This document shows, piece after piece, positions 1 to 56,288 of a stretch of 56,288 nt of DNA (positions are counted from its first letter, which is position 1; every line of letters begins with the position of its first letter). This stretch comes from Dehalococcoidia bacterium. Lineage in GTDB: Bacteria > Chloroflexota > Dehalococcoidia > Lucifugimonadales > UBA826. The stretch lies in assembly GCA_029936675.1 (NCBI GenBank), contig JAPYSB010000013.1, positions 1-56,288 of the forward strand, read 5' to 3'. A program made the position numbers and the translations under genes. The notes beneath the pieces are model-generated. The model searched no databases. It had not been told where the DNA came from and worked only from the letters and a program-made list of their open reading frames with translations.

Positions 1-724
1 CTCCAGAAATGGGCAATTTGAATTCCCCTAAAATATCGGCTTCACATAATCCGAATTGAGCATCTGAATCACAAATTTCAGGTAATAGCTCAACTGGGAT
101 ATCAAAAATATCCAGGATTTGTTGAGACCATTCAAGGGCGTTTAAATCAAAGAGCATTGTGCGAGATGCGTTTGTAACATCAGTTACATGATTTTTACCC
201 TTGGTCATATTCCATATAATCCAAGTATCAACAGTCCCAAAGGCCAAACTCCCTTCCTTGGCCCTGTTATATGCCCCTGGAATGGAATCTAATATCCATT
301 TTATTTTGGTTGCTGAGAAATATGGATCTATTGATAATCCTGTTACCCTGGTTATCATTTTGGCCTCAGGAGTGCCAATCATTTCTTGGCATATGTCGGT
401 TGTCCTTCTACACTGCCATACAATTGCTTTGTGTATTGGTATGCCACTTTTCCTATCCCATATCAGAGTGGTTTCTCTTTGGTTTGTTATACCGATGGAA
501 ATTATGTTTTTCAACGAGATTTTAGAGGCCTTAATTACCTCTCGCATACAGGAAAACACACTTTCTAATATCTCCTGTGGGTCATGTTCTACCCAGCCAA
601 GATTTGGGTAAAATTGAGTTATCTCCCTATAGCTGGATGCATACAATTCTCCACGAGAGTTTACCAAAGCCACTGTCGTACCGGTGGTCCCTTGATCAAT
701 TGCGAGGATATATTTTTCTGTCAT
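1..724 (-). CDS. glpK: Glycerol kinase, N-terminal part (runs off the left edge)
   Basis: FGGY-family kinase that phosphorylates glycerol to glycerol-3-phosphate with ATP in the cytoplasm. About 241 N-terminal codons are present with no stop; the rest lies beyond base 1. The start reads MTEKYILAIDQGTTGTT, the phosphate-binding loop of the family. Further in are TNQRETT and AIVWQCRRT, signatures typical of glycerol kinase rather than xylulokinase. The ATG at 724 has GGGGTG a few bases upstream. Several overlapping plus-strand frames here are shadows. The assignment rests on these motifs; substrate choice within FGGY kinases is known from the family only. No glycerol transporter or GlpD gene is visible next to it. 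Confidence 0.9.
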   Translation of the reverse strand, partial: MTEKYILAIDQGTTGTTVALVNSRGELYASSYREITQFYPNLGWVEHDPQEILESVFSCMREVIKASKISLKNIISIGITNQRETTLIWDRKSGIPIHKAIVWQCRRTTDICQEMIGTPEAKMITRVTGLSIDPYFSATKIKWILDSIPGAYNRAKEGSLAFGTVDTWIIWNMTKGKNHVTDVTNASRTMLFDLNALEWSQQILDIFDIPVELLPEICDSDAQFGLCEADILGEFKLPISG

Positions 725-832
725 ATACATCACCCCGTCCTAAAGCTGAAAATTTAGGTGGATTCATATGGTATGGTGAACCTTGGGGATGTCAACATTT
801 TTTTGATCTCAAACGTGTAAATCGGAGACTTC

Positions 833-1213
833 ATGAACAAGCGATCTATAAAAATAAACGCTGGTAACCTTTCGATTGATGCGACTTTGAATCAATCAGA
901 TATGGCTGAGCAAATCTGGAACTCCCTACCTTTATCAGGTACAGCAAACATATGGGGAGATGAAATATACTTTGGCATTCCTGTCACCGCTATCGAGCAT
1001 TCAGGGGCTTCAGATTTGGTGTCATCGGGAGATATTGCATTTTGGCCCCCAGGCAATGCATTTTGTATATTTTTCGGACGAACTCCTGCAAGTACCGATG
1101 ATGAGCCAAGAGCTGCAAGTGCCGTTAATGTATTTGGTCATATCAGCGGTGACGAGAAACTTTTCAGAGGGGTGAGTGGCGGTACAGAAATCAATATTGT
1201 GGTTAAAGGATAA
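833..1213 (+). CDS. Cyclophilin-like fold protein (TM1367/DUF369 type)
   Basis: Small protein of 126 residues resembling the cyclophilin-like family PF04126. Characteristic stretches are LPLSGTANIWGDEIYF near residue 32 and GDIAFWPPGNAFCIFFG near residue 72. Members share the cyclophilin barrel fold, but their biochemical function is not established, and I do not claim prolyl isomerase activity. The gene ends 12 bases before tenA, so the two are probably cotranscribed. The gene upstream, glycerol kinase, is divergent. There is no signal peptide, so it should be cytoplasmic. Confidence 0.8.
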   Translation: MNKRSIKINAGNLSIDATLNQSDMAEQIWNSLPLSGTANIWGDEIYFGIPVTAIEHSGASDLVSSGDIAFWPPGNAFCIFFGRTPASTDDEPRAASAVNVFGHISGDEKLFRGVSGGTEINIVVKG

Positions 1214-1225
1214 CCGGATATCATA

Positions 1226-1888
1226 ATGAGCTACACTAAGTTACTTCGAGAAGAAGCTGATCACCTTTGGGAAAAAGAATTCATGCACCCCTTTGTTCAA
1301 GGAATAGGGGATGGAACTCTTGCTCTTGAAAAATTTCAACATTATATGAAGCAAGATTATTTATTTCTGATTGAATTTTCTAAAGTCATATCTCTTGCCA
1401 TCGCAAAATCAAAACATCTTGATGATATGGGTTGGTTTGCCACACTGTTGAATGAAACCTTGAACACCGAAATGGCTCTTCATGTCAGTTTTTGCCAAGA
1501 TTTCAATATCCAGCAAAAAGACCTTTTAGCTACAAAGATGTCGCCGGCCACCCATGCATACACAAGGCATCTTTTGGAGATAGGATATTCAGGATCCACA
1601 CCTGAAATAGCCACTGCTATATTACCGTGTTCATGGGGTTACTCAGAGATCGGGAAGCGTTTATTTAAACAAGGGTTGCCACAAAATAATCCTCTATATT
1701 CAAGATGGATCGAAATGTACAACTCTGAAGAATTTGAGGAACTGGCCTTATGGATTCGCAATTTTATCGATCGCGAAGCAAAAATTATGACGCCCGCTAA
1801 CCAAGGAACCCTAAAAGATATTTTCTTCACCAGCACTCGATACGAATATAATTTTTGGAATTCTGCCTACATTTTAGAAACTTGGTGA
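1226..1888 (+). CDS. tenA: TenA family aminopyrimidine aminohydrolase / thiaminase II
   Basis: 220 residues, the usual TenA length. TenA enzymes hydrolyse the amino group of 4-amino-5-aminomethyl-2-methylpyrimidine during salvage of degraded thiamine, and some cleave thiamine. The catalytic residues fall at the Bacillus TenA positions: Asp44 in KQDYLF and Cys135 in LPCSWGYSEIG, with Glu207 near the C terminus (YEYNFW) in the expected acid position. All three are intact, so the protein is probably active. It follows the cyclophilin-like gene by 12 bases. No other thiamine gene is in the window, so salvage rather than de novo synthesis is likely its role; a TenA homologue with another amine substrate is possible. 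Confidence 0.88.
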   Translation: MSYTKLLREEADHLWEKEFMHPFVQGIGDGTLALEKFQHYMKQDYLFLIEFSKVISLAIAKSKHLDDMGWFATLLNETLNTEMALHVSFCQDFNIQQKDLLATKMSPATHAYTRHLLEIGYSGSTPEIATAILPCSWGYSEIGKRLFKQGLPQNNPLYSRWIEMYNSEEFEELALWIRNFIDREAKIMTPANQGTLKDIFFTSTRYEYNFWNSAYILETW

Positions 1889-1933
1889 AGGCCAATTAGC
1901 CAATCTGATATTTCCTAAAGTAATAACAATTCT

Positions 1934-1958
1934 TTGACTTATCATTATATGGTATACT
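1934..1958 (+). promoter_or_regulatory. Candidate extended -10 promoter for the small zinc-type protein gene
   Basis: TG-G-TATACT at 1950-1958 is an extended -10 motif about 50 bases before the GTG start at 2008. A TTGACT lies at 1934-1939 but is only 13 bases away, too close for a standard -35, so the extended -10 would carry recognition. It lies after the tenA stop and gives the small gene its own transcription start. Confidence 0.45.
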
Positions 1959-2007
1959 AAGAAACCTCAAGATAAGAACGTATTAAAGAACAGCAGAGGC
2001 GGTTATT

Positions 2008-2271
2008 GTGGCCAAGATAGATTCGATAGATATAGCGGAACCCGTAAGTGAAAAAACATGCTTTCACCACTGGATCATAGGTGATCCCGATGGACCTACT
2101 AGTTCAGGAAAATGTAAACTCTGTGGTACCCAAAGAGATTTCATGAATTATTTTGAAGGCTCATCTTGGGGATCTGATATCTCCTTAGACCAGTTAGGAA
2201 AGTCTACTGGTGCCACCAGAGAAGCATCTTATGTTAGTGTTGCCCCCCGCGTCACTGATGATGAGGAATAA
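2008..2271 (+). CDS. Small CxHH...CxxC putative zinc-binding protein
   Basis: 87 residues starting at GTG 2008. The core is Cys18-Phe-His20-His21-Trp, then GDPDGPTSSGKC, then Cys36-x2-Cys39-Gly; these could bind one zinc. After the core the chain is polar and ends in acidic residues. Small proteins with this H-W ... CKLCG pattern are, to my knowledge, frequent in Chloroflexota, with no assigned function. It has its own likely promoter and stands convergent to cofE, three bases from that gene's stop. The function is unknown. Confidence 0.7.
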   Translation: MAKIDSIDIAEPVSEKTCFHHWIIGDPDGPTSSGKCKLCGTQRDFMNYFEGSSWGSDISLDQLGKSTGATREASYVSVAPRVTDDEE

Positions 2272-2274
2272 TAA

Positions 2275-3036
2275 CTAACGAAAGAGATCGTTTTCCTTTG
2301 GTCTCAGCAAGGATTCCCCATTTAAGCTTTCAGGTTTGAATTCGCATCCCCTTATCAGGACCACCGGAATGTTTAAGGACTTTCCAGTAACTAACTCTGA
2401 GGCCGCGGCTAATTCATCTGCAACAGCTATCGTGGTTACCTTAAGTATTTTGCCGACGGCATCGACGGTGTCTTTGTAGTCTATGTAAGGACTCATTCCT
2501 GCGCATCCAATGGCAAAATTTACGTGTCCATCCCTCCAGGGACGGCCGAATGTGTCTGAAATTATGACACCGATTGAGTTTGTATCTGATAAATTTTTCA
2601 GATCTTTGAGAATTTTTTTGGCGGAAGCATTTGAATCTCTAGGTAAAAGAGCAATTTTAGTGTCTCCCTCTATGTTAGAAGAGTCAATGCCTGCGTTGGC
2701 ACAAATGAAACCATGAATACTCTCTGTTATCAAAACCCCTCTATCAAAATCTGTTCTTACAATCTCCGATGACTGTTCCAAGATCATTTGAACCAATCTT
2801 GGGTCTTTCCTAAGTTTATCCGCCAACTCCAAGGCCTCAGAGGTAGGAATGACATCCAGCAAATCACGAACCATCCCTTCAACTTTGGAAACAACTTTCT
2901 GAGTAACTACTATTACATCTCCGGGTTTTATGCCTTCAGCGGAGGAGAGCGCAGATTCGTAAATCAATTTTGGCAAATCGTGCGAAGTATCGAATTCAGG
3001 CAGACCATGCAGACCTATAATTTCTATATTTCCCAT
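2275..3036 (-). CDS. cofE: Coenzyme F420-0:L-glutamate ligase
   Basis: 253 residues, the size of stand-alone CofE. The enzyme adds glutamates to F420-0 with GTP, giving the polyglutamylated F420 used by hydride-transfer oxidoreductases. Family hallmarks are KPGDVIVVTQKVVSKVEG near residue 38, HGFICANAGID near 108, IISDTFGRPWRDG near 158 and an Ala-rich ADELAAASELV near 207. It is divergent from the lyase/folB pair. Its presence says the cell makes F420, consistent with the luciferase-like oxidoreductases at 37.7 kb and further on. No FbiB-type C-terminal domain is fused, and the other F420 genes (cofC, cofD, cofG/H) are not in the window. Confidence 0.93.
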   Translation of the reverse strand: MGNIEIIGLHGLPEFDTSHDLPKLIYESALSSAEGIKPGDVIVVTQKVVSKVEGMVRDLLDVIPTSEALELADKLRKDPRLVQMILEQSSEIVRTDFDRGVLITESIHGFICANAGIDSSNIEGDTKIALLPRDSNASAKKILKDLKNLSDTNSIGVIISDTFGRPWRDGHVNFAIGCAGMSPYIDYKDTVDAVGKILKVTTIAVADELAAASELVTGKSLNIPVVLIRGCEFKPESLNGESLLRPKENDLFR

Positions 3037-3061
3037 AAGTTAATATCCTCTAAATCCTTAA

Positions 3062-3070
3062 TGTTATACT
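3062..3070 (+). promoter_or_regulatory. Candidate extended -10 in the cofE / lyase divergent gap
   Basis: TG-T-TATACT at 3062-3070 fits an extended -10 for the plus-strand lyase gene, with its start 57 bases on. The opposite strand of the same bases reads GTATAAC, a fair -10 towards cofE. The two divergent transcripts could therefore use overlapping -10 sites. I see no good -35 on either strand. Confidence 0.35.
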
Positions 3071-3126
3071 CGCGAAACCATTATTACGTTAATTCCCAAC
3101 ATTTTCACACCCAGGAGGTTTTTTCT

Positions 3127-4002
3127 TTGATTTATCTGAGAAGTTTACTATTTGTCCCCGGAAACCAGCCAAACATGCTAACCAAGGCTGCTTCCTTTTC
3201 TCCTGATGCTTTTGTGCCAGATATGGAGGATTCTGTAGCATGGGACGATAAATCACAAGCAAGAGAAACTGTCTCAGCCAATCTAGAAATGCTGGCAAAT
3301 ACCGGTAAGAAAGTTATTCCCAGAATAAATTCATTAGATACTGGTCTTTGCAAGGCTGATTTAGCGGCTATCGTCGGACCACACATTTATGGAGTGTCTG
3401 TCGGAAAAATCAACACGCCTGCTGATGTGACAATCATCTCAGACACTATTGCTCGATTGGAAACTGAGCGTGGTATCACAAAGGGGTGTACCAAACTAGT
3501 GCTCTGGATAGAAACGGCCTTAGGGATTTTGAATGCCCATCAAATACTATCTTCAGACGCCCGTATAAAAGCCGCCGCATTCGGGGCAGAAGATTTCACC
3601 AACGATATGGGAATCGAACGAAATGAAGACGACCGTGAGATACTTTTTCCGAGAAGCCAGATAGCCATAGCCGCAAGGGCCGCTGGCGTTCTGGCCTTGG
3701 ACACCCCGTTTTTCGGCTTTAGGGATCCAGATAATTTAAAAATAGATTCCGAACAATCTAAGGCAATCGGTTTTAAAGGAAAATTCGCAATACACCCATT
3801 GCAGGTAGACATTATTAACCATTGTTTCTCACCTTCCAGTGAAGAAATAGCGCATGCCATGGAAGTTATTCAGGTTTTTGAGGAAGCAGCAGAAAAAGGT
3901 AGGGGCTCCACTTCTTTGAACGGTCAAGTGGTGGACGTGCCCGTTGTTAAAAGGGCGGAATCCCTCCTTAATCAAGCCAGGCAAATGGAAATTATTTCTT
4001 GA
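3127..4002 (+). CDS. HpcH/HpaI aldolase / citrate lyase beta-like (CitE-like) C-C lyase
   Basis: CitE-like TIM-barrel protein of 291 residues. The start is taken as TTG 3127 because AGGAGG sits eight bases upstream at 3113-3118 and translation then begins with the family signature RSLLFVPGNQPNML; a longer upstream reading frame exists but lacks similarity. Family members cleave or condense acyl-CoA thioesters such as malyl-, citramalyl- or citryl-CoA using magnesium. Metal and substrate motifs include PDMEDSV near residue 31, a Glu in WIETALG and GAEDFTNDMG. No citrate lyase alpha or gamma subunit is nearby, so a stand-alone malyl/citramalyl-CoA lyase-type activity is more likely than citrate lyase; the substrate is unresolved. 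The stop overlaps folB. Confidence 0.82.
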   Translation: MIYLRSLLFVPGNQPNMLTKAASFSPDAFVPDMEDSVAWDDKSQARETVSANLEMLANTGKKVIPRINSLDTGLCKADLAAIVGPHIYGVSVGKINTPADVTIISDTIARLETERGITKGCTKLVLWIETALGILNAHQILSSDARIKAAAFGAEDFTNDMGIERNEDDREILFPRSQIAIAARAAGVLALDTPFFGFRDPDNLKIDSEQSKAIGFKGKFAIHPLQVDIINHCFSPSSEEIAHAMEVIQVFEEAAEKGRGSTSLNGQVVDVPVVKRAESLLNQARQMEIIS

Positions 4003-4376
4003 TGAACCACCAAGACCAAATCATACTGAAAGGCATGAATTTTTACGGATATCATGGTGTCAATCCGGAGGAGCGTTTGGTAGGGCAAAAGTTTGTTGTT
4101 GATATAACTGTAGGGTGCTCCTTATTGAAACCGTCCGTATCAGACATGGTTTACGATACGGTCAGCTACTCCGATTTATTTAAAACTGTAAAATCGATTG
4201 TGGAAGGGCAACCTCATAATCTCCTTGAAAGTGTCGCGAAAAATATTTCCGATGCGATATTTCTCAACTATGATATTGAAACAATATCTGTGACAATTAA
4301 AAAACCAGACGTACCAATAGACGGAGCCAACCTAGATTACGCCGGGATTACCTTAACCCGTAACAAAGGTAAATAA
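4002..4376 (+). CDS. folB: Dihydroneopterin aldolase
   Basis: About 124 residues, the normal FolB size. The enzyme converts 7,8-dihydroneopterin to 6-hydroxymethyl-7,8-dihydropterin and glycolaldehyde in folate synthesis. Family motifs: LKGMNFYGYHGVNPEE at the N terminus, with the active-site Tyr and Glu, then DTVSYSDL, LLESVAKNISDAIF, and the C-terminal VTIKKPDVPIDGA with the catalytic Lys. I take ATG 4002, which overlaps the upstream stop as TGATG; an in-frame TTG one codon earlier is possible. Such overlap suggests translational coupling to the lyase gene. No other folate genes are near. Confidence 0.92.
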   Translation: MNHQDQIILKGMNFYGYHGVNPEERLVGQKFVVDITVGCSLLKPSVSDMVYDTVSYSDLFKTVKSIVEGQPHNLLESVAKNISDAIFLNYDIETISVTIKKPDVPIDGANLDYAGITLTRNKGK

Positions 4377-4398
4377 AATTCATTTCAGAGGGTTTAGA

Positions 4399-5799
4399 GT
4401 GCCAGAAAATCTACCAAAAACATTAGGCGCATTAGTAGAATCGGGTTACAAATCCCGTTCAGTCAAAGAAGAAATTAGAACCAATTTAGTTCAAAGAATT
4501 AGCGATGGCATGGAAGTATTTCCTGGAATAGTTGGATTTGATCAATCCGTTATCCCACAAATACAAAACGCCATTCTTGCTGGGCAAGATATTATTCTGC
4601 TAGGTGAACGGGGGCAGGCCAAGTCAAGAATAATACGACTTTTGGTTGATTTGCTGGATGACCATATCCCGTTTATCCAAGGCTCTGAAATAAATGACGA
4701 TCCGCTCCACCCTATCAGCCAGTACGGCATTGAAATTCTTGCCGAACATAAGAATGATACAAAGCTAAGTTGGCTTTCCAAAGAGGATCGTTATTCGGAA
4801 AAACTTGCTACACCGGATGTTTCAGTGGCTGATTTAATAGGAGAAATTGACCCTATCAAAATAGCCGAAGGGCGATATTTATCGGATGCCTTGGCAATAC
4901 ATTATGGGATGATACCCCGAACAAATAGAGGGGTGTTCTGTATAAATGAACTTCCAGACCTTACCGAGAGGATACAGGTTAGTTTATTTAATTTAATGCA
5001 AGAACGAGATATTCAAATAAAAGGCCATCAGGTGAGATTACCTTTAGATATGATAATTGTCGCCACCGCCAACCCTGAAGATTACACAAACAGAGGTCGC
5101 ATTATTACCCCTCTCAAAGACAGGTACGGCGCCCAAATCCGGACCCACTACCCAGCTGAAATTTCACAGGAAATGGAAATAGTAAATCAAGAATATAAGA
5201 AGTTCCCTGATTCCGACCAACTAGTTAAAATCCCTAAGTTTATGAAAGACATTATTGGGGAAATAACCCATTTGGCCCGCAGGAGCCCAGAAATAAACCA
5301 AAGATCTGGAGTAAGTCTAAGAGTTTCAATTTCTAATTTTGAAACAATGATCGGACAATCCTTTAGAAGAAGTCTTATCACCAGCTCTGTTTCCTCGCCA
5401 AGGATTAGCGACCTCTCATACCTAATTGCATCAACCATTGGTAAAGTGGAGCTCGAGACCGTGGAGGAAGGTTTAGAAACAAAAATTATTGGTGACATTG
5501 TAGATAGAGCTGTTGCAAATGTATTCGCAAAATATACCGAACCGGATGAATTTAACTTCTTATTGGGAAAATTTGAGGAAGGATTAACCATACAATCTGG
5601 TAGTTCAATATCTGATGATGAATATTTAGAAGCAATTAAAAATACTGAAACGTTGCGACATAAGCTGATTTCGCTGTGTAATCCGATAACAGACAGCAGC
5701 GCAATAATTTCAGCACTTGAGTTCGTCTTAGAAGGATTGTATCTCGGCAGCAAGTTAAGCAAGGATTCACAGAACGGCAACGCGAAATATTTAATATAA
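4399..5799 (+). CDS. AAA+ ATPase of the magnesium-chelatase/MoxR type
   Basis: 466 residues from GTG 4399, with GAGGG just upstream. The Walker A loop GERGQAKSR (near residue 68) has Ala in place of the last Gly, which is typical for this family. The pattern PDVSVADLIGEIDP and the helix-2 insert region RTNRGVFCINELPDLTERIQ hold the Walker B acidic pair, followed by IIVATANPEDYTNRGRIITP and an arginine-finger region LKDRYGAQIRTHYP. Relatives are annotated as magnesium chelatase subunit I-like or sigma-54-interacting, but are thought to work as MoxR-type chaperones paired with a von Willebrand A protein. That partner is absent: valS follows directly. The client is unknown. Confidence 0.82.
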   Translation: MPENLPKTLGALVESGYKSRSVKEEIRTNLVQRISDGMEVFPGIVGFDQSVIPQIQNAILAGQDIILLGERGQAKSRIIRLLVDLLDDHIPFIQGSEINDDPLHPISQYGIEILAEHKNDTKLSWLSKEDRYSEKLATPDVSVADLIGEIDPIKIAEGRYLSDALAIHYGMIPRTNRGVFCINELPDLTERIQVSLFNLMQERDIQIKGHQVRLPLDMIIVATANPEDYTNRGRIITPLKDRYGAQIRTHYPAEISQEMEIVNQEYKKFPDSDQLVKIPKFMKDIIGEITHLARRSPEINQRSGVSLRVSISNFETMIGQSFRRSLITSSVSSPRISDLSYLIASTIGKVELETVEEGLETKIIGDIVDRAVANVFAKYTEPDEFNFLLGKFEEGLTIQSGSSISDDEYLEAIKNTETLRHKLISLCNPITDSSAIISALEFVLEGLYLGSKLSKDSQNGNAKYLI

Positions 5800-5866
5800 G
5801 CTACCCAACATGCCTTACTAACTAATTTAAATTTCTTGATTTGTAATTTTATAGTTCGGAGTAATA

Positions 5867-8539
5867 ATGGCCCAAAATGACAACCCGTTAAATATGTCCC
5901 GAGCATATAGCCCGGCCGATACTGAAAGCAGGATATACAAATTCTGGGAGGACTCTGGGTATTTTAAGCCAGATACCAGTTCGGATAGCCCTCCCTTTGT
6001 CATGATAATGCCTCCCCCTAATGTAACTGGCGAACTTCATATGGGTCATGCGCTGACAGTTGCCATCGAAGACATGATAGTACGTTGGCATCGAATGAAG
6101 GGAGAACCAACTTTATTTTTGCCAGGTACCGATCATGCTGGTATAGCCACTCAAGTGGTAGTCGAACGATTGCTAGCAACAGAAGGCCTTAATCGATATC
6201 AACTTGGCAGAGAAAAATTTGAGGCCCGTATATGGGAATGGGTTGAAACATATGGAACCCGAATCTATGAACAACTTCGTAGACTCGGGACTTCTTGTGA
6301 TTGGTCTAGGAGTAAATTTACACTTGATGAAATACCTAGAGCCGCAGTACGAAAAACATTCGTGGATCTTTATAAGAAGGGATTGATTTATAGAGGAGAA
6401 CGGATAGCTAATTGGTGTCCAAGGTGCTCGACTGCCTTATCTGATCTCGAAGTCAAATATAAGGAAGTCAACGGAAATTTGTATCAAATACGATATCCTT
6501 TTTCAGATGGGTCAGGGTTTCTAGTGGTAGCCACCACGAGACCTGAAACAATGCTGGGAGACACCGCCGTCGCAGTTAATCCGGAAGACGAAAGGTTCAA
6601 AAAATACATAGGGAAAGAAATAAAATTACCCTTAACTAACCGGCTAATACCGATAATAGCTGATGGAGCCGTGGAGGTGGAGTTCGGCACGGGGGCATTA
6701 AAAGTGACTCCCGCACACGACCCAGTTGACTTTGAGATAGGACTCAGAAATAACCTTCCCGTAATAACTGTCATCGGAGACGACGGAAAAATGAATTCTG
6801 CAGCAGGAGAATTTCAGGATCTTGATAGATTCAAATGTAGAACACTGATTGAAGACCAGTTAAAAGCCCAAGGTTTATTGGTAAAAACGGATTCATTCCA
6901 GCATTCTATAGGCCATTGTGACAGATGTGATGAAATCATCGAACCCTTAATATCAAAGCAATGGTATATATCTATGGAATCCTTGGCAGCACCTGCAATA
7001 AAAGCAGTGAAAGAAAACCAAATACGGATCATCCCAGAAAGATTCACTAGCGTATATTTTAACTGGATGGAAAATATTCGAGATTGGCCAGTAAGCAGAC
7101 AGTTATGGTGGGGTCATCAAATACCAGTCTGGTACTGCGAAGATTGTTTGTCCGAAACTGTCACCAACGAGGATCCTCAAGCTTGTAAATCCTGCGGCTC
7201 ATCGCAGATACAACAAGACCAAGACGTACTCGATACCTGGTTTAGCTCTGGATTATGGACACATTCGACACTCGGGTGGCCTAATGACACTGAAGATTTG
7301 AAATCTTTCTACCCCGGTTCGGTGATGGAAACAGGATACGATATCCTGTTTTTCTGGGTGGCAAGGATGATTATGTTAGGAATATCAAATATGGGCCAGA
7401 TACCATTTCACACGATTTATCTTCATGGCCTTGTTTTAGACCCAGAGGGGGTAAAGATGAGCAAAACTAAAGGCAATGTACTCAACCCCCTCGATCTGAT
7501 AGATGAATACGGAGCAGACGCGGTACGGTTTGCACTAACGACCGGCACATCTGCCGGAAATAATCTAAGAATGAACGAGCAGAAACTTGAATCAAGTCGT
7601 AATTTCGCCAACAAGCTGTGGAATGCATCCAGGTTTGTTATTTCAAATCTCAACCAAAGAGAAGCTCCTATCAAATTTTCCAAACCTGAAAACATCTTAA
7701 ATCGACACGATAAATGGATACTTTCACGGCTTGACCAGGTGACTCAGGATGTGAACCGCTTGATGGAGGATTTTCAATTTGGTGAAGCTCAAACACATAT
7801 TCACGATTTTCTTTGGAATGAATATTGTGACTGGTACATTGAATTAACGAAGGGCAGGTTGAAAGCCCAAGATGTTGAATCCCCATTATCTATTTTGGCA
7901 TACATTCTAGAGCGGACGCTCAGGTTATTACACCCGTTCTTGCCATTTGTTACGGAGGAAATTTGGGCTAATTTATGTAAATCATTGGATACACCGGAAG
8001 ATTGGCCCAACTCTTTAATCACCGCAGAGTATCCCGTTATTTCCACAACAACAATTGACGAATCCAGCATCATAGAAATGGGTAAATTGATCGATTTTAT
8101 CCGGGCGATAAGGAACATGAAATCTGAATTAAACATTCAACAGAGGCAAAAGATAGAATGCAGAATTGCGTCCGAAATGGAATCAAGCTTGGTGAAGGCT
8201 GAAAAATCCACTCTGGAAAACTTCGCAGGGCTTTCCATTTCAGAAATTAGCGATTCACACTTGCTTCAAGTGCACAGCGGAGAAATCCCTATAGTAGAAA
8301 ATCTGGGCACAGCTTATATCTCCTTAGGAGAGGGCGGGGATTTAGGTGACGAATTAGAACGCCTTCGGGCCGAGCAGAATGAACTGTCAAAATACATTTC
8401 ATCTTTAACTAAACGTTTATCCAATCAATCTTTTATCGACAAAGCACCCGAAGAAGTTGTTGAAAAAGAAAAGGGAAGACTGAAAAGATCCACTGATCGA
8501 GAAATACGAATAAATGAAATACTTGAGACTTTAAATTAA
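5867..8539 (+). CDS. valS: Valyl-tRNA synthetase
   Basis: 890 residues, full length for bacterial ValS. It charges tRNA-Val and edits misactivated threonine. The class I signatures are PPPNVTGELHMGHAL at residues 49-63 (HIGH motif as HMGH) and GVKMSKTKGN near residue 530 (KMSKS motif). Between them are the editing domain (VVATTRPETMLGDTAV) and a zinc-type CEDCLSE...CKSCG segment. The C terminus carries the coiled-coil tRNA-binding arm, rich in Glu and Lys. The start ATG 5867 has GGAG seven to ten bases upstream. It is convergent with secA, 23 bases away. No T-box leader is seen. Confidence 0.97.
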   Translation: MAQNDNPLNMSRAYSPADTESRIYKFWEDSGYFKPDTSSDSPPFVMIMPPPNVTGELHMGHALTVAIEDMIVRWHRMKGEPTLFLPGTDHAGIATQVVVERLLATEGLNRYQLGREKFEARIWEWVETYGTRIYEQLRRLGTSCDWSRSKFTLDEIPRAAVRKTFVDLYKKGLIYRGERIANWCPRCSTALSDLEVKYKEVNGNLYQIRYPFSDGSGFLVVATTRPETMLGDTAVAVNPEDERFKKYIGKEIKLPLTNRLIPIIADGAVEVEFGTGALKVTPAHDPVDFEIGLRNNLPVITVIGDDGKMNSAAGEFQDLDRFKCRTLIEDQLKAQGLLVKTDSFQHSIGHCDRCDEIIEPLISKQWYISMESLAAPAIKAVKENQIRIIPERFTSVYFNWMENIRDWPVSRQLWWGHQIPVWYCEDCLSETVTNEDPQACKSCGSSQIQQDQDVLDTWFSSGLWTHSTLGWPNDTEDLKSFYPGSVMETGYDILFFWVARMIMLGISNMGQIPFHTIYLHGLVLDPEGVKMSKTKGNVLNPLDLIDEYGADAVRFALTTGTSAGNNLRMNEQKLESSRNFANKLWNASRFVISNLNQREAPIKFSKPENILNRHDKWILSRLDQVTQDVNRLMEDFQFGEAQTHIHDFLWNEYCDWYIELTKGRLKAQDVESPLSILAYILERTLRLLHPFLPFVTEEIWANLCKSLDTPEDWPNSLITAEYPVISTTTIDESSIIEMGKLIDFIRAIRNMKSELNIQQRQKIECRIASEMESSLVKAEKSTLENFAGLSISEISDSHLLQVHSGEIPIVENLGTAYISLGEGGDLGDELERLRAEQNELSKYISSLTKRLSNQSFIDKAPEEVVEKEKGRLKRSTDREIRINEILETLN

Positions 8540-8562
8540 CTCGCTAGAAACTTGATTTGGGA

Positions 8563-11202
8563 TTAAGCTGCCAGACCGCAGCACCGTTTGTATTTTTTGC
8601 CACTCCCACATGGGCATTGTTCGTTTCTCCCAACTTTTGTACCAACAGAACGTTTAGGTGACCTATTGGAACTGTTCGTTTTAAAAACAGATTTACTTTG
8701 ACTGGCTACTTTGGAGTTCAAACGGGTTTGAGTACCTAATTCCGGATCTATGGGAGTCCCTGTCTTAAATATGGTGTGAACCACATCATCTACTATTTTA
8801 GACTGCAAATTTTGGAACAATTCATGGCCTTCTTTCTTGTACATAACCAGTGGATCTCGCTGTCCGACAGCTTGCAGGCTAATACCCTGACGGAGATTCT
8901 CCATGGCGGTAAGGTGCTGTACCCAGTTTGCATCAATCGTTCTAAGCATGATGTATCTTTCAATGGATCTCGCGTTATCATCTCCAAGTACCGCTTCAAA
9001 ACTACCGTATGTTTTTCCTATTTGATCTCTTACCTGATCAGAGTAATTTTTTTGTCCAGAACTGAAGACATATTCCGGATCGGTCAGGTCTCCGGTGAGT
9101 GGGATTATCCTCTCGACGCTCGTTGTCACATTTTGAATATCCCAATTTTCGGTCGCGGCACTCGACATGCCATCGGTGATTATTGCCTCACATTCTTCTT
9201 CAATCATCCGTTGTATCTTAGGCCGTAGTTCTACACCGTCTAAAACAGCATCTCTCTGTTCATAAATGACGTCTCTATGCGAGTTAACTACATCGTCATA
9301 TTCGACTAAATTCTTACGCATATCAAAATGGAACGACTCAACTTTAACTTGAGCACCTTCAATAGATCTTGAAATCATCTTATTCTCAATTGGGGTTTCA
9401 TCATCCATACCTGCCCAATCCATAATCGTCTGAATCCTCTCCCCTCCAAATCTTCTGACTAAATCGTCATCCAAGGCACAGAAAAATCTGGTTTCTCCCG
9501 GATCGCCTTGCCGCCCAGACCTACCTCTCAATTGATTATCTATCCGTCTAGCCTCGTGCCTTTCTGTACCAATTATGTAAAGGCCACCGACGCCCAATAC
9601 GTGGGCATGATCTTTTCCCCATTGGGCTACATCCTCTGAATCCGGCTCCATTGCGCCACCGAGAACTATATCTGTTCCCCGGCCTGCCATATTTGTAGCA
9701 ACTGTTACAGCCCCAGGCCGGCCGGCCTGGGCGACAATCGTCGCCTCTCTATCATGCTGCTTCGCATTTAATACCTCATGCTTAACTCCTTGTTTTTTTA
9801 ACAAAGCACTCAGAACCTCTGACCTATCTATGTCAGTGGTACCTACTAATACAGGCTGGCCTTTCTCGACTCTAGATTTGATCTCTTTTACTACAGCGTT
9901 ATATTTAGCCGCTTGGTCTCGATATATCAAATCCCCATGGTCGGTTCTCATAACTGGTTTATTAGTAGGGACGCTGAGAACCTCGAGCTTATAGATCTTC
10001 CAGAATTCCTCTGCTTCTGTCGCTGCAGTACCCGTCATGCCAGATAGTTTTGAATACAATCTAAAATAGTTTTGAAGGGTAATCGTGGCATAAGTCACAG
10101 ATTCCCTTTGCACAGCGATATTTTCCTTCGCTTCAAGGGCTTGATGAAGTCCATCAGAATACCTTCTACCTTCCATCAACCGCCCGGTGAATTCATCCAC
10201 AATCACAACCTTCCCATCTCTCACTACGTATTCCCTATCCTTTTTGTAAATAACTTCGGCCCGAACAGCGTTTTCTACAAAATGAGCTTGCCCGAAATTT
10301 TCAGTGTCATATAGATTATCTATTTTTAGAAATTTTTCGATCTTCGCTATACCGCTTTGGGTTAATGAGACTGATCGGTGCTTTTCCTCTACCGAATAAT
10401 CTTCTTCTTCTCTTAGACTAGGAACAATCTTGGCATATATGGAGTATTCATTGGGATTTTGTTCTGACGGACCACTTATTATCAAAGGTGTCCTAGCTTC
10501 ATCAACCAAAATATTATCAACTTCATCCACTATGGCGAAAGGTCGCCCTCTTTGAACCCTTCTTTCAGCAATATCCACCATATTGTCTCTTAAATAATCA
10601 AAACCAAAATCATTGTTTGTCCCATAGGTTATATCTGCCCCGTAAGCCTCTTGTCGGGTAATCCTCTTTTCTTTAACAGTATTTCCATCGAAGTCATCCG
10701 AATGAAATAAAGAAGCGTAATCATGTTGTAAAGCAGAGACGGAAACTCCCAATGAGTTGTAGATTGCTCCCATCCACTCCGCGTCTCTTTTAGCCAAATA
10801 ATCATTTACTGTGACAACATGGACTCCTTGGCCTGATAGTGAATTGAGAAATGCAGGCAAAGTTGCAACCAAGGTTTTTCCTTCACCAGTCCGCATTTCG
10901 GCGATTTTACCTTGGTGTAGAACTATCCCACCCAGTAGTTGAACATCAAAATGCCTTTGACTCAAGGTTCTTTTGGCGGCCTCTCTGGCCGCAGCAAACG
11001 CATCAGGTAGTAGATCGTCGAGTGATCTTCCTTCGTTAAAATCATTTCTTAGGGTATTTGATACGTCTTTTAATTCCCCTGCCGATTTCGCCTCATACAC
11101 AGCTTCTAAAGCGTTTATTTGGTCAACCAAAGGTCTAAGTTTATCTAGGGCTTTTTCGTCAGAGCTACCCAGTATATTAGTTATCGCTTTTAAAAAGGCC
11201 AT
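8563..11202 (-). CDS. secA: Protein translocase ATPase SecA
   Basis: 879 residues. Motor ATPase that drives preproteins through SecYEG at the cytoplasmic membrane. In order: N-terminal DEAD motor with MRTGEGKTLVATLP (Walker A) and IVDEVDNILVDEARTPL (Walker B), preprotein cross-linking domain, second motor domain with ATNMAGRGTDIVLGG and LRGRSGRQGDPGE, helical scaffold, then a basic linker and the C-terminal SEC-C zinc motif NEQCPCGSGKKYKRCC. The zinc motif supports SecB- or ribosome-related contacts in the family. The gene ends 23 bases from valS (convergent). A TATAAT lies about 35 bases before its start. Confidence 0.98.
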   Translation of the reverse strand: MAFLKAITNILGSSDEKALDKLRPLVDQINALEAVYEAKSAGELKDVSNTLRNDFNEGRSLDDLLPDAFAAAREAAKRTLSQRHFDVQLLGGIVLHQGKIAEMRTGEGKTLVATLPAFLNSLSGQGVHVVTVNDYLAKRDAEWMGAIYNSLGVSVSALQHDYASLFHSDDFDGNTVKEKRITRQEAYGADITYGTNNDFGFDYLRDNMVDIAERRVQRGRPFAIVDEVDNILVDEARTPLIISGPSEQNPNEYSIYAKIVPSLREEEDYSVEEKHRSVSLTQSGIAKIEKFLKIDNLYDTENFGQAHFVENAVRAEVIYKKDREYVVRDGKVVIVDEFTGRLMEGRRYSDGLHQALEAKENIAVQRESVTYATITLQNYFRLYSKLSGMTGTAATEAEEFWKIYKLEVLSVPTNKPVMRTDHGDLIYRDQAAKYNAVVKEIKSRVEKGQPVLVGTTDIDRSEVLSALLKKQGVKHEVLNAKQHDREATIVAQAGRPGAVTVATNMAGRGTDIVLGGAMEPDSEDVAQWGKDHAHVLGVGGLYIIGTERHEARRIDNQLRGRSGRQGDPGETRFFCALDDDLVRRFGGERIQTIMDWAGMDDETPIENKMISRSIEGAQVKVESFHFDMRKNLVEYDDVVNSHRDVIYEQRDAVLDGVELRPKIQRMIEEECEAIITDGMSSAATENWDIQNVTTSVERIIPLTGDLTDPEYVFSSGQKNYSDQVRDQIGKTYGSFEAVLGDDNARSIERYIMLRTIDANWVQHLTAMENLRQGISLQAVGQRDPLVMYKKEGHELFQNLQSKIVDDVVHTIFKTGTPIDPELGTQTRLNSKVASQSKSVFKTNSSNRSPKRSVGTKVGRNEQCPCGSGKKYKRCCGLAA

Positions 11203-11236
11203 TGTGTTTTGTTACCAGTTCCGTATTTCATGAAGA

Positions 11237-11265
11237 ATTATACGACTAGCACATTTATGAGCACC
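11237..11265 (-). promoter_or_regulatory. Candidate secA promoter
   Basis: On the minus strand a perfect TATAAT occupies 11242-11237, with GGTGCT 17 bases upstream as a weak -35. The start codon of secA is about 35 bases downstream, giving a short leader. I see no secM-like arrest peptide in the short leader. Confidence 0.45.
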
Positions 11266-11293
11266 AGCGGTTATGATCCAAAGTTAATGGAAT

Positions 11294-12244
11294 CTAAGAC
11301 TCAAACATTGCCCCCACTGAAAGGCCGCCATGGATTCTGTGAATCGCCTCCCCCAACATAGGAGCGATGGAAAGGACTGTTAATTTCGGACCGCGTTTTT
11401 CGCCTGGTACCGGTAATGTATCAGTCACCACAGTTTCAATGACGTCGCTCTGCCCCAATATTTCGCTAGCCTCCCCAGATAGCACTGGATGAGTAACAGC
11501 ACAATAAATATCATGCGCGCCATGTTTTTTTAAGGCCTGTGCTGTTGCTATCACAGTCCCGCCTGTGCCTAACTCGTCATCAACAATCAATGCGGTCTTA
11601 TTTTTGACATCTCCAATCAAGCTCACAGCTTCGACTCGGTCCTCATTGCCTATTCTATGCTTCTCCACCAATGACATACCAACATTCAAAAACCTGGCAG
11701 TATCTCTGGTTCTTTTTACATCACCTGCGTCAGTAGCAGAAGCCACCTCAATGCCTATGTCATTATTTTTGAAATACCCAGCCAACATCTGCACAGCAGA
11801 TAACTCATCAACCGGTATATTGAAAAACCCCTGTATTTGACCCGCATGAAGATCCACCGTTAAAACCCTGTCGGCCCCAGCGACTGTAAGTAAATTTGCA
11901 ACCAACCGAGCCGTTATTGGCACCCTAGGTTGGTCTTTCTTGTCACTACGTCCATAAGAATAATGTGGTATAACAGCCGTTATACGACCAGCAGATGCCC
12001 TTTTCGCAGCATCTATCATGACCAAAAGTTCCATTATATGGTCATTAACCGGGCGGCAGAAAGTCTGCATCAAAAAAACATCCTTTTCTCTGATGTTTTC
12101 TTTGAAACTTACGAATGTGTTGTCATTACTGAATTTAAAAACGTCACACTCACCTAAGGGAATACGTAAATAATCACAAATGTCAGCTGCAAGTTTAGGA
12201 TGAGAATTACCAGAAAAAATTTTTAAATCTTCAAAAGAAGGCAT
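11294..12244 (-). CDS. prs: Ribose-phosphate pyrophosphokinase
   Basis: 316 residues from ATG 12244, the standard PRPP synthetase length; an in-frame TTG at 12283 would add 13 residues without family similarity, so the ATG is preferred. The enzyme makes PRPP from ribose-5-phosphate and ATP for nucleotide, His and Trp synthesis. Motifs: DLKIFSGNSHPKLA at the N terminus, FLMQTFCRPVNDHIMELL, VIPHYSYGRSDKKDQPR, the catalytic-site DLHAGQIQGFF and the PRPP loop IVDDELGTGGT (DDxxxTGGT type). The leader contains a small hairpin and a strong extended -10. Confidence 0.95.
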   Translation of the reverse strand: MPSFEDLKIFSGNSHPKLAADICDYLRIPLGECDVFKFSNDNTFVSFKENIREKDVFLMQTFCRPVNDHIMELLVMIDAAKRASAGRITAVIPHYSYGRSDKKDQPRVPITARLVANLLTVAGADRVLTVDLHAGQIQGFFNIPVDELSAVQMLAGYFKNNDIGIEVASATDAGDVKRTRDTARFLNVGMSLVEKHRIGNEDRVEAVSLIGDVKNKTALIVDDELGTGGTVIATAQALKKHGAHDIYCAVTHPVLSGEASEILGQSDVIETVVTDTLPVPGEKRGPKLTVLSIAPMLGEAIHRIHGGLSVGAMFES

Positions 12245-12280
12245 ATTACCGTCATCTACATAGTATTTTGATATGAATAA

Positions 12281-12296
12281 CAACCTTTTATGGTTG
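12281..12296 (-). repeat. Hairpin in the prs leader (CAACC ... GGTTG)
   Basis: An inverted repeat with five-base arms CAACC and GGTTG around a six-base AT loop, about 37 bases before the prs ATG and downstream of the likely transcription start. It also covers the alternative upstream TTG start. It could modulate translation, but it is short and may be chance. Confidence 0.35.
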
Positions 12297-12320
12297 TTTC
12301 CGATCGGTTAAGCGAGCCGA

Positions 12321-12329
12321 ATTATAGCA
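12321..12329 (-). promoter_or_regulatory. Extended -10 promoter for prs
   Basis: Read on the minus strand the bases give TG-C-TATAAT, a perfect -10 with the extended TGn element. A recognisable -35 is not obvious at 16-18 bases. Transcription would begin near 12314, giving a leader of about 70 bases with the CAACC/GGTTG hairpin inside. Confidence 0.6.
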
Positions 12330-12437
12330 CAGCAAAAGACACTCAATCATGGAGGTTTCCTTACTAGTATTGCTTATTCCGCCAAGGTAACTGATACTTT
12401 TCTTTCCTATCGTTAGGATGTTTATCAGGACAATAAA

Positions 12438-13676
12438 ATGGCAAAACAATTACCAGTAAAACCTCAGTTAAGAGATTTATCTCCTCGGTGGATACAAAGG
12501 CAGGATGGAGTTTTTCTCCATCTTGAAGATGATCTAGGGCTGGCGAAGACCGCCGTACAAATACCCCAAAACCTAACTCCAATACTTTTGTTATGTGACG
12601 GAACGAGAACACTCCCATCTATTAATGGTGGCTTATTACTCCAAGGTATATCAATAGGGGAAGAAAGAATCTATAAACTTATTGAACAGTTGGATGACGC
12701 TTTGTTATTGGAAAACGGTAAATTTACTGGTGAAAAAAATAAGGCCATCCAAAAGTATCGGAATTCTAAAAATCGGCCAATGTCTTTCGCAGGCACAATA
12801 TATCCTGCCACAACTTCTGATCTAGATCTTTTCATAGAAGAGAGCAAGTCAAAATTCAGACGATCTGGTCAGTCGGATAAATATGATGGGGTCTTACAAG
12901 GACTGCTATCACCACATATTGATTTCGCCAGAGGCTACGCCACTTATGCAGAGTTGTGGAAGGAAAGTGAAGAGGATTTAGATGGCATTGAACAAGTGGT
13001 CATTCTAGGAACAGATCACACCGGCGGTTTAGGATCCATAACCCCCACTATGCAAAACTACCAAACTCCCTACTCAGAGCTGGAAACAGACTTGGAAGGG
13101 ATCAAATTGGTAGAGGCTGCTATTGCAGGAAAAGATCCCTACAATGAGGAATTACATCATCTCAAGGAGCATTCCATTGAACTAGCCTTGACCTGGCTTC
13201 ACAATTCCATGAGAGGAAAACAGTTCAAATTGCTGCCGATATTATGTGGTTCCTTTCAGAAGTTTATTATCGACAAACAACAACCGGACACTGATCAAAC
13301 CATTAGTAATGTGATTGACTCAATCTCCGAATATCGAAAAAAAGCGAGAACTTTGGTAATTGCGGCAGGAGATTTAGCACATGTTGGCCCGGAGTTTGGC
13401 GACGCAGCCCCTATAGATGAATTATCTCTTGCGAATCTAGCATCAAAAGACCATATTTCTCTAGCAAGTATTGAAAAAGGAGATCCTAATAAATTTTTTG
13501 AAACGAGTGCTGAAGAAACAGATGTAAGAAAAATTTGCGGACTTACTCCCATATACCTGATGGGGAAAATTTTGAGCGACTGTAAAGGATACAGCGTTGG
13601 GTATGATCAATGTCCAGCAGATCAGAACAAAACATCTGTTGTATCTATTGCTGGCACTTTGTTATTTGGTGAATGA
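12438..13676 (+). CDS. MEMO1-type protein (AmmeMemoRadiSam system protein B) with N-terminal extension
   Basis: 412 residues. The first ~120 residues form a separate N-terminal module (DGTRTLPSINGGLLLQG, then a DDALLLENG helix) seen in the bacterial long form. The MEMO domain follows: SPHIDFARGYATYAELW, VVILGTDHTGG, HHLKEHSIELALTWLHN and VIAAGDLAHVGPEFGD. The conserved His and Asp residues of the putative metal site are retained. MEMO proteins resemble extradiol dioxygenases; the bacterial role is not settled, though genomes often also encode an AMMECR1 protein and a radical SAM partner. Neither partner is in this window. It is divergent from prs and 12 bases upstream of the mutarotase gene, so it may share that operon. 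Confidence 0.83.
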   Translation: MAKQLPVKPQLRDLSPRWIQRQDGVFLHLEDDLGLAKTAVQIPQNLTPILLLCDGTRTLPSINGGLLLQGISIGEERIYKLIEQLDDALLLENGKFTGEKNKAIQKYRNSKNRPMSFAGTIYPATTSDLDLFIEESKSKFRRSGQSDKYDGVLQGLLSPHIDFARGYATYAELWKESEEDLDGIEQVVILGTDHTGGLGSITPTMQNYQTPYSELETDLEGIKLVEAAIAGKDPYNEELHHLKEHSIELALTWLHNSMRGKQFKLLPILCGSFQKFIIDKQQPDTDQTISNVIDSISEYRKKARTLVIAAGDLAHVGPEFGDAAPIDELSLANLASKDHISLASIEKGDPNKFFETSAEETDVRKICGLTPIYLMGKILSDCKGYSVGYDQCPADQNKTSVVSIAGTLLFGE

Positions 13677-13688
13677 GGCAAGGTAAAG

Positions 13689-14012
13689 ATGAAAAGGGTT
13701 GGATTTTTACTGAAAGTACGAGAAGAGTACATAGAAGAATACAAAACCCACCACCAAAATGTGTGGGAGGAAATGAAAAACGCTTTGGTTAAACATGGAT
13801 GGAATAACTATTCTTTATTCATCAGACCAGATGGTCTGTTGTTCGGCTATTTTGAAGCGAGAGAATCTTTCGCTAAGTCTCTTGAGGGGATGGAAACAGA
13901 GGAAATTAACACTGATTGGCAAGAATTTATGTCACCATATTTTGAAATCCTTGAAAGCTCAGCTCCTGACCAATCCATGTTGGAGCTCGAAGAAGTTTTC
14001 CATCTAGATTGA
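13689..14012 (+). CDS. L-rhamnose mutarotase family protein
   Basis: 107 residues, the RhaM size. RhaM-fold mutarotases interconvert alpha and beta anomers of L-rhamnose, and relatives act on L-fucose. Compared with E. coli RhaM the line EEYKTHHQNVWEEM matches the segment with catalytic Tyr18 and His22, NNYSLFI and the WQEFM segment are kept, and the C-terminal LEEVFHLD matches the family end. It is the first gene of a three-gene cassette with an SDR dehydrogenase (17-base gap) and a lactonase, which suggests the non-phosphorylative oxidation route for L-rhamnose or L-fucose. Which sugar is used cannot be told from sequence. Confidence 0.85.
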   Translation: MKRVGFLLKVREEYIEEYKTHHQNVWEEMKNALVKHGWNNYSLFIRPDGLLFGYFEARESFAKSLEGMETEEINTDWQEFMSPYFEILESSAPDQSMLELEEVFHLD

Positions 14013-14028
14013 GTAGGAGAAAAACATT

Positions 14029-14790
14029 ATGAGACTAGAATCTAAAAAAGTGATTGTGACCGGAGGTGCGTCGGGAATAGGGCGGGCGATATGCAAAATA
14101 TTCGCCTCAGAAGGCGCCTCAATAGTAGTAGCTGATATAGATGAATCTGGCTCCCAAGAAACATTGTCTCAGATAGAAACAGCTGGAGGAAAAGCTATTG
14201 CAGTAACCACAGATGTCTCTTCAGAAGACAGCGTCTCCAAAATGATAGAAGAATCGTCATCTTTCCTAGATGGAATCGATATCCTCGTCAACGACGCTGC
14301 CGCATTTATATTCGGAAAGGTGGAAGATGTTGGGTACAAGGATTGGGAAACAGTGTTCGGGGTTAATGTTATTGGAGCCGCCAACACTGTAAAACACTCG
14401 TTACCATACTTGAAGGAATCTACCTCTCCTAACATAGTAAACATCGCCTCTGTAAGTGGATTTATAGCCCAACCTGCTTTTGTCCCATATAACGCTTCGA
14501 AAGGAGCCTTGCTTCAGCTGACCCGCTGTCTTGCTATGGACCTTTCAGAATTTAATATAAGGGTGAACGCAGTCTGCCCAGGGGCTATATACACCCCGGC
14601 CACAGAAAGGCATATAGCCTTCGAAAATGCGGACAGGGATGAATTCTTGGAAAAAGCAGGCCAAGATAGCTTCCTCAAAAGGGTAGGCAGACCTGAAGAA
14701 GTCGCATATGCAGCCCTTTTCCTAGCCTCGGATGAAGCATCTTTCATCACAGGAAGTCATCTGGTGGTGGATGGAGGGGCCACGGTATGA
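14029..14790 (+). CDS. SDR dehydrogenase, probably L-fucose/L-rhamnose 1-dehydrogenase-like
   Basis: 253-residue classical short-chain dehydrogenase. NAD(P)-binding TGGASGIG at residues 11-18, NDAAA in place of the usual NNAG, and the catalytic Ser141, Tyr154 (YNASK) and Lys158. The C-terminal LVVDGG is standard. GGAG precedes the ATG. Its stop overlaps the next start by four bases (ATGA), so it is translationally coupled to the lactonase. Between a mutarotase and a lactonase, oxidation of an aldose at C1 to the lactone is the natural reaction. The sugar is inferred from context only. Confidence 0.82.
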   Translation: MRLESKKVIVTGGASGIGRAICKIFASEGASIVVADIDESGSQETLSQIETAGGKAIAVTTDVSSEDSVSKMIEESSSFLDGIDILVNDAAAFIFGKVEDVGYKDWETVFGVNVIGAANTVKHSLPYLKESTSPNIVNIASVSGFIAQPAFVPYNASKGALLQLTRCLAMDLSEFNIRVNAVCPGAIYTPATERHIAFENADRDEFLEKAGQDSFLKRVGRPEEVAYAALFLASDEASFITGSHLVVDGGATV

Positions 14791-15665
14791 ATCCCGATGG
14801 ATTAAAATTCGTGGATGCGCACGTCCACTTTTATGATATGAAACATCCAGCACTATACTACGGTCATTGGCAACCAGATGAAGACCATCCATTCCTGGGA
14901 GCACAAACCCGAATATTGGGATCCAAAAATTATCTCGCAGAAGACTTCCTGGAAGATTCACGAATACACGGAGTAACTAAAGCTGTACACGTTCAGGCAG
15001 CTATAGGTTCGAAAAACCCAGTGGAAGAAACTAAATGGTTGCAAGAGGTTTATCAAAAAACAGGAATACCGAATGCTATAGTTGGGCATGTTGACCTCAG
15101 GGATACAGGAGCCAACACTGTAATCGAACGTCACTTGGAATACCCTAATTTCAAAGGTATCCGTGACTTTTCACATGGAGAATATTTGGTGAGTGACCAA
15201 TTTAGACGTGGATACAGTTTGCTTGAAAAATACGACCTTATTTCAAGTATCTCGGCACAATGGCAAGACATGGAAAATCTTGCAGGCCTGGCCAAAACCT
15301 ACCCTAATATAACAATAGTCCTAGACCATGCAGGGTTTCCTGAAAAGAGAACCGTTGAATATTTCGACAATTGGAAGGCCGGAATGGAAAGAATTTCAAA
15401 TATTGACAACATTTTTTGCAAAATATCGGGGCTTGGTATGGGCGACAATAACTGGACTACAGAATCTATTAGACCGTATGTGGAAACATGCATTGAACTC
15501 TTCGGAATAAAGCGATCTCTATTCGCCACGAATTGGCCGATCGACAGCCTGTGGAGTGAATATGGTGACGTAGTTAAGGCCTATCGCGAGATAACTAGGA
15601 ATTACTCGGACTCTGAACTCGAAAGATTGTTTTCAAAAAATACAGAGGAAATATATCAGATATAA
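14787..15665 (+). CDS. COG3618 amidohydrolase, probable sugar lactonase
   Basis: 292-residue amidohydrolase_2 (PF04909) protein of the COG3618 group, which includes L-fucono-1,5-lactonase and L-rhamnono-lactonase. The metal/active-site residues include His12 and His14 in VDAHVHFYD, a central histidine in LDHAGFP and Asp in FATNWPID. The gene overlaps the SDR stop by four bases. In the cassette it would hydrolyse the lactone made by the dehydrogenase to the acid. A dehydratase (enolase superfamily) and an aldolase would complete the pathway and are not adjacent. Confidence 0.83.
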   Translation: MNPDGLKFVDAHVHFYDMKHPALYYGHWQPDEDHPFLGAQTRILGSKNYLAEDFLEDSRIHGVTKAVHVQAAIGSKNPVEETKWLQEVYQKTGIPNAIVGHVDLRDTGANTVIERHLEYPNFKGIRDFSHGEYLVSDQFRRGYSLLEKYDLISSISAQWQDMENLAGLAKTYPNITIVLDHAGFPEKRTVEYFDNWKAGMERISNIDNIFCKISGLGMGDNNWTTESIRPYVETCIELFGIKRSLFATNWPIDSLWSEYGDVVKAYREITRNYSDSELERLFSKNTEEIYQI

Positions 15666-15678
15666 CTCAGTGGTTTTA

Positions 15679-16011
15679 TCAATATGCTGAAGTGGGGCTG
15701 CAATAAATTTTTATCATGGCAGCCCACCCAACAACAGGTATTAGCCATAAAAGCAACCACCACCATCTTTTGTTTTGATCATGAAGACGCCTTACACTTA
15801 TTGAAAAAGTAGGGCATAGCATCACAATCCAAAACATCGTAGTCAGAGGATAAAAGGGTAGGGAACTAAATAAAACAGCGTCAACAATAAATAAAGGCAA
15901 ACCGCAAATCGTTTCAAATAAAATGAAAAACCATATCTCGCCTCTAGTCGACCGACCTCTAAAATCTGACCATCTTCTAAAGGCTAAATTTATTGCAAGT
16001 GAGAAGGTCAC
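15679..16011 (-). CDS. DUF805 family membrane protein
   Basis: 110 residues from GTG 16011 with AGGA ten bases upstream. Family PF05656 signatures: FRGRSTRGEIWFF near the N terminus and VRRLHDQNKRWWWLL near residue 73. About three membrane helices are visible (FILFETICGLPLFIVDAVLF, MFWIVMLCPTF and the Trp/Leu/Ile-rich C-terminal stretch). Function unknown; such proteins sit in the cytoplasmic membrane. It is convergent with the lactonase gene and 12 bases from the monooxygenase gene, which lies upstream on the same strand. Confidence 0.82.
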   Translation of the reverse strand: MTFSLAINLAFRRWSDFRGRSTRGEIWFFILFETICGLPLFIVDAVLFSSLPFYPLTTMFWIVMLCPTFSISVRRLHDQNKRWWWLLLWLIPVVGWAAMIKIYCSPTSAY

Positions 16012-16023
16012 TTTTCTTTGTTC

Positions 16024-17664
16024 CTATGAGATTTTAAATCCATCATAGCCGTTTTGTGCTACCTCATCACAGTACTCCCGATATGGTGGTATGCCCCCAG
16101 CGTACGGCATGAAGATTCGTTTTTTGCCAGGTATATTGGCGCCCACATACCATGAATTACAAGTATATCTCAAAGTATTTCGGGCAATTTCCTCCACTTG
16201 GTTAGTCCAATATTCTTCAGCAGCTAACTCTGCTTCGATTTCAGAGTGGCCACCTAGTTCCATATAATTTAGACAGTCTCTTATCCATTCCACATGCTGC
16301 TCAATTGAAGTCATCATGTTGGAGAGGACAGAAGGGCTACCGGGCCCCGTTATAGTGAACATATTTGGGAATCCAGACATGCTTAATCCAAGATAGCTTT
16401 TTGGTCCTTCTGACCAAATTTCTTTCAGCTTGCATCCATCTTTTCCGGTTATATTCATCGACAGTAGAGCTCCAGTCATAGCATCAAACCCGATAGCAAA
16501 AACTATGATGTCGAACCCATAAATCTTCTTTTTCGTTTGAATTCCTTCTTTCACCAGGCCTTGGATGGGGTCAGAATTGACATCAAGGAGAGTCACGTTG
16601 TTACGGTTATAAGTTTCATAATAATCCGTATCAGCACACAAACGTTTACAACCAATAGTGTTTGTCGGGGTAAGTAGTTCTGCCGTTTCAGAATCTCGAA
16701 CTGTTTCTCGTATTTTATTTCTAACAAATTCGGCCGCTGTGAAATTAGCCTCATCGCTGGTTCCAATATCAGAATAAGCAGCGGTGAAACCTGTCCCTCC
16801 TTCGTTCCACCTCTTCTGGTATTCTTGGGTTCTAGTTGTTTTGGAAACTGATAGGGCCGAATCGATCCCAGCCTTCAAAGATGCTATTCCAGCGCGGTTT
16901 GCTTTTGCCTCTGCTCTTACTTCAGAATATCTGCTTTTTACACCTTCCACCTCACTTTCAATCAAAGGTCGATTCTTCGCCGGAATGGAATAATTTGCAG
17001 TCCTTTGGAAAACGGTTAAATGTTTAGCTTCTTTGGCTATTACTGGTATTGCTTGAACTGCGGTGGAGCCAGTTCCGATGATACCGACAGTTTTGCCCGA
17101 AAAATCGATTCCACTATGAGGCCATCTGCCAGTTATATACCAGTCCCCTTGAAATTCTTCGATGCCTTTAAATTTTGGTTCATTCACAGATGAAAGAGTG
17201 CCTGTAGCCATCACACAAAACCTGCCTTGAAATTCTTCTTTCGAAGAGGTTTGCAGCAACCATTTTTGTTTGTGTTGGTCATATCTAACCGAGGTGACCC
17301 TAGTTTGGAATTTGATATGCTTCCGCAAATCAAACCTGTCCGCTACATGGTTAGCATATTCCAATATTTCAGGCTGGGTGGAAAACCTATGGCTCCAATT
17401 CCATTCCTGTTGCAATTCTTCGGAAAAAGAATAGGAGTACTCCATACTCTCCACATCACATCTCGCACCTGGGTATCTGTTCCAATACCAGGTACCCCCG
17501 ACTCCTGTTGCCTCTTCCAAAACAAGTACATTTAGGCCCGTTTTCCTTAGCTCGTGTAGCATATACATGCCAGCAAACCCAGCACCTACCACTATCACAT
17601 CATAGACAACTGTACCGCTATTTATTAGATCTAATTCAGATTTCAGTGAAGTCAATTTTGGCAC
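16024..17664 (-). CDS. Flavin-containing monooxygenase of the Baeyer-Villiger (CHMO-like) type
   Basis: 546 residues, the size of type I Baeyer-Villiger enzymes. FAD site GAGFAG at 27-32 and NADPH site GTGSTA at 197-202 are both present, with GGTWYWNRYPGARCD and YSYSFSEEL also typical. The fingerprint FxGxxxHxxxW is read at 171-181 as FQGDWYITGRW: Ile177 stands where the family has His. This residue takes part in NADP control, so activity may be altered. It likely oxidises a ketone or acts as an NADPH oxidase; the substrate is unknown. GTG 17664 lies very close to AGGG; TTG 17655, with better spacing, may be the true start. Confidence 0.85.
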   Translation of the reverse strand: MPKLTSLKSELDLINSGTVVYDVIVVGAGFAGMYMLHELRKTGLNVLVLEEATGVGGTWYWNRYPGARCDVESMEYSYSFSEELQQEWNWSHRFSTQPEILEYANHVADRFDLRKHIKFQTRVTSVRYDQHKQKWLLQTSSKEEFQGRFCVMATGTLSSVNEPKFKGIEEFQGDWYITGRWPHSGIDFSGKTVGIIGTGSTAVQAIPVIAKEAKHLTVFQRTANYSIPAKNRPLIESEVEGVKSRYSEVRAEAKANRAGIASLKAGIDSALSVSKTTRTQEYQKRWNEGGTGFTAAYSDIGTSDEANFTAAEFVRNKIRETVRDSETAELLTPTNTIGCKRLCADTDYYETYNRNNVTLLDVNSDPIQGLVKEGIQTKKKIYGFDIIVFAIGFDAMTGALLSMNITGKDGCKLKEIWSEGPKSYLGLSMSGFPNMFTITGPGSPSVLSNMMTSIEQHVEWIRDCLNYMELGGHSEIEAELAAEEYWTNQVEEIARNTLRYTCNSWYVGANIPGKKRIFMPYAGGIPPYREYCDEVAQNGYDGFKIS

Positions 17665-17741
17665 CCTAGCAAGTTACTTCTTGAACTCAATTTGCAGAAT
17701 TATACCTAATTTAGCGATGAGGATACTGAGTTTGGCATTGC

Positions 17742-18362
17742 TTATTTCTTTTGCGCAGACACGACAAATAGGGGATCATATATAACATCACCGACAGGGC
17801 TAAGATCTACTGCATTAGGGACGCTCCATGAACCTGAATTGTCGAAATAACTCCCAACCAAACTAGCCCTTTCGATATTATCGAATACCTTCCATATTTT
17901 TGTTGCCTTTGTGGGAAACATACGGTTTGAGTAGACGACGTGAAATTTACAATATTTTTTCAAAACCCTGTTGACTTCACTGAATACAGAAATCGGGTCC
18001 GTCATATATTGGATGGAAACAATAACCATGGCCGCATCAAATTTACTATCCTCATAAGGCAAATTAGAGTCCTTGTTTATATCCTTGATAACCCAGTGGT
18101 CAAGCTGGGGATTGTTGGACATTTCTTCTCCATTCAACCCCAACCCGTATACCTGATGCGTAGTGACTCCATCGGGAATATGAGAACGCCAACTACTCAT
18201 TAGATCAAGCAGGGTGCATCCTTCAGGCAATTGGGCTAAAAGGTACTTTTTTAATTGGGTGATGGCAGCAGCATCGATGTGAACTACCAATCTGGCCTCC
18301 GAATAAAACAAGGCATCGTCCGATTCATCTTCTCGATTGAATGAACTTTCTGGGTAATCCAT
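17742..18362 (-). CDS. Class I SAM-dependent methyltransferase-like protein
   Basis: 206 residues. The segment LLDLMSSWRSHIPDG near residue 51 matches a methyltransferase subfamily where the usual glycine-rich SAM loop is changed to a DLMSSW motif, followed by GLGLNGEEMSNNPQL and a motif IV-like KFDAAMVIVSIQYMTDP. The subfamily is widespread (for example in cyanobacteria) without a known substrate. It is the next minus-strand gene upstream of the monooxygenase, at a 77-base gap. The protein is probably cytoplasmic. Confidence 0.7.
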   Translation of the reverse strand: MDYPESSFNREDESDDALFYSEARLVVHIDAAAITQLKKYLLAQLPEGCTLLDLMSSWRSHIPDGVTTHQVYGLGLNGEEMSNNPQLDHWVIKDINKDSNLPYEDSKFDAAMVIVSIQYMTDPISVFSEVNRVLKKYCKFHVVYSNRMFPTKATKIWKVFDNIERASLVGSYFDNSGSWSVPNAVDLSPVGDVIYDPLFVVSAQKK

Positions 18363-18395
18363 ATTTGTATAAATTTTTAAATTATGGGCTAGCCT

Positions 18396-18683
18396 TTAGG
18401 AGATCTTTCCTATCAAATATTCCCCATCATTCCATGCTGGTTCAGAAGTGAGATACTGCATCATGTTAGTGAAATTTTGATGTTGTTCCGGTCTATTAGC
18501 GTTTTTGACATAAGCATCGCGGCTTTCAAACACCGCTACACCCACCAACTCAGAATTCATTTTATCTGGTTTCATTAAAAAAAAAGCCACCGCCCCTGGA
18601 GGGTTTTCTAACTTATCGAAACTAGCTATAAATTCTTGTTCACAACCTTCTTTTACGTCTAGGTTAAATATCGTTCCATACAT
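18396..18683 (-). CDS. Small dimeric alpha/beta-barrel (ABM-like) protein
   Basis: 95 residues from ATG 18683, chosen because GGAG is correctly placed and the upstream in-frame residues look like translated leader. The ferredoxin-like pattern (MYGTIFNLDVKEGCEQEF, then VAVFESRDAYVKNANRPEQH) resembles antibiotic-biosynthesis-monooxygenase-like dimeric barrels. No active site is obvious. The start is 114 bases downstream of the GYD gene stop, separated by an intrinsic terminator, so it is probably transcribed on its own. Function unknown. Confidence 0.65.
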   Translation of the reverse strand: MYGTIFNLDVKEGCEQEFIASFDKLENPPGAVAFFLMKPDKMNSELVGVAVFESRDAYVKNANRPEQHQNFTNMMQYLTSEPAWNDGEYLIGKIS

Positions 18684-18736
18684 AAAAATACTCCATATTC
18701 TGTCGACCCGGCGGGCCCTGATTCTATGATTTTCAA

Positions 18737-18775
18737 TAAAAATGCCCCTTATATTCACTAAACATAAGAGGCATT
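18737..18775 (-). terminator. Intrinsic terminator after the GYD-domain gene
   Basis: On the minus strand a ten-base stem ATGCCTCTTA / TAAGGGGCAT (one G-U pair) with an AT-rich loop is followed by TTTTTATT. It lies 23 bases past the stop of the 18798-19124 gene and before the ABM-like gene, so it should end the GYD-gene transcript. Confidence 0.72.
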
Positions 18776-18797
18776 AAGGTTCTCTGGCACTATCTAC

Positions 18798-19124
18798 TTA
18801 ACTCCCGGGAGGAGCATAGGTTATTTCAGCCGCCTTTTTCATGGCAGCTACAGCGTCCTCAACCGATATAAGTGGGGTGGTCTTCAAATCTGCCACACCA
18901 CCACCGGCCGAAATTGCCATAGATAGCGCTGCTGCACTGACGTTATCTGGCATATCAGCGATGATCACCAAGTCACCAGCGCCGAATGAAAGATAGGCGG
19001 ATTCAATGGATCCTCCCGTTTTTTCGAAAGCAGGTCGAACGATTTCGATTCTGTTTTTCGGATCAGCTATCTGAGCTGCCCAAGCTTCGGCGGTATATGA
19101 ACCGGTTATTAAATACTTTGCCAT
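18798..19124 (-). CDS. GYD domain protein
   Basis: 108 residues with ATG 19124 and AAGGAG upstream. The family (PF08734) pattern is clear: MAKYLITGSYTAEAW, GGSIESAYLSFGAGDLVIIADMP split over residues 37-59, and the ALSMAISAGGGVADLKTTPL block. GYD proteins are small dimeric barrels of unknown biochemical role, common in soil and marine bacteria. It has its own terminator. A TG-C-TATAAT-like TAATAT lies about 115 bases upstream (19236-19244 on the minus strand) as a possible extended -10. Confidence 0.85.
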   Translation of the reverse strand: MAKYLITGSYTAEAWAAQIADPKNRIEIVRPAFEKTGGSIESAYLSFGAGDLVIIADMPDNVSAAALSMAISAGGGVADLKTTPLISVEDAVAAMKKAAEITYAPPGS

Positions 19125-19273
19125 TTTCGATACTCCTTATATGATTTCTATGCTAGGCCTACTCGGCATGTTTCCTCAGAATTGATTACTGGCGAGCGAT
19201 GCCATAAGTGAAACATCAAACCGGTAAGCGTTTTCATATTAGCATTTTTTTGCCTGACACATTTCAGAACAAT

Positions 19274-19303
19274 GAGTTGCCTTAAATCGAGTTGCGTTAA
19301 ATC
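19274..19303. repeat. Two tandem 15-bp repeats GAGTTGC[C/G]TTAAATC
   Basis: Two head-to-tail copies of a 15-base unit differing at one base, between the end of the SDR gene (19324) and the GYD gene start (19124). Nothing else in this gap repeats. It could be a binding site for a dimeric regulator of the GYD gene or a replication slippage product. Confidence 0.6.
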
Positions 19304-19323
19304 TCAACCTCACTACCGGCGGC

Positions 19324-20109
19324 TTACCGTGAAGGGCTTCCCAGAGTCACACCCCCATCTACGTTTAGTGAAACACCGGTAACCCATTTTGACTCATCAC
19401 TAGCCAGGTAAACTGCGGCCCACGCTACATCCCAAGGGGTTCCTTCCTGTTTTAAAGGAGAGGCGTCTTTCCGAGTCTGTCTTTTTTTCGATGTCATATT
19501 TGGAGCCGTCATTGACGAGTATATGGGCCCAGGCAAAATACAATTAACCCGAACACCGTCTCCTGCATGATCAACTGCCATTGCCTTAGTGAGGGCAATT
19601 ACCCCACTTTTTGAAACTGTGTAGGGAGTTAATCCTCGGGGTCTGATGGCCGATATTGACGAAATATTAATAATGGCCCCACCACCTCTTGTCACCATTT
19701 CAGGAACGCTGTACTTACCCATTAACATCATAGATTTAATATTGACCTCCAAAATTCTATCCCAGTCCTCTTCCAATACCTCAACGACAGTGCCAGAACC
19801 CCCTATCCCGACGTTATTGTGAAGAATGTCTAATTTCCCATACGCACTTATGGTTTTTTCCACTACCTCTTGGCAAGTCATTGCCTCTGTCACATCACCT
19901 ACATAGCTGATGCATTCGCCCTCGCCCGATTCAATGCTCTGCTGGGTTCTATCCAGGTTTTCCCGGCTAGCATCCACCAGCATTACTTTGGCACCTTCCT
20001 TAGCAAATAAAATTGCTGTTGCCTGACCATTCCCTAAGACATCACCGCGTGAGCCTGAACCAGTGACAATAGCCACTTTTCCCTTTAACCTACCTGAATT
20101 CGTTGACAT
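19324..20109 (-). CDS. SDR family oxidoreductase
   Basis: 261 residues. The cofactor loop is the extended form TGSGSRGDVLGNGQA seen in one SDR subgroup, not the plain TGxxxGIG. Catalytic residues are Ser149, Tyr162 and Lys166 (YTVSK), with NNVG at 97-100. The C-terminal SLNVDGG is standard. AGG lies eight bases before the ATG. Substrate unknown; it is divergent from a small membrane protein gene and not in a tight operon. The distinct glycine loop separates it from the SDRs at 14.0 and 55.4 kb, so the three are not recent duplicates. Confidence 0.85.
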   Translation of the reverse strand: MSTNSGRLKGKVAIVTGSGSRGDVLGNGQATAILFAKEGAKVMLVDASRENLDRTQQSIESGEGECISYVGDVTEAMTCQEVVEKTISAYGKLDILHNNVGIGGSGTVVEVLEEDWDRILEVNIKSMMLMGKYSVPEMVTRGGGAIINISSISAIRPRGLTPYTVSKSGVIALTKAMAVDHAGDGVRVNCILPGPIYSSMTAPNMTSKKRQTRKDASPLKQEGTPWDVAWAAVYLASDESKWVTGVSLNVDGGVTLGSPSR

Positions 20110-20131
20110 GATAAAACCTGCCTTTTAGATG
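20103..20131 (+). promoter_or_regulatory. Candidate promoter for the 20157 membrane protein gene
   Basis: TTGACA at 20103-20108, 17 bases, then TAGATG at 20126-20131. The -35 is perfect but overlaps the first codons of the divergent SDR gene; the -10 is weak. The start codon is 25 bases downstream. Confidence 0.33.
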
Positions 20132-20156
20132 CTAAACGTACGAAGTTTGTGCCATT

Positions 20157-20651
20157 ATGACATTAGAAGATTTTATTTCTAGATTCAACTCAACTGAGTT
20201 GCACGATGCTCTAAATATCCAAGGTCTACCAAACGTCGGAACTCATGATGACAAAATCATCAAACTGGCAGCCTCAAGCAGTAATAAATCTGAAATCGCC
20301 TCCTTATTAGCAGGGTTGGAGGAGTACAGGCTGAGAGAAATTTCTTTGGATTTCGAAGTGGCAGGGGCAGCGAAATTAAGTCGAAAGGGACTAACCACTA
20401 GGGTTATTCAGATAGTGTTAGGTGAATACAAACCTTTTGAGCAAGGCCTCTCTGAAATCAAAAACCTCAAAACACTAGTCCTTTTAACTACTGCTGCTTC
20501 AGTGACTATGATTATTTTTGTCGCCACGGCTTTCCTGTTTAGCAGCGCAGTTGCATTCCTCTCGGCAATTGCATTCGCCATACCAACTAGTTTCTACCTT
20601 TACGGAAACATAAAAGTCAGATTACAAAAAAACGGTCAAAACAGCAGTTAA
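20157..20651 (+). CDS. Hypothetical protein with two C-terminal membrane helices
   Basis: 164 residues. The N-terminal ~100 residues are soluble and repetitive in charge, with SSNKSEIASLLAGLEEYRLREI as a helix (partial quote of residues near 43). Two hydrophobic segments follow near residues 105-130 (LVLLTTAASVTMIIFVATAF) and 132-150. The end is basic (KVRLQKNGQ), so both termini should face the cytoplasm. I do not recognise the family. It is convergent with the Ldh-type gene, overlapping its 3' end by four bases. Confidence 0.55.
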   Translation: MTLEDFISRFNSTELHDALNIQGLPNVGTHDDKIIKLAASSSNKSEIASLLAGLEEYRLREISLDFEVAGAAKLSRKGLTTRVIQIVLGEYKPFEQGLSEIKNLKTLVLLTTAASVTMIIFVATAFLFSSAVAFLSAIAFAIPTSFYLYGNIKVRLQKNGQNSS

Positions 20652-21724
20652 TTGAATCTGTCCGGCAATTGCAATTCTGCTGCGATATCAGTAAACCACT
20701 CAATCACCTCGGGATGGTAAGGGATACCATTTTCCAATCTTTCCTTTTCTTCCTCATGCTCAGGCAAACCCGCATATGTGACGCTATCATGTCCTGGAGC
20801 TGGTTCCGATTCCCTGAGGGTTTTCATATATTGATCCAAATCGTCTTTGAACATATCCACATCAACAAATGCGTCAATTTTGTACGCAAGGAAATGATGT
20901 GAAGCGCCCGCTCTTCTATTCGGCCCAGCACCACCACCAGATAAAACTCCTGAAAGTATTTCTATCATCACTGCGAGGCTGTACCCCTTATGGGAGCCTA
21001 GCTCACGAGTCCCGCCTAGTGGGAGTATCTTAAAATCCTCTGGTACTTGCCTCTCGTCCATTATTGGCGAACCATCTGAATCAGCAATCCATCCAGGAAG
21101 AGCATCCACTCCTAACCTCTTAGCGAGGGTGATTTTATTACCTGCAACTGAACTCATCGAGGCATCGAATATAAAAGGAGGCTCTAAATGGGTAGGGGCC
21201 GCAATTGCCAAAGGATTTAACCCGACTAACCTCTCTGAGCCATTGGTAGGCAACACCGACACACCTCCTGTGGTCATTGCTATACCTATCATGTTGTGCT
21301 CGAGGGCCATGGCTGCATGATATCCGGCCGCCCCAAAGTGAGCACCATTAGTGACTGACACTGAGCCAATCCCATACTTTTCCGCTCTTTCAATTGCTAT
21401 ATTCATAGCAGAAGGGCCCATCACAAGACCGTGGCCTTGGTCACTATCGATTGTGCAAACCGCTAAGGCCTCCCTAACTATCTTCCAATTTGGCGTAGGA
21501 TTGATACGGCCTTCCTGGAAACCTGCTACATAACTCTTCATCATGTTGCTTACTCCATGTGATTCCACACCCCTTATGTCTGCGTACATCAATACATCTG
21601 CTGCTTGTGCAGCATCGCTCGCAGGCATCCTCATTTTTAAAAAAATATCTTCGACAGCGGCCCTCATATTTTGTTGAGGTACTCGCACAGCTATATCTTC
21701 TGGAACATGAAATCTTTCAAGCAC
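20648..21724 (-). CDS. Malate/L-lactate/ureidoglycolate dehydrogenase family (Ldh-type) oxidoreductase
   Basis: 358 residues from GTG 21724, preferred to the in-frame 21757 start because GGGAG is correctly spaced before it. The family (PF02615) is an NAD(P)-dependent 2-hydroxyacid dehydrogenase unrelated to classical LDH. Signature segments: ADIRGVESHGVSNM (active-site His), NGAHFGAAGYHAAMA, and SHKGYSLAVMIEILSG in the C-terminal part. Substrates in the family include malate, 2,3-diketo-gulonate, delta-piperideine carboxylate and ureidoglycolate; this one cannot be assigned. It is divergent from the sulfatase cluster across a 296-base gap. Confidence 0.85.
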   Translation of the reverse strand: MLERFHVPEDIAVRVPQQNMRAAVEDIFLKMRMPASDAAQAADVLMYADIRGVESHGVSNMMKSYVAGFQEGRINPTPNWKIVREALAVCTIDSDQGHGLVMGPSAMNIAIERAEKYGIGSVSVTNGAHFGAAGYHAAMALEHNMIGIAMTTGGVSVLPTNGSERLVGLNPLAIAAPTHLEPPFIFDASMSSVAGNKITLAKRLGVDALPGWIADSDGSPIMDERQVPEDFKILPLGGTRELGSHKGYSLAVMIEILSGVLSGGGAGPNRRAGASHHFLAYKIDAFVDVDMFKDDLDQYMKTLRESEPAPGHDSVTYAGLPEHEEEKERLENGIPYHPEVIEWFTDIAAELQLPDRFN

Positions 21725-21877
21725 GATAAACTCCCAGCTATAAGGTCTAATAAGCATTTTTTAATTTATGAATAGGCTTTCGAACGGTACTACGATCATT
21801 TATAAATAGCACGTCATCAGAATTTTTGATTGAATAGTACTTTACTAGATTAATTAGTGTTGTTTATGCTACTTTTT

Positions 21878-21896
21878 AATATTTAATAAAAATATT
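21878..21896. repeat. AT-rich inverted repeat AATATTT / AAATATT
   Basis: Seven-base arms around a five-base loop in the gap between the Ldh-type gene and the first sulfatase. It could be an operator or simply AT-rich sequence; 30 bases further is the candidate promoter for the sulfatase cluster. Confidence 0.35.
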
Positions 21897-21926
21897 ATCG
21901 TGGATTTAATAGATTAACCTAGATCA

Positions 21927-21956
21927 TTGACATCAGCGTAGCCAAACCTTTACTCT
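21927..21956 (+). promoter_or_regulatory. Candidate promoter of the sulfatase/transporter cluster
   Basis: A perfect TTGACA at 21927-21932 is followed after 18 bases by TACTCT (21951-21956), a poor -10. The first sulfatase TTG start is 64 bases further. The weak -10 would suit an activator-dependent promoter. Confidence 0.4.
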
Positions 21957-22020
21957 GACTTCCTGTTCTTAACAGACAGTTTTAACCAACAAAATAGAAA
22001 ATAGGAAATAGGAATTCACT

Positions 22021-23544
22021 TTGGGTAAACATAAAAATCTAGTTTTTATTTTCAGTGACCAGCAACGCTATGACACTATGGCTTGCTATGGTAATGATTG
22101 GATTAAAACACCTCATTTAAACGCTCTTAGCGAAGATTCATTTATTATGGAACGAGCCTATGTTGGACAACCCGTTTGTACCCCTGCAAGAGGTACAATT
22201 ACCACTGGTCTTCACCCGCATAATGCTGGACCAACCGTCAATGTTATACCGTTGCCTCCAGAACAGAAAACCATCGCAGAATATCTCCCATCTGAATATG
22301 AAACAGCGTGGTTCGGGAAATGGCATTTGGGCGATGACGGGAATGCCCAACATGGCTTCAAGCATTGGATTTCTACAGAAGATGGTGTGTCTCGGTTCGT
22401 GGGGCTGAGTACATCACCAAGCAAAAGCGATTGGCACAACTATCTGGTCGATCAAGGGTATTCCCCAGATTCCACTCTACATAACGACCGACCTCATTTG
22501 CCAGAGGAGGTAACACAACTTGCCCCGGACAATTGGGAGGTATTCAGCAGTGAGAAAAGATCTGAACTTCCCCCAGAAGACCAAATGGCACATTTTTTGG
22601 GAAGGAACGCAGTCGAATTTATAGAAAATCACAAAAACAGCCCTTTCTGTTTGTATGTAAGTACATTTGAACCACACTCCCCCTACAACGGCCCTTATAA
22701 TGATTTATATGACCCCGCTTCACTGCCTGTGGGCCCTGCATTTTTGAAAAAACCTGAAAATGCCCCGCTCATAAGCAGGCTTAGAGCAGAGAACAACATG
22801 CAATTCCTCGAGGGCTCTTCTGGTTCATATAGGGGGTATGTTGAAAAAAATATTGTTGGTAGTCATAACGACATAAGTTCCGAATATGGGTGGAGGGAAT
22901 TAAGAGCTAGGTACCTCGCCAACATAACTTTAGTAGACGATATGGTTGGAATGATTGTTGATTCTCTGGAAAAGCAAGACCTCCTTGATGATACAATAAT
23001 TGTGTTCACGAGTGAGCACGGAGAGATGGCCGGTGATCACGGAATGTTGGAAAAACGCTCTATGTATGATGAATCTGCCAGAGTTCCAATGATCATACGG
23101 GCCCCTAAAATCGGTACAGAAAAAAATGTGATTAGTGGTAACTTTAGTCACGTCGATTTGGTACCCACCCTGCTAGATCTATTAGACGTCAAAGTTCCGG
23201 CGGGGCTAGATGGGAAATCAGTCGCTCAAGTATTAGAGGAAGGGAAGAACCTCCGAAATAACGAAGTTTTTGTAGAATGGAACGGTATAGGATCCATCGA
23301 GGATCGATTGCTTGGCACCCCCGATATAAATTCGATGCACCAGGCCCCATGGAGGACAATCGTCTACAGAGACTGGAAACTCAACCTTTGCGCAACTGAT
23401 AAATGCGAACTGTTCAATTTGAGAGAAGATCCTCACGAATTGAATAACCTCATTGACGATCCTGCCAATCAAGATGTCGTGAGGCTATTAAGTACAAAAA
23501 TAAGAGCGTGGCAATACAAAACAAATGATAAAGCTCCGCTCTAG
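22021..23544 (+). CDS. Type I (formylglycine) sulfatase, copy 1
   Basis: 507 residues from TTG 22021, with AGGA upstream. Sulfatases hydrolyse sulfate esters with a formylglycine made from Cys in C-x-P-x-R; here Cys53 in PVCTPARGT. Other site residues: Asp13 in FSDQQRYD, GKWHLG with Lys and His, and PHSPY. The C-terminal metal motif reads TSEHGEMAGDHGM, with Glu in place of the usual Asp of TSDHG. There is no signal peptide, so it should act in the cytoplasm on imported substrates. It heads a cluster with an ABC transporter and two further sulfatases. No maturation enzyme gene is in the window. The substrate is unknown. Confidence 0.9.
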   Translation: MGKHKNLVFIFSDQQRYDTMACYGNDWIKTPHLNALSEDSFIMERAYVGQPVCTPARGTITTGLHPHNAGPTVNVIPLPPEQKTIAEYLPSEYETAWFGKWHLGDDGNAQHGFKHWISTEDGVSRFVGLSTSPSKSDWHNYLVDQGYSPDSTLHNDRPHLPEEVTQLAPDNWEVFSSEKRSELPPEDQMAHFLGRNAVEFIENHKNSPFCLYVSTFEPHSPYNGPYNDLYDPASLPVGPAFLKKPENAPLISRLRAENNMQFLEGSSGSYRGYVEKNIVGSHNDISSEYGWRELRARYLANITLVDDMVGMIVDSLEKQDLLDDTIIVFTSEHGEMAGDHGMLEKRSMYDESARVPMIIRAPKIGTEKNVISGNFSHVDLVPTLLDLLDVKVPAGLDGKSVAQVLEEGKNLRNNEVFVEWNGIGSIEDRLLGTPDINSMHQAPWRTIVYRDWKLNLCATDKCELFNLREDPHELNNLIDDPANQDVVRLLSTKIRAWQYKTNDKAPL

Positions 23545-23595
23545 TTTCAAGAAGATAATTTCTAAACCCAAAAAACCTTTCAAAGGGAGTATTCA

Positions 23596-25398
23596 ATGAA
23601 AATAAAAGTTGGTAGCATTATGACGGTCAGTTTGATCGCTCTAGCCTTAATGGGATTAGTAGGATGCAGTTCTTCAGACTCAGCTGCGGCACCTGTTGCA
23701 CCTGCAGCAGCAGCTCCTGCTCAAGCCAGTAGTAGTTCAAGCTATGTTCCAGCGGCTCCCGCCCAGCCTGCAGCGCCCGCAGCGGCAGCAGCAGCCCCGT
23801 CGGCAGAAGTGGAGGCCACAAAAAAAGTCTCTGCAAAACCGAAACAAACTGTAGCCAAAACTGTCACTGAATTTGAGGGTGGCACCCGCGGCGGTGTCAT
23901 GAAAATAAACACCCAAAAATGGTTCCAACGATGGGATATGACAACCCGGTCCCACTGGTCATCTACCCAAGGTCTAAACCGCCACTACAGTGGGGTACTA
24001 CAATTCTCGCCAAGAGATGGCCTGACAGTCACCCCAGATTTGGCCAAAAGCTGGACCCTGGCAGATGACCTCACAGGGTCTACTTTTGTGTTCAATGAAG
24101 GCGTCAAATGGCATGACGGCGAAGACTTCAGCGTTGATGACGTGATTTATACAATCAACCGTTGGCAGAACCCACCAGTTGGGGTTGCACAGCCTAGAGT
24201 AGCTGGTCTTCTCTTAGTAGATTCGATGTTAAAAGTTGGAGATAACACATTACAAATTGCACATACCAAACCAACTAGCCGAATTCTTCCTGCTATGGCT
24301 GACTCATGGCACATAATTCTACCTCAGCACATCCTGGAGCCAGCAGGAGGTGTATTAAGTACAGGAGAACAAGTGATTGGTACTGGACCGTTCAAGGTAG
24401 AAAGTTTCTCCGAAGGTAACAATGTTGTTTCGGTAGCTAACCCGTATTATTTCCACAATGCACCAGACGGAAGTCCGTTCCCATACCTGGATGGAATTAC
24501 AGGTATAGCTTTTGCCAATAACGACCTCTCAGCAGCAGCCCTTGTAACGGGTCAAATTGACTACTACACGTCGCTGACCCCATCCAAGTCATTCCCAATC
24601 AAGGAAAAGAGGCCTTCCATAGTGATAACCAGGTGGGACAGCCCAGGGTTCCAGGGAATATCGATGAACACCACCAAGGCACCATTTGATGACTTAGAGT
24701 TGAGGAAGGCATTTGCATGTGGACTTAACACACACGCGATCGCTGAATTATCTAGTACGCCTGGTGTTGTACCGATGGAATTCCGCCAAATCAGCTTCTT
24801 CGGAACAGCCGATCCTAACTATGAAAATGTCGCTAGCCTAAAATGCGTTGATCCCGCCCAACGGGAAGCCAATGAAGCTGAGGCTAAAGCTGTATTTAAG
24901 GCAAAAGGAATCACAGAAGTAGAGTTTGACACTGACACACTTGACGACCCTATTGGCACCATTGTGCAGCAGCAGATGAAAGCTCTTGGAGTCGATGTGA
25001 AGATAGTAATTAGTGAAGTTACCTCTGCACGAGAAAAGGCATACGCCGGTGACACAACCTTGTTCTTCTTTGGACAAGCCGTAGCTAGCAAAAGCCCAGT
25101 AGAAATAATCAACCAGATTTATAGGCCAGGGGCCGGCTTTGAACTTTACCAAGCAACCCCACCAGCAAAATGGTCGGAACTGCTGGACCAACTAGATATG
25201 GCCACTCTGGGTTCAGAGGAAGAAAAGGCCCTCACTGCCCAAATGGACACCATAATGTGGGAAGAATGGATGCCTAAAGTTCCAATAAGAAGGCCCGATG
25301 AATTTCAAGTTAAACAGGATTACGTCAGAAATATTGATGCCATTGCCACTGCTAAATTTATTCAATCTAGATTTGTGGATGCCTGGATGGACAAATAA
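23596..25398 (+). CDS. ABC transporter substrate-binding lipoprotein (SBP_bac_5)
   Basis: 600 residues. A lipoprotein signal peptide ends in GLVGC with Cys24 as the acylation site. Residues 25 to about 85 are an Ala/Pro/Ser-rich linker, then an extracellular family 5 domain starts near GGTRGGVMKI; family traits are DLAKSWTLADDL, FVFNEGVKWHDGEDFSVDDV and VIGTGPFKVESF. Family 5 proteins bind oligopeptides, nickel or oligosaccharides. In this cluster a sulfated organic ligand is plausible but unproved. AAAGGGAG precedes the ATG; 52 bases separate it from the sulfatase. A hairpin follows its stop. Confidence 0.92.
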   Translation: MKIKVGSIMTVSLIALALMGLVGCSSSDSAAAPVAPAAAAPAQASSSSSYVPAAPAQPAAPAAAAAAPSAEVEATKKVSAKPKQTVAKTVTEFEGGTRGGVMKINTQKWFQRWDMTTRSHWSSTQGLNRHYSGVLQFSPRDGLTVTPDLAKSWTLADDLTGSTFVFNEGVKWHDGEDFSVDDVIYTINRWQNPPVGVAQPRVAGLLLVDSMLKVGDNTLQIAHTKPTSRILPAMADSWHIILPQHILEPAGGVLSTGEQVIGTGPFKVESFSEGNNVVSVANPYYFHNAPDGSPFPYLDGITGIAFANNDLSAAALVTGQIDYYTSLTPSKSFPIKEKRPSIVITRWDSPGFQGISMNTTKAPFDDLELRKAFACGLNTHAIAELSSTPGVVPMEFRQISFFGTADPNYENVASLKCVDPAQREANEAEAKAVFKAKGITEVEFDTDTLDDPIGTIVQQQMKALGVDVKIVISEVTSAREKAYAGDTTLFFFGQAVASKSPVEIINQIYRPGAGFELYQATPPAKWSELLDQLDMATLGSEEEKALTAQMDTIMWEEWMPKVPIRRPDEFQVKQDYVRNIDAIATAKFIQSRFVDAWMDK

Positions 25399-25411
25399 GA
25401 AATTCCCGAAA

Positions 25412-25475
25412 TAAAACCTCAACCCCAATGCCAGTCTGAGCCAACCAACCGACTGGCAAAGGGATTGGGGTTTTA
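25412..25475 (+). terminator. Imperfect long hairpin between binding-protein and permease genes
   Basis: The outer arm TAAAACC pairs with the distal GGTTTTA, the inner GCCAGTC with GACTGGC, and the middle has CCC/GGG plus mismatches; the loop is 14 bases. It is followed by TTTTAC. It may be an attenuating or mRNA-stabilising hairpin that lowers permease expression relative to the binding protein; as a full terminator it would cut off the permeases, so partial readthrough is expected. Confidence 0.55.
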
Positions 25476-25557
25476 CATCACTAAGTAGATACTAACCAGA
25501 GCAACGGGCAGGCTCAAGGCCGGTGAAAAACTTCACGGTTGGATCTAGGTAAAAAAT

Positions 25558-26511
25558 ATGCATCAATACATACTCAGAAGACTACTTCTATTACCACCGA
25601 CCTTATTTTTCCTGGGCACAATTTTGTTTTTTATGGTCCAAGCTATTCCGGGTGACGTGGCATCCACTCTCTTGGCTGGAGAAGAAAATGCAGTAGACCC
25701 AAAAACAATGCAGAAATTTCGGGAAGAGCTGGGTTTAACAGATCCTATGATCGTCCAATACGGAAGATGGCTAGCTCAAACTGCGACAGGAGATCTAGGT
25801 TACTCGTATTACTTCAGTAAGCCGGTATGGGACCAAATAAAACCAAAGATCGAAACGACACTCACCTTAGCAATATTCGGAATTATAATAGCCGTGGTAC
25901 TGTCGCTTCCAGCCGGTGTATTTTCCGCTTTGTATAGAGGCAGTTTGTTTGACCAGATTGTCAGAACGATAAGCGCAGCCGGAATGGCAGTCCCCGCATT
26001 CTGGTTAGGGATAATAATACTTCTGATATTATCGAGAAAAATTGGTTGGATGCCTCCAGTTATTCATTCCAGCATTTTTGATAATCCTGTAGATGCCTTT
26101 TACCGATATCTTTTCCCCTCACTGATACTTGGATTTCGTTCTGCTGCGGTCATAAGCAGGATGGTCAGATCTATGATGCTAGAAGTACTCTCTGAAGATT
26201 ACGTAAGAACAGCCTGGGCAAAGGGTTTACAACCAAGAGCAGTGATAGTGGGCCACGCCCTTCGAAATGCGTTACTCCCCGTAGTAACAATGTTCGGCAT
26301 GCTGGTCGCCACATTGATCGATGGAGCTGTAGTGCTGGAAACCGTATTCAATTTACCAGGCATTGGTCTTCTAATGGTGGACTCGGTCATAGCCCGTGAC
26401 GCGTCAATGGTTCTAGGGTTGGTCTTATCTATAGGCATATTTATGATGATCTGGATACTTTTAATTGACCTGTCCTATAAAGTCTTAGACCCAAGAGTTG
26501 AATACGATTAG
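25558..26511 (+). CDS. ABC transporter permease (DppB type)
   Basis: 317 residues with six predicted membrane helices, starting MHQYILRRLLLLPPTLFF. The extracellular loop after helix 1 contains GLTDPMIVQYGRW, and the coupling loop for the ATPase reads RTAWAKGLQPRAVIVGHALR (near residue 220). The C-terminal DLSYKVLDPRVEYD is typical of DppB-like permeases. It pairs with the next permease 22 bases on to form the membrane channel for the binding protein. No ATP-binding subunit gene is in the cluster, so a shared ATPase elsewhere must serve it. Confidence 0.93.
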   Translation: MHQYILRRLLLLPPTLFFLGTILFFMVQAIPGDVASTLLAGEENAVDPKTMQKFREELGLTDPMIVQYGRWLAQTATGDLGYSYYFSKPVWDQIKPKIETTLTLAIFGIIIAVVLSLPAGVFSALYRGSLFDQIVRTISAAGMAVPAFWLGIIILLILSRKIGWMPPVIHSSIFDNPVDAFYRYLFPSLILGFRSAAVISRMVRSMMLEVLSEDYVRTAWAKGLQPRAVIVGHALRNALLPVVTMFGMLVATLIDGAVVLETVFNLPGIGLLMVDSVIARDASMVLGLVLSIGIFMMIWILLIDLSYKVLDPRVEYD

Positions 26512-26533
26512 GAGATAGGAATATTTAAATAGT

Positions 26534-27424
26534 ATGACTTTAGAAACAGAGTCAAATAAAAAATCTGAATTGGCCAGTTCCGCCTGGCGGTTAATACGAC
26601 AAAATCCTGCAGGAGCGGTAGGGTCTATAGTGGTTTTTATTGTCCTAATGGGTGCGATATTTGCGCCATTTTTGACACCGTTTGATTACGAATCTTTTAC
26701 GAGCACCCGGTATACCAAACCTATGGGAAACGCGACAGACCGAAGCATAATGCTACTAGGATCTGACAATCTTGGCAGGGACCAATTTACCAGGTTACTT
26801 TATGGTGGACGAATATCGCTTTTAGTCGGATTCGTTTCCCCCATAATAGGTGTAGCCATAGGCACCATACTTGGTATAGTTAGCGCCTATTACGGAAAAT
26901 GGACTGATCTATTACTCCAAAGGCTTACCGACAGTCTTTTGATAATACCCGGCTTGGTTATATTAATGACAGTGACTGCTTCCTTTGGTTTTACGATCAA
27001 GGTTGTGCTATCGGCTCTTGCCTTATTCAGTATGATTGGCAGTATCAGGGTGGTAAGATCTCATGTTTTGGGTTTACGGGGAGCGCAATACATAGATGCA
27101 CAAAGGGCGATCGGATCTTCAGATCTCAGGGTGATATTCCTCCATCTTCTCCCAAATACACTGCCAGTTGCTGTGGTATTGATAGCCGTTGGGATAGCAG
27201 GAGCGATAGTAGCCGAGGCTCAATTAAGTTTTTTGGGACTCGGTATCGCCCCTCCAGTCCCCACATGGGGAAACATGTTAAATGGTGCCCAGAACAGATT
27301 TGATCTCGGACCCCATTTAGCTATTTGGCCTGGCATTTTCATCTCAGTGACAGTCTTGGCCCTAAACTTAGTGGGGGATGCAGTAAGAGACATAATGGAC
27401 CCAAGGTTGAGGGGTAGGCAATAA
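26534..27424 (+). CDS. ABC transporter permease (DppC type)
   Basis: 296 residues. The N-terminal cytoplasmic part is followed by helix 1, then the family loop LGSDNLGRDQFTRLLYGGR near residue 75. The EAA coupling motif is QRAIGSSDLRVIFLHLLPN near residue 190. The conserved PTWGNMLNGAQ and DAVRDIMDPRLRG at the end mark the DppC group. About 6 helices. It lies between the DppB-type permease and sulfatase 2, 53 bases before the latter. Confidence 0.93.
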   Translation: MTLETESNKKSELASSAWRLIRQNPAGAVGSIVVFIVLMGAIFAPFLTPFDYESFTSTRYTKPMGNATDRSIMLLGSDNLGRDQFTRLLYGGRISLLVGFVSPIIGVAIGTILGIVSAYYGKWTDLLLQRLTDSLLIIPGLVILMTVTASFGFTIKVVLSALALFSMIGSIRVVRSHVLGLRGAQYIDAQRAIGSSDLRVIFLHLLPNTLPVAVVLIAVGIAGAIVAEAQLSFLGLGIAPPVPTWGNMLNGAQNRFDLGPHLAIWPGIFISVTVLALNLVGDAVRDIMDPRLRGRQ

Positions 27425-27477
27425 CAGAAAACATTTTCAAAATGCGATTTAAAGTAGAAAATTGTTAGGAGTTTAAA

Positions 27478-29040
27478 ATGGCCAATAGAAAGCCCAACAT
27501 AGTATTTATGTTCAGTGACCAGCAACGCTACGACACAATGGCAGCCTATGGGGCTGATTACATGGAAGTACCTCATTTAAACCAGCTTTCTCAGGAAAGT
27601 TTTATATTCCAAAATGCCTATGTCGCCCAACCGGTCTGCACCCCGGCTCGAGCAACCATAATGTCCGGCCTATATCCACATACAGCAGGACCAATTGTGA
27701 ATATGATTAATTTACCGCCAGAGGTCAAAGTGATCTCTGAGATGATATCGGACGAATATTTCAAGGGATACATGGGTAAATGGCATCTTGGAAATGATAT
27801 TGAAAGACAACATGGTTTCAACGTCTGGAAATCGAGCGAAGACTCCCACGGAACAGGATACACACACACTCAATTAAATAATGAGACATCCTCATATACC
27901 GAATACCTCATTGGCAAAGGCCATGAGCCCGACAATGTACCAGATATAGATGGAGACAATGTGGCTGCTGGAAAAAAATTCAATCTATTGGGTAGAAAAT
28001 CTGGGCAAAGAGCACCTACATTTACCTCGAATGCCCATTACGACATGCCGGAAGAAGACCAAATGGCATCTTACCTAGCGCAAGAAGCCACAAAATTCAT
28101 CGAAGAAAATAAAGATAAACCATTTGTTCTATATGTGAGCACATTTGAGCCACACTCCCCATACCATGGCCCTTTTATGGATCAGTATGATCCCGCATCT
28201 CTTCCTGTGGGTCCAGCTTTCCTGGAAAAACCTGAAACGGCCTCCCTGGTAAACAGGGTCAGGGCCGACTATTTCATGAAATTTATGCTCGACGGTGAGG
28301 ATCAAACCCAAGATGCGTACATGATGAACTATGCTGCCGCCCGGGAAGACGTCACAACCGAAGAGGGCTGGCGTCAATTGAGGGCCCACTACATGGCCAA
28401 CATTACGCTTGTAGACAACATGGTTGGAACTATCAACCAAGCGATCAAGGATGCTGGTATAGAAGACAATACGATAGTCGTATTCACCAGTGAACACGGC
28501 GACATGATGGGTGATCATGGAATGCTTGAAAAACGTTCAATGTTTGAAGAATCATCCAGAGTCCCTTTGCTCATAAAAGTTCCTTGGTTATCCAAAGGAA
28601 ATCAAGTAGTGGAGGGAAGCGTCGGTCATATAGATCTGGTCCCCACACTTTTGGACTTAATTGGAGAAGAAGTACCCGATCACCTGCAAGGTAAAAGCTT
28701 AAAACCGGTACTCCAAGGGGAATCTGACCTATCGGAGAATGATGTTTTCATATCTTGGAATGGATATGACAACAACATTCCAGACAGGTTCTTAGGAGAC
28801 ATCAGAATTAACAGGATGCTAAGGCTGCCCTGGAGAACAGTCGTTACCCCTGACAGGTGGAAACTGGCGCTGTGTGCTGGAGACCAATGCGAACTATACG
28901 ACTTGAACAATGACCCTTACGAGCAAACCAATTTGTTCAATGATCCAGCTCAACAAGATAGGGTACGAGACATGGCCGCCAGAATAAGGGTTTGGCAAGT
29001 CCAAACTGGTGACACCGCCCCAATACCATCAACAATTTAG
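27478..29040 (+). CDS. Type I (formylglycine) sulfatase, copy 2
   Basis: 520 residues, ATG with TTAGGAG upstream. The nucleophile motif is PVCTPARAT with Cys54; Asp14 in FSDQQRYD, GKWHLGND and PHSPYHGP are shared with copy 1. The metal motif is again TSEHGDMMGDHGM with Glu for Asp. No signal peptide. Copies 1 and 2 are closer to each other than to copy 3, with long shared stretches around the active site and the AHYMANITLVDN region. It probably cleaves a different sulfate position from copy 1, since paralogues kept in tandem often differ in specificity. Confidence 0.9.
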   Translation: MANRKPNIVFMFSDQQRYDTMAAYGADYMEVPHLNQLSQESFIFQNAYVAQPVCTPARATIMSGLYPHTAGPIVNMINLPPEVKVISEMISDEYFKGYMGKWHLGNDIERQHGFNVWKSSEDSHGTGYTHTQLNNETSSYTEYLIGKGHEPDNVPDIDGDNVAAGKKFNLLGRKSGQRAPTFTSNAHYDMPEEDQMASYLAQEATKFIEENKDKPFVLYVSTFEPHSPYHGPFMDQYDPASLPVGPAFLEKPETASLVNRVRADYFMKFMLDGEDQTQDAYMMNYAAAREDVTTEEGWRQLRAHYMANITLVDNMVGTINQAIKDAGIEDNTIVVFTSEHGDMMGDHGMLEKRSMFEESSRVPLLIKVPWLSKGNQVVEGSVGHIDLVPTLLDLIGEEVPDHLQGKSLKPVLQGESDLSENDVFISWNGYDNNIPDRFLGDIRINRMLRLPWRTVVTPDRWKLALCAGDQCELYDLNNDPYEQTNLFNDPAQQDRVRDMAARIRVWQVQTGDTAPIPSTI

Positions 29041-29081
29041 CCAGTTTTTTATCAGCGACCTAAATGACAAGGGGTTTTGAA

Positions 29082-30590
29082 ATGCCAAGCAAACCTAATC
29101 TTGTGTTTGTATTTAGCGATAGACAAAGATTTGACACGTTGGAGGCCTATGGAAACGATTACGTCAAGGCGCCTAATTTGAATAGTCTTGCGAAGGAAAG
29201 TTTGGTTTTCAAAAACACCTATGTGACACAAGCTGTATGCGCGCCAGCAAGAGCCTCCATAATGACCGGTCTTTACCCTCATGCAGCAGGTATGCCAAGG
29301 AATAAATTGGTTATGCCAGACGAGATAGAAACCATTGCTAATATGGTTTCGAATGACTATAAAAAGGCGTATTTTGGGAAATGGCATCTGGGTAATGAAG
29401 TAATCAATCAAAGGGGATTTGACGATTGGGCCAGTGGAATGGAGACATTACGGGAAGAATATACGGAACCCGAATATCTCGGGATGGACACTAGCTATCA
29501 TGAGTTTCTTATTAATAACGGATACGAACCAGATGAAATTTTATTAGGAAGAAAAATATTTTCTGATGAAATGAGAGCCGCCTTACCTGCGGAGTTCCAA
29601 ATGGCGTCATTTTTCGCTAGCAAAGCAGAGACTTTCATACAGGAGAACAAGGACAGCCCGTTTGTCCTATACGTAAGTTTCTTGGAGCCTCACCCTCCTT
29701 GGACGGGACCCTATGATGGCTTGCATGATCCAGAAGAAGTTCCCATCGAGCCCACGTTTTTAAAACGGCCCGACGGGCACTCATTATTCAGTCGGATCAG
29801 GGCAGACTTCTTTATGCAATCTGACCTCCACGCTCCAGATGATGTCGAAAATTCAGAATGGGAGAAAGGCAGATCTGAATATAATGCGGGCAAAGCCATT
29901 GGAAAGCAGTTCGATCTCAAGGACCCCGGTTCATGGAAGCAAATAAGAGCAAATTACTATGGAAATATCACTTTAGTTGACGATGCTGTAGGAAAAATCC
30001 TTGATGCTTTGGATAAATCTGGAATCTCAGATAACACTATATTTATCTTCACTAGCGAGCATGGTGATTTAGTAGGTACTCACGGAATGATGGAAATGCG
30101 AACCTTTTATGAAGAGGCAGCTAGGGTTCCATTAATCATAAGAGCTCCCATGTACAACAGGGAGCCTAATATTATCGAAGGTAATTTTGGTCAAATAGAC
30201 CTCGTACCTACTTTGCTGGACCTATTAGGTCAGGAACTGCCTGATCATCTCCAAGGTACAAGTAAAGCTGATGTCATCAAAGGCACTGCTGATTTATCAG
30301 GAAATGAAGTGTTTATGGAGCACAATGGAATTGGCGATAGGAATTTGGGTACCCCGGCGATTAATATGCTCAACAATATGCAATGGCGCTCTATTGTTAC
30401 CAGTGATAGGTGGAAATTAAACCTTTGTTCGACAGATCAGTGTGAATTGTTTGACTTGAACAGCGACCCGTTTGAGCAAGACAATCTTTTCAACAACGCT
30501 GAGCACAAGGACCGAATCAGACTCATGGCCGCAAAGATTCGTATGTGGCAGCGTGAAACAGAGGACCAAGCGCCCCTTCCAGACGTTTAA
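29082..30590 (+). CDS. Type I (formylglycine) sulfatase, copy 3
   Basis: 502 residues from ATG 29082, preferred over the in-frame ATG at 29064 because AAGGGG lies seven bases upstream of it. Nucleophile motif AVCAPARAS (Cys53); the N-terminal metal motif is FSDRQRFD, with Arg where copies 1 and 2 have Gln. The C-terminal motif is TSEHGDLVGTHGM, losing the second Asp of GDHG as well as the first. It has no signal peptide. The most divergent of the three. The gene ends the cluster, convergent with hsp20. Confidence 0.89.
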   Translation: MPSKPNLVFVFSDRQRFDTLEAYGNDYVKAPNLNSLAKESLVFKNTYVTQAVCAPARASIMTGLYPHAAGMPRNKLVMPDEIETIANMVSNDYKKAYFGKWHLGNEVINQRGFDDWASGMETLREEYTEPEYLGMDTSYHEFLINNGYEPDEILLGRKIFSDEMRAALPAEFQMASFFASKAETFIQENKDSPFVLYVSFLEPHPPWTGPYDGLHDPEEVPIEPTFLKRPDGHSLFSRIRADFFMQSDLHAPDDVENSEWEKGRSEYNAGKAIGKQFDLKDPGSWKQIRANYYGNITLVDDAVGKILDALDKSGISDNTIFIFTSEHGDLVGTHGMMEMRTFYEEAARVPLIIRAPMYNREPNIIEGNFGQIDLVPTLLDLLGQELPDHLQGTSKADVIKGTADLSGNEVFMEHNGIGDRNLGTPAINMLNNMQWRSIVTSDRWKLNLCSTDQCELFDLNSDPFEQDNLFNNAEHKDRIRLMAAKIRMWQRETEDQAPLPDV

Positions 30591-30641
30591 GAAGTGGCAG
30601 GTATTGGGAATATTCGATAATCCCTTCGACTTTGAAACTGA

Positions 30642-31079
30642 TTAGGTTACAGGTATAACTTTGATTTGTGTTTTCTCAGATTTAGGCAAAACGATTTCCA
30701 GTACCCCATCTTTGTAACTTGATTTTGCCCTATCTGAATCGACCGGCCTAGGCAACTTTATATCCCGCTTCATATGCGTATTTAGCCGTTCATTGATTAG
30801 CAATTTGACAACCTTTTCATCCTGCATAGGTTTCTTATTGGAGACTTCGATTTCTAAGTAATCTTTCTCTAATTGTATTTGCACCTGAGAGGGGTCCACA
30901 CCTGGTAAATCAGCTTTCAATGTGAAGTTATCATCATCTTCGAATAAATCGATAATCATGTTACTGGAGACAAATGTATGGGTCTTATTTTTGAATTGTG
31001 GATACAAAAAAGAAGAAACCGTAGAATCAAAAAACGAATCAATGATGGTTTTATTTGCAGGGATCATTAGTGGAAGCAT
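30642..31079 (-). CDS. Hsp20 family small heat-shock protein
   Basis: 145 residues from ATG 31079, chosen because AAGGAG lies five bases before it and too close to the in-frame GTG 31085. The alpha-crystallin domain spans about residues 40-140, with FTLKADLPGVDPSQVQIQLE and the C-terminal SYKDGVLEIVLPKSE (A-x-x-x-n-GvL motif). The tail ends IKVIPVT, holding an I-x-I/V motif used for oligomer contacts. It works as an ATP-independent holdase. The strong promoter overlaps an inverted repeat. Confidence 0.93.
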   Translation of the reverse strand: MLPLMIPANKTIIDSFFDSTVSSFLYPQFKNKTHTFVSSNMIIDLFEDDDNFTLKADLPGVDPSQVQIQLEKDYLEIEVSNKKPMQDEKVVKLLINERLNTHMKRDIKLPRPVDSDRAKSSYKDGVLEIVLPKSEKTQIKVIPVT

Positions 31080-31116
31080 TTTCACTCCTTCAATATTTTT
31101 TAGTTACTCATTTCAT

Positions 31117-31145
31117 ATAATAAAACTTGATATGCTTCATGTCAA
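31117..31145 (-). promoter_or_regulatory. hsp20 promoter with overlapping inverted repeat
   Basis: On the minus strand TTGACA (31145-31140), 17 bases, TATTAT (31122-31117). An inverted repeat, TTGATATG at 31127-31134 and CATGTCAA at 31138-31145, covers the -35 and half the spacer, with a three-base centre and one mismatch. It is not the HrcA CIRCE element. It would fit an operator for a repressor that blocks the -35. Confidence 0.65.
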
Positions 31146-31177
31146 TGTTGAAGATTAATGCTATTTTTGAGATAAAT

Positions 31178-31198
31178 AGGTAAATATTGTTATTACCT
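31178..31198. repeat. Inverted repeat AGGTAA ... TTACCT upstream of the 31246 gene
   Basis: Six-base arms with a nine-base AT-rich centre, 48 bases before the start codon of the binding-like protein. It overlaps a weak TTGAGA/TATTAC promoter-like pair. A possible operator site; no regulator gene is adjacent. Confidence 0.4.
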
Positions 31199-31245
31199 GT
31201 CTAAATTTATTAAATCAGCCTCAACATAAATACAAGGAACATGAA

Positions 31246-32169
31246 TTGGCACTTTTAAACCTCCATACAGCAGTGGCTAATTACGGGCATACTACGACTC
31301 TAAAAGACGGCACCTTTACATCTGATAGATTCAAAATGACTCATTCAGAAATATCACCTGTTCCAATGATTTTCAGACGAATGGTGAGAAATCTAGAATT
31401 TGACCTTGCCGAGATGGCGTTGGCCACCTACATATGCTCAAAACACTACAACAAGGGCTTTACGGCTCTACCTGTATTTCTTACAAGGGCTTTTTACCAC
31501 GGTGGAATTATTTGTAATTCCGGTTCAGGTATAACCAAACCTAGCGATCTTAATGGGAAAAAAATAGGAACACGCAGTTACACTTTAACACCTGGTATAT
31601 GGACGAAGGCCATTTTACAGACCGAGCACAATGTTGATTTGGATTCCATCACCTGGGTTCTTTCTGGTAATGAGCACGTAGCAGAATACCAAACTCCGCC
31701 TGGTGTAATTTCTTCTGAGAAAGATGATCTCGCCGAAATGCTGCTCTCGGGCGAAGTAGACGCCGTAATCGGTGCCGGCAATATCGATTCTCCAGATGCT
31801 GTTCCTTTGTTCGAAAAGCCCGACAAGCTGGATAATGACTGGTTCAACAAAACAAAGATTTACCCCATTAGCCATTTGCTTGTTGTAAGAGACGATCTAC
31901 TTGTTAAGGAACCATGGCTTCAGAATGAGGTATACGATCTATTCAAAACTGCTAAAGACTCCTATGTGAAATCCTTACCTGGTCTTTCTCACCCTGACTC
32001 CAATGATTTGCAGAACAGAAAAATGGCCGATATAGTCGACGGAGACCCTATCCCATATGACCTTGACGGCGCCTATCAAGGGTTAGATACTTTCATAAAG
32101 TTTAATGTGGACCAAAAAATAATCCCGGAATACGTGGCTCCGGAAAACCTGTTTACTATGCCGAAATAA
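31246..32169 (+). CDS. Periplasmic-binding-like protein related to 4,5-dihydroxyphthalate decarboxylase
   Basis: 307 residues from TTG 31246, with AAGGAA six bases upstream. The pattern FRRMVRNLEFDLAEMALATY near residue 44, then ALPVFLTRAFYHG and NGKKIGTRSYTLTPGIWTK, resembles the PBP2-fold family that includes 4,5-dihydroxyphthalate decarboxylase. There is no signal peptide, in line with a cytoplasmic enzyme rather than a transport protein. Many such proteins in marine genomes are only annotated by similarity, so the decarboxylase activity is not proved. It lies alone between hsp20 and the lipoprotein pair. Confidence 0.75.
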   Translation: MALLNLHTAVANYGHTTTLKDGTFTSDRFKMTHSEISPVPMIFRRMVRNLEFDLAEMALATYICSKHYNKGFTALPVFLTRAFYHGGIICNSGSGITKPSDLNGKKIGTRSYTLTPGIWTKAILQTEHNVDLDSITWVLSGNEHVAEYQTPPGVISSEKDDLAEMLLSGEVDAVIGAGNIDSPDAVPLFEKPDKLDNDWFNKTKIYPISHLLVVRDDLLVKEPWLQNEVYDLFKTAKDSYVKSLPGLSHPDSNDLQNRKMADIVDGDPIPYDLDGAYQGLDTFIKFNVDQKIIPEYVAPENLFTMPK

Positions 32170-32248
32170 CTACAATTGGGGATTTTTTGAGCTAGGTACA
32201 GTCGTATAATTAGACAAAGCAGAATATTCGAATCTATGCAGGTGTAAT

Positions 32249-32307
32249 TACTTAGGTGGAATTGCCGTTGTAATGGTCACCCATAGCCTTTATTATTTTA
32301 AGGACAT
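32249..32307 (+). promoter_or_regulatory. Promoter of lipoprotein A, near-identical to that of lipoprotein B
   Basis: An upstream element CTTAGGTGGAATTGCCG (32251-32267) is directly followed by TTGTAA (-35, 32268-32273), 17 bases, TATTAT (-10, 32291-32296), and AAGGACAT three bases later. Every block recurs with the same spacing at 34418-34476. Conservation of a promoter between duplicates while the spacers differ argues for function. Confidence 0.68.
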
Positions 32308-32349
32308 GTGAATGCTAGTCCAATATGGAATCTTAATGAGGTAGAGAAC

Positions 32350-34329
32350 ATGAAGCAGCTAATGCTTATATTTGCTATTTCCATCCTTTCTGTCGCTGCT
32401 CTAGCCTGCGGTCCTGCTGTAGGAAGGGCTGTTGGTGATGCTCAGGTTGACGTCGACGCAACTCTTGCTGAGATGGGGGAACCGACAACGGAAGCTGAAA
32501 AGGAACTTTATGGAATGATGAAAGAGATTGATCGTCTCCATAAAGAGGAAAGAGAAGACCTAGTAGGTGCCCTTTCTGATTCAGGCCAGGTCATCAATCA
32601 ACTTATACTGACCCTGGAAACTCTCGGTGAAGAGTTGGATCCTGAGGCTTTAGCAAAGATAAGTTCCGTTGCCGCCAGCGGGGGGGATGTTGATGTATTT
32701 TTCCAAGGGCTGAGAGAACAGGCATACCAGGCCTCCGCAAAGGAAGCGGAAATTAATAAGCTTCTTGCAAACGAAGAACAGGCGACTTGGAACAGGATTA
32801 AATTTTTAAACGAGCAATTGGATAAAGCCAATGCTGAAAAAGCAGAGATCAAAGGCCACCTAGAAAAAGCGGAAGGCGATCTTGAAACAGCTGACAAAGA
32901 CGAAAATAAATGGATAGCTTCCAACCTCAATAAAGAGCAGGAAAAACAGATGCTCGAAGTCAGGATGGAAAGGGCCGCCGGAAAATTTGAGGTGGTCTCA
33001 GCCTTGTTGACTGAAGTTCTTGGCAATGAGGACACGGATGAAGCTAAAGCACCATCGGACTTTGAGAAGAGCGCAGAAGAAGCCGGTCGATACCAAGCAG
33101 CAGCCATATTCCATGACTGCTTAGTAGATTCGGGAGTCGAGGTTAAAGAAACCACTAGAGACGAAATGAAACATTGTCGGCAAGGTGTATTAGACGAAGT
33201 AGCACTACAGGGCAGGGGGTCTGTTGAAATTGTTGGCGGAAAAGTGATTTCAAACCCAACCTATGTGGCTATGCTAAATACCGACGACGTTAAGGAAGTT
33301 GTAGACGCCTTTATGCACTGTGCCCAAGCTGCTGACGCCAAAAGAATCATAGGCCCAGCTGCTGAAGGTTGTAAAATGGAGGCGAAAGAAATTCATCACG
33401 ACGCAGCCGGCTCAGGTGATTCATTTACAGATCAAGTCGCAAATAGGATTTCGGGTAATAACGCTGATGCAAGAAGGACACGAAAATTCCTTGACGTTAA
33501 AGCAGAGGGCATCGGTGACGGCAAATTTACCGAAAACCTTGAAAAAGTAATGTACCGAAAAGGTGGTTCAAGAGGTGAGATGAGGGACGCCCTCAAGGGC
33601 ATGATAGACGATGCGAAGAGTGACCTAGATTGTGATCCTCAAGGTACGAGAGCAAGGCGATGTGACGATATTAGATTACCAGCCATGGACGAGAGAGCTG
33701 GAGCTGGTCAAGGGAGAAAGATTCCTATAGCTCACCAGTATGAGAACCGTATTAACAATGATAACCGCGGAGGCGGAGGTGGTCAGAACCAAGGACTTCC
33801 ACCTGGTATTACAAAGGCGCAATTTAATGAAGTCTTTGGTGGCGGTGAACCTCGATCGGTGGTTAAAGAGCGGGTCGACCAGTGCGTTGCTGATGGTAAT
33901 CCCATGAACGAGTGTCTTAGTGATGTGAAGAATGATATGAGGAAAGAGTTTAAGAGTCACGAAAACTTTGACCAAAATAAGTATTCGGACAGAAAAGAAT
34001 TGGACGCTCTAACTACAGGGGCGGTACGTCAAAATAGGGAAAAAGCACAAGGTGACGCTGGCCACGCTATGAATACAGACCAATTCGGTGGTAATGGTGA
34101 CGGGGTTGGTAAGAGAGGAGGGCAAAATTTCAACCAGTGCATGAGTGACACTGCTGGTGGAGGGCCCAAATATAACTCAGACGGTAACTTCGTCAGTTCA
34201 GCATCACACGGTGACGCTGCTGATAACTGTATGACCCAAGCCTCACACACAATGCAAAATTCCTATGGAAACAAGGATATGGGTGACCATACAGGTATGA
34301 CTCAGGGCGGCACAGGAGTCCAACAATAG
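32350..34329 (+). CDS. Unrecognised lipoprotein A: coiled coil plus five cysteine pairs
   Basis: 659 residues from ATG 32350, chosen for GAGG eight bases upstream and an immediate signal peptide; an in-frame upstream extension is unlikely. Lipobox LAC with Cys20, followed by GPAVGRAVGDA and VDVDATLAEM, also present in protein B. Residues ~50-230 are Glu/Lys-rich with heptad-like helices (coiled coil), including RIKFLNEQLDKANAE. Beyond it ten cysteines form five pairs: 257/276, 324/341, 428/438, 512/522 and 597/627, likely disulfides outside the membrane. The C-terminal third is Gly/Asn/Gln-rich (RGGGGGQNQG). I know no family for it. It should be anchored to the outer face of the membrane; a structural or surface role is only a guess. 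Confidence 0.85.
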   Translation: MKQLMLIFAISILSVAALACGPAVGRAVGDAQVDVDATLAEMGEPTTEAEKELYGMMKEIDRLHKEEREDLVGALSDSGQVINQLILTLETLGEELDPEALAKISSVAASGGDVDVFFQGLREQAYQASAKEAEINKLLANEEQATWNRIKFLNEQLDKANAEKAEIKGHLEKAEGDLETADKDENKWIASNLNKEQEKQMLEVRMERAAGKFEVVSALLTEVLGNEDTDEAKAPSDFEKSAEEAGRYQAAAIFHDCLVDSGVEVKETTRDEMKHCRQGVLDEVALQGRGSVEIVGGKVISNPTYVAMLNTDDVKEVVDAFMHCAQAADAKRIIGPAAEGCKMEAKEIHHDAAGSGDSFTDQVANRISGNNADARRTRKFLDVKAEGIGDGKFTENLEKVMYRKGGSRGEMRDALKGMIDDAKSDLDCDPQGTRARRCDDIRLPAMDERAGAGQGRKIPIAHQYENRINNDNRGGGGGQNQGLPPGITKAQFNEVFGGGEPRSVVKERVDQCVADGNPMNECLSDVKNDMRKEFKSHENFDQNKYSDRKELDALTTGAVRQNREKAQGDAGHAMNTDQFGGNGDGVGKRGGQNFNQCMSDTAGGGPKYNSDGNFVSSASHGDAADNCMTQASHTMQNSYGNKDMGDHTGMTQGGTGVQQ

Positions 34330-34354
34330 AATAGAAATAGTTTTTAAACGAGCG

Positions 34355-34394
34355 AAAAAAGCCGGTCTATGAGTTCTCATAGACCGGCTTTTTC
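34355..34394 (+). terminator. Intrinsic terminator after lipoprotein A
   Basis: A GC-rich perfect stem GCCGGTCTATGAG / CTCATAGACCGGC, flanked by AAAAAA and TTTTT. It is 25 bases after the stop and before the second copy of the promoter, so lipoproteins A and B are separate transcripts. The A/T tracts make it usable in both directions. Confidence 0.93.
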
Positions 34395-34417
34395 ATTAGT
34401 AATCATTCACGTATTAA

Positions 34418-34476
34418 TACCTAGGTGAAATTGCCGTTGTTAACCTCCGGAAAAGGATTTAATATCGTAAGGACAT
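34418..34476 (+). promoter_or_regulatory. Promoter of lipoprotein B, near-identical to that of lipoprotein A
   Basis: CCTAGGTGAAATTGCCG (34420-34436) directly followed by TTGTTA (-35, 34437-34442), 17 bases, TAATAT (-10, 34460-34465) and AAGGACAT three bases later. Of the 25 bases from 34418, 22 match the copy at 32249. It sits right after the terminator of gene A. Confidence 0.68.
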
Positions 34477-34510
34477 ATTTAATTAAACAATCCATTAGGG
34501 GTCAAAATAC

Positions 34511-36382
34511 ATGAAGCAGCTGATAATGCTTTTTGCCATTTCTATGTTAACCGTTGCGATATTTGCATGCGGACCTGCCGTAGGTAGAGCCGTTGGAGAC
34601 GCTGAAGTAGACGTGGATGCAACGCTTGCCGAAATGGAACCACAAACAGAATCGGAACAAGAACTATATGACATGCTCAAAGAGATTGACCGATTGCACA
34701 AAGAGGAGAGGGCAGAGCTATTAGCAGCCCTCAGCAATTCCAGTGGGGTCATTGATGAACTTCTCGTATTAATAGGGCACGATGTAAATTTTGATGTAAA
34801 TTCTCTATCAGCCGGTAGTTTAATCGACGGAGGAGCCGGGGATACAGACCTATCAGATCTTATAACCCGTGCTAAATCGACCAGAGATCGGGAAGAGGAA
34901 ATACAGACCGCCCTTGAAAATGCTGAGAAAGTTCCATGGGATCGAATTAAGTTTCTTAACGAGCAGTTAGAGTCGGCCAACGCCGAGTTAGGTGCTCTAA
35001 ATAAAGACCTCTCCGAGGCAGCTAAAGAATTAGATCATGCAGACCAACTTGAAGCAAAACTGGTTTTTGGATTAAAAGGACAGGATTCTGAATACACTGC
35101 CTTGGCAAGAAGAGCAGAAGAAGCCTCTGAAAAAATAGAGGTGATTGGGCACATTCTCCAGGTAGCATTCGATGGTGAAGGTGAAGAAGAATCTGCGACC
35201 GAAAAACTGATACGACTCGATGGTAGAGAAATTATCGCCGCACACCTAGAAGATTGTATCAATGATTCGCAATCATCAAATTCCAGAGTGGCCAGAGAAG
35301 ACTGTGCTGATGAAGCGATTGTATATCACCAAGACATGAGACTTTTTGAACCCACTGATGTGGATAACATCAATAATGCTGCAATGTTGTCCGACCCAGA
35401 CACGGAGGACGCTATTTACGGGGTAATAGACTGTTTGGAAGAGATGGAAAACATAGTATTCACCATGGACATGGTTGAAGATCCTGTGACGGGTGACTTT
35501 ATCGGAAGGGCTGAGCTATTCCAACGTAACTGCTACAGAAATGTGAACGAGAGTATTGTCGCATCTGCTGATGGAAACTCCCCAGACGGTAGGGCAGTAA
35601 TCAGCAGTAGCGACGATGCCGCGACATCATTAAAAAGAAAGCTTGACTCTGAGGATAGAGAGGCCAGGGCGATGCGTAAAGCTATCCGAAATGGACTCGA
35701 TGACATAAGCGACAAGCAGTTCAAATCCAGCGTGGAAGACCTTTTATATGACAAATCTTTAACTGGAGAAGGTGTCGAAACCCTAATGGGTAACATCCTG
35801 AACCTCGCGCAAGATGATCTAGAATGTGATCCTCACGGTATTAAAGGTGAGCCTTGTGACTATGACGATGAATATTACGAAGATGATCTCGAGGATATAA
35901 CCAGCAACACAGCAATGAGACTTCACGAAGAAATCTGTGAACTTGACGGCATGAAAGACGATTGTTGGGAAGCTCTAGAAGATCCTATTTGGTCTATCGT
36001 TAATCAGGCAGCTGAATCCTTATATTCAACAGCAACAACCCTGGGTAGCGATGAAGCATACGCAAAACTTAACGGTATATCTGATGTCATATCCAATGCG
36101 ATTCTATCTTATCAAAACCTAGCCCTACAATTTGCAAACGTCGATGGTGATGCTCTTAACGATGTGGTTCAAAATGCAGCAGCAGGGCTAGTTGGTGGTA
36201 TTACCCAAGGCGATAACTGGGGCATGGGAGGGGCTGTTAGTGGCGAGTTCGAAATTTGTATCAATACTCTGGTTGAATCTGACGATATGGAGATCGGAGA
36301 TGCTGCCGCTGAGTGCCTTGAATACACCTCAAGCGCTTTTTCAGCAGAATTTGGGTTGGGAAATAGTAATAAAGACGATTAG
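34511..36382 (+). CDS. Unrecognised lipoprotein B: paralogue of lipoprotein A
   Basis: 623 residues, with AGGGG nine bases before the ATG. The signal peptide ends FAC (Cys20), then GPAVGRAVGDA and VDVDATLAEM as in A. The coiled-coil part holds RIKFLNEQLESANAE. As in A there are exactly ten further cysteines in five pairs: 249/265, 308/341, 439/449, 476/485 and 583/602. The third pair is the best conserved, with ten residues between cysteines and DLECDPHG here against DLDCDPQG in A. The rest has diverged: B is very acidic (DYDDEYYEDD) and lacks the Gly/Gln-rich tail. Old tandem duplicates kept under the same promoter; function unknown. Confidence 0.85.
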   Translation: MKQLIMLFAISMLTVAIFACGPAVGRAVGDAEVDVDATLAEMEPQTESEQELYDMLKEIDRLHKEERAELLAALSNSSGVIDELLVLIGHDVNFDVNSLSAGSLIDGGAGDTDLSDLITRAKSTRDREEEIQTALENAEKVPWDRIKFLNEQLESANAELGALNKDLSEAAKELDHADQLEAKLVFGLKGQDSEYTALARRAEEASEKIEVIGHILQVAFDGEGEEESATEKLIRLDGREIIAAHLEDCINDSQSSNSRVAREDCADEAIVYHQDMRLFEPTDVDNINNAAMLSDPDTEDAIYGVIDCLEEMENIVFTMDMVEDPVTGDFIGRAELFQRNCYRNVNESIVASADGNSPDGRAVISSSDDAATSLKRKLDSEDREARAMRKAIRNGLDDISDKQFKSSVEDLLYDKSLTGEGVETLMGNILNLAQDDLECDPHGIKGEPCDYDDEYYEDDLEDITSNTAMRLHEEICELDGMKDDCWEALEDPIWSIVNQAAESLYSTATTLGSDEAYAKLNGISDVISNAILSYQNLALQFANVDGDALNDVVQNAAAGLVGGITQGDNWGMGGAVSGEFEICINTLVESDDMEIGDAAAECLEYTSSAFSAEFGLGNSNKDD

Positions 36383-36410
36383 TAGACCCTCAAGGACAGC
36401 CAGTTGAGAC

Positions 36411-36447
36411 AAAAATGACAGGCCCCATTTTAGGGCCTGTCATTTTT
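36411..36447 (+). terminator. Intrinsic terminator after lipoprotein B
   Basis: Stem ATGACAGGCCC / GGGCCTGTCAT with a short AT loop, preceded by AAAA and followed by TTTTT. Different in sequence from the terminator of A, so it did not arise with the duplication or has been replaced. Confidence 0.92.
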
Positions 36448-36466
36448 CTTTAACAACTCTCGGGGG

Positions 36467-36495
36467 TTGACTTAATTGTTGTCATTTAGTAAAAA
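36467..36495 (+). promoter_or_regulatory. Candidate promoter of the hydroxyacid oxidase gene
   Basis: TTGACT at 36467-36472, 17 bases, TAAAAA at 36490-36495. It lies just past the terminator of lipoprotein B and 41 bases before the start codon. Confidence 0.38.
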
Positions 36496-36536
36496 CACAT
36501 CGATTTCCTACACATCGAATTTCTCGGAAGGTTTGA

Positions 36537-37631
36537 ATGAAAATAGTAACCATAGCTGACCTAAAACAAGTGGCTAGAAATAAAATACCTTCCGACATGT
36601 GGGATTTTATAGAGGGCGCAGCATTTGATGAGATCACAAAACAAAGAAATGAAGACAAATTTCGTGAAATTACCCTTAATCCTAACTTCCTTATAAATGT
36701 CAGTGACCGTGACTTGTCAACAACCATACTGGGGGAAAAAATAGCATTCCCAATAATGATTGCTCCAGCGGGGGGTAAAAGACAATTGCATCCTGATGGC
36801 GAACTAGCAGCGGCGAAAGGCGCAGGCTCATCGGGAACTCTATATGCGCTCCCCACCGCGTCTGGTTACAGCATGGAGGAGGTAGCAGAAGTAGCCACAG
36901 GCCCGCTCTGGTTCCAGCTCTATCATTCGGATGACAAGATCACTGAATACCTTGTTGATAAAGCTAAACGATCTGGTTACTCAGCCATTTGTCTCACAGT
37001 AGATGGGCCCACCTCGGCTCCAAAAGAAAGAGATCTAAGAAACAATTTCAAGCGCAAGCCAGAACTATATAGCGGGAATTTTAGAGATAGACCTGAATTT
37101 ATGCGAAGGACCGATATCATCCCTCCAGATTTTGCCGATTGGTCTGAAGAAAACTACACAGGATTGACATGGGAGAGATTAGATTGGCTCAAATCACTAA
37201 CCGATTTACCTTTGGTAATAAAAGGAATACGAACGGTTAAAGATGCGACATTATGCGCGGAATATGGTGCGGATGGAATAATCGTATCTAATCATGGTGG
37301 CCGCCAAATCGATCGGACATTATCGTCAATAGAAACACTACAGCCAATAGCACATGCCGTCGGCGACAATATCGAGGTATATTTCGATTCTGGAATAAGA
37401 AGAGGTTCGGATGCATTCATGGCCTTAGCACTAGGGGCCCGCGCCGTCTTTGTCGGGCGGCCTACATTTTGGGCTATGGCCTACGATGGGCACGACGGAG
37501 TGAAATTAATGTTAGATATTCTCAAAGCAGAATTTGACAGGTGCCTTGCTTACTGTGGATACAGAACCATATCTGAAATTTCAAGCACTTCAATAAATAT
37601 TCCATCTCATTGGCCTTCACAAATTCCGTGA
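36537..37631 (+). CDS. FMN-dependent alpha-hydroxyacid oxidase/dehydrogenase
   Basis: 364 residues of the LldD/glycolate oxidase family, a TIM barrel that oxidises 2-hydroxyacids through FMN. Active-site residues line up with glycolate oxidase one position lower: Tyr129 (FQLY), Asp156 (LTVD), Lys229 (VIKG), His253 and Arg256 in SNHGGRQ. The usual N-terminal Tyr (Tyr24 in the plant enzyme) is Phe24 here (WDFIEGAAFDE), a change that may shift substrate preference away from small acids like glycolate. No membrane segment. It stands alone after the lipoprotein pair. Confidence 0.87.
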   Translation: MKIVTIADLKQVARNKIPSDMWDFIEGAAFDEITKQRNEDKFREITLNPNFLINVSDRDLSTTILGEKIAFPIMIAPAGGKRQLHPDGELAAAKGAGSSGTLYALPTASGYSMEEVAEVATGPLWFQLYHSDDKITEYLVDKAKRSGYSAICLTVDGPTSAPKERDLRNNFKRKPELYSGNFRDRPEFMRRTDIIPPDFADWSEENYTGLTWERLDWLKSLTDLPLVIKGIRTVKDATLCAEYGADGIIVSNHGGRQIDRTLSSIETLQPIAHAVGDNIEVYFDSGIRRGSDAFMALALGARAVFVGRPTFWAMAYDGHDGVKLMLDILKAEFDRCLAYCGYRTISEISSTSINIPSHWPSQIP

Positions 37632-37712
37632 TAGAAATAAATGCCCCTAAATCCACTTTTTGCTAACTTGGAGCCAGCTTAAAAAACCTCTCATTTGATT
37701 TTCAAATTTGTT

Positions 37713-38540
37713 TTACACATTTGGCATTACTTCTTTCGCAAACCATGTAATACGATCTACCATTTCTTCTGGAGGATAGGACCATATAGATCCGTAATAT
37801 TCACAACCGGCCTCTGAGTAGGAATTGATAGTCTCTATGCAGGGAGTAGCCTCAGTAAAAACGTCGAAATTTTGAAGTGCCCCTTTTAGCGGAATATCTA
37901 TACCCATTTCTAGCCGTAATACCTTGAGAGCTTTCAGGCCTTCTGAGTACAAATTGGGGCTAATGTTAGTCGGTATCCAGGCCTCGGCGTATTTAGCCGC
38001 TAGGTTAAGCATCCTTTTACCTCTGACCCCAAACCACATAGGTGGGTACGGGGTTTGCACTGGAACAGGTGATATGACTGCACCATCCGAATGATAATTC
38101 TTACCGTTATATTTCACTTCATCGCCGGCCCACAATTGGGTGATCAAATCTAGAGCTTCCTCTGTCCTAGTTACTCTTTGGCCCGGGGTACCCCAATTGC
38201 TAAACCCGTCAAATTCCGGCTGGTGCCAGCCAGCACCTACCCCCAGGATAGTCCTGCCTCCCGATAAATAATCTACACTGGACACAATTTTAGCTAGTTG
38301 TGACGGAGGTCTAAATGGGATAGGGGTAACAACAGTACCAAGCTTGATAGAAGTGGTCTGTCCGGCCAGGAAAGCCAGTATGCTCCATGCGTCTAGGGTT
38401 TCCGGACCATCCGGCAACATATAATGATCCCACGAAAGAAATGCATAAAACCCAGCTTGTTCGGCTGCTTTACCTACATCTGAAATTAACTCCTTGTCCA
38501 AATAACCCCTTTTAACCGGGTATATCAGTAGATGTTCCAA
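37713..38540 (-). CDS. LLM-class F420-dependent oxidoreductase
   Basis: 275 residues from TTG 38540 with GGAG six bases upstream. Luciferase-like TIM barrel. Segments FLSWDHYMLPD near residue 34, TSIKLGTVVTPIPFRPP near 63 and SGGRTILGVGAGWHQPEFDGF are typical of F420-dependent members (Mer/FGD-like) rather than of luciferase itself. Because cofE is present at 2.3 kb, F420 is the likely cofactor; FMN cannot be ruled out. It is just downstream of the nitronate monooxygenase gene on the same strand, 19 bases apart, so likely an operon. Confidence 0.85.
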   Translation of the reverse strand: MEHLLIYPVKRGYLDKELISDVGKAAEQAGFYAFLSWDHYMLPDGPETLDAWSILAFLAGQTTSIKLGTVVTPIPFRPPSQLAKIVSSVDYLSGGRTILGVGAGWHQPEFDGFSNWGTPGQRVTRTEEALDLITQLWAGDEVKYNGKNYHSDGAVISPVPVQTPYPPMWFGVRGKRMLNLAAKYAEAWIPTNISPNLYSEGLKALKVLRLEMGIDIPLKGALQNFDVFTEATPCIETINSYSEAGCEYYGSIWSYPPEEMVDRITWFAKEVMPNV

Positions 38541-38559
38541 GTGGTGCTCCTAAATTGAA

Positions 38560-39534
38560 TTAATTTTGTAATCCCTCGCCCAGAGTTTTTAATATAGCTT
38601 CGGTTTCATCCATCATATTACAAATAATTTCAGACACTTTATCGATCGATTTTATTGGCCCAGAACCACTTCCAGCATTCACAGGCGCTACTGTTAAATC
38701 GGCATTTTTATGGGCCAGGGCGATATCTGTCTTAAGTTCTTCTTTGTGCTCCAGTAATTTTTCGTAATTTTGATGCCACCTATCTGTAAATTTATTTCTA
38801 ATGACCCTATGCCCTACGTGAAAAGGAAAAGGAGCGTCGGTAGCCAAATCGTAGGATTTTGTAATGATAGTGTCATCGGTACCCACCTCGGTCAAAGCCT
38901 GCTTAGCCCATGCCGGGCCAAACCATTCATTTGAAGCCACGAATCTACTCCCAACCCACACGCCACTGGCACCCAAAGCTAAAGCGGCTGCAACTCCCCT
39001 CCCATCTACTATTCCTCCTGCTGCCAATACAGGAATTCCAGGGCACGCATCTACTACCGCAGGGGCAATCGAAATGGTACCTATATGTCCGATATGCCCT
39101 CCTCCATCAGTACCTTGAGCAACCAACAAATCAACTCCAATCTCACTTGCATGGATAGCTTGTTCGACTGTTTGAACTTGGGCGAGAACTTTTATTCCTG
39201 CATTTTTTGCATCGGCAACAAACGGAGAAGGATCAGAAAATGAATGCCCAATTAGGTCTACTTTATTTCGTATTGCCACCTCCACAAGTTCACCAATGCC
39301 CTCAACACTAGTTATAAAGCCCACTCCGAAGGGATTATCAGTTATCTCACGCACGCGTTTAATCTGAAATTCCAACCATTCTGGATCAGGGACGGTGCTC
39401 CCCATTCCAAGCATCCCAAAGCCACCGGAGCCTGATACAGCCCCTGCTAGTTCAGCGGTAGCACTGGTTGCCATAGGTGCATTAAAGATTGGGTATTTTA
39501 TCTGGAGAAAATCTGTAAGCGCTGTTCTAATCAT
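38560..39534 (-). CDS. Nitronate monooxygenase family protein
   Basis: 324 residues. FMN-dependent TIM barrel (NPD/2-nitropropane dioxygenase family). N-terminal YPIFNAPMA, the flavin-site segment QVQTVEQAIHASEIGVD, and AQGTDGGGHIGH with His147 at the place of the catalytic base. Also LAAGGIVDGRGVAAALALGA near 175. Many homologues oxidise unknown substrates other than nitronates. First gene of the likely two-gene unit with the LLM oxidoreductase. The 286 bases upstream hold no clear gene. Confidence 0.85.
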   Translation of the reverse strand: MIRTALTDFLQIKYPIFNAPMATSATAELAGAVSGSGGFGMLGMGSTVPDPEWLEFQIKRVREITDNPFGVGFITSVEGIGELVEVAIRNKVDLIGHSFSDPSPFVADAKNAGIKVLAQVQTVEQAIHASEIGVDLLVAQGTDGGGHIGHIGTISIAPAVVDACPGIPVLAAGGIVDGRGVAAALALGASGVWVGSRFVASNEWFGPAWAKQALTEVGTDDTIITKSYDLATDAPFPFHVGHRVIRNKFTDRWHQNYEKLLEHKEELKTDIALAHKNADLTVAPVNAGSGSGPIKSIDKVSEIICNMMDETEAILKTLGEGLQN

Positions 39535-39820
39535 AAAATTAGTCCCGTAATTTCATTCCTAAATATACTTCCGCTCTGCTATATATAACACAAAGGGGAT
39601 GTAATAGCCGTATCCACTATCAGAAACAAAATAGCAGAATACCACCAAATATGGATATAGAATTAAATTTCCACCAAGACAATGACCCACACAGTGAGTC
39701 CGCTTAAATAGAAAAATACTTTTTGCCCCGAGTTTCAATCAAATTGGATACTCTGAATCGTGTATTCATGACGGAAACTAATCGCCACCGAATACAGGTC
39801 TATCAACAAGCATAAAAATA

Positions 39821-41008
39821 TCACAAGACATCCTTCGACAAGTATTTCCTCAAGCCAAGACTTAGCGGAAGTATTGCAAAAGTAACCAATCCCATTACGT
39901 AAGTGGAACGAACCAAACCAAAAACATCCGCCACAAAACCGTACAATAGAGGCGCCCCAATGGTACCTATCTCATTGGTAGTATAAAAAAATCCGTAATA
40001 CCTCGCCCTTCGACCAGTTGGGACAAATTTAGCAACAGTCGCATAGAGAGCGCTAGAGGTACCATTTAGCCCAACTCCCATTACAAGTACAAGAGGCCAG
40101 ATAAGAAGGTACGGAGTATAAAGTGATAACACCACAAATACCGCCGTCATTCCTTTAGTTATCCATATAATGTTAACCGTGCCAATTTTGCCGTCTAACC
40201 ATCCACATACGTATTTGCCAGCAGCTCCCCCGGAAAACAAAAGAAATAAGGCAGTACTTATTTCACCTGTCCCCATTCCGTGACCAACTAGAATAAAAGG
40301 TAAGAAAACAAGTACCCCGGTCCTAGTAGCATTGTCTAAGGCCCCTATGAAACTCAATGAAATGAATGCCTTGTTTTGGGGTGATTCTTCTAAAGGGGCT
40401 CCTGACGGGAGGGTGGTCGCATTTAGTTTAGGGCGTCCCATATTAAGGTTTCGGTTAAAAGCTGAGGTCACTAGCATTAAGAAAATTCCTGCGGCTCCTA
40501 TGTACAACATCGTACTTCCCCAACCGAATGTGATAAGCAAAATTCCGCCCAAGGCCGGAGCAATCATTTTCCCCAAATCGCCTGAGAAATTCACGGTTCC
40601 TACCGCTGCAGAGCGGCCGGAATCGTTATATGCCCTAGAAACCATACTGGAAGCCAATGGGTGCTGTGTCCCTCCTCCTAGGCCCCCAACAATTGCGAAA
40701 ATAAATAGCAACCAAAACCCATTTGATAACCCCATTCCTATTAAACCAGCGGAGGCCCATAAGTTACCCGTAACGAGCATCCAGAATTCTCCGAAATACT
40801 CTGCCAAAAAACCTACTGGGACCTGCAATACGGCAGTGGCCCCACTATGGGTTGACCGGAGTAATCCAACCTCGGCATAAGTCAAACCTAGACTGTCTTT
40901 AATCACGGGTAGAAGTGGTATCAGCAACGCAAATATTAGATCGCTCCATATATGCATTGCAGATCCAAAGATCAAAATACGCCGGGGAGTCATTTGTGGA
41001 TTGGACAT
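39821..41008 (-). CDS. Major facilitator superfamily transporter
   Basis: 395 residues with about 12 hydrophobic helices. The N-terminal RILIFGSAMHIWSDLIFALL and the segment GLGGGTQHPLASSMVSRAY with a His-Pro pair resemble the fosmidomycin-resistance (Fsr) branch of MFS. Substrate unknown; in this setting, an organic acid or drug-like compound are equally possible. The gene is divergent from the aldo/keto reductase with an 82-base gap, so they may share regulation. The downstream gap to the nitronate monooxygenase is 286 bases without a gene. Confidence 0.85.
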   Translation of the reverse strand: MSNPQMTPRRILIFGSAMHIWSDLIFALLIPLLPVIKDSLGLTYAEVGLLRSTHSGATAVLQVPVGFLAEYFGEFWMLVTGNLWASAGLIGMGLSNGFWLLFIFAIVGGLGGGTQHPLASSMVSRAYNDSGRSAAVGTVNFSGDLGKMIAPALGGILLITFGWGSTMLYIGAAGIFLMLVTSAFNRNLNMGRPKLNATTLPSGAPLEESPQNKAFISLSFIGALDNATRTGVLVFLPFILVGHGMGTGEISTALFLLFSGGAAGKYVCGWLDGKIGTVNIIWITKGMTAVFVVLSLYTPYLLIWPLVLVMGVGLNGTSSALYATVAKFVPTGRRARYYGFFYTTNEIGTIGAPLLYGFVADVFGLVRSTYVMGLVTFAILPLSLGLRKYLSKDVL

Positions 41009-41090
41009 GTATTGAAATATCTCGTGGTTAGGTAAAATGAATTGTGATGTTATCAGGGCTCACATAATAATTCACATTCAGGTGCAGTAT

Positions 41091-42020
41091 ATGAAAACCA
41101 GTTTGGATACTTCAAAAATAGGAAAAACCGATGTCAGAGTTACCAGGATAGGAATGGGTGGAGCCCCTTTAGGTGGACTAGATTCTAAAACTGCTCAGGA
41201 CACCCTTGAATATGCCTATGCACAAGGAATACGGTATTTTGACACAGCACCCTTGTATGGCTCCGGGTTGAGTGAAATACATAACGGAGAATTTCTTTCA
41301 ACACTACCAAGAAATGACTTCGTACTATCTAGTAAAGTAGGGCGGTTGATAATTCCCGGAGAAAATATCCCTTTTAATTACACGAAAGAAGGAATCCTTA
41401 GATCCATAGATGAAAGTCTCACAAGACTGAAGTTGGATTCAATAGATATAGTGCTGATACACGACCCAGACGACCATTATAATTCTGCATTGAATGAAGC
41501 GTTCCCCACACTGGCAAAACTTCGAGAGCAGGGAGTGATAAAAGCTATAGGGGCAGGTATGAACCAATGGGAGATGTTAGGACAGTTCGCAAAAGATGCA
41601 GATTTCGATTGTTTTCTTGTGGCAGGCAGATACACGCTGCTAGATCACTCAGCCCTTCACGAATTAATGCCGCTGTGTTTGGAAAAAGATATAAGTCTGA
41701 TACTTGGCGGGCCTTACAACAGCGGAATACTTGCATCTGACCTAGATACTAAAAGCACCTATTTTTATGACCCTTCTCCCTTTGAAGTAATTGAAAGGGC
41801 AAAAAAAATAAAACAGGTATGTGACCGTCATCAGGTACCTCTCAAAGCAGCCGCAATACAGTTTGGATTGATGCACCGGTCCGTAGCTACAACTATTCCA
41901 GGGCCTCGGAGCCCGGAGGAAATAAAAGACAACATAGCAATGGCCTCCATAAAAATAGCCCCCGATTTATGGAGAGAATTGAAACAAGAAAAATTAATCC
42001 ACCCAGATTGTCCTGAGTAA
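41091..42020 (+). CDS. Aldo/keto reductase, D-threo-aldose (L-fucose) 1-dehydrogenase-like
   Basis: 309 residues from ATG 41091 (AGGTG eight bases upstream); longer in-frame readings lack similarity. The catalytic tetrad of the AKR fold is Asp51, Tyr56, Lys82 and His124 (FDTAPLYG, SSKVGR, LIHDPD). IGMGGAPLGGL and FDTAPLYGSGLSE place it with D-threo-aldose 1-dehydrogenase/pyridoxal dehydrogenase-like AKRs that oxidise L-fucose or D-arabinose. This would give the cell a second route for aldose oxidation next to the SDR at 14.0 kb. The substrate is inferred from the subfamily. Confidence 0.8.
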   Translation: MKTSLDTSKIGKTDVRVTRIGMGGAPLGGLDSKTAQDTLEYAYAQGIRYFDTAPLYGSGLSEIHNGEFLSTLPRNDFVLSSKVGRLIIPGENIPFNYTKEGILRSIDESLTRLKLDSIDIVLIHDPDDHYNSALNEAFPTLAKLREQGVIKAIGAGMNQWEMLGQFAKDADFDCFLVAGRYTLLDHSALHELMPLCLEKDISLILGGPYNSGILASDLDTKSTYFYDPSPFEVIERAKKIKQVCDRHQVPLKAAAIQFGLMHRSVATTIPGPRSPEEIKDNIAMASIKIAPDLWRELKQEKLIHPDCPE

Positions 42021-42033
42021 ATCTTTTACTAAA

Positions 42034-42882
42034 TCACAGTTGACGGGCTATGAAATTTTTCATAATTTCTATTGCTTCATCCGATTCTGGCTGCGGGTCT
42101 CTCACAAAACTGTGTGGCATGCCATCAAATATAACCAATTCTAACTCCCCACCTCTAGACTGATAAGTCAATTCGAAGTTGACGGGAATATGGTTCGGAA
42201 CATTAGCGTCCTCCGACCCATGTATAAGAAGAGAGGTCGGCAATCTTTCAAATTCTCCGTTTTCTAAAATATATTGAGGGCTTCCAGATTTCATCCTTTC
42301 TTCATCACCAAAATATGCCAAACTTCCCCTAATCAAGCTTTCCATACCTTCATCCTTGGCATACAAATATCTTGCATGTGAATCCAGTACAGCAGATATT
42401 CCAATGTAATAATCAACTGATGCATCGACCGGGGCTTCATTTACGAGAAAGGGCCGTTTTATGTAGTCAGGCCTAGCAGGGCACAACGCATTCAACATAG
42501 CTGTGTGGCCACCACTAGAAACGCCTAAGATCCCAAAGCTCGAAGAGTCCCCGTTATAAACTTTGGATTCATTTTTCCACCATCTAGCACCATAATTGAC
42601 ATCTATAACTTGAGCAGGGTAGGGATCCTTTGGAGCAACTCTAAAATCTATGGCTGCAACCAATACCCCGCTTTCTGCTAGCTTTTCATCCATATAGTAG
42701 CCATTAAAACGAGTGCCACCTTGCCAAGCACCTCCATGAACATCAAGCAATACCGGGAAGGGGCCGGCTCCCTCAGGCTGGTATATTCTGGCCTTAAAAG
42801 ATTCTTCTCCGTCTTGGATATAAATCTCTTCGGTAATGTTTATAGAGTATGTTCCTCGTGGATTATAGGTGATAGTCGTCAA
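42034..42882 (-). CDS. Alpha/beta hydrolase (esterase/carboxylesterase type)
   Basis: 282 residues from TTG 42882, with GGAG eight bases upstream. Oxyanion motif LDVHGGAW, nucleophile Ser122 in GVSSGG, then an acidic residue in HGSEDANVP and His in DGMPHSF complete the triad. This is the hormone-sensitive-lipase/BD-FAE-like fold that cleaves short esters. No signal peptide. The 13-base gap to the aldo/keto reductase is convergent. Substrate unknown. Confidence 0.83.
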   Translation of the reverse strand: MTTITYNPRGTYSINITEEIYIQDGEESFKARIYQPEGAGPFPVLLDVHGGAWQGGTRFNGYYMDEKLAESGVLVAAIDFRVAPKDPYPAQVIDVNYGARWWKNESKVYNGDSSSFGILGVSSGGHTAMLNALCPARPDYIKRPFLVNEAPVDASVDYYIGISAVLDSHARYLYAKDEGMESLIRGSLAYFGDEERMKSGSPQYILENGEFERLPTSLLIHGSEDANVPNHIPVNFELTYQSRGGELELVIFDGMPHSFVRDPQPESDEAIEIMKNFIARQL

Positions 42883-42906
42883 TTCAATAGCTCCAAATAA
42901 ATGTGG

Positions 42907-43473
42907 TCAGTCGTTTAACTTGGCGGCTGCGCCTTTGTTTTGATTTATCTGGTCTATGTCCCATAAGGAGGAAAAACTAAAAGCCCGGGGACAATGACCA
43001 TAGGCTTCTTCAACGTCGACTAATATACCTTGCAAAATCTTTGCCTTCTCATCTGGATTGGACACCTCCAGTTGTAGTTTAAGGTCTACCAAAGCCTCAT
43101 CTGAAATTACCTTTGCACTACCATTAACACGCAAAGTTTCATTCAATCCTGGGATGAAAAATACGAGCCCGATATGAGGATTAGTTTGTATATTCTGATA
43201 TGACTGAAAAAGTTTATTCCCTGCGACATCAGGCAATAGGAGAGTATTTTCGTCTAAGACTTTAACAAATCCTGGTAGACCACCTTTAGGAGAAGCATCA
43301 CATTCCCCAGAAGAATCTGAGGTAGCCATTACCATAAAAGGAGCCTCTTTTATAAAAGCAATGTGTGATTCGCGCAAGGATTCCACTACTTTGGTGGCTG
43401 CTCTGCCTTTTGGGAACCCAAATTTCTCAGTAAAAGAGTTATCAAAACGTTCTTCTATTTCAGTCTGCGCCAT
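42907..43473 (-). CDS. Pyridoxamine 5'-phosphate oxidase-like flavin-binding protein
   Basis: 188 residues. Split-barrel PNPOx-like family of the MSMEG_1061 type: FMVMATSDSSGECDASPKGG near residue 45, LLLPDVAGNKLFQSYQNI and GLVFFIPGLNETLRVNG. Such proteins bind FMN or F420 and often act as small-molecule reductases. F420 is possible since cofE is in the window. 24 bases from the esterase gene downstream, so likely cotranscribed with it. Confidence 0.83.
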   Translation of the reverse strand: MAQTEIEERFDNSFTEKFGFPKGRAATKVVESLRESHIAFIKEAPFMVMATSDSSGECDASPKGGLPGFVKVLDENTLLLPDVAGNKLFQSYQNIQTNPHIGLVFFIPGLNETLRVNGSAKVISDEALVDLKLQLEVSNPDEKAKILQGILVDVEEAYGHCPRAFSFSSLWDIDQINQNKGAAAKLND

Positions 43474-43659
43474 TTCTTCTTCACTCCTTACTCATTTCTG
43501 TGTTTATGTATAACGGAATGTTAACACGGCTGCTCAGGCGCTATTTTACTGCTGGTTTGCGCTAACAACATCTTCCTGATACCAATACTACTTAGGAATT
43601 AGTACCATAGCCATTAGTCAAATTAGTACGTCGACTCTAATTATTGGAAAGGCTATAAC

Positions 43660-43824
43660 ATGAATTTATCAGGCAAAACTGTCTTCACATTGAGGCAGCC
43701 AATGGGGAGAATTGCTTCAGCAAACGAAGTAGCCTCATTAGCAGTATATTTAGCCTCAGATGAAAGCGGTTTCACTACTGGTCAGGCTCATATTATTGAC
43801 TATGGCTGGGCCAACGGTTCCTAG
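43660..43824 (+). pseudogene. Internally deleted SDR remnant (54 codons)
   Basis: A short in-frame reading from ATG 43660 begins like an SDR (MNLSGKTVF) and passes straight into an SDR C terminus (QPMGRIASANEVASLAVYLA, then SDESGFTTGQ and DYGWANG) before TAG. About 180 middle residues, including the glycine motif, Ser, Tyr and Lys, are missing. The join is in frame without a stop, so the piece could still be translated, but it cannot be a working SDR. It lies in the gap before the DapA-like gene and fills most of the 377-base gap between genes there. Confidence 0.75.
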
Positions 43825-43850
43825 TTTAACAACATATAGAGGCACTTAAT

Positions 43851-44747
43851 TTGAGTACAATCCCAGAAAGAAACACTATTCCAATAGTGGCGCCAACACC
43901 AACACCATTTGATCATAATGACAAACTGAACCTACAACTCCTGGAAGAAAATATATTGCAGTGGGTTGATACTGGTTTAAGCGGATTTGTTATTGGCTCT
44001 TACGGTGGAGAAGAATTTCATCTCTCACAAACAGAAAAAACGGAGATTATTAAGACTGTCTCCCAAGCACATCAGGGACAAAAGTTTGTAATAGCAGGTA
44101 TAGACACCTTGTCCCCAACTGTGGCGTCTATGCAGGCAGAGGAATATGCAAAAGCCGGTGCCGATATGGTACGCGTTAGGATTCCAAAAATACCTGATAA
44201 ACATGGATCGGAGTCAGTTGTTGATTACTTCGAAATGGTGACTCGAAACAGCCCCGTCCCAGTGATACCTATTCATCAACCGAAACTAGCAATGGATGTA
44301 GACGCGACACCGGAAGAAATCGGCGAAATAACCAACCTTGAAGGTATATATGCCTACATAATTTCCTTGAACTTTAGATGGGAGAGTAGATTGCCTTCAT
44401 TAATAAATCCACAGGTTCAACTCTGGACCTGTAATGGAAGCCTGTTGATGCCAGGAGCGATGATAGGGGCTGAAGGGGCTTGTTTATTCTTTGCAAATTG
44501 GGCCCCCGATTTATGCCGCAAAGTGATTTCTCTAGTGAAATCAGGAAGCTTTAACGAAGCACAAATCGTTCAAGAATCACTTGTACATGCAGACTATATT
44601 GGAATGAGCAAAGGTGTCGCTGCTCTGAAGGCAGGTTTGAATCTTCTTGGCTATAAAGCCACGAAACCCCGAAAGCCTACGCCTGAATTATCCACAGAGG
44701 AAATAAAAGAACTAAAGCACGCCTTCCAAGAGGCAGGGATGCTCTAG
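43851..44747 (+). CDS. DapA-like (dihydrodipicolinate synthase family) protein without the Schiff-base lysine
   Basis: 298 residues from TTG 43851, with AGAGG eight bases upstream. DHDPS/NAL fold: IPIVAPTPTPFDHNDKL, IGSYGGEEFHLSQTEK (the GTTGE-like turn) and IVAGID-like FVIAGIDTLSP. The usual Schiff-base Lys in GxKxSxxD is absent: the segment reads EGIYAYIISLNF, with Tyr in its place, and the catalytic Tyr in YNxP reads IHQP. The fold is kept, but canonical aldolase/decarboxylase chemistry should not be possible. A role with another mechanism, or as a binding protein, is open. A C-terminal ELSTEEIKELKHAF is family-typical. Confidence 0.78.
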   Translation: MSTIPERNTIPIVAPTPTPFDHNDKLNLQLLEENILQWVDTGLSGFVIGSYGGEEFHLSQTEKTEIIKTVSQAHQGQKFVIAGIDTLSPTVASMQAEEYAKAGADMVRVRIPKIPDKHGSESVVDYFEMVTRNSPVPVIPIHQPKLAMDVDATPEEIGEITNLEGIYAYIISLNFRWESRLPSLINPQVQLWTCNGSLLMPGAMIGAEGACLFFANWAPDLCRKVISLVKSGSFNEAQIVQESLVHADYIGMSKGVAALKAGLNLLGYKATKPRKPTPELSTEEIKELKHAFQEAGML

Positions 44748-44823
44748 TCGATAACCTAGTCAACCCTTTTGGCCGTTGATTTTTATTTTGTTGTGTGTGC
44801 AACCTCTGCTGTAAATTCAGGTT

Positions 44824-45129
44824 CTAATAATCAACAATCTCGTACAGGACACGGCTACCTGAGGCAGTGTCGCCATTTATTGAGCCGACTAACCCCTTGG
44901 TTGCCTCATCCATCCCAGCATAAAATTCCCTTTGGCCTGTAAAATAGCCGTCTAAACTATCGACTTCCAATTCCATAGCAACAACATCCATTGTCCCTGA
45001 TATATCAACGTACAAACGGCATCCCACTCCCATATTCTTGTAGCTTTCCGCGATAACTTTGAAACCCTCCAAGGCCTCAGGCCCTTTACCCCTTTGGCAT
45101 ACCCATGTATTCCTAACCGCAAATTTCAT
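44824..45129 (-). CDS. Small dimeric alpha/beta-barrel-like protein
   Basis: 101 residues. The beta-alpha-beta pattern (MKFAVRNTWVCQRGKGPEAL, SYKNMGVGCRLYVDISG) looks like dimeric ferredoxin-like barrels such as NIPSNAP or ABM. No catalytic motif recognised. It follows the dihydropyrimidinase-like gene by 116 bases on the same strand. Function unknown. Confidence 0.6.
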   Translation of the reverse strand: MKFAVRNTWVCQRGKGPEALEGFKVIAESYKNMGVGCRLYVDISGTMDVVAMELEVDSLDGYFTGQREFYAGMDEATKGLVGSINGDTASGSRVLYEIVDY

Positions 45130-45245
45130 AGGGTTCTTCTTTTCTTTTTAAAGTTTTACCTTCAACTCTTACCCATTCTGGCATTGGTATTATTTTTTGA
45201 TGGAAATTATATCAGTTGTGCAGCTAACTCTAAAAAAATATTTCG

Positions 45246-46658
45246 TTAGCAAACAGGCCCTTCCAAAACTTCAGATGAAATACACCTCGGAAGAAATTCA
45301 CCCTGGGATGGTCTCGATAGAAGTTCACCCTCCAATACAGCTATGTTCCCACGCAATACCACCGATTTTGGCCATCCTTTCACTCGATACCCTTCCCAAA
45401 TACTATAATCCTCCAGATTCAAATCTCCGAGAGACAAATCCTTGTCCACCGTTGGATCAATAATAGTTATATCAGCATCGCTTCCAGCGGCTATTACCCC
45501 TTTCCGTGGATATAGTCCAAGTATTTTTGCTGCGTTGGTTGATGTTATATCTACAAATCTTTCTAAAGGCATTCCTCTTTTCACTACCCCTTCCGTATAT
45601 GCAACACCCATCCTAGTTTCTATTCCATTATGGCCACCAGTTACATCGGCGACTGTCCTAAATTTTATTTTTTCCTCCCAGGTTGTCGACACCAAATCAG
45701 TCGCTATAGTTGATAGGGATCCTTCCATTAATCCTCCCCATAAGGAATCGCGATCTTCTTCACTCTTTAAAGAAGGATATGTGTGGTATTTCATACCATT
45801 TTTACTGCGGTAGTCTTGAAATGTAAAACAGGCATAGTTATGTAAAGTTTCGCCATAAATCGGTAGCCCCTGAGCTCGACATCTAGATACTTCTTCTACT
45901 CCCTCCTTAGCGCTTACATGTACAAAATAGATGGGACATTTTTTTAATTCCGACAGGCGTGAAACTCGTCTGAACGAGACATCCTCTGACTGATTAGTAT
46001 GGATCCGATGCATATTCCACCATTCCCATTCATCAGCCTCTTTGAGGCGATCATAGTTGTAGTGCACCATCTCATCATCTTCTGAATGCACTAGTAGGAT
46101 CGATCCTGAATCAGACACCTGTTCCATAATGGTTCCCAATCTTCCAAAATCGGTGTGGTTGTTTTGCATCTGAGGGCTTGGGGGGCGAATACTAGTTGTA
46201 AATATTTTGAAGCTTGCTATTCCTTCCCTTGTGAGTTGCTTGATCTGGGATATGCTGTCCTCATCCGCCCCGTTAGTCAAAATTGGATGGTAAGCGTAAT
46301 CTGTATAGGCATTACCGGACCATCGCTCTTCAGCCTCCTCTAAGGCATGGTATAAGTCATACCCGGGTATTTGAGTGGCAAAATCCAGCACCGTTGTTGT
46401 ACCCCCTAATAAAGCCGCTTTGGATACCGCTTCGGCACCAGATCTTTCCGGTTGACGTGGCCCTCCTATATGAGCGTGTGGTTCTATACCTCCAGGAACT
46501 ACGATCATGCCTGCGGCATCAATAACCTGTTCAGCTTTATCTGAATCTATTTCATCAGTCGATAAAGAAGTGATCCGCCCATCATCGACTAGAATGCCCA
46601 ATTTTCTCGGGCCAGATGCTGTTACAACAGTGCCTCCTCGAATTAATAGGTCATGCAT
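45246..46658 (-). CDS. Dihydropyrimidinase / hydantoinase family amidohydrolase
   Basis: 470 residues, the D-hydantoinase size. Binuclear metal site complete: His61 and His63 (EPHAHIG), carbamylated Lys151 (SFKIFTT), His191 (LVHSED), His247 (YFVHVSA) and Asp321 (ATDLVS). Members hydrolyse cyclic amides: dihydropyrimidines, hydantoins or allantoin. The strand-8 motif reads D-L instead of the common D-H. GGAAGGAG precedes the ATG. It follows an asparaginase-family gene (123-base gap) on the same strand, which suggests amide nitrogen scavenging. Confidence 0.88.
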   Translation of the reverse strand: MHDLLIRGGTVVTASGPRKLGILVDDGRITSLSTDEIDSDKAEQVIDAAGMIVVPGGIEPHAHIGGPRQPERSGAEAVSKAALLGGTTTVLDFATQIPGYDLYHALEEAEERWSGNAYTDYAYHPILTNGADEDSISQIKQLTREGIASFKIFTTSIRPPSPQMQNNHTDFGRLGTIMEQVSDSGSILLVHSEDDEMVHYNYDRLKEADEWEWWNMHRIHTNQSEDVSFRRVSRLSELKKCPIYFVHVSAKEGVEEVSRCRAQGLPIYGETLHNYACFTFQDYRSKNGMKYHTYPSLKSEEDRDSLWGGLMEGSLSTIATDLVSTTWEEKIKFRTVADVTGGHNGIETRMGVAYTEGVVKRGMPLERFVDITSTNAAKILGLYPRKGVIAAGSDADITIIDPTVDKDLSLGDLNLEDYSIWEGYRVKGWPKSVVLRGNIAVLEGELLSRPSQGEFLPRCISSEVLEGPVC

Positions 46659-46781
46659 ACTATGTCTCCTTCCAAACTTGATCTACCGAATAGGCGAATA
46701 CTAACACCACAGATACCTAAGCTCCCTTTCCAGGTCTCCAACGACCTCGTTGAGCTTTGCAATGAATCGGAGCCTTTGGAA

Positions 46782-47705
46782 TCAAATGTTAATCTTTTTC
46801 CTGGGTATTTCCTCATACCGGTCCATCTCCTCATTTTGGACGTTATATGTGGTTGATTCAGCAAAGCTGAAGGCAGCGGTTTCACCGTCTTTATCCATAC
46901 AAACTATGTTCATATAGGTACCAAAAGAGTCTTGATAATCTTTCAAATCTTCCATGGCTTTTTGCCCAGCATCCATAAGAGTCATACCGGATTGTAGATA
47001 CAACACCACAGATCGAGCAGTACAAGCTCTCATAGACAATTCACCTCTACCTGTACAGGCAGCGGATCCATATCTGTTGTCTGCGAAATTTCCAGCCCCT
47101 ATTATTGGTGAATCTCCTACTCGACCCGGATATTTCCAACCCAAGCCACTAGTTGATACCCCAGAAGCTATATTGCCTTTCCTGTCTCGTGCAATGAAAT
47201 TGACAGTTCCAAGATGTCTAGCTGTGGGTAAATTTGAGCTATATTTCCTTAGATTTTCAAGGTATTTATCCATTCCCTTCAACCCTTCTCCTCTTTCGTC
47301 AAGGCCTTCAACCCATTTCTTTTTTGCCGCGGCAGTGAGTAAATTCCTAGGATGAAAACCCATTTCTTTTGCAAATTTGGCCGCACCCCTATCCACCAGC
47401 ATGACATGCGGAAGTTCTTCCATTACCTTTCTGGCAATGGAAATTGGGTGTTCAAAATTCTTCAGTCCTGCCACAGCACCAGCATTCAAAGTTTGTCCAT
47501 CCATTACAGAAGCGTCCAATTCGACTTGTCCAAGTAAATTTGGCAAACCTCCTCGCCCAACAGAATGGTCTGAAAGATTACTTTCGACCGCCCTAATACC
47601 AGTCACAATAGCATCCAAGGCAGTCCCACCATTTTTTAACACCTTTATGGATTCCCCGATGCCTACATCACCGTTCGCTGATGTAATGACTAAACCCGTA
47701 TACAT
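46782..47705 (-). CDS. Isoaspartyl peptidase / N4-glucosaminyl asparaginase family protein
   Basis: 307 residues, Ntn-hydrolase fold (Asparaginase_2). The autocleavage site that exposes the catalytic Thr is Thr167 in RHLGTVNFIARD, preceded by the alpha-subunit DHSVGRGGLPN. GVSTSGLGWKYPGRVGDSPI and GAACTGRGE-like SAACTGRGELSM complete the site. Family members cleave beta-aspartyl peptides or GlcNAc-Asn links. The N-terminal VITSANGDVGIGESI is family-like. It is divergent from a histidine phosphatase gene and may be transcribed with the hydantoinase. Confidence 0.87.
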   Translation of the reverse strand: MYTGLVITSANGDVGIGESIKVLKNGGTALDAIVTGIRAVESNLSDHSVGRGGLPNLLGQVELDASVMDGQTLNAGAVAGLKNFEHPISIARKVMEELPHVMLVDRGAAKFAKEMGFHPRNLLTAAAKKKWVEGLDERGEGLKGMDKYLENLRKYSSNLPTARHLGTVNFIARDRKGNIASGVSTSGLGWKYPGRVGDSPIIGAGNFADNRYGSAACTGRGELSMRACTARSVVLYLQSGMTLMDAGQKAMEDLKDYQDSFGTYMNIVCMDKDGETAAFSFAESTTYNVQNEEMDRYEEIPRKKINI

Positions 47706-47776
47706 AGAATCTCCCGTAAAATATGAATGTAAACTTTAGGCTCAAGTAATCTGATATAGGAATTGGGAACAAAACT

Positions 47777-48469
47777 ATGATACATAAAGACTTTAATTGT
47801 GACATTTATTTTATACGGCACGGGGAATCAGAATCGAATGCTACTCCGGGTCTGGCAGCCGGTATTAATTTTGATGCACCACTTACTAAATTGGGGCATC
47901 AGCAAGCCAAATCGTTAGGGGAAAGATTTAAAAATGAAAAGGTGGATTTTGATAAAGTGTTTAGCTCAACTTTGACCCGTGCTATCCAAACAACAGAAAA
48001 CATTTTCATGGGTATGGATAATCCAAACAATAGCTTCCAGAAGGTTCCAGAGATAATAGAACAACAAATTCCCGGGTGGCGTGGTGTCCCAACGGAGGAA
48101 GCTTATACCAACGATACAATGACTTACATCATGGAAAAGGGTAAGGACTTTGTAGGGCCCGATGGGGAAAGCATAAGGGAAGTGCAAAAAAGAGCGACGA
48201 ATTGGCTCGAAGATGAACTGATTTATAACCGCAAACTCTGTAGTAACCCTAAATCCTTAAAAGTAGCCATCATAGGGCATGGAAATACTATGAGGTCAAT
48301 ATTTCATTACATCATGGGATTTGATCAAAGGCTGATATATAAAATTGGTGTAGATAATACTTCAATTTCCAGATTTATATTTAACAGCAAGGGATGGTCC
48401 GTTGTTTGCCTAAATGACAACTCCCATTTAAGAACCGGATCTTCTGGAACGTTCGAAGCTAGAAGTTGA
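47777..48469 (+). CDS. Histidine phosphatase (phosphoglycerate mutase-like) family protein
   Basis: 230 residues. The phosphohistidine loop is FIRHGESES with His15, followed by LTKLGHQQAKSLG and SSTLTRAIQTTE; the second His is in VAIIGHGNTMRSI. A cytoplasmic phosphatase or mutase of unknown substrate; the family includes phosphoglycerate mutase and sugar-phosphate phosphatases. It is divergent from the asparaginase gene (71-base gap). Confidence 0.85.
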   Translation: MIHKDFNCDIYFIRHGESESNATPGLAAGINFDAPLTKLGHQQAKSLGERFKNEKVDFDKVFSSTLTRAIQTTENIFMGMDNPNNSFQKVPEIIEQQIPGWRGVPTEEAYTNDTMTYIMEKGKDFVGPDGESIREVQKRATNWLEDELIYNRKLCSNPKSLKVAIIGHGNTMRSIFHYIMGFDQRLIYKIGVDNTSISRFIFNSKGWSVVCLNDNSHLRTGSSGTFEARS

Positions 48470-48569
48470 ATTCCCTTCTTATGCTCTTGATTTCTAAACC
48501 TAGCCTCTTTATTCTGATGCCAATTTAACAAAAATTGCTAACCCCCTTTTGGTTCACAAAGGATAAAGA

Positions 48570-49604
48570 ATGAATTTTGGAAGCTTCATGGAATTCCATA
48601 CTCGAGAAGGAAATGGACAAGAGGACGCTTTTCAAGAATCCTTCGACCATGTCGCACTCGCTGAAGATCTTGGGCTCGATACGGTTTGGCTAGCCGAAAC
48701 CCACTTTAACCCAAACCGTTCAGTGTTATCTGCCCCGTTAGTTTTAGCCGCGGCGATAGCGGGCCGAACAAAAAGGATCAAAATTGGCACAGCAGTACAA
48801 ATTTTACCGCTTGGTAACCCTCTTAGAATCGCCGAAGAGGTAGCAACCCTAGATCATATCAGTGGAGGAAGATTTGAATTTGGTATCGGTAGAAGTGGGC
48901 TTCCTAGTGCCTATAATGGATACAACATACCGTACACTGAAAGCAGAGAGAGATTTTATGAGTCCATGGAGATAATCAAGAAAGCTTTCACCGAAGACAG
49001 CTTCACTTATTCCGGAAAATATAACAGTTATGAAAATGTGTGTTTAACCCCCAAACCGTTGCAAAATCCATACCCTCAAATGCGTATAGCGGCCACAACC
49101 TCTGAAACCTTCACCACATTGGGACAGATGGGAATTCCAATTTTTGTTGGAGTAAGAGGACTTTCTTTATCCGACGTTGCTCAGCAAGTCGCTTTGTATC
49201 GGGAGGCCCTCAGGAAAGCCAATCACGCTACCGGTAGTATTTTGCTAAGGGTCCCAGTGCACGTAGCAGAGTCGACCCCGGAAGCTTTGGCAAATTCGGA
49301 AGCGAGTTTCATGAAACAATTCAGACGCTTGGGGTCTCAACTAGGTAGTAATGCAACAGCAGCATTAAATACTGAAGGCAATACTAGCAAAAACCTGTCG
49401 GAAATAGATTGGAACCACATACAAGGAGAAAAGGTGGCGGTGGGAGATCCAGATACTGTGGTGGCTCAAATCAAAAATATGATTGATGTTCTTACTCTAG
49501 ATGGGATTGCAGCGGAGTTTAATGCAGGAGAAGAAATTCCCGCACCCAAGGTAGAAAACTCACTTTCCCTATTCTGTAAAGAAGTAATGCCAAAGTTGCG
49601 TTGA
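48570..49604 (+). CDS. LLM-class flavin-dependent monooxygenase
   Basis: 344 residues from ATG 48570 (AAAGGA upstream). Luciferase-like TIM barrel with VALAEDLGLDTVWLAETHFN, KRIKIGTAVQILPLGNP, LDHISGGRFEFGIGRSG and the C-terminal SLFCKEVMPKL. These features fit the FMNH2-dependent branch (WLAETHF) better than the F420 branch. Enzymes of this kind in SAR202 are thought to open recalcitrant organic molecules, but that is a general inference. An AT-rich hairpin follows the stop. Confidence 0.85.
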   Translation: MNFGSFMEFHTREGNGQEDAFQESFDHVALAEDLGLDTVWLAETHFNPNRSVLSAPLVLAAAIAGRTKRIKIGTAVQILPLGNPLRIAEEVATLDHISGGRFEFGIGRSGLPSAYNGYNIPYTESRERFYESMEIIKKAFTEDSFTYSGKYNSYENVCLTPKPLQNPYPQMRIAATTSETFTTLGQMGIPIFVGVRGLSLSDVAQQVALYREALRKANHATGSILLRVPVHVAESTPEALANSEASFMKQFRRLGSQLGSNATAALNTEGNTSKNLSEIDWNHIQGEKVAVGDPDTVVAQIKNMIDVLTLDGIAAEFNAGEEIPAPKVENSLSLFCKEVMPKLR

Positions 49605-49633
49605 AAAATCCTATTTTAGGAAATTTTTCAATC
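49602..49633 (+). terminator. AT-rich hairpin after the LLM monooxygenase gene
   Basis: TGAAAAATCCT pairs with AGGAAATTTTTCA, leaving a two-base bulge and an AT loop. It overlaps the stop codon of the 48570 gene. Could be a weak terminator for this gene; there is no clean T tract after it. Confidence 0.33.
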
Positions 49634-49871
49634 ACTACGCTCTTTCAATGAGATCAGCTTCTACTTTCATAATAGGTTCAATTATTTTAATTATTTATTT
49701 GATATATCGATTTTTTGTCGCCGCAAATTAAGGGAAATTAAATGGCCTGAACTGATTACACTTCTTTGATTCCTAAATACACATTCTCATCCACACTTAA
49801 AGAACAAGAATCAGAACTGAAAGATAATTACCTCACAGCTCATATGGCAGATGCAAAATACATACGAGTAA

Positions 49872-50357
49872 TCAATTCCTAAAGTTTACATACTGTAGTG
49901 GCTGATCATTATCCATCTCTTTTATGAAAGCTATGGCTTCTTGGAGTTCATCACGTTTCTTGCCTGACACATGAAGTTCACTTCCTTTTATCGAAATCTG
50001 AACCTTCATTTTGGATCCTTTCACCGCTTTGTTAATTTTCCTAGCAAGTTCAGCATCAACACCTTGTTTAATGGATACTACTTGTCTTAATGAGTCTCCC
50101 GAAGCATTTTCAGCCTTACCAAAATCCAGTGCCTTAGCATCGACCTTCCTACTGGCAAAGTTTTGCCTCAGTAGATCGTGTAATTGCGTCAATTTCATGT
50201 TGTCATCGGCCGTTATAGTCAAGGTGTTTTCACTTCGCTCAACCGCACATTTAGTGCCCGCAAGGTCAAAGCGTTGTGTGATTTGGCGTTTTACCCCATT
50301 AACAGCATTATCGACTTCCATAAGGTCTGTCTTTGAAACAATATCAAATGATGGCAC
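49872..50357 (-). CDS. yajQ: YajQ family cyclic-di-GMP-/nucleotide-binding protein
   Basis: 161 residues from GTG 50357 with GGAGG nine bases upstream. Two ferredoxin-like domains: MPSFDIVSKTDLMEVDNAV at the N terminus and KVQISIKGSELHVSGKKRDELQ at the C terminus, with QRFDLAGTKC typical. YajQ-type proteins bind nucleotides (c-di-GMP in Xanthomonas) and have been linked to gene regulation. The 267 bases on its downstream side hold no clear gene. Confidence 0.9.
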   Translation of the reverse strand: MPSFDIVSKTDLMEVDNAVNGVKRQITQRFDLAGTKCAVERSENTLTITADDNMKLTQLHDLLRQNFASRKVDAKALDFGKAENASGDSLRQVVSIKQGVDAELARKINKAVKGSKMKVQISIKGSELHVSGKKRDELQEAIAFIKEMDNDQPLQYVNFRN

Positions 50358-50399
50358 TTGTTATATCCTCCATGAATTTGTCCTTGATTTTTCGTGAAA

Positions 50400-51356
50400 T
50401 CAAATAGGGTTTATTATTCTAATAGGGTTACCTTGAATAAATGCAGTAATACATTCTACTGTTTGTTCGTAAAAAATTTTGTACGTTTCTTTTGTAACAT
50501 ACCCAACGTGTGGGGTAATTATGGTATTTCCTCGAGTGATCAAAGGATGCTCCGGGGGTAGTGGCTCCAAGCCAAATACATCCAATCCAGCGCCTGCTAT
50601 TAGATCTTTTTCTAATGCATTAACCAGTGCCGACTCATCCACAATTGGACCTCGAGAAGTATTGATAAGAAAGCTAGTTTTTTTCATTAATTCAAGCTTA
50701 GATGAATCGATAAGGCCTTTAGTTCTCAAACTAAGCACAGTATGAATGCTTATAAAATCTGATTCAGCCATTAGAGTTTCTAGTGAAACATATTTGGCAT
50801 TTTTCTCTTTTGCTTTTTCTTTAGTTAAGTTTTGGCTCCAAGCGATTACATTCATACCAAAAGCATTCCCATAATTAGCAACCTGTCCGCCCAAATTACC
50901 AAGACCTATCAAGCCAAGGGTTTTCCCTTTCAGACCTACACCCATAGTTGTTTGCCATTCTCCATTTTTAACCGCTTCATTCTCCCTGGAAATATTTCTG
51001 GCTAAATCCAAAATTAATCCCCAAGCTAATTCTGCTGTAGGGTAGGGAAGCCCGTCAGTCCCGCAAACTGTGACACCCTGATCATTTGCAGCTTTGACAT
51101 CTATGGAAGCGTTTCGCATACCAGTTGTTATTAATAACTGTAATTTTGGTAGCCGATGTAATATTTCATTAGGAAAAGGGGTTCTTTCCCGCATCGCACA
51201 TATAATCTCGAAATCTTTCAGCCTTTCCACTAAGGAGTCCGAATCATGAATATGATCATTGAACATAATAATGGTCGCTTCTCCGGCCACGTCACCCCAG
51301 TTGGCACATTCAAAAGCCACATTCTGATAGTCATCTAATACAGCTATATTAAGCAT
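50400..51356 (-). CDS. D-2-hydroxyacid dehydrogenase (NAD-dependent)
   Basis: 318 residues. Rossmann motif GLIGLGNLGGQVANYG near residue 153, active-site Arg in NTSRGPIVDE, Glu in GLDVFGLEPLPPEHP and His in ITPHVGYV. Family members reduce or oxidise 2-keto/2-hydroxy acids; phosphoglycerate dehydrogenase-like in length but without the regulatory domain. The start overlaps the binding-protein gene by eight bases. It is the last gene of a three-gene unit (hydrolase, binding-like protein, dehydrogenase). Confidence 0.87.
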   Translation of the reverse strand: MLNIAVLDDYQNVAFECANWGDVAGEATIIMFNDHIHDSDSLVERLKDFEIICAMRERTPFPNEILHRLPKLQLLITTGMRNASIDVKAANDQGVTVCGTDGLPYPTAELAWGLILDLARNISRENEAVKNGEWQTTMGVGLKGKTLGLIGLGNLGGQVANYGNAFGMNVIAWSQNLTKEKAKEKNAKYVSLETLMAESDFISIHTVLSLRTKGLIDSSKLELMKKTSFLINTSRGPIVDESALVNALEKDLIAGAGLDVFGLEPLPPEHPLITRGNTIITPHVGYVTKETYKIFYEQTVECITAFIQGNPIRIINPI

Positions 51357-52059
51357 CTATTCTCTTTTGCGTCTTCTCGATAAACTTGTTCAGTTTTTCA
51401 GGCAGTCTTTGATCCACGGATCTTACAGCAAACCTCAAAAGTTCGGGGGTTTTCATTGGATGAAGATCTGTCAGAACGAGCAGTCTTTCGCCATTATCGT
51501 CAAGGTATTTACCAGCGAGATACTCGTTACTGACATCACCTTCACCAAAAGCATCAATTTGTCCAGACAATAGTTGCGATACTATTTCCTCTTGCGAAGG
51601 AACCACCGGAATTATCGTTGCACCTATCGCCTTGTACCTTATATCGCCATCTATATGGGCACTGGAAGTTGGGGTTACGACTATTTTCTTGCCTTTAAAA
51701 TCTTCGGGCGACTTAAGAATTTCTTTGTCAGATCTGCGTATCAACAATGACCTAGTTACAAGCATGTAAGGATGACTCCACACTGCATTATTTCCAAGAA
51801 TTCGGTCTTGATATTCCATCATACCTGCGGCTGATACATCACAATATCCATTCCCTGGAGTCTCCCATAGGCCAGTGAATTCATTTTTAATGACCTGCAC
51901 CTTTAGGTTCATTTCCGACGCAAAACCTCTTAAAAGATCAATATCAGTGCCTACAATCTCTCCGCCATCTTCATAGGCAAAGGGAGCGAACTCTGTGTAA
52001 GTACAGATTGTGAGAATATTTGGGTATACGGTTGAAAATACATTTTTATTTTCTGACAA
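51349..52059 (-). CDS. Family 3 solute-binding-like protein without a signal peptide
   Basis: 236 residues from TTG 52059, which follows the hydrolase stop at once and has AAAGG upstream; longer in-frame starts reach into the hydrolase without adding a signal peptide. SBP_bac_3 fold: CTYTEFAPFAYEDGGEIVG, DIDLLRGFASEMNLKVQVI, KGKKIVVTPTSSAHIDGDI and SQLLSGQIDAFGEGD. Lacking a secretion signal, it cannot be a normal periplasmic binding protein. Cytoplasmic family relatives include cyclohexadienyl dehydratase; an enzyme is thus possible. Overlaps both neighbours, so clearly an operon. Confidence 0.77.
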   Translation of the reverse strand: MSENKNVFSTVYPNILTICTYTEFAPFAYEDGGEIVGTDIDLLRGFASEMNLKVQVIKNEFTGLWETPGNGYCDVSAAGMMEYQDRILGNNAVWSHPYMLVTRSLLIRRSDKEILKSPEDFKGKKIVVTPTSSAHIDGDIRYKAIGATIIPVVPSQEEIVSQLLSGQIDAFGEGDVSNEYLAGKYLDDNGERLLVLTDLHPMKTPELLRFAVRSVDQRLPEKLNKFIEKTQKRIDA

Positions 52060-52061
52060 AA

Positions 52062-52946
52062 CTAACCTTTTTTCAGTGACATAATTTCGTCGCAAAATTC
52101 TTGTATTGCAGAGACAGATTTCGGCCATTGCATGACCCCGTGGCCGGCCTTCGGTATTGTCACAAACCTCGCATTTTTTATATGCACAGATAACTCCTTT
52201 CCAAGATCATAGGGAACCTGAGTATCCAGGTTTCCATGGACTACCAAGGTAGGAACTCCTATAGAACCCAAATTCGCCGTCACATCTGAATCAAGATACG
52301 CTGCCTGGTTCCTGAGTTCACCCGCAAAATATTTTATTTTACTGTCACGGTTCAAAGCATGTTGGAGACGTTTTATTTTCTGATTTCGAGTTGTATCAAA
52401 CCCTACTGGCATCGGGTTCGGCTTTTGGTTAACCAAATGAAACGGCTTTGCATCTAGGTCATCCCCTCTCAAAATATTGAATGCCTCTTCTGATCCCTTT
52501 TCTCTCAACAATGCAATCCGTTTCTCAAGTTCTTTAGAAGCTGCCAGTCTACCTTCATGAGCCCATATCCGGGAACTAGTGTTGGCGAGTATTAATCCGA
52601 TGATCGATTCTGGATTTTTAAAGCTATATTTCAAAGCTATTGGACCTCCAGCTGAAGATCCAATCAAAAACATTTTAGATATGCCTAACCCATCTAACAG
52701 CCCAGCAAGATCATCCACAAACATATCCAATGTATGTTCTGAGGCAGGATAAGATGTTTGGCCAGAAGATCTTCTGTCATATGTTATGACGTTATATGAA
52801 TCAGCCAATCCTTCCACCCAACCTTCATCCCTCGGAACAACGGTTGAGGAAGCGCCTCCATATCCACCATGAACAAAAACCACTGACGGTCCTTTGCCTA
52901 CGGAGTCGTACGAAATATTTATACCGTTTGCATCCATCGAAGGCAT
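52062..52946 (-). CDS. Alpha/beta hydrolase
   Basis: 294 residues. Motif FVHGGYGGASS (oxyanion), nucleophile in LIGSSAGGPIAL (GxSxG), acid in VHGNLDTQVP and His in PKAGHGVMQWP. Resembles haloalkane dehalogenase/C-C hydrolase-like enzymes in overall layout, but the exact subfamily is not clear. First gene of the unit with the binding-like protein and dehydrogenase; it lies 30 bases downstream of the sulfurtransferase gene, possibly one longer operon. Confidence 0.83.
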   Translation of the reverse strand: MPSMDANGINISYDSVGKGPSVVFVHGGYGGASSTVVPRDEGWVEGLADSYNVITYDRRSSGQTSYPASEHTLDMFVDDLAGLLDGLGISKMFLIGSSAGGPIALKYSFKNPESIIGLILANTSSRIWAHEGRLAASKELEKRIALLREKGSEEAFNILRGDDLDAKPFHLVNQKPNPMPVGFDTTRNQKIKRLQHALNRDSKIKYFAGELRNQAAYLDSDVTANLGSIGVPTLVVHGNLDTQVPYDLGKELSVHIKNARFVTIPKAGHGVMQWPKSVSAIQEFCDEIMSLKKG

Positions 52947-52976
52947 ATCAGAAACCTTTTGCTGAAGTTAGAAAAT

Positions 52977-53825
52977 TTACCCCTGTTCCACTGGAAACCC
53001 TACTATGCTTCCCCATTCCGTCCATGAGCCGTCATAGATCTGCACATTATCGATACCAAGAATCTCATTGATAGCAAACCACGCCAAAGTGGCCCGGTGG
53101 CTTAGCCTGCAATAACTCACAATTTCCTTTCCTGAATCGACAGTAATACCCACTTTGGCGAATTTTTTTTCAAGGTCATTTTCAGATATAAACGTATCAT
53201 CTTCATTTAATAAGTCGCGGAAAAACAGGTGCACTGCCCCAGGAATTCGCCCTTTTCTTTCCGCACCATGGTCGAATCCTCCCGGAGGACTAACTCTTTC
53301 TCCCCGGTATTCTTCCGGAGAACGGACGTCTAAAAGTATATTGTTTGAGCAATTTAGTTTATTTAGGACGCCATCTCTTCCAATCCTACTGTCGGGATTG
53401 GGTTTTGGGATTTGATTCTTAACGAATTTGAGTGTTGGAACCTTAGATGTCAAAGGATTGTTGTCCTTAATCCATCGTAACCTGCTACCGTCCAAAATCC
53501 TCACATCCTTTACTCCTGCCAATGTCATTATCCAGAGAGCATAGGTTCCATATTGAACAGGGTCGCCACAAAGCACTATCGTGGAATCAGTAGAAATACC
53601 TAATTCTCCTAGTCTGTTGCTAAGCACAGAGGATGTGGCAAACTCCCTGTCAGTCTCATGCCATAAAAGGTCTTTCCAAAAACAAAATATTGCTCCCGGT
53701 ATATGACCATTTTGATACGCTTTGGCTTCAGGGTCAGATGACACTTCCAACACAGTAACGTTGGGATCACCAATTCTTTCTAAAAGCCAGGACGCATTTA
53801 CAAGTCTTTGAGTTTTGTCAGCCAT
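52977..53825 (-). CDS. Thiosulfate/3-mercaptopyruvate sulfurtransferase (two rhodanese domains)
   Basis: 282 residues. An N-terminal inactive rhodanese domain (AYQNGHIPGAIFCFWKD) and a C-terminal catalytic one with LLDVRSPEEYRGE and GRIPGAVHLFFRDLL. The nucleophile is Cys239 in SYCRLSHRA. It transfers sulfane sulfur from thiosulfate or mercaptopyruvate to an acceptor. With Leu/Ser/His in the six-residue loop (CRLSHR), it is closer to thiosulfate-type than to MST-type loops (CGSGVTA). No signal peptide. Confidence 0.87.
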   Translation of the reverse strand: MADKTQRLVNASWLLERIGDPNVTVLEVSSDPEAKAYQNGHIPGAIFCFWKDLLWHETDREFATSSVLSNRLGELGISTDSTIVLCGDPVQYGTYALWIMTLAGVKDVRILDGSRLRWIKDNNPLTSKVPTLKFVKNQIPKPNPDSRIGRDGVLNKLNCSNNILLDVRSPEEYRGERVSPPGGFDHGAERKGRIPGAVHLFFRDLLNEDDTFISENDLEKKFAKVGITVDSGKEIVSYCRLSHRATLAWFAINEILGIDNVQIYDGSWTEWGSIVGFPVEQG

Positions 53826-53951
53826 TAGAAAATTCCATTTTTATGATATTGCCTGCATTCTACTAAACAACAGGTTTCCAATATTACTATGTTTCTATTT
53901 ATCTCACTTTTGGGCTTTTTAAGGAGATTAACTGTCCTGGCGCTAGTATTT

Positions 53952-55094
53952 CTACCTTTTAGTGAAGGTTGGCATAACTTCTTTTGCGAAAATGCTGAGC
54001 TGAGACAAGTATTCATCTCTTGGCATACCTTCCGGCCAGTGAAGGATAATATTCTCGAGACCAGGATATTTTTCTTCAACTTCTTTAAGAAATTCGATTT
54101 GGTGTGAAGGTGGCCCACATATCCATGCCTTCTGCTCAACTCCATCCTCTATCCTGGGTGTCCTCGCTGGGGCGCCCGGGGTTCCCCAAACGCGGCCTTC
54201 TTCATCTGCATATCTAACAAATCCAAATGGTGCAAACCATTTAAATCGCTCATCATGGAACGGGCGTAACCTTTCCATAGCCTCTTTCTCGTTATCCGCT
54301 ATATAAAATCCAATTCCAAGAGCCAAATTACTACCCAGCACATTTCCTCTGCCATTTTCTGAGCATGCATCTCGAAACCTATGAAACGCTTCGTCCACCA
54401 ATTTTTCACCAGTTAAGGCAACCACGCCATTGAATCCGTTTCTGGCTGTAAAATCGATACTTCCTCCACTCACAATAGGCTGCCAGGTTTCCACCGGCAG
54501 ATTCACGGGCCTTGGAACTAAAGTTATCTCCTCAAGGTCATATCCTCTATACGGAACACTTGCAGGAATCGTATAGTTCTTCCCATGATGGCTGAATGAT
54601 TCGCTGTTAAAAGCTTTTAAAATAACCTCTATTTGTTCTTCAAATAATTCTCTATTTAAATCATTATCTATAACCGGGGAACCAAACGTTTCTACTTCAC
54701 GGGAGTGATAGCCTCGTCCCACCCCGAATATCATCCTTCCCCCCGTAAGAACATCGGCCATGGCATAATCTTCAGCTAACCGGAGAGGATGCCACATGGG
54801 CACAATATTGAATCCACACCCAAACTTCAATTTTTCTGTTTTTGCAGCCAGATGTGTGCTTAGCAATATCACGTTCGGAATACATTCGTACCCCTCCCTT
54901 TGAAAATGGTGTTCGGCCATCCAAAGCGCATAGTAACCAAGTTCATCCATAAGGACCGCAGCCTTTTCAGCTGTCTCCATCGACTGAACTAACTGCTCAT
55001 TCTTGTATCGCCTATCGTTGGCAGGAAAACCATCAAGACCAACATCTTCCAAATCTATATTCCCGACGTAAAACACGGAAAAATTCTTAATCAT
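53952..55094 (-). CDS. LLM-class flavin-dependent monooxygenase (luciferase alpha-like)
   Basis: 380 residues, ATG with GAGGG upstream. Luciferase-like TIM barrel with LMDELGYYALWMAEHHFQ, CGFNIVPMWHPLRLAEDYA, LTGGRMIFGVGRGYHSREVE and a C-terminal segment AKEVMPTF. AEHHF near residue 60 is typical of the FMN group with alkanal monooxygenase and of many catabolic relatives. The product substrate is unknown. Third luciferase-like gene of the window; the ~130-base gap to the sulfurtransferase contains no gene. Confidence 0.87.
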   Translation of the reverse strand: MIKNFSVFYVGNIDLEDVGLDGFPANDRRYKNEQLVQSMETAEKAAVLMDELGYYALWMAEHHFQREGYECIPNVILLSTHLAAKTEKLKFGCGFNIVPMWHPLRLAEDYAMADVLTGGRMIFGVGRGYHSREVETFGSPVIDNDLNRELFEEQIEVILKAFNSESFSHHGKNYTIPASVPYRGYDLEEITLVPRPVNLPVETWQPIVSGGSIDFTARNGFNGVVALTGEKLVDEAFHRFRDACSENGRGNVLGSNLALGIGFYIADNEKEAMERLRPFHDERFKWFAPFGFVRYADEEGRVWGTPGAPARTPRIEDGVEQKAWICGPPSHQIEFLKEVEEKYPGLENIILHWPEGMPRDEYLSQLSIFAKEVMPTFTKR

Positions 55095-55155
55095 TTATTC
55101 CCTCTAGTTTTTTTTCAACTAGTCTAACCGAAGCATCTAGCTACCTGCCGTTTAA

Positions 55156-55362
55156 TTAATTGCGGCGTTCCTTAACTGGCAACCATGGCCCTGGTGGCCC
55201 TTTAGAAGGTTTGCAAACGAGGCAGACTCTAAAGCCTTCTTCATAAGCCTGTTTTAAGGATACAAAGTATTTTCTATTCTCAGGCTTTGTCCGTCTACCT
55301 GGAGGGCAATTGGGCCTGCATACAATTCTTGTAGTGGTACAGGCATTAAATTTAGCGTTCAT
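55156..55362 (-). CDS. Stand-alone Ada-type zinc-binding domain protein
   Basis: 68 residues from ATG 55362. Cys15-x3-Cys19 in VCRPNCPPGRR and Cys47-x2-Cys50 in FRVCLVCKP reproduce the four-cysteine zinc site of the N-terminal domain of E. coli Ada (Cys38, 42, 69, 72), including KYFVSLKQAYEEGFR between them. In Ada, this domain repairs phosphotriesters and activates transcription; here the HTH and the methyltransferase parts are missing. It overlaps the SDR stop by eleven bases, so the two are coupled. It may be a repair-sensing or simply a zinc/DNA-binding protein. Confidence 0.82.
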   Translation of the reverse strand: MNAKFNACTTTRIVCRPNCPPGRRTKPENRKYFVSLKQAYEEGFRVCLVCKPSKGPPGPWLPVKERRN

Positions 55363-56107
55363 GGTCCCATAGCCCACGGGTACCTACATCTACGCCGCCA
55401 TCCACAGCCAAGATCTGCCCGGTTACCCAAGCGGATTCATCTGATGCAAAAAACAACGCTGCATTGGCTATATCTTGAGGATAGCCGGTACGGCTCAAAT
55501 TAACCTCGGCATTTACTACCTTTCCATCTCCAATAGTCCCCCTAAACAATCCAGCAGCTATAGTATTTACTCTAATGTTGTCTGAATATAATTCGCCCGC
55601 AAGATTTTGTGACATTCCAATAACGGCACTTTTGGCAGCACCGTATGAAGCGTTTCCTGCCTGACGTACATTGAAGCTAGCTGCAACTGTTACTATCGAT
55701 CCACCGCCACTCTCTTTCATAACCGGGCGAACGGCCTGAGCAAGGTTATAAAGACTATTCATTGTATTGGCAGCCGTACTGTCCCAAAAGCTTTGGTCGA
55801 TATCCTCTAAACTGCGGCTCGGGTCAAAATTGCCTCCGGCTGCAGCGTATAGAATGTCTATTTTCCCAAACTCAACGACTACTTTGTTCACAATTTCCTC
55901 AACCGCCGGCTTTTCAGAAAGATCTCCAGGAACTACGATCGCAGTTCCTCCCAGACTCTTTATTTGACTTGCTGTCTCTTTAAGACGTTCTTCCCCTCTT
56001 GCCGAGAGAGCTGTTTTGGCTCCTTCTTGGGCAAACAATCTGGCTGTGGCTCTGCCCATTCCTTGTCCAATACCAGTTAGTAAGGCAACTTTATTCTCTA
56101 ATCTCAT
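55352..56107 (-). CDS. SDR family oxidoreductase
   Basis: 251 residues with AAAGGGAG upstream. Cofactor loop TGIGQGMG at 11-18, AAAGG in place of NNAG at 88-92, catalytic Tyr155 and Lys159 in YGAAK, with Ser144 as the likely partner at shorter than usual spacing. The C-terminal ILAVDGG is standard. Substrate unknown; TADSAR-like ALSARGEERL suggests NADP binding (Arg after the second strand). First gene of a pair with the Ada-domain protein. Confidence 0.84.
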   Translation of the reverse strand: MRLENKVALLTGIGQGMGRATARLFAQEGAKTALSARGEERLKETASQIKSLGGTAIVVPGDLSEKPAVEEIVNKVVVEFGKIDILYAAAGGNFDPSRSLEDIDQSFWDSTAANTMNSLYNLAQAVRPVMKESGGGSIVTVAASFNVRQAGNASYGAAKSAVIGMSQNLAGELYSDNIRVNTIAAGLFRGTIGDGKVVNAEVNLSRTGYPQDIANAALFFASDESAWVTGQILAVDGGVDVGTRGLWDHER

Positions 56108-56204
56108 ATTTCTCCCTTTAGCTAATTAAATTCCAACGTAATTGGATTTAACACCCCAAAACTATATGTATTGGAGGATAAACCTACAACTCGAATTCAA
56201 AGGT

Positions 56205-56288
56205 TCAGCTCTTGAAAGCAAATCTGTCCGGACGATACGGGTCTAAATCACCATTGGGTATTCCCGTTACCATTTCCAATGCTGCCAA
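56205..56288 (-). CDS. C-terminal end of a gene cut at the right edge, possibly an FAD-dependent oxidoreductase
   Basis: 27 codons read in frame from the right edge to the TGA at 56207-56205. The end reads VTGIPNGDLDPYRPDRFAF. D-x-D-P-[FY]-R-P-x-R-F type endings occur in DAO-family FAD oxidases (glycine oxidase, dimethylglycine dehydrogenase-like), which is the basis for the guess. The gene lies upstream of the SDR gene on the same strand, 97 bases apart. Too short to be sure. Confidence 0.45.
   Translation of the reverse strand: MAALEMVTGIPNGDLDPYRPDRFAFKS

Follow-up and report, generated by a model that had tools for sequence, protein, structure and literature searches.

Two adjoining genes of an ocean SAR202 bacterium, here called A and B, code for paralogous lipoproteins that, as judged by sequence searches, constitute a new family. 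We propose, with a probability of roughly 0.4, that both are stalk-and-head surface proteins of an envelope devoid of peptidoglycan, by analogy with cultured SAR202 cells. What is new here is that A and B carry the promoter, the signal and the anchor of an SBP-type lipoprotein on an unrelated body, since an 18-bp upstream element and the tether that follows the lipobox are common to them and to an OppA-like lipoprotein of the same genome.

Genes A and B Code for Paralogous Lipoproteins

The window (the whole 56,288-nucleotide stretch of DNA that was analyzed) contains gene A at 32350..34329 and gene B at 34511..36382, both on the forward strand. Gene A encodes a 659-aa lipoprotein with a signal peptide, a lipobox cysteine (Cys20) and the tether CGPAVGRAVGDA, and gene B a 623-aa paralogue, also with Cys20. 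The lipoprotein signals, MKQLMLIFAISILSVAALAC in A and MKQLIMLFAISMLTVAIFAC in B, show a positive n-region, a hydrophobic core and a lipobox that ends in Cys. Cys20 was invariant across all full-length A and B proteins, and Lgt (PF01790) was detected above cut-off in nine of the nine genomes searched. Behind the tether, a charged, cysteine-free helical stretch occupies residues ~46-235 of A and a cysteine-free helical stretch residues ~45-230 of B; both contain one or two prolines and 34-35% charged residues, and helices were predicted throughout most of them in low-confidence models. The C-terminal third of A is rich in Gly/Asn/Gln, and B is strongly acidic (calculated pI 4.05). A preliminary description of this DNA had already placed the two genes at these coordinates, with Cys20, the shared GPAVGRAVGDA / VDVDATLAEM stretch, RIKFLNEQL and DL(D/E)CDP(Q/H)G, and all of these were recovered exactly; its view of A and B as exported, lipid-anchored, helical proteins is supported as well.

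Comparison of A with B revealed 34% identity over 468 aa, in agreement with their being paralogues. A non-cysteine core located before the third cysteine pair is conserved in A and B and is also present in the single-copy homologues of the sister genus; the conserved core of B spans about residues 372-428. The earlier statement that the sequences had diverged widely apart from their cysteines was therefore correct only in part. Where it could be measured reliably, dN/dS was 0.16-0.23 for A and B, which indicated that both are under purifying selection.

The Family Is Restricted to Two SAR202 Genera

No significant match for A or B was found in Pfam, NCBIfam or PHROGs, and weak matches such as DUF1353 and GlnX were far under the cut-off. 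A profile search of PDB sequences gave as best match a designed TPR over 37 residues (E 0.044), which was disregarded. The preliminary description had recognized no family either, and no confident match to a known one emerged. Profile searches over the order (250 genomes) and over a class-wide sample (393 genomes) retrieved no member beyond two genera of one SAR202 family, and in a contig scan the sole match was a 94% orthologue in SAR202-II-177A. Since other genera of that family do not have them, A and B do not represent a wall protein general to SAR202. The two genes adjoin in five genomes; in genome G002 A is truncated by the contig end, directly upstream of B, and in G003 A and B lie at contig ends in compatible orientation. 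As far as contigs allow, the pair is retained in all eight members of the genus, which answers positively the question, raised in the preliminary description, of whether it stays together.

Cysteines Are Gained and Lost as Whole Pairs

Besides Cys20, A and B contain ten cysteines each, and all twenty were confirmed at the positions listed in the preliminary description: 257/276, 324/341, 428/438, 512/522 and 597/627 in A, and 249/265, 308/341, 439/449, 476/485 and 583/602 in B. Within-pair steps are 19, 17, 10, 10 and 30 residues in A and 16, 33, 10, 9 and 19 in B, and successive pairs are separated by 27-98. When ten cysteines were placed at random over the C-terminal ~400 residues, five within-pair gaps of ≤33 arose in 3.4% of the trials for A and in 4.6% for B. 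Spacing is thus only mildly unusual, with a chance of 3-5%; being weak evidence when taken alone, it was dropped as an argument. Comparison of homologues provides stronger evidence. All ten cysteines of A were invariant in six full orthologues (56-95% identity), against 40% of all columns, and eight of the ten cysteines of B in seven orthologues, against 49% of all columns. In the B protein of G003, C476 and C485 were lost together, both being replaced by Arg, and in the homologue of G013 an insertion brings a new CX9C pair. Each gain or loss found among homologues was one whole pair, as expected from the proposal that the cysteines are kept in pairs, and no homologue contradicting this proposal was found. 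A relationship to CHCH twin CX9C proteins was considered and dropped, since every CX9C is single and there was no Pfam match.

Cysteine parity was counted on 1.37 of the 2.19 Mb of the genome. Lipoproteins with an even cysteine number outnumbered those with an odd one by 23 to 2, whereas the ratio among cytosolic ORFs was 398:458 (Fisher P 3e-6, or 1e-5 when A and B were omitted). The genomes searched yielded no DsbB and no VKOR.

A Sequence Motif Suggests Disulfide-Stapled Helical Hairpins

A motif common to the cysteine pairs was identified, phi-x3-phi-x2-C-phi ... A-x3-C-x3-A-x3-phi, which fits a disulfide-stapled helical hairpin. In a register-shift control, the pairs were superimposed by their cysteines, homologous pairs were excluded and scores were summed over 12 hairpins; of the 169 shifts, the true register scored best. 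A leave-one-out motif test was also run; its background was partly non-helical, and the register-shift control was relied on instead. Pairs A1, B2 and B4 fitted the motif poorly, and pair 3 (the CX9C in DL(D/E)CDP.G) falls outside it and sits in a loop. The idea of a regular helical-repeat protein found no support, as the paired cysteines are 8-32 residues apart with no fixed period, though the hairpins share a motif.

AlphaFold2 models of the two proteins, a check proposed in the preliminary description, were built from 7-8 close orthologues and had mean pLDDT values of 44.5 and 46.7, too poor for judging the fold. In these weak models, pairs 1, 2 and 4 of A and of B, together with pair 5 of A, have their cysteines close to where one helix ends and the next begins. 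Searches with the same low-pLDDT models were uninformative on the fold with Foldseek (best E 0.15) and remained below the chance level of helical models with VIA-align (best Z 6.6). Given these pLDDT and Foldseek values, the hairpin fold is a prediction from sequence only.

A and B Share a Promoter Element and a Tether With an OppA-Like Lipoprotein

The promoter region of A (32240..32296, forward strand) contains a direct repeat, AGGTGtAAT / AGGTGgAATTGCC (starting at 32240 and 32254), and the 18-bp element (32254-32271, forward strand). Hexamers were read from the sequence: a -35 TTGTAA (32268-32273) and a -10 TATTAT (32291-32296), with a 17-bp spacer. That of B (34409..34465, forward strand) shows the element AGGTGAAATTGCCGTTGT (34423-34440), a -35 TTGTTA (34437-34442), a 17-bp spacer and a -10 TAATAT (34460-34465). 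A scan with the promoter consensus by itself gave no more matches than in shuffles. Inverted repeats resembling intrinsic terminators were read directly in the sequence, on the forward strand, between A and B (34355..34393; AAAAAGCCGGTCTATGAG-TTCT-CATAGACCGGCTTTTT) and after B (36411..36447; AAAAATGACAGGCCC-...-GGGCCTGTCATTTTT); the former is absent from the scanner's listing. An operon with the neighboring catabolic genes was dropped, as a separate promoter element and a separate terminator-like repeat accompany each of the two genes.

The 18-bp element has only three sites in the genome, one each upstream of A, of B and of the gene of the OppA-like lipoprotein. It is conserved upstream of these three genes in five genomes, and the reversed pattern used as control matched 0 to 1 times per genome. 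The AGGTGRAATTGCCGTTGT site may be regarded as a candidate regulator-binding site. Rfam detected no RNA over the window, so that no known riboswitch accounts for the conserved element. A match to SBP_bac_5 (PF00496) at 5e-86 was obtained for the OppA-like protein, whose gene is followed by two permease genes. Its tether, CGQTAIGKAVGD, matches the CGPAVGRAVGD of A and B (CG-x-A(V/I)G(K/R)AVGD in common), and the signal peptide is similar; like the promoter, the tether is shared in five genomes. In contrast, the bodies of A and B are unrelated and gave no SBP_bac_5 domain in a Pfam scan, and the only cysteine of the OppA-like protein is the lipid one. The opp genes are on a different contig from A and B; the window itself holds another Opp/Dpp-type transporter.

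Discussion

According to the stalk-and-head model, A and B would be exported via Sec and lipidated on Cys20 by Lgt. The cysteine-free stretch of ~190 residues would act as a coiled-coil-like spacer raising the C-terminal half off the membrane, and there each cysteine pair would tie a helix, at its end, to the beginning of the following helix, so that rigid hairpins pinned by disulfides result. The duplication, with B acidic and A rich in Gly/Asn/Gln, would supply two non-identical subunits. Since both carry the promoter and anchor cassette of the OppA-like lipoprotein, they would be expressed together with that transport system, probably abundantly. The weakest step is the last one, in which A and B would be structural envelope parts, forming a spacer or a coat. 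SAR202 cells in culture are monoderm, carry no genes for peptidoglycan synthesis and have an S-layer-like outer layer (PMC10444878), an envelope known from group I isolates, and anchored, disulfide-hardened stalk proteins would therefore be a plausible wall substitute.

The same two genera contain giant coiled-coil lipoproteins (e.g. the 963-aa ORF at G000:C4:137150-140041), which resemble A and B in their long helical bodies and their distribution, and the anchor of A and B recurs on one of them, in G007. However, they contain two cysteines or none in the mature part, their sequence is unlike that of A and B, and their matches are limited to generic SMC/Rad50 coiled coils. Sulfolobus SlaB is the membrane-anchored coiled-coil stalk of the archaeal S-layer in cells that have no peptidoglycan. 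It would offer a functional analogy, with a membrane anchor, a predicted helical stalk and a putative outer head or lattice contact, but no sequence similarity to A or B was found, and these have a bacterial lipid anchor and a proposed cysteine-pair head. The Helicobacter Hcp proteins (Sel1-like repeats) are exported helical proteins in which each helix pair is tied by one disulfide, a plan that A and B would share. Nevertheless, A and B gave no Sel1 match (Pfam scan, E up to 1) and have no fixed repeat length, their cysteine spacing varying where that of Hcp is short and constant, and they differ in the lipid anchor and the long cysteine-free helical stretch.

Other roles were weighed against the stalk-and-head model. 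A and B could be accessory parts of oligopeptide uptake, acting at the surface to capture peptides or particles, or as a scaffold for them, and so keeping them close to the OppA-like binding protein. The exclusive sharing of the 18-bp element with a gene followed by permeases, the similar tethers and signal peptides, the strong SBP_bac_5 match and the additional Opp/Dpp-type transporter all point in this direction; but the opp genes are unlinked to A and B, these have no binding domain, and past recombination could give a shared promoter and anchor without a shared function, which makes such a role rather doubtful. The surface anchor and the lineage restriction would also suit adhesins or decoys exposed to particles, phage or grazers, as would the lower amino-acid identity of A in the more distant comparisons (57-74%, vs 75-84% for the gene upstream). 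Since dN/dS is low, no adhesion domain was matched and no relatives were found in phages or viral contigs, we consider this unlikely. A function as ligand sensor, suggested in the preliminary description, found no support, there being no sensing or signaling domain and no such partner.

Regarding the cysteines, their pairwise conservation might reflect metal or redox-active sites, with A and B acting as stores or sensors of metals or redox state, and the C-terminal part of A is Met/His-rich in some species (in G001 and G006 its last 220 residues contain 14 His and 16-19 Met). This enrichment is not retained in all species, the separation within pairs corresponds to neither CXXC nor CXXXC, the surrounding hydrophobic motif better suits a structural staple, and the Csp copper stores that VIA listed score no higher than the noise expected of helical models; such sites are thus very improbable. 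Alternatively, the number and pairing of cysteines could have been inherited from one ancestor by genes that are real yet under no special selection on disulfides. An equal number of pairs is expected of duplicates, and the spacing taken by itself has a chance of 3-5%; but with 18 of 20 cysteine columns invariant, loss and gain by pairs, and a genome-wide even-cysteine bias in lipoproteins, simple inheritance seems an unlikely explanation.

A bolder extension of the stalk-and-head model, to which we attach a low probability, is that A and B would found a new module, the disulfide-stapled helical hairpin, for a lineage-specific surface coat of SAR202 cells devoid of peptidoglycan, served by an unrecognized oxidative pathway and arising from an SBP promoter-signal-anchor cassette moved onto a new body. 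With even-cysteine lipoproteins and no recognized DsbB or VKOR, the question of how such cells make disulfides becomes testable. Cells of the SAR202 group are common in the dark ocean, and they raise the question of how a monoderm cell reported to have no peptidoglycan builds its surface. As a conserved, anchored pair under a transporter-type promoter, A and B would be a concrete and testable candidate for a component of that surface.

Organization and Distribution of Genes A and B

The window, a single contig (G000:C50) of a Chloroflexota genome, contains genes A (32350–34329, 659 aa) and B (34511–36382, 623 aa), which lie in tandem and code for paralogous proteins showing 34% identity across 468 residues. 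The preliminary description had presented them as a matching pair of lipoproteins with five cysteine pairs each, and all the features it listed were found again, including 20 of 20 cysteine positions. Downstream of each gene, a long inverted repeat with a T run was read from the sequence (34355–34393 after A; 36411–36447 after B), and since each gene is also preceded by its own promoter-like element (see below), A and B look like separate transcription units.

Comparison of draft MAGs revealed that the two genes stay together, being adjacent in the source genome and in four relatives of the same genus (G001, G004, G005, and G006). The pair is also present in G002, with A cut at the contig end; in G003, A and B each sit at a contig end, on two contigs whose orientations are compatible, and in G007 the region is fragmentary. 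A genome-collection scan located an A orthologue, 94% identical, in SAR202-II-177A, which places the source genome in SAR202, probably in group II. The flanking genes are kept and look metabolic: a periplasmic-binding-like gene upstream and an FMN-dependent dehydrogenase gene downstream. Outside two genera of one family, searches of 250 genomes of the order and 393 of the class detected no member of the A/B family, and no match was obtained in viral contigs, phages, Pfam, NCBIfam, PHROGs, or PDB sequences. Values of dN/dS between 0.16 and 0.23 (where dS was unsaturated) indicated that A and B are under purifying selection; both evolve faster than the neighboring enzymes.

Upstream of A, the window contains an Opp/Dpp-type ABC transporter, made up of a binding lipoprotein and two permeases, with three sulfatase-like genes clustered about it (22021–30590); this gene set likely allows a sulfated compound to be taken up and desulfated. 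A small heat-shock protein (Hsp20-like) gene (30642–31085, minus strand), kept in G004 and G006, separates the sulfatases from A. The same two genera also contain a second family, of giant coiled-coil lipoproteins (820–994 aa; L120:4151-7042, which is G000:C4:137150-140041 in the source genome, L123:3633-9131, and L124:3437-8914), whose genes are in tandem in genus g3 and neighbor a cyclophilin-type PPIase, a thioesterase-like gene, and a pentapeptide-repeat gene.

Conservation of the Cysteine Pairs

When ten C-terminal cysteines were placed at random, five within-pair gaps of at most 33 residues arose in 3–5% of cases, so that pair spacing alone is weak evidence; the real signal is conservation. 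In six complete orthologues of A, 10/10 cysteines were invariant vs. 40% of columns, and in seven orthologues of B, 8/10 cysteines vs. 49% of columns. The other two cysteines of B, C476 and C485, make up a single pair, and G003 has lost both, with Arg in their place. The sister genus (G009, G013, and G015) has a single-copy homologue of 544–563 aa with three cysteine pairs, tied to B by the N-terminal 86 residues and by a core block (B 372–428; E 1e-5 and 8e-6); in G013 an insertion brings a fourth pair, CX9C. Leaving aside the lipid cysteine, no sequence examined contained an unpaired one, which bears out the proposal that the cysteines are kept as pairs.

In order to define the surroundings of the paired cysteines, 12 hairpins (pairs A1, A2, A4, A5, B1, B2, B4, and B5, numbered from the N-terminus, and four from the sister genus) were aligned on them. 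The first cysteine has hydrophobic residues at -7, -3, and +1, and positions -4, +4, and +8 from the second are taken by Ala or other hydrophobic residues, giving the consensus phi-x3-phi-x2-C-phi ... A-x3-C-x3-A-x3-phi. Each hairpin was then scored by the profile of the others, excluding homologous pairs, with both anchors shifted by up to 6 residues. The true register had the highest summed score of 169 (-28 vs. -52 for the next; mean -211, sd 60), and the best runners-up were 4-residue shifts, i.e., one helical turn. Pairs B2, B4, and A1 fitted the motif poorly, and pair 3 (CX9C in DL(D/E)CDP.G) fell outside the hairpin type. Low-confidence AF2 models placed the cysteines of pairs 1, 2, and 4 of both proteins near the end of one helix and the start of the next. 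A disulfide-stapled helical hairpin would be the simplest structure to carry this motif.

Possible Disulfide Formation in the Source Organism

Exported proteins with disulfides tend to have even numbers of cysteines. Among 25 lipoproteins with cysteines in the mature part, predicted in 1.37 Mb of the genome by a simple home-made lipobox rule, 23 had even and two odd counts, while the cytosolic ORFs in the same 1.37 Mb split into 398 with even and 458 with odd counts (Fisher P 3e-6, or 1e-5 after exclusion of A and B, which with ten each have the most cysteines of the lipoproteins counted); CXXC pairs, which may be redox or metal sites, account for some of the even counts. Searches that matched control genomes detected VKOR in 0/13 and DsbB in 0/9 genomes, and the sole DsbA-family gene found was FrnE-like, without a visible signal peptide. 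Given the 23:2 bias but no DsbB or VKOR found, the cells may fold proteins oxidatively by an unrecognised route.

At the active-site position of a DsbA/FrnE-family gene (G000:C3:187566-188033, in L146), the reading frame contains a TGA codon (DVFFDFA-U-PYVY). The matching gene has one TGA in eight genomes spanning five genera; in genus g3 it has none. Since the genome contains SelA (E 8.7e-134), this gene probably codes for a selenoprotein; a literature search returned no mention of selenoproteins together with SAR202.

A Promoter-Like Element Shared With an OppA-Like Gene

The element AGGTGRAATTGCCGTTGT is located upstream of both A and B; before A it forms a partial direct repeat, in which AGGTGNAAT recurs at a distance of 14 bp. 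The final four bases of the element begin a putative -35 hexamer (TTGTAA or TTGTTA), 17 bp from a putative -10 (TATTAT or TAATAT); a consensus promoter scan remained at background level. Allowing up to two mismatches, three sites were found genome-wide (reversed-pattern control, 0): those before A and B, and C47:91124, which precedes an OppA-like SBP_bac_5 lipoprotein gene (E 5e-86) followed by two permease genes, an arrangement also present in G001, G004, G005, and G006. The N-terminal segment of the OppA-like lipoprotein reads ...IACGQTAIGKAVGDSG, that of A ...LACGPAVGRAVGDA, and that of B ...FACGPAVGRAVGDA; in a scan of 1.37 Mb the top three scored 31–33 bits and the fourth 19. These matches indicated that promoter element, signal peptide, and the tether following the lipobox are common to three genes with two unrelated body types.

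Three further observations concern these segments. A 545-aa protein of G007 (L051:3-1637, G007:C151) joins an A/B signal and tether (ILTIAIFACGPAVGRAVGDAEV) to a body of the giant coiled-coil family; its contig begins within the signal peptide, and it is either a natural fusion or an assembly chimera. On the minus strand of L162:1-650 (G000:C1), a gene lacking the promoter element codes for a lipoprotein whose tether, IACGPSVGRATGVTEL, is similar, and which has two cysteines and a tail rich in Pro and Thr. In L052, L053, and L054, the sister-genus homologue is preceded by a related block, CAGGTGAAATCACTGTATC, which partly resembles the A/B element, and the two possibly respond to the same regulator.

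Proposed Role of A and B

Since Lgt is present in the genome, Cys20 is probably lipidated and would hold both proteins in the membrane. The stretch that follows (A 46–235, B 45–230), with zero cysteines, one or two prolines, and about 35% charged residues, has a composition fitting an extended helical spacer, and the C-terminal half would consist of helix pairs pinned by disulfides that we infer from the sequence. The main rival reading is that A and B capture peptides beside the OppA-like protein, whose gene carries the same element. A structural role in the envelope is favored by cultured group I SAR202, in which electron microscopy indicated a monoderm envelope, peptidoglycan synthesis is not encoded, and the outer layer is S-layer-like (PMC10444878). 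On this argument, borrowed from relatives, we tentatively propose, with a probability of about 0.4, that A and B may be structural envelope proteins co-expressed with a major nutrient-binding protein.
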